From an uncultured bacterium (lineage in GTDB: Bacteria; Bacillota_I; Bacilli_A; RFN20; CAG-826), in assembly GCA_949297805.1 (NCBI GenBank), contig CASFTG010000001.1, forward strand, positions 186,001-250,000: DNA of 64,000 bases, read 5' to 3'. This document shows, piece after piece, positions 1-64,000 of the stretch. The notes beneath the pieces are model-generated. The model did not search any database and was not told the DNA's origin. It was given only the letters and a program-made list of their open reading frames with translations. The position numbers and the translations under genes were made by a program. Within the stretch, counting starts at the first letter, position 1. Every line of letters begins with the position of its first letter.

Positions 1-1409
1 CTAACCCCGCGATGGTCATGACTTCTTATAATTTGGTCAATGGGGTTCGGATGTCGGAAAACGGTCAACTTATAAATGAGCTGCGGGATCAAGGATTCAA
101 CGGCGTCATCGTGACCGATTGGGAGGCCTGCAAGGACGCGAAGAAGACGATCGAATCGGGGACGGATATGATCTTTCCTTATAATCCTGAAAGGAAGAAA
201 GAGATTGAAACGATTGCCAATTGCCGTTCGGTCAATGAGGATTTAGTTAAAGATAGTTCCGACCGGGTATTGCGTTTAGCCCAAACCTGCAAAGAAAACA
301 AATCCTTGCAAAAGCCCCTTTATTCGGAGAAAAAGCGATCCAATACCGCATTGAAAGTCGCCGAAGAAGGGATGGTTTTGCTTAAGAATAACGGGGTTTT
401 GCCTTTGAATTGCCAATCTCGGGTCCTCTTCACCGGCTCCCCCTGCCGCGATTATTATCGAGGCGAGGGTTCAAGCCGGGTCGAAAGCGACCTCCCCTTC
501 CTTGGGTTAGACGAAGCCTATGCCCAACTTTGTGGGCAAGGCGAGTATATTCGCTCAACCTATTTCGAACTGATGAGTCCTTGGATGAATAGGTTATCGG
601 CTCCGAATATTTCCGAAGTCGCCAAGGCCGCTAGAGGGTATGAGGCGACCGTCATTGCCGTCGGGGATGAGCCGGGGGTTGAAAGCGAGTTCTATGACCG
701 CGAATCGATTAAGCTTTCTTCTTGCCAAGAGCAGATGATACTTGATATCGCAAAGCACGCCCAGAAAACGGTGGTGCTGGTCTATGCGGGCTCGGCAATC
801 GATATGAGCGGCTGGATCGATGCCGTCGATGCCGTCCTCTTCGTTGGTTTTGCCGGGGAAAGGGCTAATGAGGCGGCGGCGGAAATTTTGCTTGGTATAG
901 TCAATCCCAGCGGTCATCTAACCGAGACCTTTCCTTTGAACCTTACTGATGTCCCAGCCTACCAAAGCCCTCGTGATTCCTTTCATATCCAATATGCTGA
1001 ACAGGCGAAGGTCGGGTACCGTTATTTTCAAAACGGCCGGTCGGTTCTTTTCCCTTTTGGCTTTGGCTTATCTTATTCTGAATTCGCTTATTCCGACTTA
1101 ACCATTCAAAGCGATTCCCAGAACCTTGTTGCTCGTTTTAATGTTAAGAACGTCTCCGAAGTAGCGGGCACCGCTGTTCCTCAGCTTTATGTCCTCTCCC
1201 CGTTGGGCGAAGCTTATGAACTGAAAGGGTTTGCCCGGGAGAAATTAGAAGGCGGGGAGCAAAAGAAGGCTGAGATCGTCGTCCCTTGGCGTTATCTCAC
1301 CCGTTTTCATGATGGGGCTTGGGTTAAGGAAAAGGGAACCTATAGACTATACATTGGGTCGCACGTTGAAGATATGGCTTTGATGGCAAGTTTCGAAGAA
1401 GGAGAATGA
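1..1409 (+). CDS. GH3 beta-glycosidase, C-terminal part (5' end outside window)
   Basis: The frame is open from the first bases of the window, so only the later part of the protein is seen. Numbering from the first visible Met, residues 1-60 are the end of the GH3 (alpha/beta)8 barrel: TSYNLVNG precedes VIVTDWEA, whose Asp36 is the expected nucleophile. Residues 110-350 form the GH3 C-terminal alpha/beta sandwich (GMVLLKNNGVLPL), and the last 100 residues look like the fibronectin-III-like tail. Domain order is the usual one, unlike the second GH3 at 19405. It overlaps the following GH78 gene by ATGA, so it sits in one operon with it. GH3 enzymes remove terminal beta-glucose, xylose or related sugars; the substrate cannot be read here. 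Confidence 0.9.
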   Translation, partial: NPAMVMTSYNLVNGVRMSENGQLINELRDQGFNGVIVTDWEACKDAKKTIESGTDMIFPYNPERKKEIETIANCRSVNEDLVKDSSDRVLRLAQTCKENKSLQKPLYSEKKRSNTALKVAEEGMVLLKNNGVLPLNCQSRVLFTGSPCRDYYRGEGSSRVESDLPFLGLDEAYAQLCGQGEYIRSTYFELMSPWMNRLSAPNISEVAKAARGYEATVIAVGDEPGVESEFYDRESIKLSSCQEQMILDIAKHAQKTVVLVYAGSAIDMSGWIDAVDAVLFVGFAGERANEAAAEILLGIVNPSGHLTETFPLNLTDVPAYQSPRDSFHIQYAEQAKVGYRYFQNGRSVLFPFGFGLSYSEFAYSDLTIQSDSQNLVARFNVKNVSEVAGTAVPQLYVLSPLGEAYELKGFAREKLEGGEQKKAEIVVPWRYLTRFHDGAWVKEKGTYRLYIGSHVEDMALMASFEEGE

Positions 1410-3670
1410 ACATGATCCTGTCCGATCGATTCTTTTATTTGGATGAAGATTACTGCACGTTGGAAAAGCCGTTGGGCTCGCCGATTTTCCGTCATGTTTT
1501 TGCATTAGAACATCTTCCTAAATCCTTCGAAGTAACCATCTGTGGGCTCGGCGTCTATGAGCTTTATCTCAATGGCGAAAGGGTCAGCAAAGGGTATCTC
1601 TCGCCTTACCGGAACAACCCCAATCATTTCCTTTATTATGACCATTACGAGTTGGCTTCCAAACTTCGAATTGGGAAAAACGTCATCGCCTTTGAACTGG
1701 GCAATGGAATCCTTTCGAGCGAATCGCCGGTTTGGGGCGGGGATTCTTGTTCTTGGCGGGGCGCGCCGCGTTTTGCTTTAACGGCCGAGGCTGACGGAAA
1801 GGTTATCTTCGATGGGGCGGATTTTCTTGCTTCCCGGGGCGAAGTTATCTTTAACGATTGGCACTGCAGCGAGCATATCGATCTTCGGTTACAGCAAAAA
1901 GGCTGGAAGGATATCGATTTCGATGACTCTTCTTGGGTAAAGGTTGAACCGGCCCCTTTACTTCCGGGCGAGCGGAAGCTATGCCTAGCCTATCCCGTCC
2001 GGCCCTATCAAGAACTAAAACCTCAAACTTATTGGAAGGGTGAGCGAGGTTATATCTATGACTTCGGCCAATCGGGGGCCGGCACTTATCGATTGAAGAT
2101 CATAGGGATGCCCGGAGAGCGGCTCGACCTTTATTTCAACGACTGCGTCATCGAAGGCAAGCATATTGGCAATAAGAATCTCTATTGCTGGGCCTTGACT
2201 GATCCAATGGCCAAGGAAGCCCAACATGATGTTTTGATCTTAACTGGGGATGTTGATGAGATTGAACCCCGTTTCACCTTCAAAGGATTCCGATTCCTCG
2301 AGATCGTCGGCCTAACCGAAGAGCAGGCCGCCGCGCTGGAACTAACCTTCATCCTGTTCTCTTCGGCTGGGGTTGCCGGAGAAATAACAACTGACAACGA
2401 GACCATCAACCGTTTGCAGGCTTGCGTCCTTCAAAGCGACCGTTCCAACTTCATTCATTATCCCCTTGATTGCCCCCAACGGGAGAAAAACGGCTGGACT
2501 GGGGATGCGGCTTTATCGGCCGAGCAGTTGCTGTTGAACCTCGATTGCCTTCCTAACCTCCTTGTTTGGCTTGAGAACATCGTCAAAGCTCAGAACGACA
2601 ATGGTCAGATTCCTGGCATCGTGCCGACGGATAAATGGGGATATGAATGGGGCAATGGACCCGGCTGGGACCTGGTCTTGTTTGAACTCCCTTACCGGAT
2701 CTACCTTTATACCGGCGATACCCAAGCGATCGAGATTTGCTTGGAGGCGATGAAGAAGTATCTCGCCTATATGGTCACCCATCGTGACGATCGGGGGATG
2801 TATGCCTATGGGCTGGAGGATTGGCTCCCGATTAATACCCATACCCCGTTGGAAGTGACTGATACTTTGCTTTGCTATCAAATTGCCCAGACGGCCGGAT
2901 ATTGCTTTAACTCGGTTGGGGAAGAAAACGAAGCCAATAAGGCCTTGGATTTGGCTAAAAAGATTCGAGAAGATTTCCGCCGCGTCGTCTTACGGCCCGA
3001 CAACGATGATGGTCCCTGGGGTGAATACAACACGGTGACGACCCATGCCATGGCCCTGGCCCTCGGAATGTATGAAGAGGATGAACTGCCTTTAGGGGTG
3101 TACCGGTTCCGGAACCGACTCCACCAAGTCGGGGACCGAATGGACTTCGGGGCGATCGGGAACCGTTATTTCTTTCGTTCCGCCGCCGATTGCTTTGGGA
3201 TCGATTATGCCCTGAAGACGATGATTGGCGGCGAATATCCTTCTTTTAAACGGAGTCTTGATAATGGGGCGACCACCCTTTGGGAAGGATTGATGTATTT
3301 CGATGGCGATTTAGCCCATGTCCCGGAGCATATGGTCAATGGCTCTTGGTCATTCAACCATCATTTCCTTGGCGATATCTCCAGCCTCTTCTATCGTTAT
3401 CTTTCCGGTATCCGGGTTGAGGGTCCTTTAGAGGTCGTCTTCTCCCCTAGTTTCGCTTCTTCGGTTCATTCGGTTTCCGCTTATCACGAATTCCCTCTCG
3501 GTCGGATGGAGGTCAGAATCAATCACGATGGGAATGAGGCGACGGCGATGGTCTTATTCCCCGCCGGACTCAAAGTCAAAGTGAAGGCCCCAAAAGGGTA
3601 TGGGACGGATAAGGAAGTCTTGATACCGGGGATGAACATTGTCCGTTTTTGGAAACATGACCATGAATAA
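1406..3670 (+). CDS. GH78 alpha-L-rhamnosidase
   Basis: A 754-residue enzyme expected to release terminal alpha-L-rhamnose. The N-terminal domain (about residues 35-110, with GVYELYLNGERVSKGYLSP) is the Bac_rhamnosid_N jelly roll, followed by a concanavalin-like domain around YDFGQSGAGTYRLKI. The six-hairpin catalytic domain carries the family signature DCPQREKNGWTGD near residue 355; its D, E and D match the catalytic and substrate-binding acids known from bacterial GH78. A C-terminal beta domain follows. No signal peptide is seen, so it acts on imported oligosaccharides. The start overlaps the preceding stop by ATGA, with a GAAGGAG site inside the upstream gene. It is somewhat shorter than typical GH78 enzymes of about 900 residues. 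Confidence 0.92.
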   Translation: MNMILSDRFFYLDEDYCTLEKPLGSPIFRHVFALEHLPKSFEVTICGLGVYELYLNGERVSKGYLSPYRNNPNHFLYYDHYELASKLRIGKNVIAFELGNGILSSESPVWGGDSCSWRGAPRFALTAEADGKVIFDGADFLASRGEVIFNDWHCSEHIDLRLQQKGWKDIDFDDSSWVKVEPAPLLPGERKLCLAYPVRPYQELKPQTYWKGERGYIYDFGQSGAGTYRLKIIGMPGERLDLYFNDCVIEGKHIGNKNLYCWALTDPMAKEAQHDVLILTGDVDEIEPRFTFKGFRFLEIVGLTEEQAAALELTFILFSSAGVAGEITTDNETINRLQACVLQSDRSNFIHYPLDCPQREKNGWTGDAALSAEQLLLNLDCLPNLLVWLENIVKAQNDNGQIPGIVPTDKWGYEWGNGPGWDLVLFELPYRIYLYTGDTQAIEICLEAMKKYLAYMVTHRDDRGMYAYGLEDWLPINTHTPLEVTDTLLCYQIAQTAGYCFNSVGEENEANKALDLAKKIREDFRRVVLRPDNDDGPWGEYNTVTTHAMALALGMYEEDELPLGVYRFRNRLHQVGDRMDFGAIGNRYFFRSAADCFGIDYALKTMIGGEYPSFKRSLDNGATTLWEGLMYFDGDLAHVPEHMVNGSWSFNHHFLGDISSLFYRYLSGIRVEGPLEVVFSPSFASSVHSVSAYHEFPLGRMEVRINHDGNEATAMVLFPAGLKVKVKAPKGYGTDKEVLIPGMNIVRFWKHDHE

Positions 3671-4913
3671 ACGGGAACTTATTCGGGAATATCTTTTAGG
3701 CCATTTGAAGGATACTTTCCATGGGCCAGTCGGTTCCTTGGCTGAGCCTTTCTTGGTCCCCGGGGCTGGCTATTCTGATGAACTATGGGGGTGGGATGCC
3801 TATTGGGTTGGCCATGAGCTCCTCTATGCTTTGTCTTTTTACGATGATGATCGCTTGAGAACGGTTGGATTAAGCGCAGAAGAAGCGATTGCCCATATCC
3901 AAGGGACGGTCAAAAACTTCTTAAATGCTGAAGATTTGCAGGGATTTATCCCGCCGGTTTTATCTAATCAGGGCTTTTTTGCTGGGTTTTTCGATAAGCT
4001 TGCCGCTAAAGGAATGCGGATGAACCAGCATTTGCCGTTTTTGGCCCAATTAACCAAGGAATGCAGCCTTTTCTTAGATGATTACCGTTGGTTCGACATC
4101 GGTCGATTAGCCGCTTATTTGGATTATTACGAAGCCTATCAGCATCATGAAATGACCGGGCTTTACTATTGGCATAACGATTTGCTGATTGGCATCGACA
4201 ACAACCCGACGGTCTTTGGCCGGAGCTTTGATTCGAGCGCCGACCTCTTCTTGAATTGTTTCCTTTACCGGGAACTATTGAGCCTTTCCGATATCTTGGA
4301 AAAGCTTAGCGACAACCGTTCATCTATTTATAAGCAACGGGCCAACCGATTGAAAGAGGCCATCAATCACTTCATGTATGATGAGCATGAGGGGCTCTAT
4401 TTCTCCCAAGATATTCTTCTTGATCATGGGCCCAAAGAGGTTGAGGGTATCGCTTTCCATTCGGCGATGCCGGCTTCTTGGGGATGCTTGCCGATTAAGA
4501 TTCGTTTCTTCGGCTGCTTCCTTCCTCTTTATTGCGACCTTGTCCCGTCTAATCGGTTGAAGGGGATGCTTAAGCATTTAGAAGGCGATGATTTTCTTGG
4601 ACAATATGGGTTAAGAACGTTGGCTAAGACCGAGCGGATGTATACGCTCTTCGATTCGCCAGGCAATCCCTCCAATTGGTTAGGACCTAGTTGGACGGTG
4701 GCGACTTATCTGGTGTACCAAGGGCTTCGGAATTACCATATCGATGATTTAGCTTCTCATCTCCGCGATAAGACCATCGAATTGCTTGGCGATTGCTTGG
4801 AGAAATTTGGGGCCCTTTATGAGTCCTATGACCCTGATGACGGCCATCCGTTCCGCCATCCAGGTTTCCTTAGTTTCAATACCTTGGCCTTGGAGATGAT
4901 CGACGATGAATAA
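3657..4913 (+). CDS. (alpha/alpha) toroid glycosidase, trehalase/GH63-like
   Basis: About 419 residues. Aromatic-rich motifs recur along the chain (ELWGWDAYWVGHELLYAL, GPSWTVATYLVYQGL, YESYDPDDGHPFRHPG). This pattern is typical of (alpha/alpha)6-toroid glycosidases of the GH37/GH63/GH15 type, where acids sit in WDxYW-like and YDP-like motifs. I cannot assign the exact family or substrate. ATGs at 3657 or 3663 lie just before the stop of the rhamnosidase and are preferred over the upstream TTG at 3639. The context of rhamnosidase, GH3 and SGNH esterase suggests a step in taking apart a rhamnose-containing glycan or plant glycoside. There is no signal peptide. Confidence 0.7.
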   Translation: MTMNKRELIREYLLGHLKDTFHGPVGSLAEPFLVPGAGYSDELWGWDAYWVGHELLYALSFYDDDRLRTVGLSAEEAIAHIQGTVKNFLNAEDLQGFIPPVLSNQGFFAGFFDKLAAKGMRMNQHLPFLAQLTKECSLFLDDYRWFDIGRLAAYLDYYEAYQHHEMTGLYYWHNDLLIGIDNNPTVFGRSFDSSADLFLNCFLYRELLSLSDILEKLSDNRSSIYKQRANRLKEAINHFMYDEHEGLYFSQDILLDHGPKEVEGIAFHSAMPASWGCLPIKIRFFGCFLPLYCDLVPSNRLKGMLKHLEGDDFLGQYGLRTLAKTERMYTLFDSPGNPSNWLGPSWTVATYLVYQGLRNYHIDDLASHLRDKTIELLGDCLEKFGALYESYDPDDGHPFRHPGFLSFNTLALEMIDDE

Positions 4914-5577
4914 GGATATCTTCAATAACGACGTGCCGGCTTTCGGACAGGTCAAAGAAGGGGAACCCTCATTCCGACTTGTCTCCAAAGACCCGGTCTT
5001 CAAATTGGCCATCTTGGGTAATTCAATCACTTACCATGAACCGAATCCTTCTTTAGGCTGGTATGGCCAATACGGCATGGCTGCTTCATCGGCGGATAAA
5101 GATTACGTCCACGTTTTATTGTCGAAGCTTCAGGAAGCGGGCAAGCCAACTGATTGCCTAATCGCCAATTTGGCTGAATGGGAACGGACCATGGACGACG
5201 AGTCGCTCAAGCAGCATTACCCGGCTTTGCTTGGTTTTAATCCCGATGTCTTGGTTATAAGACTAGGAGAAAATGCTGACCATCGGGGCAAGGAAAAGGA
5301 GTTCGAGGAAGCGTATCTTCGGCTGATTGCCCTTTTCCCCAATTCCAAAATAGTTTTGACTGATCTTTTTTGGGAATACCCTCCTTTCGATGAGTTCTTA
5401 GCCGCCTTGGCTAAGGATAGGGGATATCCTCTCGTCGTTATTCATGACCTCGGGAATGATCAAAAGATGAAAGCCGGCTCATTATTTGCCAATCCGGGAG
5501 TCGGGCTCCACCCGGGCGATCTCGGTATGAAGACCATTGCTGAACGAATATTCGCCGCCACATTCCCTCTTATCTAA
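4906..5577 (+). CDS. SGNH/GDSL-type hydrolase (putative carbohydrate esterase)
   Basis: A 223-residue protein with an SGNH block I variant: LAILGNSITYHEP, with Ser40 the likely nucleophile. The C-terminal GVGLHPGDLG supplies the His of block V. Such cytoplasmic esterases next to glycosidases commonly remove acetyl groups from oligosaccharides, which is inferred here from context. Its ATG lies inside the final codons of the upstream toroid enzyme (8-base overlap), so it is translationally coupled. It is the last gene of this operon; a strong terminator follows 12 bases after the stop. Confidence 0.75.
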   Translation: MNKDIFNNDVPAFGQVKEGEPSFRLVSKDPVFKLAILGNSITYHEPNPSLGWYGQYGMAASSADKDYVHVLLSKLQEAGKPTDCLIANLAEWERTMDDESLKQHYPALLGFNPDVLVIRLGENADHRGKEKEFEEAYLRLIALFPNSKIVLTDLFWEYPPFDEFLAALAKDRGYPLVVIHDLGNDQKMKAGSLFANPGVGLHPGDLGMKTIAERIFAATFPLI

Positions 5578-5588
5578 TTCAAGGGTTT

Positions 5589-5627
5589 ACGGCCAAATAA
5601 AAACTGGCCGTTTTTTTGACGGCCAGT
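5589..5627. terminator. Bidirectional terminator made of three pairing arms
   Basis: Arm A (ACGGCCA, 5589-5595) pairs with arm B (TGGCCGT, 5605-5611), followed by seven T: a plus-strand terminator for the esterase operon. Arm B extended (ACTGGCCGT, 5603-5611) also pairs with arm C (ACGGCCAGT, 5619-5627). Read on the minus strand this gives a hairpin followed by a T-rich stretch, ending the gene at 5646. The middle arm is shared by the two hairpins. Confidence 0.85.
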
Positions 5628-5645
5628 AAAAGGAAATCGGTTCCT

Positions 5646-7112
5646 TTATTTTTGGGTTTTCTTCTTCCGGAAGAAGAGCAAGGCCCCGCCGGCGATCCCC
5701 ACTCCGAGCAAGGAGAAGAGGGCGATGTACATTGGGGCGTTCTCTTCGGCGCCGATTAGGTTGGCCCCGTTAACGGTCGTCGGCATGTTGGCGATGAGAT
5801 ATTCCATCGTCTCGCCGACGGTGATGTCGATGTCGACGTATTCCCCTTCGGTCGTGAACTTGTCTTTGGCGTTGATGTCCTTAAGCTCATCGACTAGGTA
5901 AGCGTACTCGCCGAGGTCGTTATAGTAGGCCACGACTTCATTGATCCGTTCGTCTTCGAAGATACCGCAGATGTCACCTTTATCGTCACGGAGTTCATCA
6001 AAGTAGGCGAGGAAAGCCATGGCTTTGCCTTTTTCTTCTGCTAAGGTGGCGACCCCTTCGTTGGTATAGACATCCTTGGTGGCGTCTAAGGTGATGGCGG
6101 ATGTTTTGTCGGTCCCATCTTCATTGCAGAAGGTGACGGTGGTGGCGGTGGTTGGGATGTTGGCGGAGTAGACGCCATTCCCGAGGCGAAGGAGTTCGTT
6201 ATCGGTCATCTCCCCCACCAAATTGGTGTAAATGGTTGGGTTCCCGATTGAGAAATTGCCTTGCAGACGGGGCGTACCCGCGTCGATGATGGTTACGATC
6301 CAGCCGTTGATGATGGCGTCAACGGAGTAGAGACCGGGAAGGATTTTTTGGTTAGCCACTGTGTAGGTTTCGTATAGTTTGTAGTTTTCGTCAATCCCGG
6401 CATAAAGCTTGTATTGGTTGCCGTGATTGACTATTGCGATATCGAAGGAACCATCCTTGATGGCGGCCATATCGGTGGATGAGAGCATTTTTGTTTCGTC
6501 CTTATCATCGAACTTCCCGCTGCCCTCTTGACCGGCTTGTTCGCCGATATCCAAATACCAGTTGCCTTGTTTGCCGATGACGACATCGGTTAGATATTCA
6601 GAGTTGCCGTTATCGGCGGTTTTTCCGTAAAGTCGAACACCAATCCTTACGCCATTGCCTCCGCTGCCGGTGTTTAAAGCGCTAGCGGATAGGTTGAATT
6701 TTAAAACCGAGTTTTCCGCAACCTCATATTCTGAGGTACGGTAGGTGACGAGTTCAGCCTTTCGAACGTCAGCGCTACTTTTGGTGTCGACGGTCGGCTT
6801 GGTTTGGGTGCCGTTATCCCAAGCAGTCCGGATATCGTCGAATGATTCGGTGAATGTCGCAGATGCGATGGTGTCATAGGTCTTGTAATGCCTTTCCAGC
6901 TTGGTCATGGCCATCGGTTCGCCTTCATCGACGATGACGTGGTCATAGTTGCCTTCGTAGTAGATGGTCTTGGTTGTTTCGCCTTCGACCATTTTCGCCG
7001 CGATCGGAGCCTCGATGGCAGCCACTTCAGTGGAATTGACGTTTAATCCAGCGGCCAATCCCATGGCGGCGATCCCCAAGGTCCCAATGATGAATTTGAT
7101 TTGATTCTTCAT
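5646..7112 (-). CDS. Secreted, membrane-anchored surface protein of unknown function
   Basis: 488 residues. The N-terminus has a signal peptide (MKNQIKFIIGTLGIAAMGLA). The C-terminus has one membrane helix (residues about 458-480) followed by FRKKKTQK, an arrangement of sortase-free surface anchors in Bacilli relatives; no LPXTG is seen. The middle (about residues 80-260) is rich in beta-strand-like, glycine and aromatic segments (GVRIGVRLYGKT, GNWYLDIGEQAG) and may be a concanavalin/laminin-G-like domain. That is inferred from composition only. It is expressed alone, with an AGGGAG ribosome site, and its promoter carries a perfect palindromic LacI/CcpA-type operator. A sugar-responsive surface protein, perhaps glycan-binding, is the simplest reading. 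Confidence 0.7.
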   Translation of the reverse strand: MKNQIKFIIGTLGIAAMGLAAGLNVNSTEVAAIEAPIAAKMVEGETTKTIYYEGNYDHVIVDEGEPMAMTKLERHYKTYDTIASATFTESFDDIRTAWDNGTQTKPTVDTKSSADVRKAELVTYRTSEYEVAENSVLKFNLSASALNTGSGGNGVRIGVRLYGKTADNGNSEYLTDVVIGKQGNWYLDIGEQAGQEGSGKFDDKDETKMLSSTDMAAIKDGSFDIAIVNHGNQYKLYAGIDENYKLYETYTVANQKILPGLYSVDAIINGWIVTIIDAGTPRLQGNFSIGNPTIYTNLVGEMTDNELLRLGNGVYSANIPTTATTVTFCNEDGTDKTSAITLDATKDVYTNEGVATLAEEKGKAMAFLAYFDELRDDKGDICGIFEDERINEVVAYYNDLGEYAYLVDELKDINAKDKFTTEGEYVDIDITVGETMEYLIANMPTTVNGANLIGAEENAPMYIALFSLLGVGIAGGALLFFRKKKTQK

Positions 7113-7141
7113 GTGGTTTGAATCTCCCTCTATGTTCGGAA

Positions 7142-7165
7142 ATTATAGTTTGTAAGCGCTTACAA
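7142..7165 (-). promoter_or_regulatory. Promoter with LacI/CcpA-type palindromic operator
   Basis: A perfect 16-base palindrome, TTGTAAGCGCTTACAA (7150-7165), sits directly upstream of a minus-strand -10 box TATAAT (7147-7142), in the position where a bound repressor would block RNA polymerase. The core matches the cre/LacI-family consensus with a central CG. Related sites precede the symporter at 10842 and the isomerase at 23421. Confidence 0.75.
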
Positions 7166-7197
7166 GGCATTGTCAGCGGAGAACATAAAATTGTATT

Positions 7198-7295
7198 TAC
7201 GAATAACTTTCATTCGATAAATGGCCGATTTTGCTTGTACGAATACTCGATTAATTAGGAGTTAACGCACATTTTACGAATCCCGGCCATTTATC
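7198..7295. repeat. Divergent control region: 12-bp inverted repeat and three TACGAAT copies
   Basis: GATAAATGGCCG (7216-7227) and CGGCCATTTATC (7284-7295) form a perfect inverted repeat with a 56-base loop. TACGAAT occurs three times in direct orientation at 7198, 7238 and 7275. These lie between the surface protein gene and the broken lipoprotein gene and look like binding sites for a regulator, or a DNA/RNA structure. No known factor is recognised. Confidence 0.5.
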
Positions 7296-7343
7296 TTTTT
7301 AGACTGAGGTTGGTTAGGAATACAATTCTTGCGGAGAATTATT

Positions 7344-9529
7344 ATGCGTAAACCCCTTCCATTGCTTGCCTGCCTATCGTTACTGCTTATTGGCTGTGGC
7401 CCCTCGATCCCCTCCTCTTCGATATCGGAAGAAACCCCGTCGGATATCAGCGAAACTACCCCGAGTGAGGAATCGACCCCGGTGACGTTGCCCGTGATAA
7501 CTTTAAGCATCAACTCCAGCGTGAACGAAGTGGAGGTCGGCAAGACTTTGACTTTGACCGCGACCGTCACGGGAACCACTCAGACTCCCACTTGGTCGAT
7601 CAGTGAAAAGAACCCCTCGTCCATGGATGCCTCGATCAATCAGAATGGCGTTTTATCGGCCGGGGCCATCGCCGGCACCCTAAAAGTCAAAGCCAGCATC
7701 GAAGGCCTCAGCGACGAAATCATCATCACCGTTAAAGAGGTGCCCGTTAACGTCCAGATCACCAACACCAATAAAGAAGTGGAACGGGGCAAGACGCTGC
7801 AAATGACGGCGACTAGCAGCAATGGCCAGACGATCAGCTGGTCGATCATCGATAAGGACCCCGTGACGGTCGAGGCGAGTATTGATCCGGTTAACGGTTT
7901 GCTGGCCGCCGGCAACGTCAATGGGGCGGTGACGGTCCGGGCCGCCTGTGGGTCCTCAACCGACACCATGGTTATTCACATCGTCGACCCGACGCCGCAT
8001 TTGATTGAGAAGGCGAAGCTCGGTTACCGCGATCTCTATCGACCGGGGTCGGGTATTACTTGGGCGAAGAGGTTTATCGGGATGGACTAGAAGCGACCTC
8101 CAATTACGTTAAGGCGGTCGATGTCTATGCCTATTCGCTCGGCGATCGTTATTATCTAATGGTCGGTACTGCTAACTATCTTTCGATCGTCGATGAGGTT
8201 TTGACATTTAGCAGCGAGGTTTTCTATTGGGACTACGATGAAGAGGCCGAGGCGTATTATGCCGAGGGGCTTTATCTGGTAGCCTTAACTGATAGCCATT
8301 AATTTGGCGTAGCGAGTGAAGATGAATTAGGGTCCGCCGTCATCCCTTTCTTTACCAATACCGAGATTGAGAAGGTCGATGTCCCTTATCTGGTCATTCT
8401 AAATGACTCCACCTTATTCTTAGAGGCCGGGGAGTCGAAGCAGCTTTATACCCATTTCGATTTATTGGAAGGGCCGGTTAGTTTTGTCTACAGCGATGAA
8501 TCGGTGGCGACAGTCACCTCAACCGGCTTACTCGAATGGGTGGGGCCGGGACAAGCCGTCATCACCGCCTCCATCGGCAACTATCAGGATACCTGCACAG
8601 TTGAATGCGAAGAGGCCGTCCCCTCATTGGAATGGATATATCCGGGGACCGATTATATCGCCGAAGGACAGACCATCCCGATGAAGGCGATTTCCAGCTC
8701 CGACGCCCCGATTGTCTATTCGGTCGATGACGAAAGCAAAGCCACGATCGATGAGGAGGGGAATCTGACCGCTATTGGATCCTATTTATCAGTGACGGTC
8801 ACCGCGACTTTGGAGACTGATAAGCCGATTTCCATTTCCAAAAGCGTCCATCTTATTTGGGAGTCCGAGAGTTACGTCGATATCCTGATAGACGATTTAT
8901 CGACCATGACCATCGGGGAGAAGGTCACTATCCCTTATCGGACCTATAACGTTGCCAATTTCGACATAAAGGGTGAGTCTGGTGGCTTCCGCAACTGGGC
9001 TGATTTCGTCATCGAGCCGATTAGGGAGGGTCAATATGATATCTCCGCCTCCGGTTATGATATCGACTATCCTGAATCGATCCGAATCAAGATTCAGAAA
9101 CCGTCTTATGACCTTGAACTGTCCGGGGTCAGATTGGCGGTTCACGATTGGGACAACGATACCGTTCGTTATCTTCAATACTATAAGTGGAACAATACCC
9201 CCGGCTATTTGGATTCGACTTCCAGTTATAACGATGCCGACTCTATCTATCTTTACTCGGATAATGGCGTCTACTATTTGAAAAACACCGACTTCAATGC
9301 CGGTTATCTTGGCTTTAATGATGCTGGCGAACTTGATTACCTCGAGGACCCCTATCCCTTCGCCTACGACCTCGGAAGTGGTCTTTTGACCTTAAAAGAC
9401 GATGCCGGGTCTAGCTATTTCCTTGGAATGGAAGTAGGCAAAGATCTCTTCGGGGCTTACCCGTTATCAAGACTTAATGATTCTTCAATTCTGCCGGCCT
9501 TTCTTATCGATCAAGCTATCGTCGCCTAA
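7344..9529 (+). pseudogene. Big_2/Ig-like lipoprotein, broken by a frameshift and an in-frame stop
   Basis: The gene begins with a lipoprotein signal (lipobox LLLIGCG) and a Ser/Thr/Pro/Glu linker. At least two bacterial Ig-like (Big_2) repeats follow, seen as NEVEVGKTLTLTATVTG and KEVERGKTLQMTATSSNGQ. Near 8040 the frame shifts by loss of one base (candidate GGGG run), resuming as GYYLGEEVYRDGLE. An in-frame TAA at 8300-8302 then interrupts the second part, after which the same frame continues through more Big_2-like segments (LLEWVGPGQAVITASIG) to 9529. ATG 7344 with GGAGAA upstream is preferred over TTG 7329. Repaired, it would be a surface-anchored protein of about 730 residues, plausibly adhesive. 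The two lesions suggest real decay, but one could be a sequencing error. Confidence 0.8.
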
Positions 9530-10728
9530 TTTATTTTCCTCGTGTTGTTCCGACATTGAAGCGGCGTTTCCCCAAACCGTTTCTTGAAAAGGTTTTGAAA
9601 ATGAGATTGGGAGGAGAAGTAGAAAAAAGAGGCGATTTCGACCAAGGGCATGTCGGTATAGGATAGGAGGGTCTTGGCTTCTTGCAGCCTTGACTCAACG
9701 ACGAATTGCCAAAGGGTGAAACCGGTCTCCTTTTTGAACTTCGCCATGAAAGCCGATCGGCTTTGTCCGGTCTCGGCGATGACGTCTTCGACCTGCAACG
9801 GTTCATTGAGGTGGCTTTTGATGTAATGGATGGCCTGGCTTACCGAAGGCGAGTAGTTCTGGGGCTGGCGTTTGTTCTTTACCCGGTTAGTGAAGTCGAG
9901 GAGGGCGCTATAACGGAGTTTGTTGACCGCGTCCACGTTTTGGGCTTTTTCGCATTCCTGAGTATAGATATCAATCAATCTATAGGTCTCCTCGATTTCC
10001 AACCCGCCATTGATGGCGCCAATTTTCCCGATAATGGCGACAAAGGCGATGAAAATGTTCTTCGATTGGCGTAAAAAGTCCCCAGCGACCTTCCCTTCAG
10101 GAATCGGAGAAGACCGGGCGATTTCGTTGATTAGGGCTTTCAGTCCTTCAATATCGCCTTCTTCCACATAATGGAGAAGGCGCTGCTCCAAGCCATAGGT
10201 GGCGTGGATTATATTTTCCTCCTTAAGGATTTGGGCGCTGTAACTTTCCCCGATTTGTCGCTCTAGCTTCGGCTGGGTGGCGGAGAAATAACTGACGACG
10301 CTTTCCTTTTCCCCAGTCAAAAGAAATCGCAGCAAGCCGATGGAAGACAAAAACCAATTGAGGGAAAGATGGGGCGTGGAATGAAGGAAATCGGAAACAG
10401 CGCGCTTTTCTTTTTCATCTAAAGCAAGCCGCTCGGCTAAATCGGTCATGTTTTCCTCCTCGATCGCTCGATTGGGGAAGGGGCCCAAGGCCAGATGGTA
10501 TTCCCGGAAGGGGAGGATGGCGAATAGACAACCCCCGATTTCGCTTATGCAGGGCTCGCTGGGAGAGCCGAGGTAGGCGAAGGCGTTAGCAGCCAGATGC
10601 GAGAGAAAGGGATAATGGCCGAAAGTCTTCGTCATCGCGGGGCTTGGGGCGAATAGAGCCGTCGGCGGGAAGCCGGTGGCTTGGAGATAAGATAGGGTAT
10701 CCTCGAGTTCGGAAAGGGAAGTTATCAT
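9526..10728 (-). CDS. AraC-family transcriptional regulator
   Basis: 400 residues. The last 100 form the double helix-turn-helix DNA-binding domain: AIHYIKSHLNEPLQVEDV, then SRSAFMAKFKKETGFTLWQF, then the conserved second-HTH pattern SYTDMPLVEIASFFYFSS with SHFQNLFKKRFGETPLQ. The 290-residue N-terminal part is long for the family and probably senses a ligand; it resembles the sensor part of YSIRK-type AraC regulators, a weak impression. It is transcribed away from the symporter-glycosidase operon and is the likely local activator. A minus-strand TATAAA lies 8 bases before the ATG with no ribosome site, suggesting a leaderless mRNA. Its 3' end overlaps the broken lipoprotein gene by four bases. 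Confidence 0.9.
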   Translation of the reverse strand: MITSLSELEDTLSYLQATGFPPTALFAPSPAMTKTFGHYPFLSHLAANAFAYLGSPSEPCISEIGGCLFAILPFREYHLALGPFPNRAIEEENMTDLAERLALDEKEKRAVSDFLHSTPHLSLNWFLSSIGLLRFLLTGEKESVVSYFSATQPKLERQIGESYSAQILKEENIIHATYGLEQRLLHYVEEGDIEGLKALINEIARSSPIPEGKVAGDFLRQSKNIFIAFVAIIGKIGAINGGLEIEETYRLIDIYTQECEKAQNVDAVNKLRYSALLDFTNRVKNKRQPQNYSPSVSQAIHYIKSHLNEPLQVEDVIAETGQSRSAFMAKFKKETGFTLWQFVVESRLQEAKTLLSYTDMPLVEIASFFYFSSQSHFQNLFKKRFGETPLQCRNNTRKIN

Positions 10729-10784
10729 AAGACATATTTATAATAACTCGTACTCCTATGCAATAACAATTGCCGGAAATACCT

Positions 10785-10857
10785 TAGAATGGCGAGAACA
10801 AAGATTGCGTAGCGACGGCATTGCCTTCGTTAGAGCGGTCCTTGTAAGCGCTTACCA
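10785..10857 (+). promoter_or_regulatory. Operon promoter region with downstream LacI/CcpA-type operator
   Basis: TAGAAT at 10785-10790 is a candidate -10. About 50 bases further down, TTGTAAGCGCTTACCA (10842-10857) matches the operator at 7150 in 14 of 16 positions. It would act as a roadblock between transcription start and the symporter gene. A GCAAT-AACA-ATTGC dyad at 10760-10773 could be an activator site for the divergent AraC protein. Confidence 0.6.
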
Positions 10858-10872
10858 TGCGAAAGGGAAAAT

Positions 10873-12639
10873 ATGAAAAGAATCACCTTGTGCAGCCGTG
10901 GGATCTGGAACAAGCCGTTCATGGATTCGCGGATCAAGACCAGATCGGTCAGCAAAGCCGAGAAGTATTTAGGCCATCTCGTTGGGCCGCTCGGCCTTAT
11001 CCTCATCGTCAACACCGTCGCCTCCTTGATTGAGAAGTTCTTCCTCCAGCAAGTGGCGATCATGTACCCGGCCGGGACCGAGAACTCGATGGGGGATATC
11101 TACCAGGTTATCATGATGGTGGCTCGGATCCTCGGGGTCGTCTGGGGGGTCGCCAATGGTTGGCTCATCGCCCATACCCAATCTCGACAAGGGCGCTTCC
11201 GGCCGTGGATTCTGATCTATGGGTTCGTCCTCGTCATCGTCTGCGGCGGCATCTTCCTCTTCAGCAATGCTGGTTGGGGTCAAACCGCCTATTGGTTTTA
11301 TTTCTTCTTTTTCGTCATCTGCTATCAAGTCATCGCGACCACCTTCTTCAACACTTATCGGGATAATATGGTCTCGGTCTCGACCCGTGACGCTAAGGAC
11401 AAGGCGGCCCTTACCTTTATCCGGATGGTTTGCTGGACGCTTATCTCCGGCATTTTGATTGGCTTATTGGTCAATACGGTCGCGATTCCCTTTTGGCTTC
11501 AATACGACATCAACGGTTATCCGATCCTCATGATCGTCCTTTCAGTTATTGCCATCCCTTTGATCCTGCTGGAATATTTCTTCACCCGTGAACGGGTCGT
11601 TGAGGATGTGAAGGAAGAGGGCGAAAAGGCTGATCAACCGAAGCTCGTCGACCAGATCAAGGCTCTTTTCTCCAATAAATTCTGGGTCTTGTTTATGATC
11701 GGCTATTTCATCAACCAATTGGCCGCCAACTTCAAGGGGAACAACGTCCAATATTATTACGTCCAATATCTGCTAGGTGGGGCTGAGCAGCCGATAATGC
11801 AGACCCTTTATTCCATACTGACTGGGGTGCCGATGGGCATCGGCGCCTTCGCCATCTATCCTTTGTCGAAGAAGATCGGGGTCAAGAACACGATGTTAAT
11901 TGGGGCTGGCCTTACTTTGGCCGGCTCGGTCTTGGGGTGGTGCTTCGCTGAGAACGTGGTTTTAGCCATGATTGCCGGCTTAATCCGCCAGTTCGGTGCA
12001 TTACCGCTTAGCTACGTCGCCTCGACTTTGCTGTTCTATGCCTATGACTCAATCGAGTATAAGTCCGGAGTCCGGGTCGAAGGACTATTGGGGGTCTCGA
12101 TCGTCAATTCCTTGCTCAATGTCGTTTACGCCCCCTTCGCCGGATTATATGAATCGCAGTTGCTCCGAATGGGCTTCCGGGACGAGGTCGGCTTCGTCCC
12201 TGACGGGAAGATGAAATCGTTCATGGCTTTCTGCTTCTATGGCTTCGACATCGTCTATGCCGTCGTCTTGTTGGTGACGATGCCGTTCATGACCGTGGAA
12301 AAAGAGATGCCTCTGATCACCAAAGAGCTATTGCGAAGGAAGAAGGAGGCAGTGCTAGCTAGCGGGGGGACCTGGCTTGAGCCGGAGGAGCAAGACCGGA
12401 TCGAAAAAGAAGAGTCGGAACGGACCCATGAAGAGAACCGGATCGCCGACTTAAAAGAGCGCTGCGCCAAGAAAGGGCTCGACTTCGAAACTGAGAATAA
12501 CAAGTATTTGGCCTGGAAAGCCGAACAAGAGGCGAAAGCCAAGGCTAAAGCCGAGGCCAAAGAGGCCAAAGCTCAAGCCAAAGCGGGGAAAAAAACCTTG
12601 AAGAAGGACAAAAACCATAATGAAGACGAGGCTCACTAA
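10873..12639 (+). CDS. GPH-family sugar:cation symporter with long charged C-terminal tail
   Basis: 588 residues. The first 480 contain about twelve hydrophobic segments, with the family pattern of glycoside-pentoside-hexuronide symporters: early VGPLGLILIVNTVASLIEKFF, NGWLIAHTQSRQGRFRPWI (the loop 2-3 motif) and VSVSTRDAKDKAALTFIR. The last 100 residues are almost entirely K, E, A and R and predict a cytoplasmic helix or coiled coil; this tail is unusual for the family. A GAAAGGGA site precedes ATG 10873. It is the first gene of the large glycosidase operon, so it most likely imports the oligosaccharides that the following enzymes cleave. The 3' end overlaps the GH2 gene by 20 bases. Confidence 0.9.
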   Translation: MKRITLCSRGIWNKPFMDSRIKTRSVSKAEKYLGHLVGPLGLILIVNTVASLIEKFFLQQVAIMYPAGTENSMGDIYQVIMMVARILGVVWGVANGWLIAHTQSRQGRFRPWILIYGFVLVIVCGGIFLFSNAGWGQTAYWFYFFFFVICYQVIATTFFNTYRDNMVSVSTRDAKDKAALTFIRMVCWTLISGILIGLLVNTVAIPFWLQYDINGYPILMIVLSVIAIPLILLEYFFTRERVVEDVKEEGEKADQPKLVDQIKALFSNKFWVLFMIGYFINQLAANFKGNNVQYYYVQYLLGGAEQPIMQTLYSILTGVPMGIGAFAIYPLSKKIGVKNTMLIGAGLTLAGSVLGWCFAENVVLAMIAGLIRQFGALPLSYVASTLLFYAYDSIEYKSGVRVEGLLGVSIVNSLLNVVYAPFAGLYESQLLRMGFRDEVGFVPDGKMKSFMAFCFYGFDIVYAVVLLVTMPFMTVEKEMPLITKELLRRKKEAVLASGGTWLEPEEQDRIEKEESERTHEENRIADLKERCAKKGLDFETENNKYLAWKAEQEAKAKAKAEAKEAKAQAKAGKKTLKKDKNHNEDEAH

Positions 12640-14926
12640 AGGGTGGCGCTTCCGGGAAGAGGGCGGGGAGTTCATAGCTATCGAACTCCCTCATGACGCC
12701 ATGCTTTCTGGGACTCGTTCCCCCTTAAGCCCGACCGGAAAAGACGGCGCCTATTTCCCTGGCGGCCGATATGAATACCGTCTTGATCTCGAACTAACGG
12801 ACGAGGACTTATCGTTCGACCTCGCTCTCCATTTCGAAGGGGTGTATCGGAACGCGACCATCCTGGTCAACGGACAGAAAGCCTATTTTCAAGCCTATGG
12901 CTTCACCGATTTTTATGTGAACCTCAACGGCTTTGTTAAAGAAGGAAACAACGAGATTCAGGTCTTAGTCGATAATTCCTTGGTCCCCAATGCCCGTTGG
13001 TATACCGGGGCTGGGATCTATCGGCCGGTGTATCTTGAGAAGCACGATAAAGAAGGCCCGGGCGACATCAAAATAAGGACCATTTCCTTCTCCCCAGCCG
13101 AGATTCTTATCGAAGCCAAAGAAGGGTCAAAAGTCATTGTGTTTGGCGAAAAGACGAAAATTTACGAAGGCTCTGCAGGGAAAATAAGCATCCCCAATGC
13201 CCATTTATGGACGGCGGAAGACCCGTATTTATACGACATCGAAGTCACTAGAGGGCAAGAGACTGAAAGGGTTCGTTATGGTATCCGAACCGTTGAAGCG
13301 GCCCTTGGCAAAGGGCTATTGGTTAACGGGGTGCCGACTAAATTGAAAGGCTGCTGTCTTCATTCCGAATCGGGTATTTTAGGAGCTTGTTCCTATCGCG
13401 ATTATGAATTCCGGCGGATCAGGATTCTTAAAGACGCTGGATTCAATGCCGTAAGAATGGCCCATAACCCATGTTCAGAATATTTATTGGAAGCCTGCGA
13501 TGAACTGGGGATGTATGTCCTTGATGAGGCTTTCGATGGCTGGTACATGCCGAAGAATTATCATGATTTCGCCAGGCAATTCGTTGATAACTACCCTTTT
13601 GTATTAGTCGCGATGGCCAAGAAGGACTTTAGCCATCCTTCCGTAATCATGTACTCGATCGGGAACGAAGTGACCGAATCCGCTTCAAAAGAAGGGATTG
13701 AGTTGATGACGAAAATGCGCTCGATCCTTCTTTCTTGTGATGATACCCGGCCTATCACCTGCGGCATCAACGTCATCTTGGATGTCTATGCCGCCAAAGG
13801 TATCGGGGTGTATAAGGACAAAGGCGATTATAAAGCCGAGCCGATCGAAACGAAGAAGCCCTATAAAGAGAAGAAGCGGGGTTCCACCCTCTTCAATGCC
13901 TTTATGCCGTATCTAAGGAAACTCTTCTTCGTCTTAAGCAGAGGGAAGACGGCGACCCGGCTATGTGAACAGATCATGCCGACTCTCGATATTATCGGCT
14001 ATAACTATGCTTCTTCTCGTTATGAGCTCGATGGAGCTAACCATCTGATCCTTGGGACCGAGACGATGCCGGGGGATTTGCCGTTTAACTATCAGAAGAT
14101 GGCGGAGCTCCCGAATCTAGTGGGCGATTTCGTCTGGGCTGGCTATGACTATATGGGTGAAGCCTTGATCGGGGATTGGACTTATTATTCTTATCCCGGC
14201 TTGCCTAAACTATCGGGTCAAGGCTTAACCGACATCAACGGCTATCCCAAAGGGATTCTGGGTTATTGTCAGGCGGCGATGAATGGTGAGCGTAAACCTT
14301 ACATCGCCGTTCGGCCGGTCAACCATTATAAAGAACGGCCGAAAAAGAGCGCTTGGCAATTCACCAACGCCATCCCCTCTTGGACTTTCCCCGGCTTTGA
14401 GGGAAAGAAAGCCGTAATCGAGGTTTATAGCGCAGCCCCTTTTATTACCTTATCGCTTAATGGTCGGGTGTTGGGGACGAAACGAATGATTAATAACGTC
14501 ACGCGCTTTGTTACTCGTTACGCCCCGGGGACCCTGCGGGCCGTCGCATTGAATGGGGAGGGGGAGGCATTAGGCGAAAACGCCCTTTGCTCCGCCCAAG
14601 GGGGGATAAAACTCTTGGCGAAAGCCAGTAACCTTGAGCTTGGAGGGGACCATCTTTCCTTCATCGATATCGCCTTCGCCGATGAAAACGGAACCATCGA
14701 CCCGACGGTTGAAGTCCCGGTCAAGGTGTTTTGCCAAGGGCCGATCGGTCTATTGGGGCTTGGGTCAGGCTTATGCAAAACCGATGAATCGTTCCTCTCT
14801 GACACCTATTCATCCTACCAAGGTCGATTGATGGGCATCGTCAAATCGACCGGGGTGGGGAAAGGGAAGGTGAGAATATCCGCCGAAGGCTATAATTCAA
14901 TTAGTTTGGAGTTTATTTGCCAATGA
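12620..14926 (+). CDS. GH2 beta-galactosidase-like glycosidase
   Basis: 768 residues. The sugar-binding N-terminal jelly roll (PGGRYEYRLDLEL, WYTGAGIYRPVYL), the Ig-like middle domain and the barrel are present in GH2 order. Catalytic residues are visible: Glu350 in YSIGNEV (acid/base) and Glu481 in LGTETMPG (nucleophile). HNPCSEYLLEACDELGMYVLDEAFDGW is the conserved barrel entry. The length and the extra beta domain at the end (GALMVHD-free, with FADENGTIDPTVEVPVKV) match the short bacterial GH2 group that cuts beta-galactosides or beta-glucuronides; specificity is uncertain. It has no signal peptide and is translationally coupled to the symporter. Confidence 0.9.
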   Translation: MKTRLTKGWRFREEGGEFIAIELPHDAMLSGTRSPLSPTGKDGAYFPGGRYEYRLDLELTDEDLSFDLALHFEGVYRNATILVNGQKAYFQAYGFTDFYVNLNGFVKEGNNEIQVLVDNSLVPNARWYTGAGIYRPVYLEKHDKEGPGDIKIRTISFSPAEILIEAKEGSKVIVFGEKTKIYEGSAGKISIPNAHLWTAEDPYLYDIEVTRGQETERVRYGIRTVEAALGKGLLVNGVPTKLKGCCLHSESGILGACSYRDYEFRRIRILKDAGFNAVRMAHNPCSEYLLEACDELGMYVLDEAFDGWYMPKNYHDFARQFVDNYPFVLVAMAKKDFSHPSVIMYSIGNEVTESASKEGIELMTKMRSILLSCDDTRPITCGINVILDVYAAKGIGVYKDKGDYKAEPIETKKPYKEKKRGSTLFNAFMPYLRKLFFVLSRGKTATRLCEQIMPTLDIIGYNYASSRYELDGANHLILGTETMPGDLPFNYQKMAELPNLVGDFVWAGYDYMGEALIGDWTYYSYPGLPKLSGQGLTDINGYPKGILGYCQAAMNGERKPYIAVRPVNHYKERPKKSAWQFTNAIPSWTFPGFEGKKAVIEVYSAAPFITLSLNGRVLGTKRMINNVTRFVTRYAPGTLRAVALNGEGEALGENALCSAQGGIKLLAKASNLELGGDHLSFIDIAFADENGTIDPTVEVPVKVFCQGPIGLLGLGSGLCKTDESFLSDTYSSYQGRLMGIVKSTGVGKGKVRISAEGYNSISLEFICQ

Positions 14927-16641
14927 GCCGTCTATTGATTAATCCGGTCGCCCTGGACTATAAGTTCCAGCATCCTTTGTCGGGGCAGTATTGCTATCGG
15001 GAAGCCGCTGACCCGACTTTGGTTCTTTTCAAAGGGACCTATTACCTATTCGTCTCCAAATGCGGGGGCTTTTATTATTCGGACGACCTTGAGCATTGGA
15101 CCTTCCACGCCGATAAGAACCTGCCGATCCATAGCTACGCTCCGGACGCGGTGGTGCATGAAGGGAAGATGTATTTTTGCGCCTCCAATATGCTTCATAA
15201 GTCGAAGATCTACGTTACCGAGGACCCATTAAAAGGGTTCAAGCCTAACGCCGCCCCCTTCGCTTTCTGGGATCCGCATTTATTTTTCGACGACGATGGG
15301 CGGTGCTACCTCTTTTGGGGGTGTTCCTGCAAACGGCCGATCTATGGCATCGAGATGGATCCGCGGACTTTAAAGCCGATCGGGAAGAAGGTCGGCCTCA
15401 TATATGGTGATGGGACAAAGCACGGGATCGACGACAAGGACATTTATAAGGGCGAGAAAAGGAGCTTATGGGATTGCTATATCAGCCTGTTCACCGGCTC
15501 GGGGACCTATATCGAGGGGGTCTTCGTCAATAAGCTGAATGGGAAGTATTATCTTCAATACGCCACCCCGGGGACAGAATATCCGACCTATGGGGACGGG
15601 GTGTTCGTGAGCGACCACCCCTTAGGCCCTTATTCCTTCCAAGCCCATAATCCCTATTCGATTGAGGCTGGGGGTTGCTTCGTCGGGGCGGGCCATGGGT
15701 CGACTTGCTTCGATAAAGACGGGAACCTATGGCACGTCTCGACCATCGCCATCCGAGTCAATGCCAATTTCGAGCGGCGCATTGGGCTCTGGCCGGCTTT
15801 CCTTGACGAAGATGGAATATTGCATTGCGATCAATACCTTGGCGACTATCCGCATCTATACCCGGATGGGAAGTTCGACATAAATGAGGCAAAGGTGCCT
15901 TATGTTTTGCTTTCCTATCGGAAGAAAGCGATGGCTTCTAGCGAAACTAAAGAATGGCCTGCTTCCAATCTGACCGATGAATCGAGTCGGACCTTCTGGC
16001 AGGCCTGCTCGAATAAAGACGGGGAGTACGCTATCGTCGATTTGGGGAAGGAATACTCGGTCTCCTGCATCCAAGTGAATCTGGGGGAATATCGGATTCC
16101 CAAAAAGAAGATGCCCCGTTCATCAATGGGGGGAACCATTTCTCAGGAACGGTATATCGAGGAGGCGCGAATCACCGCCGATTACGAGCTAAGCGTCTCG
16201 ATTGACGGGGAGAATTATGTTCCTTATGGGGAGAGCGGACAAACCGATTTGCCGCACCGGCTCTTTATTCAAGAAGCCCAGGTCCGTTATGTGAAGGTTA
16301 CTTTCCGTTCCTTCCCTTATGGGGCGAGCCCGACTTTAAGCAACATTCGGGTCTTTGGCCTCGATAAGGGGAATAAGCCCGGGGAGACGCTTATAAAAGA
16401 GGCCTGGCGGCTATCGGCGACCAAAGCCTATTTCCATTGGGAGCAAGATAAGGCTTATGCCCATGTTATCCGGATCGGCATCGCTGCGAATAAATTGTAT
16501 TCTTCCTATACGGTTTATGGTGATAACGAAGCGACCTTAACCTTTCTCAACGCCGAAGGAAAACGTTATTTCTTCGCGATCGACGCGATTAATGAGTCGG
16601 GCATTACTCCGGGCCCGGTTCAGCAATTGGAGGATAAATAG
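14923..16641 (+). CDS. GH43-type five-bladed propeller glycosidase with CBM32-like domain
   Basis: About 572 residues. The N-terminal 300 form a GH43-like propeller: REAADPTLVLFKGTYYLF holds the general base Asp, WDPHLFFDDDGRCYLFWG the second acid, and YIEGVFVNKLNGKYYLQYA the likely general acid Glu. Residues about 325-460 resemble an F5/8 type C (CBM32) domain (SSRTFWQACSNKDGEY, YAIVDLGKEYSVSCIQV), and the last 80 look fibronectin-III-like. Such enzymes release arabinofuranose or xylose side groups. The ATG overlaps the GH2 stop as ATGA, and there is no signal peptide. A carbohydrate-binding domain on a cytoplasmic enzyme is worth noting. Confidence 0.85.
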   Translation: MSRLLINPVALDYKFQHPLSGQYCYREAADPTLVLFKGTYYLFVSKCGGFYYSDDLEHWTFHADKNLPIHSYAPDAVVHEGKMYFCASNMLHKSKIYVTEDPLKGFKPNAAPFAFWDPHLFFDDDGRCYLFWGCSCKRPIYGIEMDPRTLKPIGKKVGLIYGDGTKHGIDDKDIYKGEKRSLWDCYISLFTGSGTYIEGVFVNKLNGKYYLQYATPGTEYPTYGDGVFVSDHPLGPYSFQAHNPYSIEAGGCFVGAGHGSTCFDKDGNLWHVSTIAIRVNANFERRIGLWPAFLDEDGILHCDQYLGDYPHLYPDGKFDINEAKVPYVLLSYRKKAMASSETKEWPASNLTDESSRTFWQACSNKDGEYAIVDLGKEYSVSCIQVNLGEYRIPKKKMPRSSMGGTISQERYIEEARITADYELSVSIDGENYVPYGESGQTDLPHRLFIQEAQVRYVKVTFRSFPYGASPTLSNIRVFGLDKGNKPGETLIKEAWRLSATKAYFHWEQDKAYAHVIRIGIAANKLYSSYTVYGDNEATLTFLNAEGKRYFFAIDAINESGITPGPVQQLEDK

Positions 16642-17955
16642 ATGGGATTTGCGGAGGATTTCCTTTGGGGCGCCGCCACTTCGGCCGCCCAAGTCGAAGG
16701 GGGATTTGAAATGGATGGGCGTTCGCCCTCGATCTGGGATGTCGCCCCAAAAGAGAAGATCGCCAATGGCGAGAATTGTCACGACTCGGCGATGCAACGG
16801 ACCCATTACCAAGAAGACGTCGCCATCATGAAGAAGATGGGGCTGAAGGCTTATCGGTTCTCCATCTCTTGGTCACGGGTTATGCCCAAGCCCCATTTCG
16901 TCAGCAGGAAAGGGATCCAATATTATTCCGATTTGGTCGACGAACTTTTGAAGGCCGGAATCGAGCCCTTAGTCACCCTTTATCATTGGGATTTGCCTTT
17001 ATGGGCCTATGAATTGGACGGCTGGGAAAGCGAAGCCCTTGTCCCTCATTTCGTCGAGTACGTGGAGACGGTCGTCACGGCTCTTTCCGACCGGGTCCGT
17101 TATTGGATCACTTTCAATGAGCCGAGCTGCTTCCTAATGAACGGGTATATGCAAGGGGTTCATGCGCCCTTTAAACGGAAATACCTGTCGCTTCCAAGAA
17201 TTACCCGGGTCTTCATGCTTTGCAATAAGGCGGCGGTCGAGGCGATACGGAATAATGCCATCTTATCCCCGAAAGTCGGCTTATCCTTTGCCTTCGGGGT
17301 GTATTTACCCGAAGTCAAAAGGGATAAGGCATCGGAAGAAGCGGCTTATATTAAGAGCTTCTCCAAACAGATGGGGGTCATGAACAACGCCTGGTTCCTT
17401 AAGCCCATCCTCGAGGGGAAGAAAGTCCGGGCCTATGGCATTTACCACACCAAAGGGAAACCGGCGGTCGAATACCAGGTTAAGTTCGATTTCATTGCCA
17501 TCAACGTTTATTCGGCCTTCGATTACGGCTCTTATGGGGGCAATCCCCATATTGATCGGAGCAAGGTGAAATACGACGCCATCGGCAATGCCATCGACGG
17601 TGATTCGCTTTATTACGCGGTTAAGTTCCTCTACCGGCGTTATCATCTTCCGATTTTAGTCAGCGAGAACGGGATGGCGGCCGATAAGGAGAAAGTCGAG
17701 GACGGGCATGTCCACGATTCTTATCGGACTGATTACATTAAAGAATATCTCTCTTCTTTGAAGAAAGCGGTCAACGAAGGGAACGAGGTGATCGGCTATT
17801 GCCATTGGTCGCTGCTCGATAACTTCGAATGGGCCGAAGGGTATCGGACTCGATTTGGGTTAATTTACGTTGACTGGCAGAGCAAAGAACGAACGATCAA
17901 AGACAGTTTCTACGAGTATTCGAAGATCATTGCCGAGAATGGGAGGAGCCTTTGA
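16642..17955 (+). CDS. GH1 beta-glucosidase/beta-glycosidase
   Basis: 437 residues, the usual GH1 length. The start (FAEDFLWGAATSAAQVEGG) is the conserved GH1 N-terminus. Glu160 in TFNEPSC is the acid/base and Glu342 in VSENGMA the nucleophile; HWSLLDNFEWAEGYRTRFGL is the conserved C-terminal aglycone/glycone site. Because the operon uses a symporter rather than a PTS, an unphosphorylated beta-glucoside or related beta-glycoside is the likely substrate. It starts directly after the TAG of the GH43 gene. Confidence 0.93.
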   Translation: MGFAEDFLWGAATSAAQVEGGFEMDGRSPSIWDVAPKEKIANGENCHDSAMQRTHYQEDVAIMKKMGLKAYRFSISWSRVMPKPHFVSRKGIQYYSDLVDELLKAGIEPLVTLYHWDLPLWAYELDGWESEALVPHFVEYVETVVTALSDRVRYWITFNEPSCFLMNGYMQGVHAPFKRKYLSLPRITRVFMLCNKAAVEAIRNNAILSPKVGLSFAFGVYLPEVKRDKASEEAAYIKSFSKQMGVMNNAWFLKPILEGKKVRAYGIYHTKGKPAVEYQVKFDFIAINVYSAFDYGSYGGNPHIDRSKVKYDAIGNAIDGDSLYYAVKFLYRRYHLPILVSENGMAADKEKVEDGHVHDSYRTDYIKEYLSSLKKAVNEGNEVIGYCHWSLLDNFEWAEGYRTRFGLIYVDWQSKERTIKDSFYEYSKIIAENGRSL

Positions 17956-19400
17956 TGAATCCATTATTGCCATTAGATGAATATATTCCCGATGGAGAGC
18001 CAAGGGTCTTTGACGGCCGAGTTTATCTTTATGGGTCGCATGACAAAGCCGGGTCTGACCGTTTCTGCGTCCGGGACTATGTCGTTTATTCGGCCGACGT
18101 AAAGGATTTAAGCACATTCCGTTATGAAGGGGTGAGCTATCGAAAAGAGCAAGATCCCCGGAGCAAGAGCAAGCTAGTCGATTACTATGCCCCCGATTGT
18201 ATCAAGGGGAATGATGGGCGTTACTACCTTTATTATTTTAGTGCCGGGCCGAATACCGCCTCTTTTGGCCCTTTATCGGTTGCAGTCTCGAGTTCGCCAA
18301 GTGGCCCTTTCGAGTATCTTCATGACATTTGCTATAAAGACGGGACACCAGTTTTGGCCTATTTGACCAATGATCCGACCGCCATTAACGACGAAGGAAA
18401 TATTCGCCTTTATTATGGTTGGGGATTAGGGCGAGATTTCTCTTCGAAAATCTTTGGGCCATTGTATCGTTTCGTTCTGTCCAAACTTTGCCATCGGGAT
18501 TTGAAAACCATTAAGGAGACTAAGCCGAGCATCCTTTCCTGCGCCTATTGCGAGTTAGAGGATGATATGTATACCGTTAAAGGGGAAGTGAAGGCGGTTC
18601 TGGATAGTAAGACCACCGCGAAGAAAGGCACCCCATTATACGAACATCCCTTCTATGAGGCCCCCTCAATCCGCAAGATCGGGAAGTGGTATTATCTCGT
18701 CTATTCCTCGAACGAGAATAATGAACTCGCCTATGCCAAAAGCCGTTACCCTGATCATGGTTTTGAGTTTGGTGGGGTCATCATCTCCAACGCCGATTTA
18801 GGTTATAAAGGCAATAAGCGGCCGAAGTTCCCGGCCGGGACAATTCATGGTGGCATTGCGGAACTCAATGGTCGTTATGCCATCTTCTACCATCGCTGCA
18901 CCAATGACACCGACTTTTCCCGCCAAGCGATGGCCGAATGGATAAATATCGATAAAGATGGCGACATCGCTCAAGTCGGCATTACGACCTCAGGGTTGAC
19001 TGGGCCAATTAAGGAGAATGGTCAATTCCCTGTTGCCCGTTGCTGCTACCTTTATAATAAGCGGAAGAAGGACAAAAAAGGCAAACGGGCCATCGTCAGC
19101 GAGCAAAACGGTGAATTGGTCGTGACCCGGGTAAAGAAAGGGACGGTCATTGGTTTTAAGTACTTCGACCTTACTGGGGTTGATGCTCTAGTTATTCATG
19201 GATCGAATGAAGGGGAAGGGGAAGGGGATTTCCTTCTTGCTTATGAAGAAGGGGGAGCGATCGTCGGACGAGGACATTATTCCGATGGCAAGGCGGAGAT
19301 TAAGTTTGAAAAGGAAGCGCAAGTCACCGGCTTATTCCTGACTTATGAAGGCACTGGTTCATTGACTTTGAAGACGATTGAATTCGCTTTAGGAGAGTAA
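17955..19400 (+). CDS. GH43 arabinofuranosidase/xylosidase-type enzyme
   Basis: About 481 residues. The five-bladed propeller starts with LDEYIPDGEPRVFDGRVYL, containing the general base Asp. YAPDCIKGNDGRYYLYY and DPTAINDEGNIRLYYGW follow, and HPFYEAPSIRKIGKWYY carries the likely general acid Glu. The last 120 residues (YFDLTGVDALVIHGSNEG onward) look like a CBM6-type beta-sandwich. ATG 17955 overlaps the GH1 stop (TGATG) after a GGGAGGAG site. A clear paralogue lies at 58861. Family knowledge suggests release of L-arabinofuranose or D-xylose from arabinoxylan fragments; there is no signal peptide. Confidence 0.88.
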   Translation: MNPLLPLDEYIPDGEPRVFDGRVYLYGSHDKAGSDRFCVRDYVVYSADVKDLSTFRYEGVSYRKEQDPRSKSKLVDYYAPDCIKGNDGRYYLYYFSAGPNTASFGPLSVAVSSSPSGPFEYLHDICYKDGTPVLAYLTNDPTAINDEGNIRLYYGWGLGRDFSSKIFGPLYRFVLSKLCHRDLKTIKETKPSILSCAYCELEDDMYTVKGEVKAVLDSKTTAKKGTPLYEHPFYEAPSIRKIGKWYYLVYSSNENNELAYAKSRYPDHGFEFGGVIISNADLGYKGNKRPKFPAGTIHGGIAELNGRYAIFYHRCTNDTDFSRQAMAEWINIDKDGDIAQVGITTSGLTGPIKENGQFPVARCCYLYNKRKKDKKGKRAIVSEQNGELVVTRVKKGTVIGFKYFDLTGVDALVIHGSNEGEGEGDFLLAYEEGGAIVGRGHYSDGKAEIKFEKEAQVTGLFLTYEGTGSLTLKTIEFALGE

Positions 19401-19404
19401 ATCG

Positions 19405-21888
19405 ATGTTCTTTAGCTTATTAGCCAAAACCTACGATCCGTTCGAAATCGACAAGAACACCTTTTCTATGTATGGGAAGTATCCCCGGTGTGTGCCGCTG
19501 CTTTCGACTTGTAAGTTAAAGGAAAATATCGGTAAAGCCACCGTCAATGGTAAACCCATTAGTTGGGGTTGTTGCGTCAAGATCCCCGTCTGCCCATTCC
19601 CGGTATATTTCCTTCCGATTGGGGAAGTGGCCAAGGAAGCGGACACCGATTACCGGGTTGAGTTAAAAGGGTATCGAAGCGATAAAGGAAGAAAGGTCAA
19701 AGGAATTAACTTTAATGTTCATACCGCCCCTTTGCGGAAAGACGATTCCCATAAAGAACGCGATGAAGTGAGTTTAAAAGCCGCCGAAGAAAGCGCGGTC
19801 CTTCTTCTTAATAATGGGGTCTTGCCTTTAGCAAAAGACTGTCCGATTGCCTTGTTGGGTGAATGGGATGAATGGCGATATACCGTTGTCGGGGCTGGCC
19901 ATATCAATCCCCGGTTATTGACTTATCCTAAAGAGGAATTAGCCAAAGCCTTTTCGCTTGATAAGCACGCAGAAACCGCTTTGTTTTGCTTAAGCCGCGG
20001 CAGCGCGGAAAACATCGATAACCGCGCAATTGAAGGAGATTTCTATTTAAAACCGGAGGAAACGACTTCCCTTTTGCAGGCTAGAAAGCAATTTGGGAAG
20101 CTGATTCTAATCCTTAATGTCGCTTATCCGGTCGCGATGGGTTTTATTCTTGAGCAGGTTAAGCCCGATGCCATCCTTTTCGTCGGGATTCCTGGCCCGA
20201 TGGGTGGGCGAGCGGTAACGAACATCCTAACGGGTAAACTGACACCTTCGGGTCGGCTACCGTTTAGTTGGCCTTTGGATATTTACGATGTTCCGGCAGC
20301 GGTTAATTTCCCTTATTTTGGAGCTGGAGTCTCCCTTCCTTCGACCGAGAATCAAGAAGTGGCCGCCCATATTTATTACGAAGAAGGGATTTACGTTGGA
20401 TATCGTTATTTTGATACATTCGCCAAGAAGCCCGCTTTCCCATATGGTTATGGATTATCGTATAGCCAATTCGAAGTCCAAACTACGGGATCAAAAGATG
20501 TTGGTTTTGTCAATATAAAAGCAGAGGCAAGAAATGTCGGCCATTATGTCGGCAAGACATCGATCCTAATTTACGTTCGTCCTCCCCGGGGGCATATTGA
20601 TAAGCCAAAGACGGTTTTCGCCGGCTTCATGAAAACCGAGCAACTTTCACCCAACGATAAGGCTACCTTGTCCATCGATATCCCGTTTATCGACTTCGCT
20701 TCTTATGATGAAGCCAAGCATCGTTTCGTTTTGGAAAGGGGCGATTATGAGTTTGGATTCGGCGGGGCGATAAATGAGTTTGTGCCCTTCTTCTCTTTTC
20801 GTCTTGATGAGGATAAGGTCCTTAAGCAATCGAAGCCTTATTACCCTTGCTTGGCGAAGCTAAAAGGGCTCGACGAAGAAGGGAAAGTTAAGTCGCACCC
20901 CGTGTTGGTGACTTATGATCAGCGTCTTGAGCCCATAGCCCCTTTTGTTGAAAAGGCTTTTAAGAAGATTGAGGCTTATAAAGGACCGGTTATCAGTTAC
21001 GCGGCGTTGCAATCGCATCCGGAAAAGCTTGAGCAATTCATTGGACAGCTTACTGACCAGGAACTGCTGTCGCTTATTGTTTTGCAAGGGGCGGATTTTT
21101 CACCCAAAGGAACCGGGAAGGCCGGCTTCACTGGAGCGATTAAACGGCTTGGCTTACCGGCCTACTCGATGGCTGACGGGAATTCGGGGCTTAATATCTA
21201 TACTCCAGCCACCGGCTTCCCTTCCTCTCTAACTAGCGCCGCCTCTTTTGATAAAGATCTTTTCTTCGCCATTGGCGAGACCATCGGGGAGGATTATCGC
21301 GATCAGCAAACCGAGATTGCTTTAGGACCGGCGGGTAATCTTATCCGTCATCCCCTCGGGGGACGGGCGGCGGAGTATTTTTCCGAAGACCCGATTCTCG
21401 CCGGGACGTTAATGGGCTATCAGGCCAAGGGGCTCCATGCCAAAGGGATATTAACGACCTATAAGCATTTCTTGGCCAATAACAGCGAGACCCTCCGGAA
21501 AGCGAGCCAATCGATCGTTGGGGAAAAGGCGTTAAGGGAACTTTATTTAAAAGTATTCGAGAAAGCGATGGCGGTCGAATCCCCTGATTGCCTCATGACC
21601 AGCTATAATGCGGTCAATGGTATTTATCCTTCCCAGCAACAAGCTATCCTTAATGATTACCTTGAAGGCGAACTTGGTTTTTCTGGCCTTATCATGACCG
21701 ACTGGAATGCCTATGACACCGCTGATCCGACCCTTTCCTTAAAAGCCGGGACCTCAATGCTGACGCCGGGGGAGAAGAAATGGCAAAGGCGAATCAAGAA
21801 GGCCTATAAGCAAGGGCGATTCGATCGATATGTATTAAGGGACGCTGCCTATCGGGTGGTGGAGACCCTAATGAAGATAAAGGAGTAA
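19405..21888 (+). CDS. Circularly permuted GH3 beta-glycosidase
   Basis: 827 residues with GH3 domains in reversed order. The C-terminal alpha/beta sandwich comes first (residues about 125-340, KAAEESAVLLLNNGVLPL), then the fibronectin-III-like domain (about 370-470), and last the catalytic barrel (about 540-815). Barrel landmarks are SMADGNSGLNIY, ALGPAGNLIRHPLGGRAAEY, LTTYKHFLANNSE, and LIMTDWNAYDT with Asp766 the expected nucleophile. The same order is known from beta-glucosidases of Ruminococcus albus and Butyrivibrio fibrisolvens. AGGAGA precedes the ATG. It stands in the operon between GH43 and GH39, so beta-xyloside or beta-glucoside ends are likely targets. There is no signal peptide. 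Confidence 0.9.
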   Translation: MFFSLLAKTYDPFEIDKNTFSMYGKYPRCVPLLSTCKLKENIGKATVNGKPISWGCCVKIPVCPFPVYFLPIGEVAKEADTDYRVELKGYRSDKGRKVKGINFNVHTAPLRKDDSHKERDEVSLKAAEESAVLLLNNGVLPLAKDCPIALLGEWDEWRYTVVGAGHINPRLLTYPKEELAKAFSLDKHAETALFCLSRGSAENIDNRAIEGDFYLKPEETTSLLQARKQFGKLILILNVAYPVAMGFILEQVKPDAILFVGIPGPMGGRAVTNILTGKLTPSGRLPFSWPLDIYDVPAAVNFPYFGAGVSLPSTENQEVAAHIYYEEGIYVGYRYFDTFAKKPAFPYGYGLSYSQFEVQTTGSKDVGFVNIKAEARNVGHYVGKTSILIYVRPPRGHIDKPKTVFAGFMKTEQLSPNDKATLSIDIPFIDFASYDEAKHRFVLERGDYEFGFGGAINEFVPFFSFRLDEDKVLKQSKPYYPCLAKLKGLDEEGKVKSHPVLVTYDQRLEPIAPFVEKAFKKIEAYKGPVISYAALQSHPEKLEQFIGQLTDQELLSLIVLQGADFSPKGTGKAGFTGAIKRLGLPAYSMADGNSGLNIYTPATGFPSSLTSAASFDKDLFFAIGETIGEDYRDQQTEIALGPAGNLIRHPLGGRAAEYFSEDPILAGTLMGYQAKGLHAKGILTTYKHFLANNSETLRKASQSIVGEKALRELYLKVFEKAMAVESPDCLMTSYNAVNGIYPSQQQAILNDYLEGELGFSGLIMTDWNAYDTADPTLSLKAGTSMLTPGEKKWQRRIKKAYKQGRFDRYVLRDAAYRVVETLMKIKE

Positions 21889-21891
21889 GAC

Positions 21892-23406
21892 ATGAAGATC
21901 ACTTTGGAACGCGACCAATTGGAATTAAAGCCGGTGTCGGATGTTTACCGAGTCGGGGTTGGTCACGACCATGCGTTCCAGTTCCACCGCAAGGATGTTT
22001 GCTCTTTCATGGAAAAGATGCAGCAGGACATCGGTTTTAAATATGTTCGTTTCCATGGTCTTTTCGATGATGACATGCTGGTCGTCCAATCGATCGTCGA
22101 TTATTTCCGGATGCGTTTCATCCCGAGGGGGAAGAAGATAAGAGATGTAAATTTCCATCAAGTGGCCGATGTCCTTGATAATGTCCTCGATTGCGGCTAC
22201 CTCCCTTGGGTCGAACTTTCCTTTATGCCTTCTTTATTAGCCAAAGGTAAGAAGAAGGGCCTCCGTTATCTAAACAATATCTGCCTGCCGAAGAATTGGG
22301 GCGTCTGGTCGCAGTTCATCCAGGACTTTATCCGTTTCTGCTTCTATCGGTATGGCCAGGACAACGTCCGGCAATGGCGGTTTGAAGTATGGAATGAACC
22401 CGACCTCAGCGTCTTCTTTGCCGGCGATCAAAAGGATTATTTCCATCTCTATGAAGTTACCGCCAAAGCGGTGAAATCAGTCGATAAGGAATTGCTTGTC
22501 GGGGGACCCTCGACTTCGGGGTGCCGCTGGATTAGCGACTTCCGGCAATATTGCGTTGACCATAACGTCCCGCTTGATTTCCTCTCCACCCATCATTACC
22601 CTGGCGACGCTTTCGGCAACACCTTCAAAGCCAAAGACGCCTTCCGGTTCATAAGCGTCGTTAAGGAGAACGGGCGGAAAGGGATTGGCTTAAGTAAAAC
22701 TTACGAGGATTTGTTCTATAACCCAGACCAATTCGCTGGCTATACCCTCCAAGGTCTTTTGGATCTGGAGAAAAAGGCGGTTAGTGAAGCCAAGGGGCTG
22801 CCGCTTTATATCGATGAATGGAGCAGCATGGCGGTCTTCGCTTCGCCTTTCCATGACCATAAAGAGGAGGCGGCCTTTATCCTCGATGCCGCCCTCCATT
22901 TTGATCCTGGCGTCAATGGCGCCTTCTATTGGTGTGGGACTGATGTCTATGAAGAGCAATATATGCTCGGGGCATCGTTCCACGGGGGCTTTGGCTTAGT
23001 CAACAACCTTGGGATCCCTAAGCCGAGTTATCGGGCTTTTGAACTGCTGGCCCATTTGCCGAAGAACCACGCCTTTATTCAAGACGACGAACTCAAAGCC
23101 GTCTATTTCGAAGAAGGCGGCGAAGGCGCATTGCTCCTTTTCGCCCCAAGCTTTGATGTTAAGCATCCGAAATCTTATTCGCTCCAACTCGATTTAGGGG
23201 AAGTGAATGATATCAAAATGTATCGGATCGATGATGAGCATGCTAATCCGCGGGGCTATTACGAAAAACTCGGCTCGCCATCGCTTCTTAGCAAGAAAGA
23301 GGAAGCCGAATGCCTGACTGAGTCCGAATTAAAGGAAGAAGCTCCGAATTTGAACCCGACGATCTGGACCAATGACGTCTGGCTATATCGTTTTAAGATT
23401 CGGTAA
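21892..23406 (+). CDS. GH39 beta-xylosidase
   Basis: 504 residues, normal for bacterial GH39 xylosidases. Conserved elements: VGVGHDHAFQFHRKD at the start, FEVWNEPDLSVFFAG with acid/base Glu169, STHHYPGD, and YIDEWSS with nucleophile Glu309. A small beta domain closes the protein. It should release D-xylose from the non-reducing ends of xylo-oligosaccharides in the cytoplasm. It starts three bases after the previous stop with AAGGAGTAAG as ribosome site and is the last gene of the glycosidase run before a new promoter. Confidence 0.9.
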   Translation: MKITLERDQLELKPVSDVYRVGVGHDHAFQFHRKDVCSFMEKMQQDIGFKYVRFHGLFDDDMLVVQSIVDYFRMRFIPRGKKIRDVNFHQVADVLDNVLDCGYLPWVELSFMPSLLAKGKKKGLRYLNNICLPKNWGVWSQFIQDFIRFCFYRYGQDNVRQWRFEVWNEPDLSVFFAGDQKDYFHLYEVTAKAVKSVDKELLVGGPSTSGCRWISDFRQYCVDHNVPLDFLSTHHYPGDAFGNTFKAKDAFRFISVVKENGRKGIGLSKTYEDLFYNPDQFAGYTLQGLLDLEKKAVSEAKGLPLYIDEWSSMAVFASPFHDHKEEAAFILDAALHFDPGVNGAFYWCGTDVYEEQYMLGASFHGGFGLVNNLGIPKPSYRAFELLAHLPKNHAFIQDDELKAVYFEEGGEGALLLFAPSFDVKHPKSYSLQLDLGEVNDIKMYRIDDEHANPRGYYEKLGSPSLLSKKEEAECLTESELKEEAPNLNPTIWTNDVWLYRFKIR

Positions 23407-23420
23407 AAGATTTTTGTTTT

Positions 23421-23453
23421 TTGCAAAGCGCTTTTTGAAATTGTTGCTATAGT
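23421..23453 (+). promoter_or_regulatory. Promoter and operator of the isomerase-kinase pair
   Basis: TGCAAAGCGCTTTTTG (from 23422) has the same GCGC core and A/T arms as the operators at 7150 and 10842, with a 10-base perfect dyad AAAGCGCTTT. An extended -10 (TGCTATAGT, 23445-23453) follows, and a GAGGT ribosome site lies before ATG 23474. The sugar-catabolic pair therefore probably has its own repressible promoter. Confidence 0.6.
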
Positions 23454-23473
23454 TAATTAAGAGGTATCCAAGA

Positions 23474-24967
23474 ATGGACAACATCCCCCATATCAAGATC
23501 GGCGTCGTCGCCGTCTCCCGCGATTGCTTCCCGGCTTCTTTAGCGAGAAGTCGGCTTGAGGCTTTGCAGCAAGCCTGCGTCAATAAGATTAAAGACGAAG
23601 ACACCTTTTTCTGCCCGACCATCATCGTCGAAAGCGAATCGGATATGCTAACCGCCTATAGCCAGTGTTTAAAGGCCGGCTGCAACGCCTTATGCGTGTA
23701 TCTTGGCAACTTCGGGCCGGAGATTGCTGAGACCTTATTGGCCAAGCATTGGGCCGAGTTCCCGGGCGGGCCGGTCATGCTCATGGCCGCGGCTGAGGAA
23801 GAGAACAACGATCTCCATGACCAGCGGGGCGATGCCTACTGCGGCCTCCTCAACGCTTCCTACAACCTGAATATCCGTGGAGTCAAAGCCTATATCCCCG
23901 CCTCCCCGGTCGTCTTGCCAGAAGAAGGGGCGAAGGAATTGGCCTATTTCCATAAAATCGCCAAGGCCATCTATGGATTGAAGCACCTTAAGCTCATCTC
24001 CTTCGGTCCCCGCCCGAATAACTTCTTAGCCTGCAATGCCCCGATCAAAGGGTTCTTCGATTTAGGGGTCGAGGTGGAGGAGAACAGCGAACTCGATCTC
24101 TTTAAGTCCTACAAGGAACACCAACTTGATTCCCGGATTCCTTCGCTAATCGAGGAGATGAAACAAGAACTCGGAGAAGGCCATTTCCTTGAATCGATCC
24201 TCCCTAAGCTCGCCCAATACGAATTGACTTTGCTCGATTGGGCCCGAAGCCATAAAGGCGAACGGGATTATGTGGTGTTGTCGACGAAATGCTGGCCGGC
24301 TTTCCAAACCGAATTCGGCTTCGTTCCCTGCTATGTCAATTCCCGCTTGGCTGGAAAGGGACACCCCGTTTCCTGCGAAGTTGACCTTTACGGGGCCTTA
24401 AGCGAATGGATCGGAATGCTCCTCTCCGATGATATTCCGACCTTGCTTGATATCAATAACACCGTCCCTTCTTCTATTTACGAATCGGATATAAAAGGGA
24501 AGTTTTCCTATAAACTTAGCGATCTCTTCATGGGTTTCCACTGCGGCAACACCTGCTCTTCCAAGCTCTGCCATCCCCATATGGCCAATCAGCGGATCAT
24601 GGCTCGGACTTTGCCTACGGAAGTGACGAAAGGAACCATCGAAGGGGATATCGTCCCCGGGAAAGTCACCATCTTCCGCCTCCAAGGCCATGCGAATGGA
24701 AAACTCGGGGCCTATGTGGCCGAGGGCGAGGTCCTGCCCGTCCCGACCCGTTCCTTTGGCTCGATCGGGATCTTCGCCATCGAAGAGATGGGGCGGTTCT
24801 ACCGTTACGAACTCATTGGGAACCATTTCCCCCATCATGCGGCGGTGGCCTTCGACCATATCGGGAAAGAGCTCTATGACGTCTTCGCCTATTTGGGAAT
24901 AAATCCCATCGGTTACAATCATGGGCCGGCCGACCGTTATCCGGAGGAAAACCCTTTCGCTAAATGA
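23474..24967 (+). CDS. L-fucose/L-arabinose isomerase-family protein
   Basis: 497 residues. The protein belongs to the FucI/AraA-type aldose-ketose isomerase fold: an N-terminal Rossmann-like part (GVVAVSRDCFPASLARSR, CLKAGCNALCVYLGNFGPE), HDQRGDAYCGLLNASYNL in the middle, then FGFVPCYVNSRLAGKGHPVSCEVD and FHCGNTCSSKLC in the barrel-like C-terminal region. Family members convert L-fucose, D-arabinose or L-arabinose to the ketose. Next to a xylulose-type kinase and among xylan/arabinan enzymes, arabinose or xylose is more likely than fucose. The real substrate cannot be read from sequence. Its stop overlaps the kinase start by ATGA. Confidence 0.8.
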   Translation: MDNIPHIKIGVVAVSRDCFPASLARSRLEALQQACVNKIKDEDTFFCPTIIVESESDMLTAYSQCLKAGCNALCVYLGNFGPEIAETLLAKHWAEFPGGPVMLMAAAEEENNDLHDQRGDAYCGLLNASYNLNIRGVKAYIPASPVVLPEEGAKELAYFHKIAKAIYGLKHLKLISFGPRPNNFLACNAPIKGFFDLGVEVEENSELDLFKSYKEHQLDSRIPSLIEEMKQELGEGHFLESILPKLAQYELTLLDWARSHKGERDYVVLSTKCWPAFQTEFGFVPCYVNSRLAGKGHPVSCEVDLYGALSEWIGMLLSDDIPTLLDINNTVPSSIYESDIKGKFSYKLSDLFMGFHCGNTCSSKLCHPHMANQRIMARTLPTEVTKGTIEGDIVPGKVTIFRLQGHANGKLGAYVAEGEVLPVPTRSFGSIGIFAIEEMGRFYRYELIGNHFPHHAAVAFDHIGKELYDVFAYLGINPIGYNHGPADRYPEENPFAK

Positions 24968-26412
24968 ACACCTACATCGGCATCGATCTCGGCACCAGCG
25001 GAATGAAGCTCCTCCTCGTCGATGAGACGGGGCGGGTTTTGTCGCGGGCTAAAGAACCCTATGCCGTTTCCTCCCCGGAGCCTTATGCTTCTGAGCAGGA
25101 TCCCGCCGATTGGGAAGAGGCCCTTTGGAATGGGCTGGAAGCCTTATTGGATAATCAGGATCCGAGTACCGTCAAAGCTATTTCCTTCTCCGGCCAGATG
25201 CATGGGGTGGTGGCGCTTGATGAGGATTATAGGCCCTTAGGCCCAGCCTGGCTTTGGAACGATGGGAGGGCCAAGGACGTCTCAACCAACATCAACGCTC
25301 GGGATCATGACTTAGTGGTCAAGGAAACCGGGAACATCTCCTATCCCGGCTTCAGCCTCCCTAAAATCGTCTATCACCGGAAGATCGATCATGAATGGTG
25401 GGACGCGGTCCGCCATATCCTTTTGCCGAAGGATTACCTATCCTTCCTTTTGACCCATCGATTGGGAAGCGAGTATTCCGATGCCTCGGGGACGTTGCTT
25501 TTCAATCCCCGGACCCGTAATTACTCTCGGCCGTTGCTTAAACTATTCAAGCTCGACGCCGATTTGTTTCCGCCTCTTTACCCTTCGACTTATTGCCTTG
25601 GTTACGTCAAAGAGGACATCGCCACCCGTTATGGGCTCAATGAAGACGTCAAAGTCATCATGGGAGCGGCTGACAATATCGCCGCGGCCATCGGGATTGG
25701 GGTGAGCAAAGAAAAGATGGTCGGCATCAGCCTAGGGACCTCAGGGACTGTCTTCTCCCCGGCCGATCGGGTCCCGACCCATAACGATTCGATGCATTTA
25801 TTCGCTTTCCCTGGACCGTCTTATCTCCGGCTGGGGTGTATGTTATCCTCGGCTTCCTGTTTGGCTTGGTGGGCTCAACTCACGAAGGAAAAAGACCTCG
25901 GGGCTTTGCTTGATTCCCTTGAGCCTTTATTAGGCCATAATTCGGTTTATTTCCTGCCGTATCTAAACGGGGAACGCTGCCCTCATAATGATCCGGAAGC
26001 CAGCGGGGCGTTTTTAGGATTAAGGATGCAAAACGATGAAAAAGACCTCGCTTTTGCGGTCATTGAAGGGGTTTGCTTTGGGATCAAGGAAATGATTGAG
26101 GCCGGAAAACTCACCTCCTCATTGCCCTTTGTTCTGACCGGCGGCGGGGCGAAATCGATGTTATGGGCAAAGCTACTCGCCACCATCCTAGATCACGATT
26201 TAGCGATTCCTTTAATCGATGAAGGGCCGGGTTATGGGGCCGCCATCTTGGCGATGTCGGGAACGACGGGGGAAGCAGTGTCCTCGATATCGAAACGGTT
26301 CAATAAACAATCAACCTTAGTCAAGCCAATTGAAAGCCTGCTTCCCTATTACAAGAAACGTTATCAACGTTATCTAAAGCTGTATCCTTTGACTAAGGAC
26401 TTCCTATCTTAA
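24964..26412 (+). CDS. xylB: Xylulokinase-type FGGY sugar kinase
   Basis: 482 residues, typical for xylulokinase. The FGGY N-terminal domain shows GIDLGTSGMKLLLVDE, the substrate loop ISFSGQMHGVVAL and WNDGRAKD. The C-terminal domain shows GAADNIAAAIGIGV, GISLGTSGTVF, YLNGERCPHNDP, and FVLTGGGAKSMLWAKLLA for ATP binding. It phosphorylates the ketose made by the upstream isomerase, feeding the pentose phosphate pathway. FGGY relatives acting on ribulose or fuculose cannot be fully excluded, but the motifs fit XylB best. A terminator follows 16 bases after the stop. Confidence 0.85.
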   Translation: MNTYIGIDLGTSGMKLLLVDETGRVLSRAKEPYAVSSPEPYASEQDPADWEEALWNGLEALLDNQDPSTVKAISFSGQMHGVVALDEDYRPLGPAWLWNDGRAKDVSTNINARDHDLVVKETGNISYPGFSLPKIVYHRKIDHEWWDAVRHILLPKDYLSFLLTHRLGSEYSDASGTLLFNPRTRNYSRPLLKLFKLDADLFPPLYPSTYCLGYVKEDIATRYGLNEDVKVIMGAADNIAAAIGIGVSKEKMVGISLGTSGTVFSPADRVPTHNDSMHLFAFPGPSYLRLGCMLSSASCLAWWAQLTKEKDLGALLDSLEPLLGHNSVYFLPYLNGERCPHNDPEASGAFLGLRMQNDEKDLAFAVIEGVCFGIKEMIEAGKLTSSLPFVLTGGGAKSMLWAKLLATILDHDLAIPLIDEGPGYGAAILAMSGTTGEAVSSISKRFNKQSTLVKPIESLLPYYKKRYQRYLKLYPLTKDFLS

Positions 26413-26428
26413 TCATATTAGACTAATC

Positions 26429-26453
26429 GCCTTATCGATATATAAGGCTTTTT
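26429..26453 (+). terminator. Rho-independent terminator after xylB
   Basis: GCCTTAT (26429-26435) pairs with ATAAGGC (26442-26448) and is followed by five T. It closes the isomerase-kinase transcript. Confidence 0.85.
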
Positions 26454-26492
26454 GAATATTCAAAAGGGTGTTGGATACATTAAACATTGTAT

Positions 26493-26833
26493 ATGTACCC
26501 TATGATATTGGAAGATACTTCTCACCCTTCTTTTGTTCTCCTTCGAGATGAAGCGGAATTCCTTTTATATCAGGCTTACGAGCATGAATATCAACGCCGG
26601 ACTGCGATCGTTTGCTATGGCTTGCGGTTCTTTGATTATGCATCCTCTTACCTAAGCGTTGATTTCAAACGCCGTTTTATCGATCGGCTAAAAAGGGCTT
26701 GGGCGAAGGGAAAATCGATGATTTCTCAATCAAGGAGGTAAAGGAGTTCTTAGAACTTGATAAGGCAAATATCAAGGGGGAGCCAATTAACTGTTTTTGC
26801 GTCAGGCCGGATGATTGGCGGGCTTTGATATGA
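26493..26833 (+). pseudogene. Unknown small protein, broken by one single-base loss
   Basis: The first frame reads about 66 residues (SFVLLRDEAEFLLYQAYEHE, then SSYLSVDFKRRFIDRLK). At 26690-26694 it meets a run of five A. Restoring one A gives a continuous reading KKGLGEGKIDDFSIKEV, then EFLELDKANIKGEPINC, ending at a TGA at 26831-26833. Repaired length is about 113 residues. I do not recognise the family. The reading frame of the next small gene overlaps the stop (ATGA), as in toxin-antitoxin pairs, but that is only an architectural hint. Confidence 0.5.
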
Positions 26834-26982
26834 TCGATGCCGCGCGGACTGCTTACGATTTGAATCAACCTGTCATGGAAAGAATCGCCGCGATTTTAGG
26901 TCCGCGTATCGATCGGATACCCGACCGCTTTATTGGAAGTAAAAGGCCCGGGTTTGACCCGAGCCTAGAAGACAAGAATTAG
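26830..26982 (+). CDS. Small ORF of unknown function overlapping the broken gene
   Basis: 50 residues beginning MIDAARTAYDLNQPVMERIA, coupled by ATGA to the preceding broken gene. The last third runs through the terminator hairpin of the opposite-strand lipoprotein gene, so the true protein may be a truncated remnant. No domain is recognised. It could be the second member of an inactivated gene pair. Confidence 0.35.
   Translation: MIDAARTAYDLNQPVMERIAAILGPRIDRIPDRFIGSKRPGFDPSLEDKN
26937..26965 (-). terminator. Terminator of the minus-strand lipoprotein gene
   Basis: Read on the minus strand, GGCTCGGGT, loop CAA, then ACCCGGGCC form a nine-pair stem with one mismatch, followed by TTTTAC. 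It starts 14 bases after the lipoprotein stop. Confidence 0.8.
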
Positions 26983-28526
26983 CCGATCACAAAGGTGACG
27001 GTGAACGATTTGATCCGGACTTGCTCGCCAGTTCCATCGGGATCAAGGAGGAGGTGCTTATACCCCTTGCCGATGAAGGTCAGCGATTTATCGGCGTATT
27101 TCGAATCGACCTCGACCGCCCCGGCGTCTTCGTATGTCGTTCCATCGGCTGAACCTTGGATGGTTAAGGTGTTCTTGGCATAGCCGACATTCATGGTGAC
27201 TCCGAGGATCGCATAAGCGGATTCTAACGTCGCAGTCGATTGATTCTTGCTGGAATCGTATAAACGAAGTTCAGAAGTGAAATGGCCTTTGTTGCTGATG
27301 ATAGTTAGGTATTCATCGAGCTCATGTTTTTCGTCTAAGGCGTATTGCGTGCCCGCTGGATAGTCAGCCAGGGTATAGGTTTTGGTGATCGTTTCTTGGG
27401 TGGCGCTTTCTTCGACAAAGAGGGCCTCCACATTTAGGTTTTTGGTGACGGTCACGGTAACTTGATTATCGGTAACAGTGGCTAAGGCTCCGTTGATCGA
27501 TAAGGACTGCAGAGCATAGCCTTGGTCGGGGGCGACGGTTAAGGTTACCTTCTCCCCGTTTTCGATGCCACTGGTTTTGGACGCGGTCACTTTCCCGTGT
27601 TCCGAGGCGGCAATATTGATGGTATAGGTCGCCTCGACGTAATCGACGACGGCGAAATCGATCAATTCGATATCCCCGTAGTAATTCTTGATGGCGCCTT
27701 TGACGGTGACTTCATAGTCTTCTTTGATGGCCTCGGGCAGGGTGGAGGCATAAAGGAGGATCTCCCCGGTTTCGTCATAGAGGGTCGCTTCGGTTGTGCC
27801 GACGTTTTTAACCTTGCCTTTTAAGGTATAGGGCCCTTCGGCGGTTCCGCCCTTTTGGCTTTGCCACGCCCCGACTTCCAGCGCTTCGGCGATACTGATT
27901 TCCCCTGAGGCGGGATAAGGATCGGCGACGGTCGCGGGCAAGAGCTCGCCGGCATAGGTGATGTCAAGTTGGATCATCTCGACGTTATTGTTTGACTCAT
28001 TGGCCAATTTGAAAGCGTCCACCGGGGCGGCAAATTCATAGGTGCAGACGGTCCGTTGATTCGCGCCGGTTCCGCTAGTGGACTTATCGTAATCGGCGAC
28101 GGGGGTGGCATTATTCCCGCCATACATCTTCAAATTGTCGTACTGTCCGAAGACGGTGGTGACGATTTTGACGATGCCGGTGATTTTATCGGAACTGATC
28201 GATCCCCCGGGATGGACGGTGAATTCGTTGTCATAGTCGACGTTGGGGACGACGTGGGCTAAGGCAATTTGGGCGGTGGAGGCGAAGTTATCGCTGGTAA
28301 TGGTGAGGGTTTTGGTCTCAATCGGGGTAGTCGAATCCTCTTCCGATGGGGATTCTTCTTCCGAACTCGACTCTTCCTTGCTGGGGGTTGCCGACTCCAA
28401 GGGAGTTTCCGACTGGGAAGGCGTGTCGGTTTGGCTTGGAAGTTCGCTTTGGCTGCTGGCGGTCGTGGTGGGGCCGCAGCCGGCGAGGAGGCAGAGGCTG
28501 GCAAGCAATAGCAATCTGGATTTCAT
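26979..28526 (-). CDS. Lipoprotein with OB-fold-like and InlB-B/Flg_new-type repeat domains
   Basis: About 515 residues. The lipobox LLAGCGPT is followed by 50 residues rich in S, E, P and T, a cell-wall spacer. Residues about 215-300 (ISIAEALEVGAWQSQKGGT, KGKVKNVGTTEATLYDETG, YEVTVKGAIKNYYGDIELID) resemble the OB-fold domain of secreted nucleases and surface proteins. A bacterial repeat follows (AASEHGKVTASKTSGIENG, VTLTVAPDQGYALQSLSING). The C-terminal 150 residues may be another beta domain. No catalytic site is visible, so a surface binding role is likely. ATG 28526, with AAGGAG ahead of it, is preferred over GTG 28532. Confidence 0.75.
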   Translation of the reverse strand: MKSRLLLLASLCLLAGCGPTTTASSQSELPSQTDTPSQSETPLESATPSKEESSSEEESPSEEDSTTPIETKTLTITSDNFASTAQIALAHVVPNVDYDNEFTVHPGGSISSDKITGIVKIVTTVFGQYDNLKMYGGNNATPVADYDKSTSGTGANQRTVCTYEFAAPVDAFKLANESNNNVEMIQLDITYAGELLPATVADPYPASGEISIAEALEVGAWQSQKGGTAEGPYTLKGKVKNVGTTEATLYDETGEILLYASTLPEAIKEDYEVTVKGAIKNYYGDIELIDFAVVDYVEATYTINIAASEHGKVTASKTSGIENGEKVTLTVAPDQGYALQSLSINGALATVTDNQVTVTVTKNLNVEALFVEESATQETITKTYTLADYPAGTQYALDEKHELDEYLTIISNKGHFTSELRLYDSSKNQSTATLESAYAILGVTMNVGYAKNTLTIQGSADGTTYEDAGAVEVDSKYADKSLTFIGKGYKHLLLDPDGTGEQVRIKSFTVTFVIG

Positions 28527-28561
28527 GTTCACTCCTTAATTTATTAAAAACCCGAAGGTTC

Positions 28562-29731
28562 CTAATCAATTGTTATCCCCGCATAGTTCGGGGCGTTGTT
28601 GTATTCGATGGCCATTTGATAATACTTCGACTCGAAGAAGGTGACGTCTTTTTCCTCGTCCCGATTGGCGGTCAGTATCTGGTCATTATGCTTATATTGG
28701 TAATCGGTCTTCCGCCCTTGGCCAGTCGCGGAGGCGGAATAGCCATCGCATTTGATTGTCAACTCGCCATTGATACCCGACCAATAGGTGTCTTTCGTTT
28801 TAACCCCGACCCGCTTCATGGCCTCAAGGTAAGGGTGGGTTGAATAGTTCGGAAGGTTGGAGGAATTAAGCCGCATCCCAGTGGTGACGAAGGCAAAGTC
28901 GAGTTTGAGGTAGTTGAGGAAGGTGTTGCTATTGGTCCCATTGGATCCATGGTGGAGGATCTTGAAGATAACGTAATCGTCCTCGCTCGTTAGATTCGGA
29001 TAATTGGCCATAATCGAGTTGCAGGCACTCGATTCCATATCGCCGCCGAAGAAGGCTTTGGTGTTCTTATATTCGATGAGCATTCCGATCGAGCGGTTGT
29101 TCTTGCTGGCCGAGCTTGAGGTATAGTTGCTTTGATTCAAAAAGGTTATTGAGAAATCCTCATCGACTTGGATTGGCTTATCGACTAACTCGGTGACGAT
29201 CATCGGTATGGTTTCAGGATAAAGCCGGTCCATAAGCGATTCAAAATCCCCATTCCCTCGGGTGTCGCCGTTTTCCACGATCATCCCGATCGAATCGATG
29301 GAAGCAAAAGTCGATTGCTTCTCTAGCCCATCGATATGATCGGCATCGGGATGGGAGACGACGAGCATATCCAAGACCCCGTCCTCAACGTAACGGGATA
29401 AGGCTGACTGAACGGTTGGGGCATCGGTCCTGGTGCCGCCGTCGATCAGAATCTCGTAATCACCGTATTTGATTAGATTGGAATCCCCGTAACGCCCTTT
29501 CATCTCTATCGAATAGATGAGGAAGTATTCATCGGGATCAGGGGCTGGGGTGCTTTCGCTGCTGGAGGACGAACTGCTCGAGGAAGTGGAATTGCTTGAG
29601 GTGGAAGAACTATCCGCCGTCTCCTTTGTTGATTCGCTTGGCGAAGTCAAAGGGGAGGAGGACGAGCCAGCAGGCCGCGTGCAGGCGGCGAATAGCAGGG
29701 CGGTCAATCCCAGCAGGAGCGTTTTCTTCAC
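28562..29731 (-). CDS. Lipoprotein with ComEC-C-terminal-like metallo-beta-lactamase fold
   Basis: 389 residues. The lipobox LLFAACTRP and a poly-serine spacer show surface attachment. The domain from about residue 70 is a metallo-beta-lactamase fold of the ComEC/Rec2 C-terminal type: LIKYGDYEILIDGG, VVSHPDADHIDGL (HxDxDH metal site), AFFGGDMESSACNSI and ILHHGSNGTNSNTFL. In ComEC this domain is thought to be the nuclease that degrades the non-transported strand during DNA uptake. A stand-alone lipoprotein form probably hydrolyses an extracellular phosphoester, perhaps DNA. The start is GTG, with TATAGT only six bases upstream and no ribosome site. Confidence 0.85.
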   Translation of the reverse strand: MKKTLLLGLTALLFAACTRPAGSSSSPLTSPSESTKETADSSSTSSNSTSSSSSSSSSESTPAPDPDEYFLIYSIEMKGRYGDSNLIKYGDYEILIDGGTRTDAPTVQSALSRYVEDGVLDMLVVSHPDADHIDGLEKQSTFASIDSIGMIVENGDTRGNGDFESLMDRLYPETIPMIVTELVDKPIQVDEDFSITFLNQSNYTSSSASKNNRSIGMLIEYKNTKAFFGGDMESSACNSIMANYPNLTSEDDYVIFKILHHGSNGTNSNTFLNYLKLDFAFVTTGMRLNSSNLPNYSTHPYLEAMKRVGVKTKDTYWSGINGELTIKCDGYSASATGQGRKTDYQYKHNDQILTANRDEEKDVTFFESKYYQMAIEYNNAPNYAGITID

Positions 29732-29826
29732 AGAGTCACTATACCACCGGTTCAGGAATTATCTCCCTATTTCCTCTTGCCCTAAGGGCAAAGTAAACGG
29801 ACAATATGGGGCGGAGGAACTTAATC

Positions 29827-30750
29827 GTGTCCAGTTTCCAGGATTTGCGCATCGTCGATAATTTCTATCAATCGAGCGCCTATTACCCCATGCCGACCAT
29901 CCTCATCTCGACTCTTGATGATGAGGGGAACACCAACCTCGGCGCCTATTCCCTTTGCTTCCCGTATTACATCGCCGGGAAGAATTATTACGCGATGATT
30001 CTTGAGGCCCGTAATTCCTCGAATACCGCGCAGAACCTCCTTAAAAGAGGCAAATGCGCCCTCAATTTTTTAGAGGATTCCTATAAGGATTTCGAAACCA
30101 CCGTCAAACTTGGCTTCCCGGGTATGACGACTAAGGAGAAGATGGCAAACTGCCCCTTAGAACTAGAAAAAGGGTTAGCCGAAGGAGATGATCGGCCCTT
30201 AGTCATCAAGAAGGCCTATCAGGTCTTCGAATGCACCTGGGACGATAGTTTAGAGAATGCCTATGAAGACAAAGCCAAGGTGGGGCAATTAGATGGGGTC
30301 GAAGGGCCCTATCGGAACTTCAATGGCATCACCTCGAAGTTCGGCTGCCATTTCATTCTTAAAATCGACAAGATACTGATGAAGGATAAGTACTACCAAG
30401 CCATCGTCAACGGGGTGAAAGCTAAGGACTTCCCGAAAGTCCCGATTGATTTCGGTTATCGCGATTCGACTTATTTCTGGTACACCAAATTCAAGAAGGC
30501 TCTTAAATGCCCGATCCCCGAGATCAACTCCAATAACCTCGGCGGGGTCCGTTTCGCCGCCGATCGGATCGACCCGAATGTCCACTTCACCGACGAAGCC
30601 TGCGCGATGCTGGTTAAGGTGCCTCGAGTCTTCTTAAAAGTCGTCCTCAATGGCTGCGTCAAATACGCGAAAGAACATAATATTTCCGTCATCGACGAGA
30701 AAGTCATGAAGGAGATCAATGACAAGCGAAAGGCGGAGAAGAAACGGTGA
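29827..30750 (+). CDS. Flavin reductase-like FMN-binding split-barrel protein
   Basis: About 307 residues. The N-terminal half (YYPMPTILISTLDDEGNTNL, GAYSLCFPYYIAGKNYYAMI, NSSNTAQNLLKRGKCALNFL) matches the flavin reductase-like family that binds FMN in a split barrel. The family includes flavin reductases and oxygenase partners; the partner here is unknown. GTG 29827 is chosen because GGAGGA (29813-29818) lies eight bases before it; ATG 29806 has no such site. Its stop overlaps the next gene's GTG start, so the two are co-transcribed. Confidence 0.75.
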   Translation: MSSFQDLRIVDNFYQSSAYYPMPTILISTLDDEGNTNLGAYSLCFPYYIAGKNYYAMILEARNSSNTAQNLLKRGKCALNFLEDSYKDFETTVKLGFPGMTTKEKMANCPLELEKGLAEGDDRPLVIKKAYQVFECTWDDSLENAYEDKAKVGQLDGVEGPYRNFNGITSKFGCHFILKIDKILMKDKYYQAIVNGVKAKDFPKVPIDFGYRDSTYFWYTKFKKALKCPIPEINSNNLGGVRFAADRIDPNVHFTDEACAMLVKVPRVFLKVVLNGCVKYAKEHNISVIDEKVMKEINDKRKAEKKR

Positions 30751-32651
30751 ATCGATCCTACTTAGAGGCCTACGATGTCTTTTGTCATCGGATTGCCCAT
30801 GGCTATATCGGCTTATCCAAGACCTCGCCTTTCGATCGGATTGAGCCCGTCCTCGATGATCCGGATGAGCCGTTATTGACTCATCGCTATATTTTGCCGT
30901 GGTTAGACGATTACTTGGCGGGGAAAGTGAGCGAACGGGATTTCCACGTCTTCCTCTATTTTCTCTTCGCCTTGATGGATGCCAATCGCTCGGCCGCTGG
31001 CTTTGATTACGTGACTCGGGTCGCTTGCTTAGTGGCGATGAAGCGCCATCCGGTCGGTGATCACGACAAGAAGAGCTATACCGTCTTCGCCAAGTGCCTA
31101 AAGAAAGAATTGGGGCGACTTTTGACTGAGCGACATAAACCCGCGAATAAACGGCGCTTCGACCGCGATGAACTCGAGGCTTTGACCACCGTCGTCTTAG
31201 CCCGCCCAAGCCCTGACGATTTATCGGCGGAGGAAAAAGAACTCTATATCGCCGCCATCGAAAAAATGGTGGCTTTCGGTTCGGGGTGGGCCGCCAATAT
31301 CCTCGGCGGGAACTATTATGGTTTCCCTGACCAACCGGCGAACGAGTTCGGCATCAAACCCGATTTCCGCTTAGCCAAGAAATACTATAAGCTCGGGGCG
31401 AAGCTCGGCTTTGGGCCCGCCGCGCTAAACCTTGGTTATATCTACTATTATGGTCGGTGCGGAAAACCTGATTACGCCTCGGCTTATAAGGCGTTCAACG
31501 AGGCCCTGATTAAAGGCGAGGCCGAAGCCGCCTATAAGCTGTCGGATTTCTATTCCTCGGGCAAGTTCGTCCGGAAAGACAAAGCGATGGCCCGCCATAT
31601 CCTGGTCAAGTATTATCCTTTGGTGTTCTCAACCGTGGATTATCCTACGATTGGGGCTTTCGCCTATCGGTTGGCGAGGCTAGATTCCCCAACTAATTAT
31701 GGGGCGCTTAGCAATCTTTTCCTCGGGATGAAGGTATATGAGCAGCGGGCGGAGAATCACTATAACTTTGGCGACGTCAAGGTGTATAAGGATCTCAAAG
31801 CCGATTACGAGGTCAAACGGATTGGGGCCAGCTGCGTCCTTAATCGGCCCTTCGTCTTGCCCTATCTATTATCAAATGAGGAATTATGCGGCTGCTTTGG
31901 CGAGTATAGCCCCTTCTGGGCCCAATATCGGGGCAGTTCGCGTTTACGGGTTCTTTTCAAAGGGAAAAAAGGCAGTCAAACTGGGGTTCTCTCCATCTCC
32001 GACCGCGATGGGGAATCATCCATTTATCTTCCTTTCCTTGGCGCGGACAAGTTGGTCAAAGCCCATAGGGTCTGCTTCCAATTGACCCTTCGGGAACGGT
32101 TAGAGGAAGACTATGACGATTACGTTGATTTCGATTTCCGCAGTTCCGACCTCTGTCTTTACCTCAACCGCCAGCCGTATCACTTGGATTCGGCGTTGCT
32201 ATTAGCCTATGATGGCGGCCTTTCTGATCAAGGGACAGCCTATGATGTCAGCCTCTCCGATCCCTGGCTCGACAAATACGCAATGCCTAGCCGATTGAAG
32301 CGTTGGTACCATGAAGCCTTTGACCATGAACCGGTGGAGCAATTGACCAATCTCACTTACGAAGGGACCCAAAGCTATGCCAATTCCTTGGGTGAGTTCT
32401 CCTTCTATACCTCCTTTGACGATGAAGGGAATTTCGTCTTCGCCTTCGAATTCAGTTCGAATGTGTTGAATCGGCGCTTCACCGAATATCAATTCCAGGA
32501 TCCGAACGCCCTAGAGGAGTTCAAGCAATATTGCATTAATCACCTCGGGGTCTTGCTCGATATCGGCTTGCCCAAGCGGATTTGCTACGATCTAATAAGC
32601 GAGATCGAAGCCAAATACTGGTCCCTCGTCCGCCCCTCATTGTTAGCCTAA
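30747..32651 (+). CDS. Sel1-like repeat protein of unknown function
   Basis: 634 residues, no signal peptide. Residues about 185-290 hold Sel1/TPR-like alpha-alpha repeats: SGWAANILGGNYYGFPDQP, ARKYYKLGAKLGFG-like KKYYKLGAKLGFGPAALNLG, and AYKAFNEALIKGEAEAAYKL. Sel1 repeats usually mediate protein contacts. The N- and C-terminal parts are not recognised. GTG start overlaps the TGA of the flavin reductase-like gene, which suggests a functional pair. Confidence 0.65.
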   Translation: MNRSYLEAYDVFCHRIAHGYIGLSKTSPFDRIEPVLDDPDEPLLTHRYILPWLDDYLAGKVSERDFHVFLYFLFALMDANRSAAGFDYVTRVACLVAMKRHPVGDHDKKSYTVFAKCLKKELGRLLTERHKPANKRRFDRDELEALTTVVLARPSPDDLSAEEKELYIAAIEKMVAFGSGWAANILGGNYYGFPDQPANEFGIKPDFRLAKKYYKLGAKLGFGPAALNLGYIYYYGRCGKPDYASAYKAFNEALIKGEAEAAYKLSDFYSSGKFVRKDKAMARHILVKYYPLVFSTVDYPTIGAFAYRLARLDSPTNYGALSNLFLGMKVYEQRAENHYNFGDVKVYKDLKADYEVKRIGASCVLNRPFVLPYLLSNEELCGCFGEYSPFWAQYRGSSRLRVLFKGKKGSQTGVLSISDRDGESSIYLPFLGADKLVKAHRVCFQLTLRERLEEDYDDYVDFDFRSSDLCLYLNRQPYHLDSALLLAYDGGLSDQGTAYDVSLSDPWLDKYAMPSRLKRWYHEAFDHEPVEQLTNLTYEGTQSYANSLGEFSFYTSFDDEGNFVFAFEFSSNVLNRRFTEYQFQDPNALEEFKQYCINHLGVLLDIGLPKRICYDLISEIEAKYWSLVRPSLLA

Positions 32652-32690
32652 ATTTGCGCGCTTTTCCTTTTTAATCCCGTAAATCCTGCT

Positions 32691-33020
32691 TTATTTGCTT
32701 GATTTTATATCGAGTATTTTGTCGACGATCAACCTCGTTCCGGTGTCGATGGCTTGATAACGGGATAGCACTTCCCTTTGCCTCGGAGTTAGGTCTGATT
32801 GGCCTTTTTCCGATATACCTAGCAGGTAGGGCAAGGAGAGATTTAACGTTTCACCAAAGCGCTGGAGTTCGCTAAGTCGAGGGAAGGGATGGCCGTTTAA
32901 AAGGCGGTTGAGCCGATATTGGGGAAGCCCCATCCGCCGGGCTAATTCGGCCTGAGTCATTTGTTGCCCTTCGATGGCTTCCTTTATCCGAGCGAGGATC
33001 GCTTGCTCAATTGCATCCAT
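32691..33020 (-). CDS. XRE-family (Cro/CI) DNA-binding regulator
   Basis: 109 residues from MDAIEQA. The HTH is visible at about residues 20-75 (MTQAELARRMGLPQYRLNRL, LSLPYLLGI). A minus-strand TATAAT (33041-33036) lies 15 bases upstream of ATG 33020, so the leader is very short; the longer ORF from 33056 would start before its own promoter. It diverges from the SGNH gene and may regulate it or itself. Confidence 0.8.
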   Translation of the reverse strand: MDAIEQAILARIKEAIEGQQMTQAELARRMGLPQYRLNRLLNGHPFPRLSELQRFGETLNLSLPYLLGISEKGQSDLTPRQREVLSRYQAIDTGTRLIVDKILDIKSSK

Positions 33021-33076
33021 AATCTTAAATATTATACCGCCTTGACTTTCATTCATTGCCGGCTAAGAATTATCCT

Positions 33077-33847
33077 ATGGATATCAATCAATTCAAATTG
33101 CGTCCTGGCGAATTGCCAATGGACGTCCTTAAGCCCGACTGCGGGTTCCTCTCCATCTTCAAAAAAGTCGGGGTCATCGGCGACTCCCTCTCCTCGGGCG
33201 AATCCGAATCCAACGAGATGGGAAAAACCGGTTACCATGATTTCTATGAGTATTCTTGGCCGGCCTACCTCGCCCATGTGACTGGCTCCGAATATCATAA
33301 TTATTCCCGCGGTGGGATGACGGCCGAGGAATTTTATAACACTTGGGCTGATCAATTCGGCTATTGGGAGAAGCGGCAAGCTTATTTCGTCTTTTTAGGG
33401 AGCAACGACCTCTTCACCTTCCCTCGACCAATTGGCAAGGCCGAAGACGTCGATGTCCTTCATCCGGAAAACAATGATGAGACTTACATTGGATATATGG
33501 GCCGGATCCTCTCCAAATGCAAAAAGATGGAACCCGATGCCTTCCTTTTCGTCTCCGGTCCGCTTAAAAAAGACGATGTCGAGCGCGATAAGGTTTGCGA
33601 TGAAGCTTATGTGGAACTACGGAAACTCTGCGCCAAATACACCCGTTGCTATTTCTTAGAACTATCCAAATATGGGCTCGTTTATAACGATGAACTGAAA
33701 AAGGATTTCGTCATGGGCGGCCATCCGAACCCGATGGGTTATATCGCCATCGCTTTATGCATCGGGAATTACGTTGACTATATTATCCGTAGCGACTTCC
33801 ACGCCTTCCAGGAAGTGGCCCTCATTGGTACCCCTTATAAGTTCTGA
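33077..33847 (+). CDS. SGNH/GDSL hydrolase
   Basis: About 256 residues. KVGVIGDSLSSGESES contains the block I GDSL nucleophile Ser, FVFLGSNDLF the block III GxND, and MGGHPNPMGYIA the block V His. Probably a cytoplasmic esterase or lipase; the substrate is unknown. ATG 33077 is preferred. TTGACT (33042-33047) and an AAGAAT (33065-33070), 17 bases apart, leave only six bases before the ATG and there is no ribosome site. The 3' end overlaps the convergent DUF368 gene by 13 bases. Confidence 0.85.
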   Translation: MDINQFKLRPGELPMDVLKPDCGFLSIFKKVGVIGDSLSSGESESNEMGKTGYHDFYEYSWPAYLAHVTGSEYHNYSRGGMTAEEFYNTWADQFGYWEKRQAYFVFLGSNDLFTFPRPIGKAEDVDVLHPENNDETYIGYMGRILSKCKKMEPDAFLFVSGPLKKDDVERDKVCDEAYVELRKLCAKYTRCYFLELSKYGLVYNDELKKDFVMGGHPNPMGYIAIALCIGNYVDYIIRSDFHAFQEVALIGTPYKF

Positions 33848-34776
33848 TCGGCTTTCTTCCGTTCAACCCGAACCAATAGATAAGCCCCGACTAAGCCAAG
33901 GGTGAATAAGCCGATCCCTAAGCAAAGGTCGACGATGGTTTTGGTCGTCCCAAAATCAAAGGAGCGATAGATCTCTATCATGTCGGAATTGAAGAACATG
34001 GTGACGATGGAGCCTAAAGACAGCCCGGCGATGCAATAGAAACAATTGCCATGGAACTTTTCCAATAAGCCCGATAGCAACTTGGACACCGAGACCAAGC
34101 CGATCAATAAGCCGATGGCTAAGCAAGCATAGACCAATAGGATCATTGGGTTTTCTTTCCAATAGGTTAAGGAGACCGAATCTAATAGCTTCGAGAAGCA
34201 GCCGACCATCATCAAGACGGCGGTCGCGCTTAGCCCCGGGACTAGCTGGGTGATGGCGACCACGAACCCCAGCAATACGAAGATGATATAGTGGTACCAA
34301 CTAAGCCGGTCGAGCTCGGGGAAACCGCCGGAGACGAAGATCGAGATGCAGGCGAAGGCGATCGGCAAGCCAAGGCCTAAGATAAAGAGGACGATCCTTA
34401 AGGTTTTTGGTTTCTCGCCTTTCAGCTGATCGGTGACCGCCGGATAAGCCCCGACCATTAAGCCGGCGAAGCAGGCGACGATGGCGAAGGGGATGAGATT
34501 AAGCAGTTGCTGGACCCCGAGGAAGCCAAGGACTAAGCCGATGACGGCCCCGATTAAAATCGGAAGTAAGAAGAGGGCGCAGACCTTGAATTTCTTAAGG
34601 ATATTGCCGAGGGCATAAAGCAGTTTTTCATATAAACGGAAGATGATGGCGACCGCCGAGCCGGAGATCCCCGGGACGATGATGGCTAAGCCGATGAAAA
34701 AGCCAAGCAATCCCCCTTTGGCGACGTCTTTCTTGCTTTCGTATCGTAATGATTGGTTATCGAGGTTATTTTCCAT
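33835..34776 (-). CDS. DUF368 membrane protein (PopT-type undecaprenyl-phosphate transporter)
   Basis: 313 residues with about eight membrane segments. The N-terminal KGGLLGFFIGLAIIVPGISG is the family signature and a second similar stretch occurs later (ITQLVPGLSATAVLMMVG), reflecting the internal repeat. DUF368 proteins were recently shown to recycle undecaprenyl phosphate across the membrane (PopT), the lipid carrier for wall and surface glycans; the role here is inferred from family. Minus-strand TATCAT lies about nine bases before the ATG without a ribosome site. Confidence 0.85.
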   Translation of the reverse strand: MENNLDNQSLRYESKKDVAKGGLLGFFIGLAIIVPGISGSAVAIIFRLYEKLLYALGNILKKFKVCALFLLPILIGAVIGLVLGFLGVQQLLNLIPFAIVACFAGLMVGAYPAVTDQLKGEKPKTLRIVLFILGLGLPIAFACISIFVSGGFPELDRLSWYHYIIFVLLGFVVAITQLVPGLSATAVLMMVGCFSKLLDSVSLTYWKENPMILLVYACLAIGLLIGLVSVSKLLSGLLEKFHGNCFYCIAGLSLGSIVTMFFNSDMIEIYRSFDFGTTKTIVDLCLGIGLFTLGLVGAYLLVRVERKKADQNL

Positions 34777-34860
34777 ACGCCGGCTATGATACTAGGGAGG
34801 CGAATATATGGCAAAAACCAAATGGTTTTGCTAATATAAACGGGAACAGGAGGTGGTCCG

Positions 34861-34965
34861 ATGAATAAATGCAACGCTAAATTAAACCGGCTCGCCGCCT
34901 TTATTCCTTTCTTAGGCCACCCGCTGGTCTTTGAATACCTTTTCGAAGCCACCGTCCCCTTCTAA
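34861..34965 (+). CDS. 34-residue small ORF with a strong ribosome site, upstream of the MATE gene
   Basis: AGGAGGTGG ends four bases before ATG 34861, the strongest ribosome site in this part of the window. The product begins MNKCNAKLNRLAAF and ends at TAA 34963-34965. A near-palindrome GCAAAAACC / GGTTTTGC (34811-34831 region) and a -10-like TAATAT precede it. The MATE exporter starts 45 bases after its stop. It could be a leader peptide or a small membrane-active protein; no family is recognised. Confidence 0.5.
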   Translation: MNKCNAKLNRLAAFIPFLGHPLVFEYLFEATVPF

Positions 34966-35010
34966 CTTTCTTCATTTGGGGCGATTGGCCCCTTATCTTG
35001 GAGATTAGTT

Positions 35011-36375
35011 ATGGAAAGAAACGCTTTATTTGAGTCGCCGCGCATCGGTCGGCTCTTCTTCAAAATCGCCATCCCCGGCTCAATCGGGATGCTGGCTTCG
35101 GCCATTTATCAGTTAGTCGATGGGATGTTCATCAACCTATTCTTAGGCGAGTTGGCCTTTACCGCGGTCAACTTGGCTTTCCCTTTCGTCATCGCCGCCT
35201 ATGCCGTCTCCGACTTGGTCGGGGTCGGCTCATCGGTCGTCATCTCGATTCGATTGGGGCAAAAACGAAATGAGGATGCCAATAAGATATTCTCTTCGGC
35301 CGTCTTGATAATCTTGTTGGCCGACACCTTGATGATGGCTTTTCTCTTCCTCCTTTGCCGTTTCGTCTTTAACTGGTTAGGGGCGGAGCCGGCGGTCGCT
35401 GAACTGGCTTTCCAATATTGCATCCCTTATTTTGCCTTCCTCCCTTTATCGGGGTTCCTCTTCTCTTTCGATAACTTCCTTCGGATATCGGGGAAGGTGA
35501 AGTACTCGATGGTGGTCAATATCCTCTCTTCCTTTGCCGTCATCGGGCTGGAAGCTTGCTTCTTAGGGGCGTTCAAGTTGCCGATCTGGGGCGCTTCTTT
35601 AGCAACTTGCCTCTCCTTTGGTCTTTTTACATTGGTTTCGGTGTATCCCTTCTTCCGAGGGAAGTGCTTATTGAAGTTCGCTAAACCTCATCTTAGCCGG
35701 GAGGAGTTCGCCTTCATCCTCAAGTCCGGGGCTCCGGCTTTCTTATCGAATTTAGCCGGGAGGTTGACCGCGATCGTCTTGAATAAACTTTTATTGGCTC
35801 AAGGGGGCAACGCCGCCGTCTCGGTTTATGGGGCGCTTATGTATATCGACGGATTCGTCTATCCCCTTCTCTATGGGATGACCGATTCCTTGCAGCCGGC
35901 CCTTGGCTATAACCATGGGGCGGGGCGAAGCGACCGGGTGAAGAAGCTGCAAAATTACGTTTTTGCTTCCTCTTTCATCCTTTGCTTCCTCGTCTTCCTT
36001 TGCTTTACGACCATGCCGGGTTATATCACGTATCCTTTCTTATCCAATGCCGATGAGGCGACTTTGGAGCTGGCTAGGCAAGCGGCCTTCATTTTCGGCT
36101 TTCTTTATTTGGTCCGGAGCTTCCCTTACGCCATCTCCAATCTCTTCCAAGCCATCGGGCGTCCTTTGCCCTCGATCATCATGACCTTCTGCCTTTCCCT
36201 CGTCTTCCCTTTACTCCTCTGCGGGGCTTTCTATTTCCTCGGCCTAACCGGCATTTGGCTCAATAGCCCGGTTACTTACCTATTAGGCTCGATCCTTGCC
36301 TTTGCCTTCTTCTATTTCTTTTTGCTCCGAGGCAAAGAGGGTACAATCGAGTCTAAGGAGAAAGACGCGGAATGA
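35011..36375 (+). CDS. MATE-family multidrug/cation antiporter
   Basis: 454 residues with 12 membrane helices in two similar halves. Family motifs include IPGSIGMLASAIYQLVDGMF, SDLVGVGSSVVISIRLGQKR, and YGALMYIDGFVYPLLYGMTDSLQPALGYNHGA in the second half. MATE exporters expel drugs or metabolites using Na+ or H+. TTGGAG precedes the ATG. It overlaps gpsA by ATGA, an odd but real operon partner. Confidence 0.92.
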   Translation: MERNALFESPRIGRLFFKIAIPGSIGMLASAIYQLVDGMFINLFLGELAFTAVNLAFPFVIAAYAVSDLVGVGSSVVISIRLGQKRNEDANKIFSSAVLIILLADTLMMAFLFLLCRFVFNWLGAEPAVAELAFQYCIPYFAFLPLSGFLFSFDNFLRISGKVKYSMVVNILSSFAVIGLEACFLGAFKLPIWGASLATCLSFGLFTLVSVYPFFRGKCLLKFAKPHLSREEFAFILKSGAPAFLSNLAGRLTAIVLNKLLLAQGGNAAVSVYGALMYIDGFVYPLLYGMTDSLQPALGYNHGAGRSDRVKKLQNYVFASSFILCFLVFLCFTTMPGYITYPFLSNADEATLELARQAAFIFGFLYLVRSFPYAISNLFQAIGRPLPSIIMTFCLSLVFPLLLCGAFYFLGLTGIWLNSPVTYLLGSILAFAFFYFFLLRGKEGTIESKEKDAE

Positions 36376-37334
36376 AAGTACTCTTCATCGGGGCCGGACG
36401 CTGGGGCTTGGCCTTAGCATCGGTTTTAGGGAATAACGGCCATGAGATCTTGTTGTTAAGTCGGGACATTGAAGAAGGGGAAGCTTTAAATAAGACTGGC
36501 ATCCATCCTTTCTTCCCGGATTATAAGTTTCCTTCAAGCATCAAGATGACTTCCGATGAAGCGGAGGCGGCCGCCTATTCGGAGGTGGCGGTCCTCTCGC
36601 TTCCGGTCCAAGTGAGCTTCGATTACCTTGCAAAACGCCCTTCTTTAATTGAAAACAAGCAAGTCTTACTAACCGGCAAAGGGATGGTGGGGGAGAAGAT
36701 CTTAACCGAGGTCTTAGCCCCTTTGATCGATATATCTCGACTCGCCGTCTTAAGCGGTCCTTCGTTTGCTAGCGAAGTCATCAAAAAGAAACCGACCTGT
36801 GTGAGCATCGGGGCGAAGGGAGAAAAACTCGCCATCTTCTTCCAAGAACTTTTCTCCTGTTCTTACTTCCGAAGCTATGTGTCCCTCGATTTATCCGGGC
36901 TCGAGTTATGCGGGGCGCTAAAAAACGTCTATGCCCTCGGGGCCGGGATGATCGATAAGGTGGTCGATTCGGCCAATACCAGGGCTGCCTATTTGACTAG
37001 GGCCCTCCATGAATTATCGCGTCTGGTCTTATCGCGTGGCGGGGAACGCTCAACGGTCTATGGCTTATCGGGGGTCGGCGATCTTTTCATGACCTGCACT
37101 TCCCCTTTGTCCCGTAATTATCAATTTGGCTATCACTTCGGGGAAAAGGGCTATCAGACCAACGGGGTGGCCGAAGGGGTCTATACCCTCGATTCGCTTA
37201 TTTCCTCGATCCCCAATCTAAAGGAAATCCTCCCCATCGCCTATACGATTGGCGAAGTGGTGGGAGGACGGCTCAACTTCCAAGAAGCCATCGAGGCTTT
37301 GATGGGGCGGAAGCTTAAGAAGGAAATCGATTAG
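36372..37334 (+). CDS. gpsA: NAD(P)-dependent glycerol-3-phosphate dehydrogenase
   Basis: 320 residues, normal length. Cofactor fold: MKVLFIGAGRWGLALASVLG. Conserved family segments: AVLSGPSFASEVIKKKPT, LELCGALKNVYALGAGMIDK (catalytic Lys in the LKN motif), and GLSGVGDLFMTCTSPLSRNY. It makes sn-glycerol 3-phosphate from DHAP for phospholipid synthesis. It is translationally coupled to the MATE gene and converges with the DUF1893 gene, overlapping it by four bases. Confidence 0.96.
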   Translation: MKVLFIGAGRWGLALASVLGNNGHEILLLSRDIEEGEALNKTGIHPFFPDYKFPSSIKMTSDEAEAAAYSEVAVLSLPVQVSFDYLAKRPSLIENKQVLLTGKGMVGEKILTEVLAPLIDISRLAVLSGPSFASEVIKKKPTCVSIGAKGEKLAIFFQELFSCSYFRSYVSLDLSGLELCGALKNVYALGAGMIDKVVDSANTRAAYLTRALHELSRLVLSRGGERSTVYGLSGVGDLFMTCTSPLSRNYQFGYHFGEKGYQTNGVAEGVYTLDSLISSIPNLKEILPIAYTIGEVVGGRLNFQEAIEALMGRKLKKEID

Positions 37335-37723
37335 ATAAGGCCCATGGCTTGAGCTTGCTTTTTGACCGCTTCGGCGATGGCAACGGGCTCCTCTTCGTTT
37401 AAGCAGGCCTTTTCCATTGGACAGAGGTCGGTCTGGGCCCGATTCATTATCTTTTCGGTTAAGACCTCGTAACGGACCTGGATCCCGTTTTCTTCTAATA
37501 ATTGCTTGGCTCCGAAGCTTAAAAGGTGGGTGGTTACTTCCTTGATCCCGCCTAAAACGCAGAGCGCGGCCGCCGCCTTGCCGATGACTTTATCGTAGAG
37601 GCTTGCCCCCTTCATCGCTTCCACGTTAAAGAGGTATATATTGAGTAAGGGCCCAATCCCCCTTCCCCTCTTCTCAATCGTTTGCCCATCGGGGCGAAGC
37701 AAAGTCAAATGATCCAATTCCAT
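37331..37723 (-). CDS. DUF1893 protein (cytidine deaminase-like fold)
   Basis: About 130 residues: KRGRGIGPLLNIYLFN, DKVIGKAAAALCVLGGIKEV, then CPMEKACLNEEEPVAIAEAV. This matches the DUF1893 family, small proteins with a deaminase-like fold and unknown function. The C-terminal cysteines could bind metal. ATG 37723 is preferred over GTG 37729; no ribosome site is visible and a -10-like CATATT lies six bases upstream of the GTG. Confidence 0.75.
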   Translation of the reverse strand: MELDHLTLLRPDGQTIEKRGRGIGPLLNIYLFNVEAMKGASLYDKVIGKAAAALCVLGGIKEVTTHLLSFGAKQLLEENGIQVRYEVLTEKIMNRAQTDLCPMEKACLNEEEPVAIAEAVKKQAQAMGLI

Positions 37724-37750
37724 GGGCACAATATGAACCGAAAATATTTG

Positions 37751-37815
37751 TTGTGCAAGCGAAGAAAGAAAGCATATAATAGCCGAGCCGCGATAGCGGC
37801 GAACCTGTTGGGTAC
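37751..37815 (+). promoter_or_regulatory. tRNA-Ala/Met promoter and leader hairpin
   Basis: TTGTGC (37751-37756), an 18-base spacer, then TATAAT (37775-37780). Directly after comes GCCGC-GATA-GCGGC (37787-37800). The 26 bases from the -10 through the hairpin match those before tRNA-Ile (44686-44711) with only three differences. Confidence 0.8.
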
Positions 37816-37891
37816 GGGACTTTAGCTCAGTTGGGAGAGCGCGTGCTTTGCAAGCATGAGGTCGTCGGTTCGAGCCCGATAAGTTCCACCA
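37816..37891 (+). tRNA. tRNA-Ala (UGC)
   Basis: A 76-base cloverleaf: acceptor GGGACTT pairs with AAGTTCC and includes the alanine identity pair G3-U70. Anticodon TGC is at 37849-37851, the T-arm has GGTTCGAGCC, and the CCA tail is encoded. Confidence 0.97.
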
Positions 37892-37896
37892 GAAAT

Positions 37897-37973
37897 GGCT
37901 GTGTAGCCCAGTTGGTTAGAGCAACCGGCTCATACCCGGTATGTCGAGGGTTCGAGTCCCCCCACAGCCACCA
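37897..37973 (+). tRNA. tRNA-Met (CAU)
   Basis: A 77-base cloverleaf with acceptor GGCTGTG pairing CACAGCC, anticodon stem ACCGG/CCGGT and anticodon CAT at 37931-37933; CCA is encoded. The overall sequence fits elongator Met. A lysidine-type Ile(CAU) cannot be fully ruled out, but the tRNA-Ile(UAU) further on makes that less needed. Confidence 0.92.
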
Positions 37974-37983
37974 TTGATAATCG

Positions 37984-38004
37984 ATGCCCTTCGGGGCATT
38001 TTTT
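37984..38004 (+). terminator. Terminator after the tRNA-Ala/Met pair
   Basis: ATGCCC, loop TTCG, GGGCAT (37984-37999), then a run of T. A UUCG-type tetraloop stem, very stable. Confidence 0.88.
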
Positions 38005-38009
38005 CGTCT

Positions 38010-38600
38010 TTATTGGTTCAGCGGCTCAATGGTTCGAACCGCTTGGGGATTGGCTTTCTTTTCGTATTCGGCCAGGATTCCGGCCCCGATGATATCGGCT
38101 AGATAGATGAATTGACTGATGGCGACCCCGAGGTAGATGATTTTCCTTGTCTTGAAGAAGCGATCGATCGCGTAAACGATGTTTGGCGTCCCTTCGATGA
38201 GCAGGAAGAGATAAGTGGTGCTTAGTGAGATCGCCCAGACGACGGGGGCGATGAGGATTAAGAAGACATTGAGGGTCCCGAGCCATAAGACGGCCCAGAA
38301 GAGGAAGTTGACGATGAAGAATGGCATTAATCCAAGCTTCATTCGGAAACTCATCGCCGAGGGGAAGCGCGGGGTCATCTCGCCTTTAAGCTGAATCGCG
38401 AAGACGAGGTTAAGGAAACCGAGGATCAAAACCAAGCCGATGATGGCTAGGGCGCAAAGTAAGAGACCTTGAAGGATGGCGGTGCTTTGCTCGCTTTCCT
38501 CCGGGTTTAGTCCGGCGTAGGCTAAAACCGCGATCAGCAACGCAGCATAGACATAAAGGAAGGCAAAATTGAGCCAGGAAATCGCTTTGATTAGTTTCAT
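38010..38600 (-). CDS. Integral membrane protein of unknown function
   Basis: 196 residues with about five hydrophobic helices (FAFLYVYAALLIAVLAYAGL, GLLLCALAIIGLVLILGFL, LFWAVLWLGTLNVFLILIAP and two more), ending in a short charged tail. No family is recognised. The start ATG 38600 has GGGGGT ahead of it, and a GCGAAGC-AAA-GCTTCGC hairpin (38614-38630) sits just upstream of that site. Confidence 0.6.
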   Translation of the reverse strand: MKLIKAISWLNFAFLYVYAALLIAVLAYAGLNPEESEQSTAILQGLLLCALAIIGLVLILGFLNLVFAIQLKGEMTPRFPSAMSFRMKLGLMPFFIVNFLFWAVLWLGTLNVFLILIAPVVWAISLSTTYLFLLIEGTPNIVYAIDRFFKTRKIIYLGVAISQFIYLADIIGAGILAEYEKKANPQAVRTIEPLNQ

Positions 38601-38858
38601 TTCGTTTACCCCCGCGAAGCAAAGCTTCGCATTTAATCAACGGCTTTGGTTTATCGACCTGATTATCTTAGGGGCGACTTTCCCTTTTTTCAATCGCTAT
38701 TCCCTATTCTGTTACGTGACATTCCTATTGCAACACCCCGCCATTTTTCGGACTCCGCCGGAATCCTAGTATGATGTAACGGCCTTCCAAGCCGCCCCGC
38801 CTTGCCAAAGGAGGTTGAAAAACACAATGGGAAAGAAGAAAGGAAAGGGGACGGGGAA

Positions 38859-39149
38859 ATGGAGGACATGGGCTTTGAAATGGAGAAGATAAGGCAAGGC
38901 GTTTATACATTATCTGAACCTATGAAGCAACTTGAAGCTGACTTAAGAAATCATGTTCTAAATTACAATAACAATCCAATTATTAAATGGTGTCTAGCCA
39001 ATACCCAAGCCAAGGTAGATGTGAACGGAAATATCCAACCATCAAAGCTAAACTCAAGGCTAAAAAGAATAGATGGAACAGTAGCTACGATTATTGCTTA
39101 TGCAACGCTTACTAGGTATAAGTTAGATTATGAAAGTATGACAAAATAA
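38859..39149 (+). pseudogene. Phage terminase large subunit, C-terminal fragment
   Basis: About 96 residues; from RQGVYTLSEPMKQLEADL on, the sequence matches the end of HK97-type terminase large subunits, with NNPIIKWCLANTQ, KVDVNGNIQPSKL and KRIDGTVATIIAYATLTRY of the nuclease domain. The ATPase half is missing. The join with host DNA lies around 38860-38885, where base composition drops sharply to AT-rich. This is the left edge of a degraded prophage. Confidence 0.8.
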
Positions 39150-39170
39150 CACGATATTTATCGAAAATTC

Positions 39171-39197
39171 TTGACTTCGTCGGGGGGGGGTTACAAT
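39171..39197 (+). promoter_or_regulatory. Promoter with a G9 tract in its spacer (candidate phase-variable promoter)
   Basis: TTGACT (39171-39176) and TACAAT (39192-39197) are separated by 15 bases, nine of which are one uninterrupted G run (39182-39190). The surroundings are strongly AT-rich, so the run is not composition. Two added G would give the optimal 17-base spacer. The same design controls Neisseria porA. The gene driven is a surface lipoprotein. Confidence 0.65.
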
Positions 39198-39214
39198 TTA
39201 AATGGGTGAATTTT

Positions 39215-41188
39215 ATGATTAAAAAAATTTTATTTCTTATGTCGATAATGTTCATATCGATTGGCTTATGTAGTTGTTCATCTAACGTTAGTAATGAAAG
39301 TAGCGATGACATTACAAATGGCTCAAATAATAATACTAGTGAAGATAATGATTCTAATGATGATGTCGATGTGAAAGAGTGGAATTCAGTTAGAGATTTA
39401 TATTTTGGGTACGGTATTAAAAAGAATGATATAAATAATTTCTTTATTAAGAATGGCACAAAAGTTAATGATTTAATTCATATAGATGATGAATATTATT
39501 CATATCGAAAAGTTAATACAACTATCATCTATGGAATAAATAATGGCTCTTTTAACATATCTAATACATTTACTGATAGTCAACTTAAAGATGTAGAAGT
39601 GACTAACGCTTTTGGGGTTACGAAGATTATCAAAGCTACTGTTTATACCGAATATGTTACTTCGATTAGCGTTAATTACTATGATTCCATGGATAAAGCA
39701 GTTTTTGGAGCATCTTATAATGGGGCTATTATTGACTCTAATATTGAAATTCTTGATGCACAATCAGGAACTTATAATTACTTCATAAGTACAATTGGTG
39801 ATGGCTATATTTTGCCTAGTTATAGTGATGTTGATGTTCGTAAGGTTGAGTCAACCTTTAATATTGATTCAAGTGTTCCATCAATTTGTTATTCATTTTT
39901 AAAAACGAGTATGAGTTTATTTAATGATGTTGTAAAAGAAATAGGGACTAATTATTCGGTTACTTCTTTATATAATGAGAATGATTGGAATAATATTAAT
40001 TGGGATACGGTTCAATTCACAAATAAAGAGGTTGTTTATGATGGTGAGACCCATTCTTTATATGCAGCTAATGTTCCGGATGGAGTTAAGGTAAGCTATA
40101 GTGAAAAAGAACTTTCAAGCCCAGGAGAACATATAGTTGAAGCAACATTTTATGATCCTAAGGGCAGAAAAATAGGGAGTAAAACTGCAATTTTATTTAT
40201 TAACGATGAGTTTGATATTAGCTTTAAGTTTTATTATGGAGATAATTTGTTAAGTGAAAAAACATTACCAGCTCATTATGGTGAAGATTTGATTAGTATT
40301 GCTGATGAATATGTACCAGATGGATATATAATTGCTAATGATAATTTGGAATGGGCAGTAATTGGAGATCAAAATATAGAAGTGGATTTAATGGGAGACC
40401 ACGAAGGATATTTGAAAATTTTAAGTGACACTAATACTGAATTAAACGGCAAGTATTTATCTTATGAGCTCATCGATTATTCTTATACGGTTAGTGAAAA
40501 TCAAATTATTAGTATGACACCATATGGAGAAAATCAACCTATTGAATTCTTCCTTGACGAAATAACAGGTATTGAGTTTTGCAATTCATTGTATATTTAT
40601 AGTGATTTTCTTTATAAAACCTCTAAGTTAAGTAATCTAGAGACTGTAAATATTTCAAATATGAAGTATTTAACTGAAATTCCTGATGGGTTCTTTTATG
40701 GTTGTAAAAACTTAAAAACCATAATAGGGCATAATTTAAAACAATTAACTAGTATAGGAGATAGGTTCCTTCAAAATACTGATATTGTTACTTTTGATTT
40801 AGATTTAACAAATGTTACTAAGATAGGAAAAAGTTTTCTTCGTGATGCTTTAACTGGAGCAGATTATAGAGAAATTACAATTGATATACCATCACTTCAA
40901 TCAATTGGTGGAACAAAAAGTGGTCAAATAATAGATTATGAAGGTGAAGTTAACTTCCTATATTTCTTATATCAATCTAAGCGAAATGATAATTGTATTG
41001 TTAATTTGAAAATGTATGACTTTTTGTTAACTAATACTATGTTTAAATCTTATCATGGTGTTTGGGATGACAATGATTTGCAGTATTATTCATTTGTAAA
41101 TTTAAATGTGTACACTAATAAATTAAGTTCACAAGAAAGATTGCTAGCAGATTTGCCAGGCATAGTGAATATTTATAAATTGTCATAA
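39215..41188 (+). CDS. Surface lipoprotein with BspA-like leucine-rich repeats
   Basis: About 657 residues. The signal MIKKILFLMSIMFISIGL leads to a lipobox (LCSC), then a linker of N, S and D. The centre (about residues 275-310) has a Big_3/MBG-like segment (NKEVVYDGETHSLYAANVPD, EHIVEATFYDPKG). Residues 470-570 carry BspA/LRR_5-like repeats: NLETVNISNMKYLTEIPDGF, FYGCKNLKTI, LTSIGDRFLQNTDIVTFD. Such proteins bind host or bacterial surfaces. It lies between terminase and portal fragments and has phage-like AT content, so it looks like cargo carried by the prophage. ATG 39215 has GGGTGA ahead. Confidence 0.8.
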   Translation: MIKKILFLMSIMFISIGLCSCSSNVSNESSDDITNGSNNNTSEDNDSNDDVDVKEWNSVRDLYFGYGIKKNDINNFFIKNGTKVNDLIHIDDEYYSYRKVNTTIIYGINNGSFNISNTFTDSQLKDVEVTNAFGVTKIIKATVYTEYVTSISVNYYDSMDKAVFGASYNGAIIDSNIEILDAQSGTYNYFISTIGDGYILPSYSDVDVRKVESTFNIDSSVPSICYSFLKTSMSLFNDVVKEIGTNYSVTSLYNENDWNNINWDTVQFTNKEVVYDGETHSLYAANVPDGVKVSYSEKELSSPGEHIVEATFYDPKGRKIGSKTAILFINDEFDISFKFYYGDNLLSEKTLPAHYGEDLISIADEYVPDGYIIANDNLEWAVIGDQNIEVDLMGDHEGYLKILSDTNTELNGKYLSYELIDYSYTVSENQIISMTPYGENQPIEFFLDEITGIEFCNSLYIYSDFLYKTSKLSNLETVNISNMKYLTEIPDGFFYGCKNLKTIIGHNLKQLTSIGDRFLQNTDIVTFDLDLTNVTKIGKSFLRDALTGADYREITIDIPSLQSIGGTKSGQIIDYEGEVNFLYFLYQSKRNDNCIVNLKMYDFLLTNTMFKSYHGVWDDNDLQYYSFVNLNVYTNKLSSQERLLADLPGIVNIYKLS

Positions 41189-41211
41189 TTATTCTGAATA
41201 TATGTATGTTT

Positions 41212-41235
41212 GAGCTCTTAATTGGGCTCTTTTCT
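41212..41235 (+). terminator. Weak terminator after the LRR lipoprotein gene
   Basis: GAGCTC (41212-41217) can pair with GGGCTC (41224-41229) over a short loop, followed by TTTTCTTTT. It separates the lipoprotein from the portal gene. Confidence 0.45.
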
Positions 41236-41269
41236 TTTGCTCAATTTTAGAAAAAGGAGGAGTTTTAAT

Positions 41270-42148
41270 GTGATTTTTAAAAGAAAAAAGAAGAAATTAG
41301 AAAATTTTAATGCTTTAGGTTTGATTAATGATATCGCTCTTCCTTTGACACCATTTGGAGAGAAGATAACTAATTCAGATGTAGTTCTAATATGTATTGA
41401 TAGGATAGCAAGTCAATGCGCAAAGCTTAAAGGAAGATGTATTAAAAGAAGTGAAGATGGAATTATTACGGAGAGGAACAAACACCTCTCTTTTTTATTG
41501 AAGTCAAAGCCAAATGAATACATGACGCCTTATCAGTTTATTTATAAGGTGGTTTCATTACTGTTACTTAATGATAATGCCTTTGTTTATCCTCTTTATG
41601 ATAGAGAAACACTAGAGCTTAAAGCGTTATATCCACTTAATCCTATTATTGTAGAACCAATCGTGGATAAGTCTGAAACCTATTATTTGAAGTTCTACTT
41701 TGAAAGTGGTGAGTCATTTATTCTTCCTAAAGAAAACGTGATTCATTTAAGAAGGTTCTATACAGGTAACGACATCTTTGGAGGAAGCGGAAGTAAATCA
41801 AGTCATGAAGCCTTACTTAAAACACTAGGAATAAATGATGCTTTACTTCAAGGAGTAGAGAAGGCAGTTTTTAGTTTATTTCAAATTAAAGGCATCCTAA
41901 AACTTAATGGTCTATTAAAAGAGGAAGATAGGAACAAGGCGGTCGAGGCTTTCAATAGGGCGCTTGAAGGCTCAAGCAAGAACAAATCCTCAATCGTTCC
42001 TATGGACCTGAAAAGCGAATATCAATCGTTATCTTTAGATCCAAAATTAGTAACTTATGACACTAGCTACTTTTTAAAGTTTTTTCTCGCTCTAACAATT
42101 GTTGATTTGCTTATTCCAGTTATATTAACTACTTCGCTATACGAATGA
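41270..42148 (+). pseudogene. Phage portal protein (HK97 type), 3'-truncated
   Basis: An AAAGGAGG site precedes GTG 41270. The product (SDVVLICIDRIASQCAKLKG, FIYKVVSLLLLNDNAFVYP, NVIHLRRFYTGNDIFGGSGS, LQGVEKAVFSLFQIKGILKL) is an HK97-family portal up to about residue 265, which includes KSEYQSLSLDPKLVTYD. After about 42060 the sequence becomes the reverse strand of the serine recombinase gene, so the last 30 residues are unrelated and the usual C-terminal 100+ residues are lost. The portal forms the DNA gate of the capsid; this copy cannot work. Confidence 0.82.
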
Positions 42149-42634
42149 TGTGAAAGAAGTTCAACAGCTATTTCTAGCTCCTCATCGCTATATTTTTTGG
42201 ACGGCCTTCTTTAAAATCTTTTCTTAATCTTGCTAACTCCTTACCTGTTTGTGTTCTTTCGACGATCATGTTTCTTTTTAATTCGGCAACTGCAAGCATA
42301 GTTGTTAAGAAAAATCTGCCCATCGGGGTGTCTTCTAATAACCTGATATTCAAAATATGTATAGCAATTTGCTTGCTAAATAATTGTTCTACAACTTTTA
42401 TTCCCTCAACAGTATTTCTAGCAAACCTATCAAGTTTTGAAACTACTAGAATGTCTCCGGTCGTTAAATTATCTATTAGTTTTTTGAAGATAGGTCTGTC
42501 CAATTTTGTACCAGTATATTGTTCGTCAAAAATGAGTGCAGTAGGGTATTTGCTTAAAATATCATTTTTTGGACTTCTAAACCATAACCATCAACTTGTT
42601 TTCTAGTGCTTACTCTTACGTATCCATAAATCAT
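42067..42634 (-). pseudogene. Serine recombinase (resolvase/invertase family) with two single-base losses
   Basis: Read from ATG 42634 (AGGTGG upstream) the protein begins MIYGYVRVSTRKQVDGYGL, with the catalytic Ser in RVS. At a CCAAAAAAT tract near 42568 one A is missing. Adding it gives KNDILSKYPTALIFDEQYTG, then the middle segment LVVSKLDRFARNTVEGIKVV and MLAVAELKRNMIVERTQTGK. A second identical CCAAAAAAT tract near 42195 again lacks one A; adding it gives KYSDEELEIAVELL and the C-terminal HTH VVNITGISKSTIVRARKNF. Both repairs give exactly 570 bases, 189 residues plus stop. The 3' end lies inside the truncated portal, so this element's arrival broke that gene. Confidence 0.82.
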
Positions 42635-43017
42635 TTTTCCACCTCAATTTTCTAAAATAAACATTTTTAAAATTAGCCAAAAATATTGTTTCTTGACGCA
42701 TTGCTGAAATTTCTAAAAATAAAAGACAATCGCAGAAAGCTAACTGGTTATTAATTATTACATATGAAACTTTCGTTAGAGCCGTTGCAGAAGCATCAGT
42801 ATTATAAGTTTTTGAAAAGGAAAGTATTAAGTATCTTGCTTATAACACATTAAGTTTAGAACTACTTTATATCCAAAATACAAACTGAAGTAAAATTCTC
42901 ATAGCTCACTAATTCATAGTAAACCCACCCGTTTTCACGATAAAATATTCGAGTATATTTTGATGTATTTCATTAATCGAACTTTGATTTGATTCGTTTT
43001 CAGGAGGTGTTGTCGTA
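42635..43017. other. AT-rich stretch without a recognisable gene
   Basis: Only a short open stretch (about 42703-42810, reading NKRQSQKANWLLIITYETFV) is visible and it lacks a start and ribosome site. An AGGAGG at 43002-43007 belongs to the next gene. Probably decayed phage or insertion DNA. Confidence 0.5.
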
Positions 43018-44219
43018 GTGTATAAATATAATTCGTTCAAAGAGTACATCCAGCTCAATTATATTGAAACCATACAAGACGCCCTCGGACAATATATCAA
43101 GCAAAACGATTTGACAATTTTCGATGAAGATACAGGCAATAGCCATACATACGAAGATTTTAATATCAGCACGATTAGGGTAACGACCGTCCATTACACC
43201 AAGAACAAAAAGGACAATGTCGAATTCGAAATTCACTTCAAAGCTGAATATATAGTATGCGACAATGTTTTAGATGGCGATAGTGATTGGCCGCCTTTCA
43301 TAGAAAAATCCGGGTATTTCATTTTTGACATGAAGGGCTCTTTTAAAAAGGGGTTTGTGCCTAAAGGGAAAGACGATGTAAAGAAGGTAGACGAAGAGCC
43401 TGAAAAGATATCAAACAGCTTGGTTCCTATCATTTCGAGGGATGAAATGGATAACTATGCTACTAAGTTTTTAAGGAATTTTGTCCCGAGGCTCTCGAAA
43501 AACCTACGAAGCTCGATGTTGCCAATATGCTTGCTAGCAAAGGAGTAAAAGTTTATTACGCTCCATTAGAAGACAATGTATTTGGTAAGACATATTTTGC
43601 TAAAGATACGGCAGAAGTATATAAAGGCGATAATCTTTTGGATTTTATCAATGGCGAAACCGAGAGAATAGAAGTGGAGCCAGGAACCGTACTAATTAAT
43701 TTCGATGCGGTAGTCGAACGTCCCATAGGCGTTTATAGAAATACGATGATTCATGAAGCTATTCATTGGTTCTTTCATAGTAACTACTTTGAGCTTCAGC
43801 AACTATTGGACGATGACCTTAAGTGCGCCGTCTGCTACTATGGCGAATCTTATTATCCAAATAGTGAAATTGCATGGATGGAATGGCAGGCTAGGTCCAT
43901 CGCGCCTCGCGTTTTAATGCCAAAGAAAACGGCGATTATAAAATGGAACGAAATCCTAGAAAGCATAAAGGAAAAGGATGAAACTAACGAACTAACGAAA
44001 TTCCAAATCTACGAGAAGGCTTTAGATAAGTTTTCTAAGTTTTTCGGAGTGACTTTGACATCTGCAAGAATAAGGCTCCAAGAGCTAGGTATTACCGAGA
44101 TTGAAGGTGTTAAAAATTATGTCGACGGAGCATATGTAAAACCCTTCTTCTATAAAAAAGGCGCGCTAAAGAGGAATCAAAGTTTCGTTATAGCGTCCGA
44201 TCAATTAGCCCGATTATAG
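43018..44219 (+). pseudogene. ImmA/IrrE-like metallopeptidase with one single-base loss
   Basis: GTG 43018 follows a strong AGGAGG. The first 160 residues (unknown domain, NSFKEYIQLNYIETIQDAL) read to YATKFLRN. There TTTT (near 43483) would need a fifth T to continue as FCPEALEKPTKLDVANML into the second frame. That part holds the zinc site MIHEAIHWFFH (HExxH) and the third ligand region EIAWMEWQARSIAPRVLMP, the ImmA/IrrE pattern; such proteases cleave repressors to switch on mobile elements or stress genes. Repaired length is 400 residues. No cognate XRE repressor is adjacent. If the loss is a sequencing error the gene is intact. Confidence 0.75.
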
Positions 44220-44223
44220 CCCT

Positions 44224-44633
44224 ATCGGTAGCACCGCCATCCCCGACATCAGGGCAAAGACATTGTCGATATCCTGCTAGAGACAAAGGATGAGGACTGT
44301 GCCATCTGCTTAAAAGCCATCCCCTCGCTAGGATATTTGTTGATGAACGAATCCCCTTCCAGAGCTTCCTTCAACAAAGGCTATACTGAAGATGGGTACA
44401 AACCGCCGGTGTTCCATCTGCATTTAAGACGGTGGGGCGATAACGATGAACTCTACTTCCGGGACTATCTATTGGAACATCCTCTAGTGGCCAAAGAGTA
44501 CGAACAATTAAAGGTTCGTCTGGCTGAGCCTTTTCGTTATAACCGGGATGGCTATACCGAGGCGAAGGGCGAGTTCGTGAAAAGAATTACCGAGTTAGCC
44601 AAGAAAGAATACGGCCCTCGCTATGCCAAATAG
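44224..44633 (+). pseudogene. GrpB-family protein remnant (5' truncated, frameshifted)
   Basis: The remnant begins at the conserved IGSTAIPDIRAK of GrpB proteins; everything before it is missing, cut at the end of the peptidase gene. One base is lost near 44258 (AAAGAC for AAAGGAC), after which DIVDILLETKDEDCAICLKA continues to HLHLRRWGDNDELYFRDYLL and DGYTEAKGEFVKRITELAKK. GrpB proteins are nucleotidyltransferase-fold proteins of unclear role. An intact relative lies at 58231. Confidence 0.75.
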
Positions 44634-44663
44634 GCGATTTCCCTTGGTTGAGCGCCGCTTTCC

Positions 44664-44713
44664 TTTAACTTCCCATCGGGATATGTATAATAGACGAGCC
44701 GCTTTAGCGGCCT
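44664..44713 (+). promoter_or_regulatory. tRNA-Ile/Ser promoter and leader hairpin
   Basis: TTTAAC (44664-44669), 16 bases, TATAAT (44686-44691), then GCCGC-TTTA-GCGGC (44698-44711) ending two bases before the tRNA. Nearly identical to the leader before tRNA-Ala. Confidence 0.78.
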
Positions 44714-44790
44714 GGTCCATTAGCTCAGCCGGTTAGAGCGAGCGCCTTATAAGCGCTAGGTCCGGTGTTCAAGCCACCGATGGACCACCA
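44714..44790 (+). tRNA. tRNA-Ile (UAU)
   Basis: A 77-base cloverleaf: GGTCCAT pairs perfectly with ATGGACC; D-stem GCTC/GAGC; anticodon stem AGCGC/GCGCT around loop CTTATAA, giving anticodon TAT at 44748-44750; T-stem CGGTG/CACCG; encoded CCA. The anticodon reads AUA directly. Most bacteria use a lysidine-modified CAU tRNA for this codon, so the UAU form is uncommon. Confidence 0.93.
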
Positions 44791-44796
44791 ATAGAC

Positions 44797-44888
44797 GGAG
44801 GCGTACCCAAGCGGCTGAAGGGGTCGGTCTTGAAAACCGATAGTGGGGTTCCACCCCAGCCAGAGTTCGAATCTCTGCGCCTCCGCCA
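44797..44888 (+). tRNA. tRNA-Ser (UGA)
   Basis: A 92-base class II tRNA: GGAGGCG pairs with CGCCTCC, anticodon stem TCGGT/ACCGA with TGA at 44831-44833, a long variable arm (GTGGGGTTCCACCCCAGC), T-arm GAGTTCGAATC, and encoded CCA. Confidence 0.96.
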
Positions 44889-44903
44889 TCTTATAACTAA
44901 CAT

Positions 44904-44928
44904 TTTGATACAAACCAAGGGTATCAAA
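44904..44928. repeat. 8-bp perfect inverted repeat after tRNA-Ser
   Basis: TTTGATAC (44904-44911) and GTATCAAA (44921-44928) flank a nine-base loop, between tRNA-Ser and its terminator. It may be a processing structure or a protein site. Confidence 0.45.
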
Positions 44929-44940
44929 GTGAACGATATT

Positions 44941-44964
44941 TGCTCGAGAAATCGAGCATTTTTT
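44941..44964 (+). terminator. Terminator of the tRNA-Ile/Ser transcript
   Basis: TGCTCGA, loop GAAA, TCGAGCA (44941-44958), then six T. A GNRA-type tetraloop stem. Confidence 0.88.
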
Positions 44965-45090
44965 ATTTTTGGCGTTTTGCTAGTAGATAAAAATTGGTTC
45001 GAACCGAGGAATATTTAAAATTTGGTTCTTCTAGAAAAATGAAAGGCTATTAGATAAACGTTTCTTTACTAGAAAACCGTTACCCGATAC

Positions 45091-45294
45091 CTAAGAGAAT
45101 TTATGTGTAATTGGTGAATCGGCGATTGAGTATAGGAAAATCTCTTTCCCACTGGCTCGCGGGCAGGTGATAAAGCACATGTAGTTCGGTGGGTTAACGC
45201 TTGTGAAATCGTCGACGATTCATCGCCTATCGCACGATCGGTCGATTAAGTTCGATGGAGATGTTCCGAAGGTGAGCGAAAAAGGTTTGTTCAT
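45091..45294 (-). pseudogene. N-terminal relic of a P-loop ATPase
   Basis: Minus strand from ATG 45294 reads MNKPFSLTFGTSPSNLIDR, the typical start of a family of bacterial AAA ATPases related to the archaeal-ATPase group. After a shift it resumes as IVDDFTSVNPPNYMCFITCP, then RASGKEIFLYSIADSPITHK and a stop. The P-loop, normally GxxGSGKT, is degraded to PRASGKE. The rest of the gene is gone. This explains an otherwise puzzling non-coding stretch. Confidence 0.65.
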
Positions 45295-45712
45295 GTTTGC
45301 AGTTCCACAGCAATTATAACCTAAATAACTTTAAATATTCATTCTATGTTCTATCGGCTTCTCAACGGTGAATCCGTCTGCGCAATCTAAATAGAGAAAT
45401 CGAGAATATACCGTTATCTTCCGTCCGACACCATCTGTTGGATTGGCGCTCCGCGATACCGATCGTTACCAAAGATATTGAGAACCTTTAGTCCTTATCT
45501 TGCATCGGTACCTATAGGAAGTTATTGACTCAACAGTCTCTTTTAAGGGCTTTTGAATTAAGCCAACAGAACCCAAACCGTGCCTAAGCGCAAGTTTTAA
45601 AGCCCAGGAATTTCTGCCGATCGGAATGTGTTTTTTTGCTTTCCGAAGTGTTCTAGCTAGAAATCGCTTTTAGGCGAATCTGTCTATTTAAAATATTAAA
45701 AAAAGGCTTATT
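45295..45712. other. Intergenic stretch, nothing recognised
   Basis: About 400 bases with no open frame of useful length, no tRNA and no recognisable structured RNA. T7 (near 45631) and A7 (near 45700) runs occur. It is probably decayed sequence linked to the ATPase relic. Confidence 0.5.
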
Positions 45713-45750
45713 CCGACTAAAATAAGATTGAATCGTATTTTGGTCGGAGG
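45713..45750 (+). promoter_or_regulatory. 11-bp inverted repeat covering the ribosome site of the AAA_14 gene
   Basis: CCGACTAAAAT (45713-45723) pairs with ATTTTGGTCGG (45737-45747) with one G-U pair. The right arm runs into the GGAGG (45746-45750) that serves ATG 45757. It may be an operator or a translational switch. Confidence 0.5.
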
Positions 45751-45756
45751 GCACCT

Positions 45757-46977
45757 ATGGACTATATTGAGCGGGATATGGGAAAACTCATCAATGAGTT
45801 GAAGCGAGAATATGCCTGCATTTTAATAACTGGCCCTCGGCAGGTCGGGAAGACAACTTTGCTTGATCACGTTGATAATCAAAGGGGTTTCGTCACCCTT
45901 GACGATTTGCAGGGACGGCATTTGGCGAAAACCGATCCTGAATTGTTTTTGCAGTTGCATCCCACTCCCCTCACCATCGCCGAAGTCCAATATGCCCCGG
46001 TGCTGTTCTCTTACCTTAAGATCGCCATTGATAAAGGGATTGCCCCTGGCAGTTATTTCCTTACCGGCTCGCAAAGTTTTAAATTAATGAGACTGGCTCA
46101 GGAAAGTCTGGCTGGGCGGATTGCCATTCTAAATTTAGGCTCGTTGTCACAACATGAAATATACGGACAAGGGGACCTAGAACCCTTCGTTGTCGATCTT
46201 GAGCGGCTTCAGCATCGGGCGTCCAAACAAACCACTACAGACCTTCTCGGCGTCTTTCGGCGCATCTGGGAGGGGGGGATGCCGGCTCTTGTAAGTGGAA
46301 AATTCGCTAACCGCGATGTCTATTACTCTGGCTATCTGCAAACCTATCTTTCCCGTGACGTCAAAGAGGAAATTGACCTCAAAGACGGAATGCGTTTCCT
46401 CGATTTTCTCAGGGCGGCCGCCTGCCGGGTGGGGCAAGAACTCAATCTTCATTCCATCGCCCTTGATGTAGAGGTAAGCGACGACACGGCCAAAAGGTGG
46501 CTATCGATGCTGGAGAAATCGGAGGTCATCTATTTTCTTCACCCCTATTCCAATAATTTGCTGAAAAGAGTCGTCAAAGCCCCCAAACTATATTTCTTCG
46601 ATACGGGATTGATTGCCTATCTGACCAGGCATTCAACACCCGACATCTTGATGAATGGTTTGCTGAACGGGGCGATTCTCGAGAACTATATCGTTTCCGA
46701 AATTCGGAAATCCTACCTTAACCTCGGTAAGGAACCTTATCTTTACTACTATCGGGACAAGGACCGGAAGGAAATCGACTTGATTTTGGAAGCGGATGGC
46801 CTGCTCCATCCCATCGAAATCAAGAAGTCGGCCAATCCCACCCTTTCGATGGTTAAGAATTTCGATGTTTTGCGGAAATCCTCTGTTCCTGTCGGCCAAG
46901 GTGCGATTATTTGCCTGAAAGACCGGCTGACCGCGCTTGACCGGGACACCTTGGTGGTGCCGGTTTGGGCGCTTTGA
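45757..46977 (+). CDS. AAA_14 / DUF4143 family ATPase
   Basis: 406 residues, the usual length. The AAA_14 domain has Walker A GPRQVGKTTLLDHV (residues about 26-39), GFVTLDDLQGRHLAKTD, and SYFLTGSQSFKLMRLAQESLAGR with the conserved sensor and arginine. The C-terminal DUF4143 part ends in a PD-(D/E)xK-like pattern: YYYRDKDRKEIDLILEADG, then LHPIEIKKS. This widespread family of orphan ATPases often sits in accessory islands; its biological role is not established. It is monocistronic with an SD-sequestering inverted repeat. Confidence 0.88.
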   Translation: MDYIERDMGKLINELKREYACILITGPRQVGKTTLLDHVDNQRGFVTLDDLQGRHLAKTDPELFLQLHPTPLTIAEVQYAPVLFSYLKIAIDKGIAPGSYFLTGSQSFKLMRLAQESLAGRIAILNLGSLSQHEIYGQGDLEPFVVDLERLQHRASKQTTTDLLGVFRRIWEGGMPALVSGKFANRDVYYSGYLQTYLSRDVKEEIDLKDGMRFLDFLRAAACRVGQELNLHSIALDVEVSDDTAKRWLSMLEKSEVIYFLHPYSNNLLKRVVKAPKLYFFDTGLIAYLTRHSTPDILMNGLLNGAILENYIVSEIRKSYLNLGKEPYLYYYRDKDRKEIDLILEADGLLHPIEIKKSANPTLSMVKNFDVLRKSSVPVGQGAIICLKDRLTALDRDTLVVPVWAL

Positions 46978-46994
46978 ACGAGGATAATGCTCCT

Positions 46995-47400
46995 TTAATT
47001 TTGAAAAATTCCATTTGCACGTAAGGGAATTTGTTTTCGATTTAATCGCTCTTTTCTACGCTGGCCCATCGCCTGTAACGCAAAATACGCCCTTTTTTTC
47101 ATCGCGTATTTGATGAATTCGTTGGCCTTATTCAACGGATCTCCCGGTGTGTTGAAATAGAACGCGAAGAGGTTGAGCCAATCCTGCAGCGAGCCGCGCC
47201 TTCAGGCTCCGCGCCTCGAGATAAACTTCTTCAAGAGCTTATGGACTTTGTTAATCGGCTCCATCGGGTTACGGGCGTCTGGCTGCCCTTTTGTCCCCCG
47301 ATGGCCAGACGACGTCCCCGCCGCCGATCGACAAGATGAATCTCTGATTGGCCGGGAGGCCGCCGTGTCCAATAGGGATGATGCCGGGTTGGCTTAACCT
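46995..47400 (-). pseudogene. Decayed transposase relic (copy 1)
   Basis: On the minus strand, RNPMEPINKVHKLLKKFISR is followed, after a stop and shift, by SLQDWLNLFAFYFNTPGDPL and NKANEFIKYAMKKRAYF. These resemble the C-terminal part of a Bacillota IS transposase group (NPxxPIN...LKxFI...LQDxLNLF...NPPxDxxxK). Several stops and shifts make it inactive. A second relic of the same type in opposite orientation lies at 54412. Confidence 0.55.
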
Positions 47401-47592
47401 GATTTTATCCCTATTTTTGGCAATCGATAGGAAAAGCTTCCTCAGTTCATAAACATAGCGCCTTGGGGTAGAAAATTACTTTATTGCTGAAGCATGATGA
47501 GCAGAGGGGGATACCGTTCCTTTCGGCCGCGTTTTTGCCGACGAGGATTATATATGCCGTTGAGGATTTGACCAGTTTTTTGGTGGAGTTGA
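47401..47592. other. Intergenic stretch, nothing recognised
   Basis: Between the transposase relic and the stop of the vWA gene. No open frame, clear terminator or RNA is seen. Confidence 0.5.
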
Positions 47593-48942
47593 CTATTTCG
47601 ATAGGATGGTGATGGATTTATAGGCAACGCCTAATGAAGGCGGAAATCCCGATCCGGGCGTGAGGACGATGGCAATCTTAAGCTGGTTTTTCTGGTTCCT
47701 TTTAACGTAATTATCCTTAAGGCTACCGAACAACCCGTCGGTGAAAAGGACGATGTTTCTGGCTTCCCGATATTTTTTTGAACCATAGATATGGTCGAAC
47801 ACGGCATTGATGTCGGTGCCGCCTCCAGCCTCGAAGTTCCCATTGAAGGTCGCTTGCAATGTCAGTTTCTCCACTTTGGTCGAAAATGCGTAAAGATCGA
47901 TCTGCCCCTTCTTTAAATAGACCTCTAAAATCGGCAATAGATGGGCGACGAAGTCAATATTGCTGCCCGATACGTCGAGGTATACCAAGGTTGTCGGTTT
48001 GTTTCTCCCCCTATTTCGTGTGGAGATGGTTTTCTCATATAACGGCATCGAATGGCTGTATAGATCTAATTTCGCGCAGGCATGTCGGTCTTGCGGGCAA
48101 TAGAAATAGGTTTGGGTCAGTCTTTTTCTTTCCGCGCACCGGCGATGATTCTTAAAGGATTCGATGACCTGGCTTATTAAGGCCGCGTTGGTGTTTATTT
48201 TGTCGACCTTCGAGCCGTCGGTTAGGGCGAGACTACGGTATTGGTTTCCCGTATCCTCGTTCGATGGAACGCCTGTTCCGCCTTTAATCGGAGTGGTCGT
48301 TGGGTCTTTTTGACCGACGGGGTTTTCCTGTGAGTCATCGTTGGCCGAGGCAACCTCCTTTGCCTCCGCCGCTTGATTTGCTGGCTGCGTCGAAGTTGTT
48401 GTGGTGGGCGCTTCCTCTCCTTTCTTTTGCCTCTCAAGCTCTTTATCGATGCAATCGTAAATTTCTTTGTAGGTGGTTTGGTCGGTCGTGTAAAGCTTGG
48501 TCAATAAAGAGCGGAACCTTTCCGGAGTGTTTTCCCCGATGGGGCGGAGTAAGCAGCTGTAAAACCGGCTATCGCTATATTGCGAGGTGAAATAGGAGGT
48601 GTACTTTTCCTCGGGGTAGCGGCGGCACAATTCGGCGTTGATCATGACGTCAAAGCAAATGTTGTCTATTTCCGGACTGCGTCCGGAGTCGAGGAAGGGG
48701 TGGCCGAGCAACACATGGTATATTTCGTGCATCAAGGCCATGAAAAGGTGCTCTAGTCGCCGGGAAACTTTGGCGAAAAAGCTCTTGTTGATGCTGAGTA
48801 TCAAGTGGTCGGTGAAGGCGACGGCAAGACTATCAATGCCTGGGGTATTGAACGTGAACTCCTCGATTTGGTTGATTACTGTCTGGGCAATGGGCGGGTA
48901 ATCCAAGCCGTAGATGGTCTTGATTATGCTTACTTCGTTCAT
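47593..48942 (-). CDS. Metallopeptidase-like (HExxH) and vWA domain protein, partner of a MoxR ATPase
   Basis: About 449 residues from MNEVSII; ATG 48942 overlaps the MoxR stop (ATGA), better than the GTG-type start at 48981. The N-terminal domain has HEIYHVLLGH (residues 72-81), a zincin-like HExxHxxxxH, with DNICFDVMINAELCRR following. A 70-residue low-complexity T/Q/E/A linker joins it to a C-terminal vWA domain with an intact MIDAS: LVYLDVSGSN (DxSxS), GGGTDINAVF (Thr) and VLFTDGLFG (Asp). The arrangement matches the DUF2201-type putative metallopeptidase plus vWA family. With MoxR it likely forms a chaperone- or protease-like machine acting on an unknown target. Confidence 0.82.
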   Translation of the reverse strand: MNEVSIIKTIYGLDYPPIAQTVINQIEEFTFNTPGIDSLAVAFTDHLILSINKSFFAKVSRRLEHLFMALMHEIYHVLLGHPFLDSGRSPEIDNICFDVMINAELCRRYPEEKYTSYFTSQYSDSRFYSCLLRPIGENTPERFRSLLTKLYTTDQTTYKEIYDCIDKELERQKKGEEAPTTTTSTQPANQAAEAKEVASANDDSQENPVGQKDPTTTPIKGGTGVPSNEDTGNQYRSLALTDGSKVDKINTNAALISQVIESFKNHRRCAERKRLTQTYFYCPQDRHACAKLDLYSHSMPLYEKTISTRNRGRNKPTTLVYLDVSGSNIDFVAHLLPILEVYLKKGQIDLYAFSTKVEKLTLQATFNGNFEAGGGTDINAVFDHIYGSKKYREARNIVLFTDGLFGSLKDNYVKRNQKNQLKIAIVLTPGSGFPPSLGVAYKSITILSK

Positions 48943-50396
48943 TCCCAGCGGCCTTTCATTGCCTCGATCGATGCCTGCCAAAGGGGCTTATATTCTTTGA
49001 TTTCGACTTTTATGTTGTCGTGCAAAATCTCCCAATACTTCTTAAACAAATTCGCCACATAGGTAACGTCCAGTTTGTCGTCGTATCCATGATGGTCCAA
49101 AATAAAGGAATTCAGGATTCGCCGCAAGACATTGCCAAAGGGCTTTTTGACATCCACCTTACTCAGCACGTCCTGACATTCCCAATATCCGATTGGGCTT
49201 TGCCCACCTTCTTTCAACCGTACTTCACCATCAAAACAATCGCGGATTTCCGGCTCGATTGTTTCAAAGAACGACGGCGGCATCGACCGACGGTCCTTCA
49301 ACGTCAGGTAGGCGAAATAGATGAGGGTGCGCCGCTTGTAGCGATCAAGCAATCCGATATTCTTGGTTATGACCGAAACGGTTTCGAAGGTATCGATGGC
49401 TTGGCTGTTCTTAAGGACGAAGAGTATTTTATCCTCGGGTATTGGCAATGAAAGCAGTTCGCGTTCATGTTCAGCCACGTGGCGCCGGGTATAGTCGAGC
49501 GCCTTCGTGGCGATGGCGATTAGCCTTTCTTTTTCCTTTTCCTGCTTGGCTAATCCTGGCAAGCAATACAAAGCTTGCAAGCGGACAATCGGCCGATAGT
49601 CATCTAGAGGGAGCCTTAAGGCGCGGAAAGCCATAAAGATCTCAATGAACGTCTTGGCTAAGTATCCGACCCGCCTAGTGCTGATCTCAATCCCGGATTC
49701 GAAGAGCATATCGGCGAAAGTCGCAGCGTATTCCCTTGCCGTCGCTTCAATTTGCTCACGTTTATCGATACTGCCAATCCACGTGCTTCCAATTAAGTTT
49801 GCAAACCACATCTTGTCGGGAGGATATCCATAGGAATTCAGCGTTTCTTTTATAGCATAGCCCTTTTCTTCTAAGGATAATTTATTCCAAGCGGGGACTT
49901 CGATCGAATAAACGAAGCGGTCAAGCAAAGCTTTATCCAATGGTTCGGCCCCGACGTAAGCGGGGTCGGCATCATCATCGATATCATTCATCGCCGCCCA
50001 TCGATATTTGAGTGTTTTTAATTCCACCCCTTGGATGGTTCTATCGTAGATTAAGGGGAATAGTTTGTTTTGCAGTTCCGGCTTGCAGCGATTAATTTCA
50101 TCGATGAAAACCGCCTCGGCCCCCCAGATCGTTTCTGGGCTTTTGATGTAGCGCAGGCGGGTCCGGAAGCGGTTGGGCATCGGGATTCCCAAAAGGTCCT
50201 CGACATTGAGCAATGAGGCGTTGTATTTACGATATTTCAATTGGCCTCTCCTTGCCAATCGATCGAAGAGCACCGACTTGGCTGTCCCGGCCTTGCCGGT
50301 AAGCAGCAGGGTCTCTTTGAAACTAATGGCCGAGAGCAAGACCGGTTCGATTTCGTCCCAGCCGTAAATCCCCAGCTGACTTAAGAATTTTGTCAT
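48939..50396 (-). CDS. MoxR-type AAA+ ATPase
   Basis: 485 residues. Walker A LLLTGKAGTAKSVLFDRLA (about residues 31-49), Walker B AVFIDEINRCKPELQNKLFP, and RWAAMNDIDDDADP with LLDRFVYSIEVPAW for sensor and arginine finger are those of MoxR/RavA-like AAA+ proteins. The C-terminal 250 residues are helical and not recognised. AAGGAGGG lies eight bases before the ATG. MoxR ATPases work with vWA proteins to insert metals or remodel complexes; the coupled vWA gene is the obvious partner. A 34-residue ORF overlaps its start by one base. Confidence 0.85.
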   Translation of the reverse strand: MTKFLSQLGIYGWDEIEPVLLSAISFKETLLLTGKAGTAKSVLFDRLARRGQLKYRKYNASLLNVEDLLGIPMPNRFRTRLRYIKSPETIWGAEAVFIDEINRCKPELQNKLFPLIYDRTIQGVELKTLKYRWAAMNDIDDDADPAYVGAEPLDKALLDRFVYSIEVPAWNKLSLEEKGYAIKETLNSYGYPPDKMWFANLIGSTWIGSIDKREQIEATAREYAATFADMLFESGIEISTRRVGYLAKTFIEIFMAFRALRLPLDDYRPIVRLQALYCLPGLAKQEKEKERLIAIATKALDYTRRHVAEHERELLSLPIPEDKILFVLKNSQAIDTFETVSVITKNIGLLDRYKRRTLIYFAYLTLKDRRSMPPSFFETIEPEIRDCFDGEVRLKEGGQSPIGYWECQDVLSKVDVKKPFGNVLRRILNSFILDHHGYDDKLDVTYVANLFKKYWEILHDNIKVEIKEYKPLWQASIEAMKGRWE

Positions 50397-50500
50397 TAAA
50401 AACCCTCCTTATGGGCCATAAAGAGGGATGAGATTGATCCGCGCCATCGATCAAGCTTTAGCACTTTGCCGGCGATTCCGGTAAGTTGCTGGTAAGTCAT
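50396..50500 (-). CDS. 34-residue small ORF coupled to the MoxR gene
   Basis: ATG 50500 reads MTYQQLTGIAGKVLKLDRW and ends with a TAA that shares its last base with the ATG of the MoxR gene (TAATG). A weak AGGGAC lies upstream. The tight overlap suggests a leader peptide or a small subunit. It lies inside the loop of an 11-bp inverted repeat. No family is recognised. Confidence 0.4.
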   Translation of the reverse strand: MTYQQLTGIAGKVLKLDRWRGSISSLFMAHKEGF

Positions 50501-50531
50501 CGGGCTTGTCCCTGCTTACTCTCTTTATGGC
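50415..50531. repeat. 11-bp perfect inverted repeat flanking the small ORF
   Basis: GCCATAAAGAG (50415-50425) and CTCTTTATGGC (50521-50531) enclose about 95 bases with the small ORF. In the mRNA the downstream arm lies just before the MoxR ribosome site. It could control MoxR translation or mark a regulator binding pair. Confidence 0.5.
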
Positions 50532-50682
50532 GTATTTATTGTTGGCGCATTCCTCGATTTTGACAAGGGTGATGTTGTCTTATCGAGTTTCGGGGCCATT
50601 GGCTGAATACTTTCCGAATTAATTTTGCGGGGCAAGCAAACTGGAATCGACTTACTTTGGAAACGAGAGGGTTCTCTCCCTA

Positions 50683-51333
50683 TCACGAGTCGTCTTGGAG
50701 GTATCGAAGCCGGGAGTAATATTCGAAGCGCTCACTGAAATGGTGTTCATCATCCAAACGATAGGAATAATCCAAATAGCCATGGCTTTTGGGATTGTAC
50801 TTCTTTTGCTCTTTGCCGGCGGTTAAGACCAGGAGGTTGTTGTGCATATCGAGAATCTTGACCAGGCTGGCGCGAGCGTCCTGCTCTACTCTTTCGATGT
50901 ACGCCTCATAGCCTTCCCCTTTTCGATGGGTCAATAGTTCCAACGGTTTGGCGATGTGTTTGCAAAAATATACTTTTAGATTGGATTTTGCGAAGATATC
51001 GGCGACGTCATCAAAGGTGATGTCGGTATCCTCGACTACATCGTGAAGCCAGCATAGAGGCAAAATCCCTTTGAATGGGATGTTGGCTTTGGCTAAATCA
51101 TCTGGCTCAAATGGAACCCCGTTTGTTCTGCCTAAGCCAATCAGGTTTTGGAATGTCTCGGCGCAGCGAAGCGGATGGTAATAATAGGGTTCGCCATTGG
51201 GCCGATATTGCTTCTGATGGGCTTTGATGGCGATGCCGATCGATAAGGCTAGAGCTGCTCGCTCTTCATCGTCGATACCAGCGGGGATGTATCGTTCAGC
51301 CTCGATGAGGCTCAAGGATTCAAGTTCGTCCAT
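50683..51333 (-). CDS. SpoT/MESH1-like HD-domain phosphohydrolase
   Basis: 216 residues. The HD signature is clear: YYYHPLRCAETFQNLIG (first His), LCWLHDVVEDTDITFDDVAD (HD pair and ED of the SpoT hydrolase group) and LVKILDMHNNLLVL, a variant of KxADRxxN in which Asp and the second Asn remain but Arg is Met. Stand-alone enzymes of this type remove phosphates from ppGpp or other nucleotides. An AAAGGA site precedes the ATG. It diverges from an XRE-like gene and neighbours the MoxR-vWA pair, so it may belong to the same island. Confidence 0.82.
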   Translation of the reverse strand: MDELESLSLIEAERYIPAGIDDEERAALALSIGIAIKAHQKQYRPNGEPYYYHPLRCAETFQNLIGLGRTNGVPFEPDDLAKANIPFKGILPLCWLHDVVEDTDITFDDVADIFAKSNLKVYFCKHIAKPLELLTHRKGEGYEAYIERVEQDARASLVKILDMHNNLLVLTAGKEQKKYNPKSHGYLDYSYRLDDEHHFSERFEYYSRLRYLQDDS

Positions 51334-51416
51334 TGTTTTTTCCTTTCGGCTATAGGTTAAGGGATAATTTACCGGTTGTGGTCAAACGCCATTTGACATT
51401 GTGCTAGAATCGATTC

Positions 51417-51803
51417 ATGGATTTGGCGGATTACATTGCTTTCCACAAGGAAAACAAGGAGAAAAGTTGCGATTTAGTCGAGTATTTATATTATCTGATG
51501 GATAGTCATGGCTTGAGTGCTCCCGAACTTTATAACAAGGCCAATCTTAGCCGGCAGCTTTATTCCAGCATCATTTCAGGGAAATCCAAACCCAGCCTCC
51601 CGACTTTGATTAAAATCGTCTTCGCCCTTCGCCTTAGCACCCATGAATGCAAGCTGCTGCTGAAAAAGGCCTCTTATACCCTTTCCTCGGCTTCGACGTA
51701 TTCGCTCATTGTCCGTTATTGCATTGAAAACGGCATTTATGATCTAAACGCTTTGAATCGTTACCTTTCAGCCTATGGGTATGAAGATAGGCTTATTTAC
51801 TGA
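51417..51803 (+). CDS. XRE-like HTH protein with conserved C-terminal helical region
   Basis: 128 residues. The HTH lies at about residues 33-75 (SAPELYNKANLSRQLYSSII, SLPTLIKIVFALRLSTHECK). The C-terminal part (LLKKASYTLSSASTYSLIVR, YCIENGIYDLNALNRYLSAY) matches a domain I know from XRE-like proteins often fused to macro domains in Bacillota. Here it stands alone. An extended -10 (TGCTAGAAT) ends six bases before ATG 51417, suggesting a leaderless mRNA. It probably regulates the divergent HD gene. Confidence 0.75.
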   Translation: MDLADYIAFHKENKEKSCDLVEYLYYLMDSHGLSAPELYNKANLSRQLYSSIISGKSKPSLPTLIKIVFALRLSTHECKLLLKKASYTLSSASTYSLIVRYCIENGIYDLNALNRYLSAYGYEDRLIY

Positions 51804-51843
51804 TTGTTACGTGATTCCTTTATTTTGCTTTCCTTCCTTATAG

Positions 51844-51882
51844 AAAAAGCCACCTGACCCCTATATGGGCTGGGCGGCTTTT
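51844..51882. terminator. Bidirectional terminator between the XRE and antiporter genes
   Basis: AAAAAGCC-A-CC on the left pairs with GG-C-GGCTTTT on the right around a GC-rich inner stem (ACCCC / GGGC). A-rich and T-rich flanks allow use from both sides by these convergent genes. Confidence 0.75.
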
Positions 51883-51894
51883 AGCAAGGAGGGA

Positions 51895-53322
51895 TTATTC
51901 GGGATCGGATTTGGCTCTGACCGGCTCGGCTTTGGATTTGCCACTAGTGACGGCTTGGAGCAATGGCTGAAGCTGGGCGGTGTCGTTTACCACGGCCGGA
52001 AGGTTGGTTTCCTCGATGGAAGCTTCGGGCTTGGGCTTTTTCTCCAATTGCTTAAGGCTGATTTTCCGGGCGGCGATGACGTCGGTGAGGTTCCGTTTCT
52101 TCCCTTCGGCCAAGTTTTCCTTGGGGATGGATCCGCTTTTGATGAGGGAGAGTTTGGCTAAAGCCGGGCCGGCCATTTCATAAAGGACCGAGGAGCAGAG
52201 GATGATTGAGAGGAAGGTATCGCCCATTTCTCCCGGCAGCATCCGTTGGCCTAGATAAGCTAACCCGATGGCGACTCCGGCTTGGGGCGCTAAGGCTAAG
52301 CCTAAGTAATTTCGAATCGGTTTACTGGATTTGGTGACCTTAGCCCCAAGATAGGCCCCGCCGTATTTGCCAAGCAGGCGGACTAAGAAGTAGACGACCC
52401 CGACTAAGCCGATAGTAAGGAAGGAGGAGAAGTCCATATTGATTCCGCTCATGACGAAGAACAGGAGCATTATCGGCGGGTCAAAATGGTCAACGTATTT
52501 AAATAACTTTTCATCGTGGGTTAAGTTGACGTAGGTGGCCCCGAAGATCATGCAGGATAGTAAGGGGGACACGTCGAGCAATATGCAGCAGCCGGAGATG
52601 ATGGCGATGATGGCGAGGGCGATGATGAGGCGAGAGTTGGGCGAACGGCCTTTGACTAGCCAAGCCAGAGCTAAGCCACCGATGAAGCCGACGACCATGA
52701 ATAAGAGGTTATAGAGGATCGGGAGGATGATGCTCCAGGCATCGATCGAAGAAGAGGAAAGTCCTTCGACCACCGCCGAGACGATGGAGAAGGCCAACAG
52801 GCACACCACGTCATCGAGGGCGACGACTTGCAGAAGAGTCTCAACGAATTCCCCTTTAGCCTTATATTGGTTGATGGTCATTAAAGTCGAGGCCGGGGCG
52901 GTCGCGGTGGCGATGGCCCCAAGCAACAAAGCAAAGCTTAAACCAATCTGGGGGAAGCAAATAGCGACGGCCGCGGTTACTAGGATCCCGGCCAGTAAGG
53001 CTTCAAAGACGGTGATGATCAAGACCTTAGGACCGCTGGAGGCTAAGACTTCTTTCTTAAAGAACTTGCCAACCCCGAAGGCGATGAAGCCGAGGGCCAG
53101 GTCGCTAAGGAAGGACATCCCCTCGACCACTTCGCTTGGTATTAAGTTCAGAACGAAGGGGCCGATTAAGATCCCGGCGATGATATAACCGGTCACGTTG
53201 GGCAGGCGGAACAATTTGCTGACCCGGGAGAGCAAGAAACCGGCCAAGAACATAATCGATAAGGCGATCAAGATGGTGGCCGCGCCGTGGCCATCGTAGA
53301 AATCGTAGAACCTAAGCAGCAT
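51895..53322 (-). CDS. CPA2-family Na+(K+)/H+ antiporter
   Basis: 475 residues with about 12 membrane helices. SRVSKLFRLPNVTGYIIAGI, DLALGFIAFGVGKFFKKEVL, VALDDVVCLLAFSIVSAVVE (the conserved DD-type ion site) and ILLDVSPLLSCMIFGATYVN are typical of KefB/GerN-like transporters. The last 70 residues are charged and cytoplasmic, without a TrkA-N domain. AGGAGG precedes the ATG. It faces a LysR gene. A short copy of one of its segments survives at 56644. Confidence 0.9.
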   Translation of the reverse strand: MLLRFYDFYDGHGAATILIALSIMFLAGFLLSRVSKLFRLPNVTGYIIAGILIGPFVLNLIPSEVVEGMSFLSDLALGFIAFGVGKFFKKEVLASSGPKVLIITVFEALLAGILVTAAVAICFPQIGLSFALLLGAIATATAPASTLMTINQYKAKGEFVETLLQVVALDDVVCLLAFSIVSAVVEGLSSSSIDAWSIILPILYNLLFMVVGFIGGLALAWLVKGRSPNSRLIIALAIIAIISGCCILLDVSPLLSCMIFGATYVNLTHDEKLFKYVDHFDPPIMLLFFVMSGINMDFSSFLTIGLVGVVYFLVRLLGKYGGAYLGAKVTKSSKPIRNYLGLALAPQAGVAIGLAYLGQRMLPGEMGDTFLSIILCSSVLYEMAGPALAKLSLIKSGSIPKENLAEGKKRNLTDVIAARKISLKQLEKKPKPEASIEETNLPAVVNDTAQLQPLLQAVTSGKSKAEPVRAKSDPE

Positions 53323-53385
53323 GAAAATGCCTCCTTTTTACCTCTGTTTTCGTGCTTTCCTTTTCGAGGAAACGTGCATATCATA

Positions 53386-53418
53386 TGCTGGTCAGCAATA
53401 AGTAAATCTAATAGATTT
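53386..53418. promoter_or_regulatory. Two adjacent dyads between antiporter and LysR genes
   Basis: TGCTG-GT-CAGCA (53386-53397) and AAATCT-AAT-AGATTT (53404-53418) are perfect dyads about 40-70 bases ahead of both start codons. They are good candidates for the LysR recognition and activation sites controlling the divergent pair. Confidence 0.55.
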
Positions 53419-53456
53419 CTATTGCCTAATAAAAATATCTTATGTGAGGTCCATCC

Positions 53457-54350
53457 ATGGTCGATTCCAAGCTCATTACCTTCCTTAAAGTCGCCGACAA
53501 AGGCTCCTATACTCTGGCGGCCCAAGAACTCTCCTTGACCCAACCGGCGGTCAGCCAGCAGATGAAACTGCTCGAGAATGAGCTCGGAGTTAAACTATTC
53601 CACCGGGTCGACAATAGCCTCAAACTTACCTATCAAGGCGATATCGTCCGCAAATTCGCTCGGCGGATCGTCTCTTTATACGGGGAATTAGGCTCAAAGC
53701 TTTCTGATGAGCAGGCTGGCAGGCGGAGTTATGTCATCGGGATCACCCATACCTCCGAGGCTAATCTCATTGCCGAAGTGCTGGCCCATTACGCCGAAGC
53801 CAACCCGGGGGTAAAGATAAAAATCCTCTCGGACTCCATAAAAAAACTTTATGAGAAACTCTCGACTTTCGAGATTGACCTCGCCATCGTCGATGGGGCT
53901 TCCCCGACTAAAAAGTACTCTTCAATCCTCCTCGATACCGATTCGTTAGTCGTGGTCATGGCCAAAGCCCATCCCTTAGCGAAGAAAGCCTCGGTCAGTT
54001 TGGCCGACTTAAAGAAAGAACGGCTCATTCTCCGGAGCAAAGCCAGCGAGACCCGGAACCAGTTCGCCTCGGCTTTAGCGGGCGCCAACTGCCGCCTCGA
54101 TGATTTCAATATCGTCCTCGAGATCGATAACATCATGACTATCAAGGAACTGGTGGCGAAGGGCGAGGCCTTATCCGTCCTCCCCCGCAGCGCCTGCCAT
54201 GGCTATGGGGATAAGCAGATGCTTTCCCTTCGGCCGATTGAGAACCTCAATATGATCCGGGAGGTCAGCATCGTCTTTCCCAAAGACTTCGCCGAGCGCG
54301 CCTTCGTCGATACCTTGGTTGCTGATTACCGGAAGATGCTGTCGCGTTAA
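53457..54350 (+). CDS. LysR-family transcriptional regulator
   Basis: 297 residues, standard length. The winged HTH is at residues 3-62 (LITFLKVADKGSYTLAAQEL, SLTQPAVSQQMKLLENELGV, KLFHR). The effector domain follows (VIGITHTSEANLIAEVL, LAIVDGASPTKKYSSILLDT, LVAKGEALSVLPRSACHG). A GAGGT site precedes ATG 53457. It is divergent from the antiporter gene and most likely controls it in response to an unknown ligand. Confidence 0.93.
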   Translation: MVDSKLITFLKVADKGSYTLAAQELSLTQPAVSQQMKLLENELGVKLFHRVDNSLKLTYQGDIVRKFARRIVSLYGELGSKLSDEQAGRRSYVIGITHTSEANLIAEVLAHYAEANPGVKIKILSDSIKKLYEKLSTFEIDLAIVDGASPTKKYSSILLDTDSLVVVMAKAHPLAKKASVSLADLKKERLILRSKASETRNQFASALAGANCRLDDFNIVLEIDNIMTIKELVAKGEALSVLPRSACHGYGDKQMLSLRPIENLNMIREVSIVFPKDFAERAFVDTLVADYRKMLSR

Positions 54351-54411
54351 TTGACTGAACTGAATCGAAAAAATCCCTGGCTTGTGCAGGTGCGCTAACT
54401 GAGGAAGGCGC

Positions 54412-54654
54412 ATAATCCCGATCGGCATCCTCGCCTCGCTCGGGGGAGCACATAAGGAAGGGGCCCTGATGGTTCACGACCGGGAGAACGCCCATTCAAA
54501 GCTCTGACTCTTCCTCCGCTCCCGCGAGCCTTTCTCGTGGGACATGCCGCAGGACTACATCAATCTTTTCTCCGCGATCTTCAACCCGCCGGTTGAGGTC
54601 ATCCAGAAGCTGGATCTGGCGCTGAATAGGCCCATTAAGCCGCGAAAAAGGTGA
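54412..54654 (+). pseudogene. Decayed transposase relic (copy 2)
   Basis: One frame reads IIPIGILASLGGAHKEGALM, VHDRENAHSKL, an in-frame TGA, then LFLRSREPFSWDMPQDYINL, FSAIFNPPVEVIQKLDLALN and RPIKPRKR before the final stop. The HDxExxH and QDYINLF...NPP pattern matches the same transposase type as the minus-strand relic at 46995. Nothing else is recognised between the LysR stop and the next gene. Confidence 0.5.
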
Positions 54655-54727
54655 GATACAGGGACGTATTATTGAAAAAGTGTCGATGAAGACTAGGCCG
54701 TCAGCATCCCCGTTCAAGCCAAGGGTT

Positions 54728-55648
54728 TTATTCTTTTTTCGGCCGTCCATCTTCGCCGTAATTATCTTGGTTTTGCGACTTATTCGGGTCGATGAAGACG
54801 ATTTGGCGGACCCATTTATTGAACTTGCTACTTTGTTCGCTCTTTTTCTTTCTCCCTTGCTCATAGGCTTGCTTGACCTTAAGAGGAACCTTCTCCGCCA
54901 GTTCGGCTTTGGCCCGTAGTAGTTTCCCTTTGTATTGTTCTCGGAAGCGTTCGTAGTTGTGATAACCCGTCGACTCCTTCATCAGCTTCTTTAACTTCCC
55001 GAAGAGGTTTAAGGAGGTGATGAGGTCGAGCAGGAAGAGGCCATAAACCATGCCGATTAAGAAGATGAGGATGACGTTGACGGCCTCGGCCCCATCGGCG
55101 GGCCCAAAGATGAAATCGAACATCCCGGTAAAGGCCTGATAGAGGTAGGGGTTGATGAGGTAATAATAAACCACATCGACGATTAGCCAGATTAAAGAGA
55201 ACTGGGGGCAGATGATGCCTAAGATATTCCCTCTTAGATTGGTGTAATCCCAAAGCCGGACCTTGAACCCCTTAACGAAGATAAGGCCAGCGAGGAACTC
55301 GAGGGCGATTAGACAGACGAAGATGATGCCGATGGGTATGAGGTCAAAGACTGAGGGGCCAGAGACGGTCTTATTGGCGAAGAGGTTGCCGGTTGGGTTA
55401 TACAAAGGCCAGGCGGGTAAATTGTCAGCGATTAATGCCGAGATAATAAACATCGTCACCAGCCCGAATCCGTATAAGGGAAGCCAGGGGCCTTTTAGGA
55501 AACCGGGGTTGACCCATTTTTTCGCCGAGAAGAAACGACGGTATAGCACTTCAAATAGATAACCCAAGAAACAGCCGGCGATGAACATGAAAAGGAAAAC
55601 GATAAGATATTTGCTGAATCCACCGCGAACGGAAACAAGGATATTCAT
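54728..55648 (-). CDS. CmpB-type putative ABC transporter permease (PF06541)
   Basis: About 306 residues. Six or so hydrophobic segments, with the family hallmark GCFLGYLFEVLYRRFFSAKK, then WVNPGFLKGPWLPLYGFG and WDYTNLRGNILGIICPQFSL. The last 100 residues are basic and cytoplasmic. Family members are called putative ABC permeases, but no ATPase is adjacent and the function is open. ATG 55648 with GGAGG eight bases ahead is preferred over the longer frame. Confidence 0.8.
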   Translation of the reverse strand: MNILVSVRGGFSKYLIVFLFMFIAGCFLGYLFEVLYRRFFSAKKWVNPGFLKGPWLPLYGFGLVTMFIISALIADNLPAWPLYNPTGNLFANKTVSGPSVFDLIPIGIIFVCLIALEFLAGLIFVKGFKVRLWDYTNLRGNILGIICPQFSLIWLIVDVVYYYLINPYLYQAFTGMFDFIFGPADGAEAVNVILIFLIGMVYGLFLLDLITSLNLFGKLKKLMKESTGYHNYERFREQYKGKLLRAKAELAEKVPLKVKQAYEQGRKKKSEQSSKFNKWVRQIVFIDPNKSQNQDNYGEDGRPKKE

Positions 55649-55768
55649 AAGCCAAACCTCCGCCTCGATTATAGGCTCTACTTGCAATGTCGGCTAGAAG
55701 GCTGATATTCAGGCGGTCCGTTATCGGCAATCTAAGTGCTTTTTTCTAAAATGGTCAACCGCGCCGGT

Positions 55769-56530
55769 TCAATGGCTGTTTAAGAGGAATTTCAACCCCA
55801 ATGCAGTGAGTTTCATCCTGGCCTCGCTTCGCCGCCATCCCCTTTCCTCGCGGGTTAAGCCCGAGAGGTCGTCCCCCGAATAGAGGAGGGCTCCGTACGG
55901 TATATGGCGGAATTGACAAAGGGCGATGAGGCCGGCCTGCTCCATCTCGACCAATTTCGCTCCTTCGGCGATCCGCCTTTTGATTTTGCTAGGGGTCTCG
56001 CGGTAAAAAGCGTCGGTCGTCCACACCCGGCCCGAGTCGAAGATGACCCCTTCCTCAAGCAGGAAGTCTTGGAGTTTGCCGATCATCGCGATATCGGCAT
56101 CGACGTAACGGGAAGCAGGGAGGTAATGATAGGAAAACCCTTCATCGCGGATGGCCGAGGTCACGAGGAAGATCTTGCCTAGCTCGCTTTTGACTAATGA
56201 CCCCGCCCCGCCGATGAAGAGGACCTCGTTTATCCCTTTGCCGATCATCTCCTCCAGGAAGCCCCCGATGACGGGGGAGCCGATGATGCCCTTGACTAAG
56301 AAGACCTCGCTTTCTTTCTTCCGGTAGACCGTGAGCTCGTTTTCCCCGGGCAAAACCAAATAGGGCTCGATCTCGCCACTTGAAAGCAATTCGGAGATGG
56401 CCTCGGCGAAAAAACAGATGAGGAGCTTTCCTTTTATCTCCGCGCTTTTCTCCGGCTCGAAGAGGGCCGCTTCGGGGGAAAACTCGAAAAGGGGGCAATC
56501 AAGTTGAGAATCTCGCCAACGGTTATCCAT
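55769..56530 (-). CDS. Nucleoside phosphorylase-family protein (uridine phosphorylase-like)
   Basis: 253 residues. SPVIGGFLEEMIGKGINEVL, FIGGAGSLVKSELGKIFLVT, WTTDAFYRETPSKIKRRIAE and GAKLVEMEQAGLIALCQFRH are the phosphate- and nucleoside-binding segments of the PNP/UDP phosphorylase family. It probably cleaves a nucleoside with phosphate in salvage. TAGAAT lies nine bases before the ATG and no ribosome site is present. Confidence 0.85.
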   Translation of the reverse strand: MDNRWRDSQLDCPLFEFSPEAALFEPEKSAEIKGKLLICFFAEAISELLSSGEIEPYLVLPGENELTVYRKKESEVFLVKGIIGSPVIGGFLEEMIGKGINEVLFIGGAGSLVKSELGKIFLVTSAIRDEGFSYHYLPASRYVDADIAMIGKLQDFLLEEGVIFDSGRVWTTDAFYRETPSKIKRRIAEGAKLVEMEQAGLIALCQFRHIPYGALLYSGDDLSGLTREERGWRRSEARMKLTALGLKFLLNSH

Positions 56531-56643
56531 CGTGGTTTTATTCTAATGGAAGTTGGCCTCATTGGCCAGGGCGATCAAAGAAAAGAAGGGAAGCCTTCGT
56601 CCGCGGCGTCTTTGTCCCAAATCGTCCAATCGAATAAGAGGGC

Positions 56644-56769
56644 ATGAAGGATTTCTTCATCGTCTCGACGGTCGTCGAAGGGCTTTCCTCCTCCTCGATC
56701 GACGCGCTGAGCATCATCATCCCGATCCTTTATAACCTCCTATTCATGGTCGACGGCCGGGCTTTATAA
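56644..56769 (+). pseudogene. Fragment of a second CPA2 antiporter gene
   Basis: The 41 codons read MKDFFIVSTVVEGLSSSSID, then ALSIIIPILYNLLFMVDG. This matches the antiporter at 51895 (FSIVSAVVEGLSSSSIDAWS, then IILPILYNLLFMVVG) over about 33 residues. DNA differences fall mostly at third codon positions. The fragment has lost both ends and has no ribosome site. It is a relic of a paralogue, not a new gene. Confidence 0.7.
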
Positions 56770-56823
56770 CCTCATCTTGGAAAAAATCGTTTTTCGGGTA
56801 TGGTTAAGAAAAGGAGAATCGAT

Positions 56824-57087
56824 ATGGCACACCAACTAAGCGAACAATCGTTAGCCGTCCTTAAGCGGATCGGGGCGGAAAACGACGGGGTCAAAGCCCC
56901 AAGCGACGAAAAAGGGGTCCAAGAGCTCATCATGGCCCTCGGCTTTATCTTAATGATGTCCTCAGCCAAAAAGGATAAGACTCCCGAGGATGAGGCGTTC
57001 CTGAAGCGAGTCGACGACTGCGCCCATGAGCTTCACGACCATCAAGCCGACTTGGACATCGCCGATCTGCGGTCCCGCCTGAGCTGA
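56824..57087 (+). CDS. Small conserved-looking protein of unknown function
   Basis: 87 residues from ATG 56824, with AAAGGAGA ahead: MAHQLSEQSLAVLKRIGAEN and KRVDDCAHELHDHQADLDIA. Mostly helical, acidic and soluble; one short hydrophobic stretch (LIMALGFILMMSSA). No family is recognised. It is followed 35 bases later by another small gene with a strong ribosome site. Confidence 0.55.
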   Translation: MAHQLSEQSLAVLKRIGAENDGVKAPSDEKGVQELIMALGFILMMSSAKKDKTPEDEAFLKRVDDCAHELHDHQADLDIADLRSRLS

Positions 57088-57122
57088 ATAAATCCGTTTA
57101 GTTCGTAAAAGGAGGTGGGAAC

Positions 57123-57275
57123 ATGCACACTTACTATTTCCGCTTCAGCGTCAACGGCATCCAAACCGAGGACACCGTCCGGGCCAATAACATCATCGAT
57201 GCCGAAAAGCTCGTCAAAGCCAAATACCAGCCCGGCTCCCGGTTCGCCTTCTATTCGCGGAAGACCTTGGACTGA
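57123..57275 (+). CDS. 50-residue small protein, unknown
   Basis: AAAGGAGGTGG precedes ATG 57123. The product starts MHTYYFRFSVNGIQTEDTV and continues RANNIIDAEKLVKAKY to a stop that lies inside the 3' end of the convergent ADP-ribosylglycohydrolase gene (25-base overlap). The strong ribosome site and clean frame support a real gene. A small beta-alpha fold is possible; the function is unknown. Confidence 0.55.
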   Translation: MHTYYFRFSVNGIQTEDTVRANNIIDAEKLVKAKYQPGSRFAFYSRKTLD

Positions 57276-58156
57276 TAGAGGCGGGGGAACTTGCCCTTCA
57301 TCAATAAGAGGAATGATTTTTCGATTTGCCTCGACAGGCGGTAACCGGGCTTTCCGCTTTCGCCAAAAAGGACGGGCATGACTTCCTTTTCGAAGTCGCC
57401 CCAGCCGTAATAGGCTTCGGACAAAGCCCCGGTGATGGCCCCTAAGGTATCGGCGTCGCCCCCGATGGAAACCGCGTTGGCCAAACTTTCTTCGAAGCTC
57501 GATGAATCGAGGAAACAGGCGAAGGCGGCCGGCATGCTGTCTTTGGCTAGTTCGGTGTATTGATATTCTCGATTCAACCGAGCATAGGTTAAGCCCGCGA
57601 CCTCCGGGTAATAGGTAAGGATATGGGTTTTGAGTTGCTCTTTGCTTGCCCCGTGCAAGGCTAAGTAAATGGCGGTAGTCAAGCTTTCGGCCGCCTTATA
57701 GGAATCAGGGTGATCATGGGTCACCGAGGTGATGGCTTTGCTCAATAGTTTGCATTCCTCAAGATCAGAAGCGAAATAGGCGACGGGGGAGATCTTCATG
57801 GCGGCGCCGTTGCCGGCGCTCCCATTGGGCTGGTAATGGATCGGCTGCTTCGGGTCGATGTTCTCTGGGTCAAGAAGATGGTTCTCGGCCATCAGTTTAC
57901 GCATCCAACCCAAGAAGCGGGTCCCCCAACCGGCATCGGGGTAGCGGTAGACCTGGCGGATGGTCAAGGATAAAACCGTCTTCTTCAATTCCTCAATCGA
58001 GTGATAACCCGACATCAAGCTTTCGGCCACCGCCTCGGTTAAGTAGGTGTCGTCGGTGGTGAAGCAAGTGGGGGTGAATAACTCCTTGGGTTTGACCCGG
58101 TTGCCGGTGAATTCGAATCGCGATCCGGCGATATCGCCTAAAATGGCTCCGAACAT
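57251..58156 (-). CDS. ADP-ribosylglycohydrolase (DraG/ARH family)
   Basis: 301 residues. MFGAILGDIAGSRFEFTG and CFTTDDTYLTEAVAESL supply the first metal-binding acids; PNGSAGNGAAMKISPVAYF and SIGGDADTLGAITGALSEAY complete the two-magnesium site. These enzymes remove ADP-ribose from proteins or small molecules. An AAGGAAG site and TATACT lie upstream. It lies six kilobases from the XRE and HD genes, so a link to that island is possible but unproven. Confidence 0.92.
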   Translation of the reverse strand: MFGAILGDIAGSRFEFTGNRVKPKELFTPTCFTTDDTYLTEAVAESLMSGYHSIEELKKTVLSLTIRQVYRYPDAGWGTRFLGWMRKLMAENHLLDPENIDPKQPIHYQPNGSAGNGAAMKISPVAYFASDLEECKLLSKAITSVTHDHPDSYKAAESLTTAIYLALHGASKEQLKTHILTYYPEVAGLTYARLNREYQYTELAKDSMPAAFACFLDSSSFEESLANAVSIGGDADTLGAITGALSEAYYGWGDFEKEVMPVLFGESGKPGYRLSRQIEKSFLLLMKGKFPRLYQSKVFRE

Positions 58157-58230
58157 ATGTTCTTCTTCCTTATCTTTTTGATTAGTATATACCCTTTGGT
58201 TTGGCTCTAGTTTGCTGATTTAATATAGGC

Positions 58231-58758
58231 ATGCCCCAGCATATTGTCGTTAAACCCTATAATCCCGACTATCCCTCCCTTTTTGAAAAGGAGAAGGCTT
58301 TGTTGGTCCCGATATTTGGCGACAACTTGGTTGATATTGAACATATCGGCTCGACCGCGGTGCCGGGCCTCAAATCCAAACCCATCATCGATATTTTAGT
58401 CGCGGTGAAGTCTTTGTCTTTGGCCGATGAGAAGCAGAATGAATTTGAGAAACTAGGCTATGAATACCTTGGGGAGTTCGGGATTAAAGGGAGACGGTAT
58501 CTTCGCAAGGGCGGGGATGAACGGACCCATCAGATCCATGTCTTCCGTTTTAAGGACGAGCATAATCTGATCCGTCATTTGGCGGTCCGGGATTATCTAA
58601 GGGCCCATCCATTGGTCGCTAAGCGATATGGCGAATTGAAGGCTAAGTTGGCGTTGGAACACCCTTATGACATCGATGGTTATGGGGATGGCAAGGAAGC
58701 GTTTATGAAGGAATCGGAGAAAGCCGCCCTCGCGTGGTATCGGCAAAATCATTCTTGA
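58231..58758 (+). CDS. GrpB-family nucleotidyltransferase-fold protein
   Basis: 175 residues, full length. HIVVKPYNPDYPSLFEKEKA, then DIEHIGSTAVPGLKSKPIID carries the conserved GS and D of the fold. THQIHVFRFKDEHNLIRHLA and AHPLVAKRYGELKAKLALEH follow. The role of the family is unclear. TAATAT ends four bases before ATG 58231 with no ribosome site, suggesting a leaderless mRNA. Confidence 0.88.
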   Translation: MPQHIVVKPYNPDYPSLFEKEKALLVPIFGDNLVDIEHIGSTAVPGLKSKPIIDILVAVKSLSLADEKQNEFEKLGYEYLGEFGIKGRRYLRKGGDERTHQIHVFRFKDEHNLIRHLAVRDYLRAHPLVAKRYGELKAKLALEHPYDIDGYGDGKEAFMKESEKAALAWYRQNHS

Positions 58759-58860
58759 TAACCGCCTTTTGCTGGCTTTTTCTCTTTTTGCAGGCTTTTT
58801 CCATTCGATTGAGTTCACTCCACGGTATCAAAATGGATGGCGGGGATTTATAATTCTTCT

Positions 58861-60342
58861 ATGAAAACCGCTTGTAACCCATTCCTTCCCTTAAACGTCT
58901 ATATTCCCGATGGCGAACCCCATGTCTTCGGTGATCGACTCTACCTTTTCGGGAGCCATGACCAAGAAGGGGGCGATACTTTCTGCGCCCTCGACTATGA
59001 GTTCTATTCTTGTCCGATCGACGATTTAGCGAACTGGACCAGCAATGGAATCAATTACTCAGCCAAGCAGGACCCGTTTTATAGCGAGAAGCGTCCTTAT
59101 ATGTATGCCCCGGATGTCGTTAAAGGCAACGATGGGCGTTATTACCTCTATTATTGCCTGTCTGGTTATCGGGGCGAAGGCGGCTATTTCGGCCCGATCT
59201 CGGTCGCCTTTTCCGATGCCCCCGATGGCCATTATGAGTTCTTGGGCCACGTTAAGAATAAAGACGGGTCGATTATGAACCGGTTCGTCGCCTTCGATCC
59301 GGCGGTCATGAATGATGACGGGGTTATCCGGCTTTATTATGGGACTTATTATCCTTTCGCTAACCTTGGACCCTTGTTTGCCCCGAAGATGAAAAAGGTC
59401 GAGATGCGGATGTTCAACAAGAGCAAAGAGCAGATGAAGGAGAAGGGTGGGGTCATGGGGCCGATTGTCATGACGTTAGAGGATGACATGCTGACGGTGA
59501 AGGAGGAACCGAAGCATTTACTTGATCCGCGGAAAGTCGGCGGGGCGAAGATGTATGTCATCCCCCGGCATGGCCGTTCGTTCTTAGGGCATGGTTTCTT
59601 CGAAGGCTCCTCGATTAGGAAGATCGATGGGAAGTATTATTTCATCTATTCCTCACTTAATAACCATGAACTCTGCTATGCCACTAGCGATTATCCCGAT
59701 CATGGCTTCGTCTATCGGGGCGTCATCGTCTCAACCGGGGACGTGGGGATTAACGGAAGAAAAGAACCCGAACGGCTGAACCATACCGGCACCACCCATG
59801 GGAGCATCGTCGACGTCAAGGGCCAGTGGTATGTCTTCTATCACCGCCAAACCCATGGGAGCGACTATTCCCGCCAAGCAATGGCGGAACCCATCACCAT
59901 CCTCCCGGACGGAACGATCCCGCAGGTTGAGGTGACGAGTTCCGGGTTATCGGGGGCGCCGCTCCCAAGGGGCGAATATTCCTGTGTCCGCTGCGCCGAT
60001 CTGACCAATGGCCATATGCCCCACGGGAGCAATCAGGATCTATCCGGTTTCCCGATGATCACCTCCAAAGGCAATGAGCGTTTCCTCACCGGCTTAACCC
60101 CCGGGACCCAGGTCATCTATAAGTACTGCGACTTCTCCGGCGGTTCTTCCTTATCCTTAACCGGGCGGGGCAAAGGGAAGCTGACGGTCTATATCGACGA
60201 TGGCTATATCGGGGATCTTGCCTTCGATAACCTGACTTGGGAAAGCCCTGCCTTGGCCCTGACTCCCGGCTTGAGTTCGAAGGGCAAATTGGCCTTCATC
60301 ATCGGCGAAGGGGAACTCGAATTGCTTAAATTCGCCTTTTAG
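58861..60342 (+). CDS. GH43 glycosidase, paralogue of the operon enzyme
   Basis: About 493 residues. Propeller motifs: LNVYIPDGEPHVFGDRLYLF with the base Asp, YAPDVVKGNDGRYYLYY, FDPAVMNDDGVIRLYYG, and GHGFFEGSSIRKIDGKYYF with the probable acid Glu. The end (YKYCDFSGGSSLSLTGRGKG) resembles a CBM6-type sandwich. The alignable start with the enzyme at 17955 supports ATG 58861 over 58837. TATAAT at 58849-58854 leaves six bases before that ATG, and no ribosome site exists. It is a solitary gene outside the main sugar operon. Confidence 0.87.
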   Translation: MKTACNPFLPLNVYIPDGEPHVFGDRLYLFGSHDQEGGDTFCALDYEFYSCPIDDLANWTSNGINYSAKQDPFYSEKRPYMYAPDVVKGNDGRYYLYYCLSGYRGEGGYFGPISVAFSDAPDGHYEFLGHVKNKDGSIMNRFVAFDPAVMNDDGVIRLYYGTYYPFANLGPLFAPKMKKVEMRMFNKSKEQMKEKGGVMGPIVMTLEDDMLTVKEEPKHLLDPRKVGGAKMYVIPRHGRSFLGHGFFEGSSIRKIDGKYYFIYSSLNNHELCYATSDYPDHGFVYRGVIVSTGDVGINGRKEPERLNHTGTTHGSIVDVKGQWYVFYHRQTHGSDYSRQAMAEPITILPDGTIPQVEVTSSGLSGAPLPRGEYSCVRCADLTNGHMPHGSNQDLSGFPMITSKGNERFLTGLTPGTQVIYKYCDFSGGSSLSLTGRGKGKLTVYIDDGYIGDLAFDNLTWESPALALTPGLSSKGKLAFIIGEGELELLKFAF

Positions 60343-60386
60343 CCTTAACAAAACCAGCGGATGGTTTACCATTTCCTGCTGAACCT

Positions 60387-62318
60387 ATGATCGAGTTTGA
60401 ATCGCTTGGCAAATCTTACGGAGAGAAGGCCGTCCTCTCGGGGGTGAATCTATCTTTGCCGTTCTCCGGCTTGTTCTTTTTGCTTGGCCCCAATGGCTCG
60501 GGGAAGACGACTTTCCTCTCGATCCTTTCCGGCCGGGACAGCGACTTCACCGGGAAATTCCTTTTCGATGGCCAATCGATCGATAAAGGCAACAACGAGA
60601 AATATGCCGATGAGCTGGTGAGCCTTGGCCCCCAGGATCCCTTGATCTTCGAGGACTCCGATTGCTTGGATAACCTCCTTTTGCCCTTCGCCAAGAAAGA
60701 CAAGAAGAAAGCCTTGGCGATCCTGGAAGAGGTGGGGCTAGGGAAGGTCATTAAGTCGAAAGCCGCCTCCCTCTCGAGCGGCGAGAAGCAGCGGCTATCC
60801 CTTTCCCGGGTCCTTTATTCGGATCGCCCGGTCGCCTTGCTTGATGAGCCGACTTCCTTCTTGGACAAAGACAACGCCGACATCATCCTCCAATCTTTGA
60901 CCGCCTATTCCCAAGACCATCTGGTGGTCATGACGACCAATGAGGACATCCCATCGGAATATCAGGGGCAAGCTGGCTTGCTTCGGTGCTTTGAGGGGAC
61001 GGTCAAGATGGAAAAGGCTGCCCCAAGGGGCGAAAAGCCAATAGAAACGAAAGGCGATGCCCTCCGGAAAAAGAACGAATTATTTCGTTTGTTCAAAGAA
61101 AGGCCTTGGTTCTTCTCTTTGTATAGCCTATTTACCGCCTTCTTCGTGGCTTTGACCGCTTTCTTCGGGACGATGTTCTCCTCCTCGGTCCGGGATTATT
61201 CCTTCGATCGGATGTACCCTTTGCATTATCCCGAGATCGCCCTTGCCCAAAACGCCGATCTCCTGCCTTTTTCCTATCAATTGGAATTTGAGCCGGAGAC
61301 CGAGGTTTCCCTTCTTTATACCGTGGCCATGCGGATTGAAGACCCCGAATATTATCCCTTTTATCATTTCTCGAGCTTGCTTGATCTAGGCCGGATCACC
61401 AGTGGCCCAATCATGGATTACGTTGAGAACGTCGATTGCCTTTACGGAAGGAAGCCGACGGCCCACGGGGAGATCGCCATGCCTTATATGGGGTATCGGG
61501 ATTTAGCCGCGATCTATGGCTATGAGCCCGACGATCCGGCGGGATTCGAAGCGATATCCCAGGACTTTCATTACCTATTCAATACCATCGACTTTAAGAT
61601 AGTCGGGGTCTTGGATACGCCGGTGATGGAGACGGTCGACCAATATTGGGACTTCATCAACAACGACGCTTGGACCCGTTATTACGGCAGCTTCGTCGCC
61701 GCGACTTTCTTCTCGACCGGCGGCTTCGTCTATTGCGACCCCGAATACGCGACTTATCTCAACGCATTGAAAGGGACCACGGCTTATTGGCGGAGCGAGG
61801 AGAACGTAAGGCTGATAATGGAGAAAAAAGACGAGATGACTTTCTTCGATTCCCAAAACGGTTTCCCCTTGGCTAAGAAAGATGGGGGTGAAGCCCGTTG
61901 CTTGATTTCCGACAACCCTTGGGCAATGGTCTTCTTTTTATCGGTCGCCACCGCCTATCCTTTGGTCATGGGGCTCGTTTACTGCGCCTCCTCCTATCGG
62001 CGGAATCTCTTGCTTCGCTTCGCCGGGGCTTCGAGGCAGACGGGTTTTAGGCGGAATGGCTCGCTATTTGGGATCTTGACGGTTCTTTCAATGGGGCTGG
62101 GCTTGGCCATTGGGGCGGCAGCTTGCTATATTTACCAAGCGGCCTTCCTCGCTTCCTTGCTCGGTTTTCAGGCCAATTTCCTTTACTTCCACGTCTATAC
62201 TTTCTTATTGATTTTCGCGGGGACGGCCCTTGCTTTGACCGTCATCCTCCTTATCCTTCGCTTTACCTTGTTTAAAGCGGACCTCAGCAAAGATCTGTAC
62301 CGGGTGAAAGAAAAATGA
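60387..62318 (+). CDS. ABC transporter, ATPase fused to MacB/FtsX-like membrane part
   Basis: 643 residues. Residues 1-215 are the ATPase: LFFLLGPNGSGKTTFL (Walker A), SLSSGEKQRLSLSRVL (signature) and VALLDEPTSFLD (Walker B). One membrane helix follows at about 240-262, then about 230 extracytoplasmic residues, then three helices at the C-terminus (FLSVATAYPLVMGLVYCASS onward). This is the MacB-like layout, usually linked to export of peptides, lipids or signals rather than import. It overlaps the next, similar gene by ATGA; the two probably form a heterodimer. Confidence 0.85.
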   Translation: MIEFESLGKSYGEKAVLSGVNLSLPFSGLFFLLGPNGSGKTTFLSILSGRDSDFTGKFLFDGQSIDKGNNEKYADELVSLGPQDPLIFEDSDCLDNLLLPFAKKDKKKALAILEEVGLGKVIKSKAASLSSGEKQRLSLSRVLYSDRPVALLDEPTSFLDKDNADIILQSLTAYSQDHLVVMTTNEDIPSEYQGQAGLLRCFEGTVKMEKAAPRGEKPIETKGDALRKKNELFRLFKERPWFFSLYSLFTAFFVALTAFFGTMFSSSVRDYSFDRMYPLHYPEIALAQNADLLPFSYQLEFEPETEVSLLYTVAMRIEDPEYYPFYHFSSLLDLGRITSGPIMDYVENVDCLYGRKPTAHGEIAMPYMGYRDLAAIYGYEPDDPAGFEAISQDFHYLFNTIDFKIVGVLDTPVMETVDQYWDFINNDAWTRYYGSFVAATFFSTGGFVYCDPEYATYLNALKGTTAYWRSEENVRLIMEKKDEMTFFDSQNGFPLAKKDGGEARCLISDNPWAMVFFLSVATAYPLVMGLVYCASSYRRNLLLRFAGASRQTGFRRNGSLFGILTVLSMGLGLAIGAAACYIYQAAFLASLLGFQANFLYFHVYTFLLIFAGTALALTVILLILRFTLFKADLSKDLYRVKEK

Positions 62319-64000
62319 TCGAATTACGAGAAGTTTCCCTCTCTTTTGCCAATCGAAAGGTCCTCGATGGCTTTTCCTGCGGGTTCTATAAAGGGCTTAA
62401 TTGGCTCGATGGGGAATCGGGCTCAGGCAAGAGCTCGATCATCAAGATGATACTGGGGGACCTAAAGCCGGATAAAGGGGAAGTGGTGGCGCCAGACGGA
62501 CTAAGCTTTGCCTACGCCGGCCCCGACCCGAGCCTTCTTTATGACCGGGACTTCCAGACGAACCTCCGTAAGTTCGCATCGCTGTCCCAATTGCCTGAAC
62601 GCTTGCAAAGGCTGGCCGAGGATTTCGATGCCGTTAAGCTCTTCAATACCCGGATTTATCGGCTAAGCGGGGGCGAGCGGAAGAAATTGGAATTGCTCGT
62701 CGCCTTGGCCGAACCGGCCGACCTCTATATCCTCGATGAGCCCTTTTCTTCATTGGATCGTTCGTCCAAAGATGCCTTGGCGGCCTATTTAACCGAGACA
62801 AAAGGCCAACGGAATTACCTTGTGGTCAATCACGATTCCGATACTCCGTTGCCCTATGACCATAAAGTCGCCATCGCGAACGGGAACTCCGAAGCCCCGG
62901 CCGCCGGCTCCCCGATTGAGCCTGAAGTCGATGGGGTCAAAGCGAAAGTCAGCTTGTGGGATAGCCTTCGCCATCTCCTATTCGAGGCCCGGGCCTTGAC
63001 GGCGCTTGAAGCCGTGATGTTCTTGCTCTCCGTCCTTTCTTTGGTCACCTGTTTGGGCTTCATCCCGCCCAATGAAGACCAAGCCAACCGCCTCGGCTTA
63101 AATGCCTCGCCCTTCCCGATGGCCCTGTTCGACGGGAATCAGGACGAGGTCGAGTTTGAGGATTTCATGGCTGCCTACGATGCGGCGGACCTCGTCTATC
63201 TTCCCTTCATGTCCTATGACGCCGAGAACGATTATCTTTCCGATCTCAGCGCTGGGTTATTGGCCTTCGATGAGGCTCCTTTTGCGGTCTTCCAACAGGA
63301 AAACTCGCAAAGATTCCATATTCACCCCGATTACTCGTATTCGAAAAACGACGAGGTTATTGCGGGCCAATTCGCGATGCTGACTCCCGAATCCCCGGTT
63401 TTGGCCCGGTTAAAGGATTATGATTATTTCTCATTCATTTGGGATGGGGGTGATCAGGCCTTGTTCCTCTGCCCCAAAAGCGAATTGCCTTATGTCGCCG
63501 CCTCCTTCCTCAATGGCGGTTTCCATTACCAGGATTACTATACCGACGGCCCAGCCATCATCAGCGGCCCTCCGCTTCAGCTTGTGACCTTCGGGGTCGA
63601 TTACGGCTTGACCGCCGGCCCTTCGACCTTCGCCTATACTAGCGATTCTTCTTATTCCTTGATTAGCCGAAGCACGGAAGGCCTCTCCATTCGGACCGCC
63701 TCCAACCGTTTCGTTCCGGCAGAGTATGGGAAGGATAATGTCATGAGCTTCGGGGCCTATGCCTATCTTTCCTTCACCGGGGCCTATATGCGTTCCCCGA
63801 TCGAGGGGAAAGGCTTTCTCCTTTTAGGCAACGGCAAGGAATATTTGTCCTCCTTAGATTTATCGATCTTTCGCCCGATCGGCATCATCGGCTTCAATGA
63901 GTCGGCTTTGACCGAACCCCGGCTTATCTTCAATTCCTTGACCCCGATTTTGGCTGGCTTCTATTTCCTCATCTTCCTTTTCTCAATCAAAAACGACGCC
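62315..64000 (+). CDS. ABC transporter, second fused ATPase-membrane subunit (3' end outside window)
   Basis: Open from ATG 62315 to the window end, 562 codons. ATPase features: WLDGESGSGKSSIIKMIL (Walker A), YRLSGGERKKLELLVALA (signature), LYILDEPFSSLDRSSKD (Walker B) and LVVNHD (switch His). A helix at about residue 228-248 (AVMFLLSVLSLVTCLGFIPP region) starts the membrane part, followed by a long extracytoplasmic domain. A second helix begins at the end. The layout matches the upstream subunit. Confidence 0.88.
   Translation, partial: MIELREVSLSFANRKVLDGFSCGFYKGLNWLDGESGSGKSSIIKMILGDLKPDKGEVVAPDGLSFAYAGPDPSLLYDRDFQTNLRKFASLSQLPERLQRLAEDFDAVKLFNTRIYRLSGGERKKLELLVALAEPADLYILDEPFSSLDRSSKDALAAYLTETKGQRNYLVVNHDSDTPLPYDHKVAIANGNSEAPAAGSPIEPEVDGVKAKVSLWDSLRHLLFEARALTALEAVMFLLSVLSLVTCLGFIPPNEDQANRLGLNASPFPMALFDGNQDEVEFEDFMAAYDAADLVYLPFMSYDAENDYLSDLSAGLLAFDEAPFAVFQQENSQRFHIHPDYSYSKNDEVIAGQFAMLTPESPVLARLKDYDYFSFIWDGGDQALFLCPKSELPYVAASFLNGGFHYQDYYTDGPAIISGPPLQLVTFGVDYGLTAGPSTFAYTSDSSYSLISRSTEGLSIRTASNRFVPAEYGKDNVMSFGAYAYLSFTGAYMRSPIEGKGFLLLGNGKEYLSSLDLSIFRPIGIIGFNESALTEPRLIFNSLTPILAGFYFLIFLFSIKNDA

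Follow-up and report, generated by a model that had tools for sequence, protein, structure and literature searches.

A run of nine G residues between the -35-like and -10-like hexamers of a putative surface lipoprotein gene probably works like promoter-spacer phase variation, here of a gene carried by a phage. The locus lies in a 64,000-nucleotide stretch of DNA from an uncultured bacterium, hereafter the window, and its features are collected in Table 1. An earlier sequence-only reading had described a TTGACT/G9/TACAAT layout with nine G among the 15 nt that separate the hexamers, and this was found to be exact when the coordinates were read again; the AT-rich setting that it had reported agrees with the base composition. 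A single T separates the tract from TACAAT. The tract is the sole G run of eight or more in the window, and the sole other G7 is found within a coding gene. The promoter, with the mononucleotide tract between its -35 and -10 hexamers, is predicted by consensus match. The leader would be very short, only about 11 nt, because transcription is predicted to start near 39203-39205, and a leader of this length counts against the promoter-spacer phase-variation reading.

Table 1. Features in and around the G9 promoter (window coordinates)
Feature	Position	Strand	Basis or remark
tRNA-Ala/tRNA-Met	37816-37973		flanks the AT-rich island
Terminase large subunit (terL) 3' fragment, endonuclease domain C-terminus	38856..39149	+	PF20441 E 1.3e-9; phrog_2699 E 2.5e-23
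AT-rich island	38900..43500		base composition, ~30% G+C vs ~50% around
-35-like hexamer TTGACT	39171..39176	+	direct reading; TTGACT/TTGACA also there in related promoters
TCGTC, between -35-like hexamer and G9	39177-39181	+	direct reading
G9 homopolymer within spacer 39177-39191, proposed slippage switch	39182..39190	+	direct reading; homologous phage-slot promoters have G7/G8/G9
-10-like hexamer TACAAT	39192..39197	+	0-3 nt 3' of the tract is the rule for such promoters
Shine-Dalgarno-like GGGTGA	39204..39209	+	direct reading
Cargo gene, 657-aa probable surface lipoprotein	39215..41188	+	N-terminal signal with LCSC; weak LRR match at residues 473-512
Phage portal gene, 3'-truncated, homology to ~42085	41270..42148	+	PF04860 E 8e-34
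Serine recombinase (resolvase/invertase) N-terminal domain fragment, adjoins the broken portal	42174..42503	-	PF00239 E 4e-22; phrog_125 E 4e-31
tRNA-Ile/tRNA-Ser	44714-44888		flanks the AT-rich island

According to the explanation that we favour, the G9 tract would be a slippable spacer in a sigma-70-type promoter. Replication slippage would lead to gain or loss of G, the distance between -35 and -10 would shift, and sigma-factor contact and transcription would change with it. For the window gene, G9 would give a weak spacing of 15 nt, G10 one of 16 and G11 one of 17, and the promoter as assembled would be in the weak state. Tract length would set the expression of the gene, and switching would presumably be reversible, frequent and adaptive. 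The gene itself would have been brought in by a temperate phage as cargo (a 'moron') between terL and portal, with its own tract promoter, and would have stayed intact while the surrounding prophage decayed. The locus would also be one of a multi-locus repertoire across the bacterial family.

Promoters of this build were looked for in the genome from which the window comes (G000), where 1.43 of 1.65 Mb were scanned for G runs. A -10-like hexamer was defined as TAnnnT with at least 4/6 matches to TATAAT, lying 0-3 nt downstream of the G run on the same strand. Such a hexamer followed 7/9 intergenic G runs of seven or more but only 88/1066 (8%) runs of G4-G6 (Fisher 1e-6 over 1.43 Mb), and the association between G tract and -10 is not due to chance. 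Besides the window promoter, the genome has seven or more promoter-like sites built in this way, and most of these precede genes for exported proteins. Lipoprotein genes stand behind the tracts at C1:562922 and C1:832215 and as the second gene after that at C4:16500, which has a -10-like hexamer and no clear -35. A G11 tract at C2:286475 precedes a type IV pilin-like pair, small membrane proteins are encoded downstream of C1:276090 and C3:78621, and a short repeat protein downstream of C4:15174. In the sister species G030, the promoter of the pilin gene carries the same TATAAT without any tract where the window's genome has G11. This speaks in favour of the tract being part of a true promoter spacer.

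The same held beyond this genome, so that what had been presented as a single locus became a family-wide class. The full motif, TTGA-N5-10-G7+-TAnnnT, was found at 71 distinct sites in 52/224 genomes of the family, covering 17/35 genera, and the reversed pattern used as a control was found at 2. In the order sample the motif occurred in 53/155 genomes (control hits, 4), and in the phylum sample many sites were found in some genomes from other families within the class, and none in most genomes. Using a crude classifier, in which a product was called exported if it had an N-terminal signal, an N-terminal TM segment or a lipobox, 39 of the 61 family sites with a downstream gene preceded an exported product, compared to 294/1156 (25%) genes of a background taken from the window's genome only (P ~1e-9). 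The spacers of the tract promoters span 12-21 nt, while ordinary intergenic promoter-like pairs in the window's genome peak at 16-18. Such a spread would be seen if the assemblies had captured a mix of stronger and weaker states.

Differences in tract length were found at other loci, all lengths being consensus values of metagenome assemblies. Of the species available, G024 is the nearest to G000; over long stretches the two mostly share 85-97% identity. The tract at G000:C1:276090 is G8 versus G6 in G024, and this is the sole indel in a 380-bp alignment that is 92% identical, and the flanks agree over about 20 nt on the upstream side and 10 nt on the downstream side. The compared regions of the two genomes contain 197 G/C runs of five or more, of which this tract gave the sole genuine pure length change, and no genuine change was found in the runs of 5-6 elsewhere. 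A second length change counted among the 197 runs proved to be an alignment artefact. Within single genomes, three tandem secreted paralogues of G292 carry G9/G11/G10 with near-identical flanks, the four separately placed copies of a repeated sequence in G566 carry G9/G7/G9/G8 with identical near flanks, and nine promoters of G508, at least eight of them belonging to one secreted-protein type, carry G9, G10 or G11 with near-identical flanks. Between species, orthologous tracts measured G10/G9 in G159/G167 and G9/G8 in G207/G209, and promoters of GGRPQY repeat proteins had G7, G8 and G10; some orthologue pairs were equal in length (G8/G8). In these alignments, variation in tract length with little change in the flanks is the pattern that slippage produces.

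The G-rich spacer might instead be a fixed promoter element upstream of the -10, acting through DNA shape or as the site of a regulator or alternative sigma factor, with homopolymers as its commonest form and slippage as a by-product. We regard this as unlikely, and it was retained because interrupted tracts exist. G-rich spacers of similar total length with interruptions occur at the same position (GGGTGGGGG, GGCGGGGG, GGGGGTGGGG and GGAGGGGG); the spacer GGGGGTGGGG at G000:C4:61054 is identical in G024, the tract at C1:832215 is G8 in G000 versus GGCGGGGG in G024, and the phage-slot promoters of G201, G203 and G002 are likewise interrupted. Such tracts may be locked descendants of pure ones, or G-richness itself may matter. 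However, perfect tracts exceeded the reversed control about 35-fold, whereas GGGHGGGG, the one interruption position covered, did so about 2-fold (27 vs 12), and because of this difference the homopolymer is favoured as the selected feature. In addition, the distance from -35 to -10 varies, unlike that of a protein-bound site, and tract length changes without changes in the flanks. The claim of a promoter-spacer switch has accordingly been strengthened by the architecture, the orientation, the exported genes and the lengths that differ at other loci, and qualified by the interrupted G-rich spacers, which leave room for a non-switching role.

One pair of orthologous promoters combines both forms. 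At G000:C3:70682 the spacer is GGGTGGGGG, at G024:C7:86811 it is the pure G9 of GGGGGGGGG, and the former has a T inside a tract of equal total length; the two are a possible pair of locked and slippable promoters.

The cargo gene starts at the ATG at 39215, with the GTG at 39206 as a possible alternative. The N-terminus of its product, MIKKILFLMSIMFISIGLCSC, has a charged start and a hydrophobic core, followed by the lipobox LCSC, and this signal sequence is lipoprotein-like. The lipobox is non-canonical, as a cysteine two residues ahead of the modified cysteine is unusual. The protein had been described as a lipoprotein with LRR and Ig-like segments; the lipoprotein part finds support in the signal, and the domain claims are weaker than stated because, in Pfam, the LRR_8 match reached 17.9 bits, below the cut-off of 27, and no Ig family was matched. 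A single-sequence structure model was uninformative (pLDDT 37). No homologue of the protein was found in its own genome besides a weak LRR match, and no relatives of it were found in IMG/VR.

The neighbours of the gene, a fragment of terL on one side and a truncated portal gene on the other, mark it as cargo of a decayed prophage. The left edge of the phage-derived DNA was set at 38856, where homology to phage contigs starts, and the portal protein is 94% identical to those of two IMG/VR contigs, L195 and L196. The proposal that the gene is phage-borne is backed by its position between terL and portal and by the homologous tract promoters of that slot, and limited by the state of the phage, a remnant in which both of these genes are broken. 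Further to the right (43018-44219), two adjacent frames (176 and 230 aa) align to successive parts of the phage protein family phrog_4031, and this gene looks frameshifted; the second frame also has a weak match to IrrE/M78-like metalloproteases. It could be argued that the promoter class is real elsewhere and that the window copy is an unexpressed relic, since terL and portal are broken, a recombinase fragment adjoins the portal and a 15-nt spacer predicts weak activity at G9. We consider this highly improbable, as the 657-codon frame, unlike its phage neighbours, is undamaged, and so are its promoter and ribosome-binding sequence. The remaining alternative, in which intergenic G runs arise by mutation and are tolerated while homopolymer consensus errors create the length differences, is disfavoured and hardly credible: all data do come from metagenome assemblies and G7-G8 runs also occur within some coding genes, but the tracts stand directly before the -10, on one strand, before exported genes and in genomes of about half of the genera, without any excess in the reversed control, and the runs of 5-6 elsewhere lack genuine length changes with respect to G024.

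The place between terL and portal was then compared among related phages. In L195 and L196 the order terL, cargo, portal is kept, and the cargo differs from that of the window; in L196 it is a membrane protein whose C-terminus is SHOCT-like (26.4 bits, slightly below the Pfam cut-off). The slot promoter of L196 reads CATTTTATCGAAATTCTTGACTTTTGTCGA-G7-TAAACT versus ATATTTATCGAAAATTCTTGACTTCGTC-G9-TTACAAT in the window, and from this alignment the two look like one promoter with different tract lengths. With the terL tail and the promoter as query, the slot was also found in other genomes of the family. It has tract promoters in G051 (G9, and G8 in a paralogous copy), G087 (G8) and G095 (G7), interrupted tracts in the three genomes named above, and no tract in L195, G035, G214 and G206, while terL is joined directly to portal, with no cargo, in G140, G185, G114 and G189. 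As far as these genomes and contigs go, the slot often, not always, has a G-tract promoter. The cargo differs among L195, L196, G051, G087 and G095. Morons are extra genes between conserved phage genes that are absent or replaced in related phages, and this is what was found here; a promoter of its own is predicted for the window cargo gene. Searches of IMG/VR gave no relatives of the G051 cargo lipoprotein or of the G087 cargo either, and thus no two near-identical phages that differ in their tracts; the L196 cargo matched only itself. L196 was also the sole true match to the DNA pattern of the slot promoter in IMG/VR. The chances seem to us about even that a lineage of temperate phages of uncultured Bacilli has a slot between terL and portal with a slippable G promoter, that lysogens express the surface protein stochastically from it and that this forms one arm of the family-wide repertoire, which would diversify the bacterial surface.

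Phase variation by slippage is known best from pathogens, among them Neisseria, Campylobacter and Mycoplasma. For CwpV of Clostridioides difficile, the switch is a site-specific DNA inversion rather than slippage of a tract, and the protein is not known to be phage-borne. Among systems to which the locus can be likened, in meningococcal porA, fetA and opc a homopolymer lies between -10 and -35, and these genes share with the window gene a G/C homopolymer in the promoter spacer of a surface-protein gene whose length sets the spacing (PMC2791445). They differ in that organism and genes are unrelated, and in that the tract here abuts the -10, belongs to a class of promoters found across this family of Bacilli and, in the window, stands before phage cargo. 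Promoters of vlp in Mycoplasma hyorhinis vary in a poly-A tract and that of vmm in M. mycoides in a promoter-spacer repeat; like the genes discussed here, both concern surface lipoproteins whose promoter region contains a slippable repeat, and vlp is a multi-gene repertoire (PMC10502178). Unlike in vlp and vmm, the repeat is of G, not of A or a dinucleotide, and the genes are dispersed and of many families; the likeness drawn here is one of promoters. CwpV resembles the proposed system in being a phase-variable surface protein of a Gram-positive gut bacterium, and it gives protection against phage (PMC4737114). The window gene is like phage morons and lysogenic conversion genes as an extra gene, with a predicted promoter of its own, between terL and portal, where the cargo varies by phage, and unlike known morons in that the cargo promoter appears to have a slippable G tract. 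A literature search of limited coverage found no description of a moron slot with such a promoter, and no report of phase variation in RF39 or the source lineage was found in the open-access literature.

Poly-G promoters appear to be a widespread class in uncultured members of the class Bacilli, before genes for lipoproteins, pilin-like proteins, secreted repeat proteins and at least one restriction-type helicase. If they do work as switches, the expression of surface genes, and perhaps of defence genes, would be heterogeneous by design in these Bacilli, which would bear on phage susceptibility and on the comparison of strains. In a phage that delivers a surface gene with a built-in switch, lysogenic conversion and phase variation would come together.

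Several further observations were made in the genomes examined. In the two related species G207 (L172) and G209 (L175), a gene for a PLD-like protein with a ResIII/DEAD helicase, possibly involved in defence, lies behind tract promoters of G9 and G8, respectively. In G508 (L281-L286), nine near-identical promoters of the form TTGAC..G9-G11..TAGTTAT..TATAAT, spread over five contigs, stand before members of a secreted-protein family, and this set resembles a variable-antigen family. In the small genome G407 (L289-L291), from another family, tracts of G13 to G21 directly follow TTGAC and precede lipoprotein-like and membrane-protein genes. The terL genes of G051 and G087 (L182, L132), which belong to different genera, are broken in different ways and are immediately preceded by a shared stretch of about 60-70 nt, AAAAATAGTCAAAAATACCTCAAAAAGTTCGAACCACCGCAATACGCACACCGCAATAGCACTTCGG, possibly the end of another mobile element. 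Outside the window, another lipoprotein gene (G000:C1:769108-770898, minus strand) has a C8 run at 770791-770798 in its N-terminal coding part; a frameshift would follow if a single base were added or removed there, making this run a candidate translational switch.
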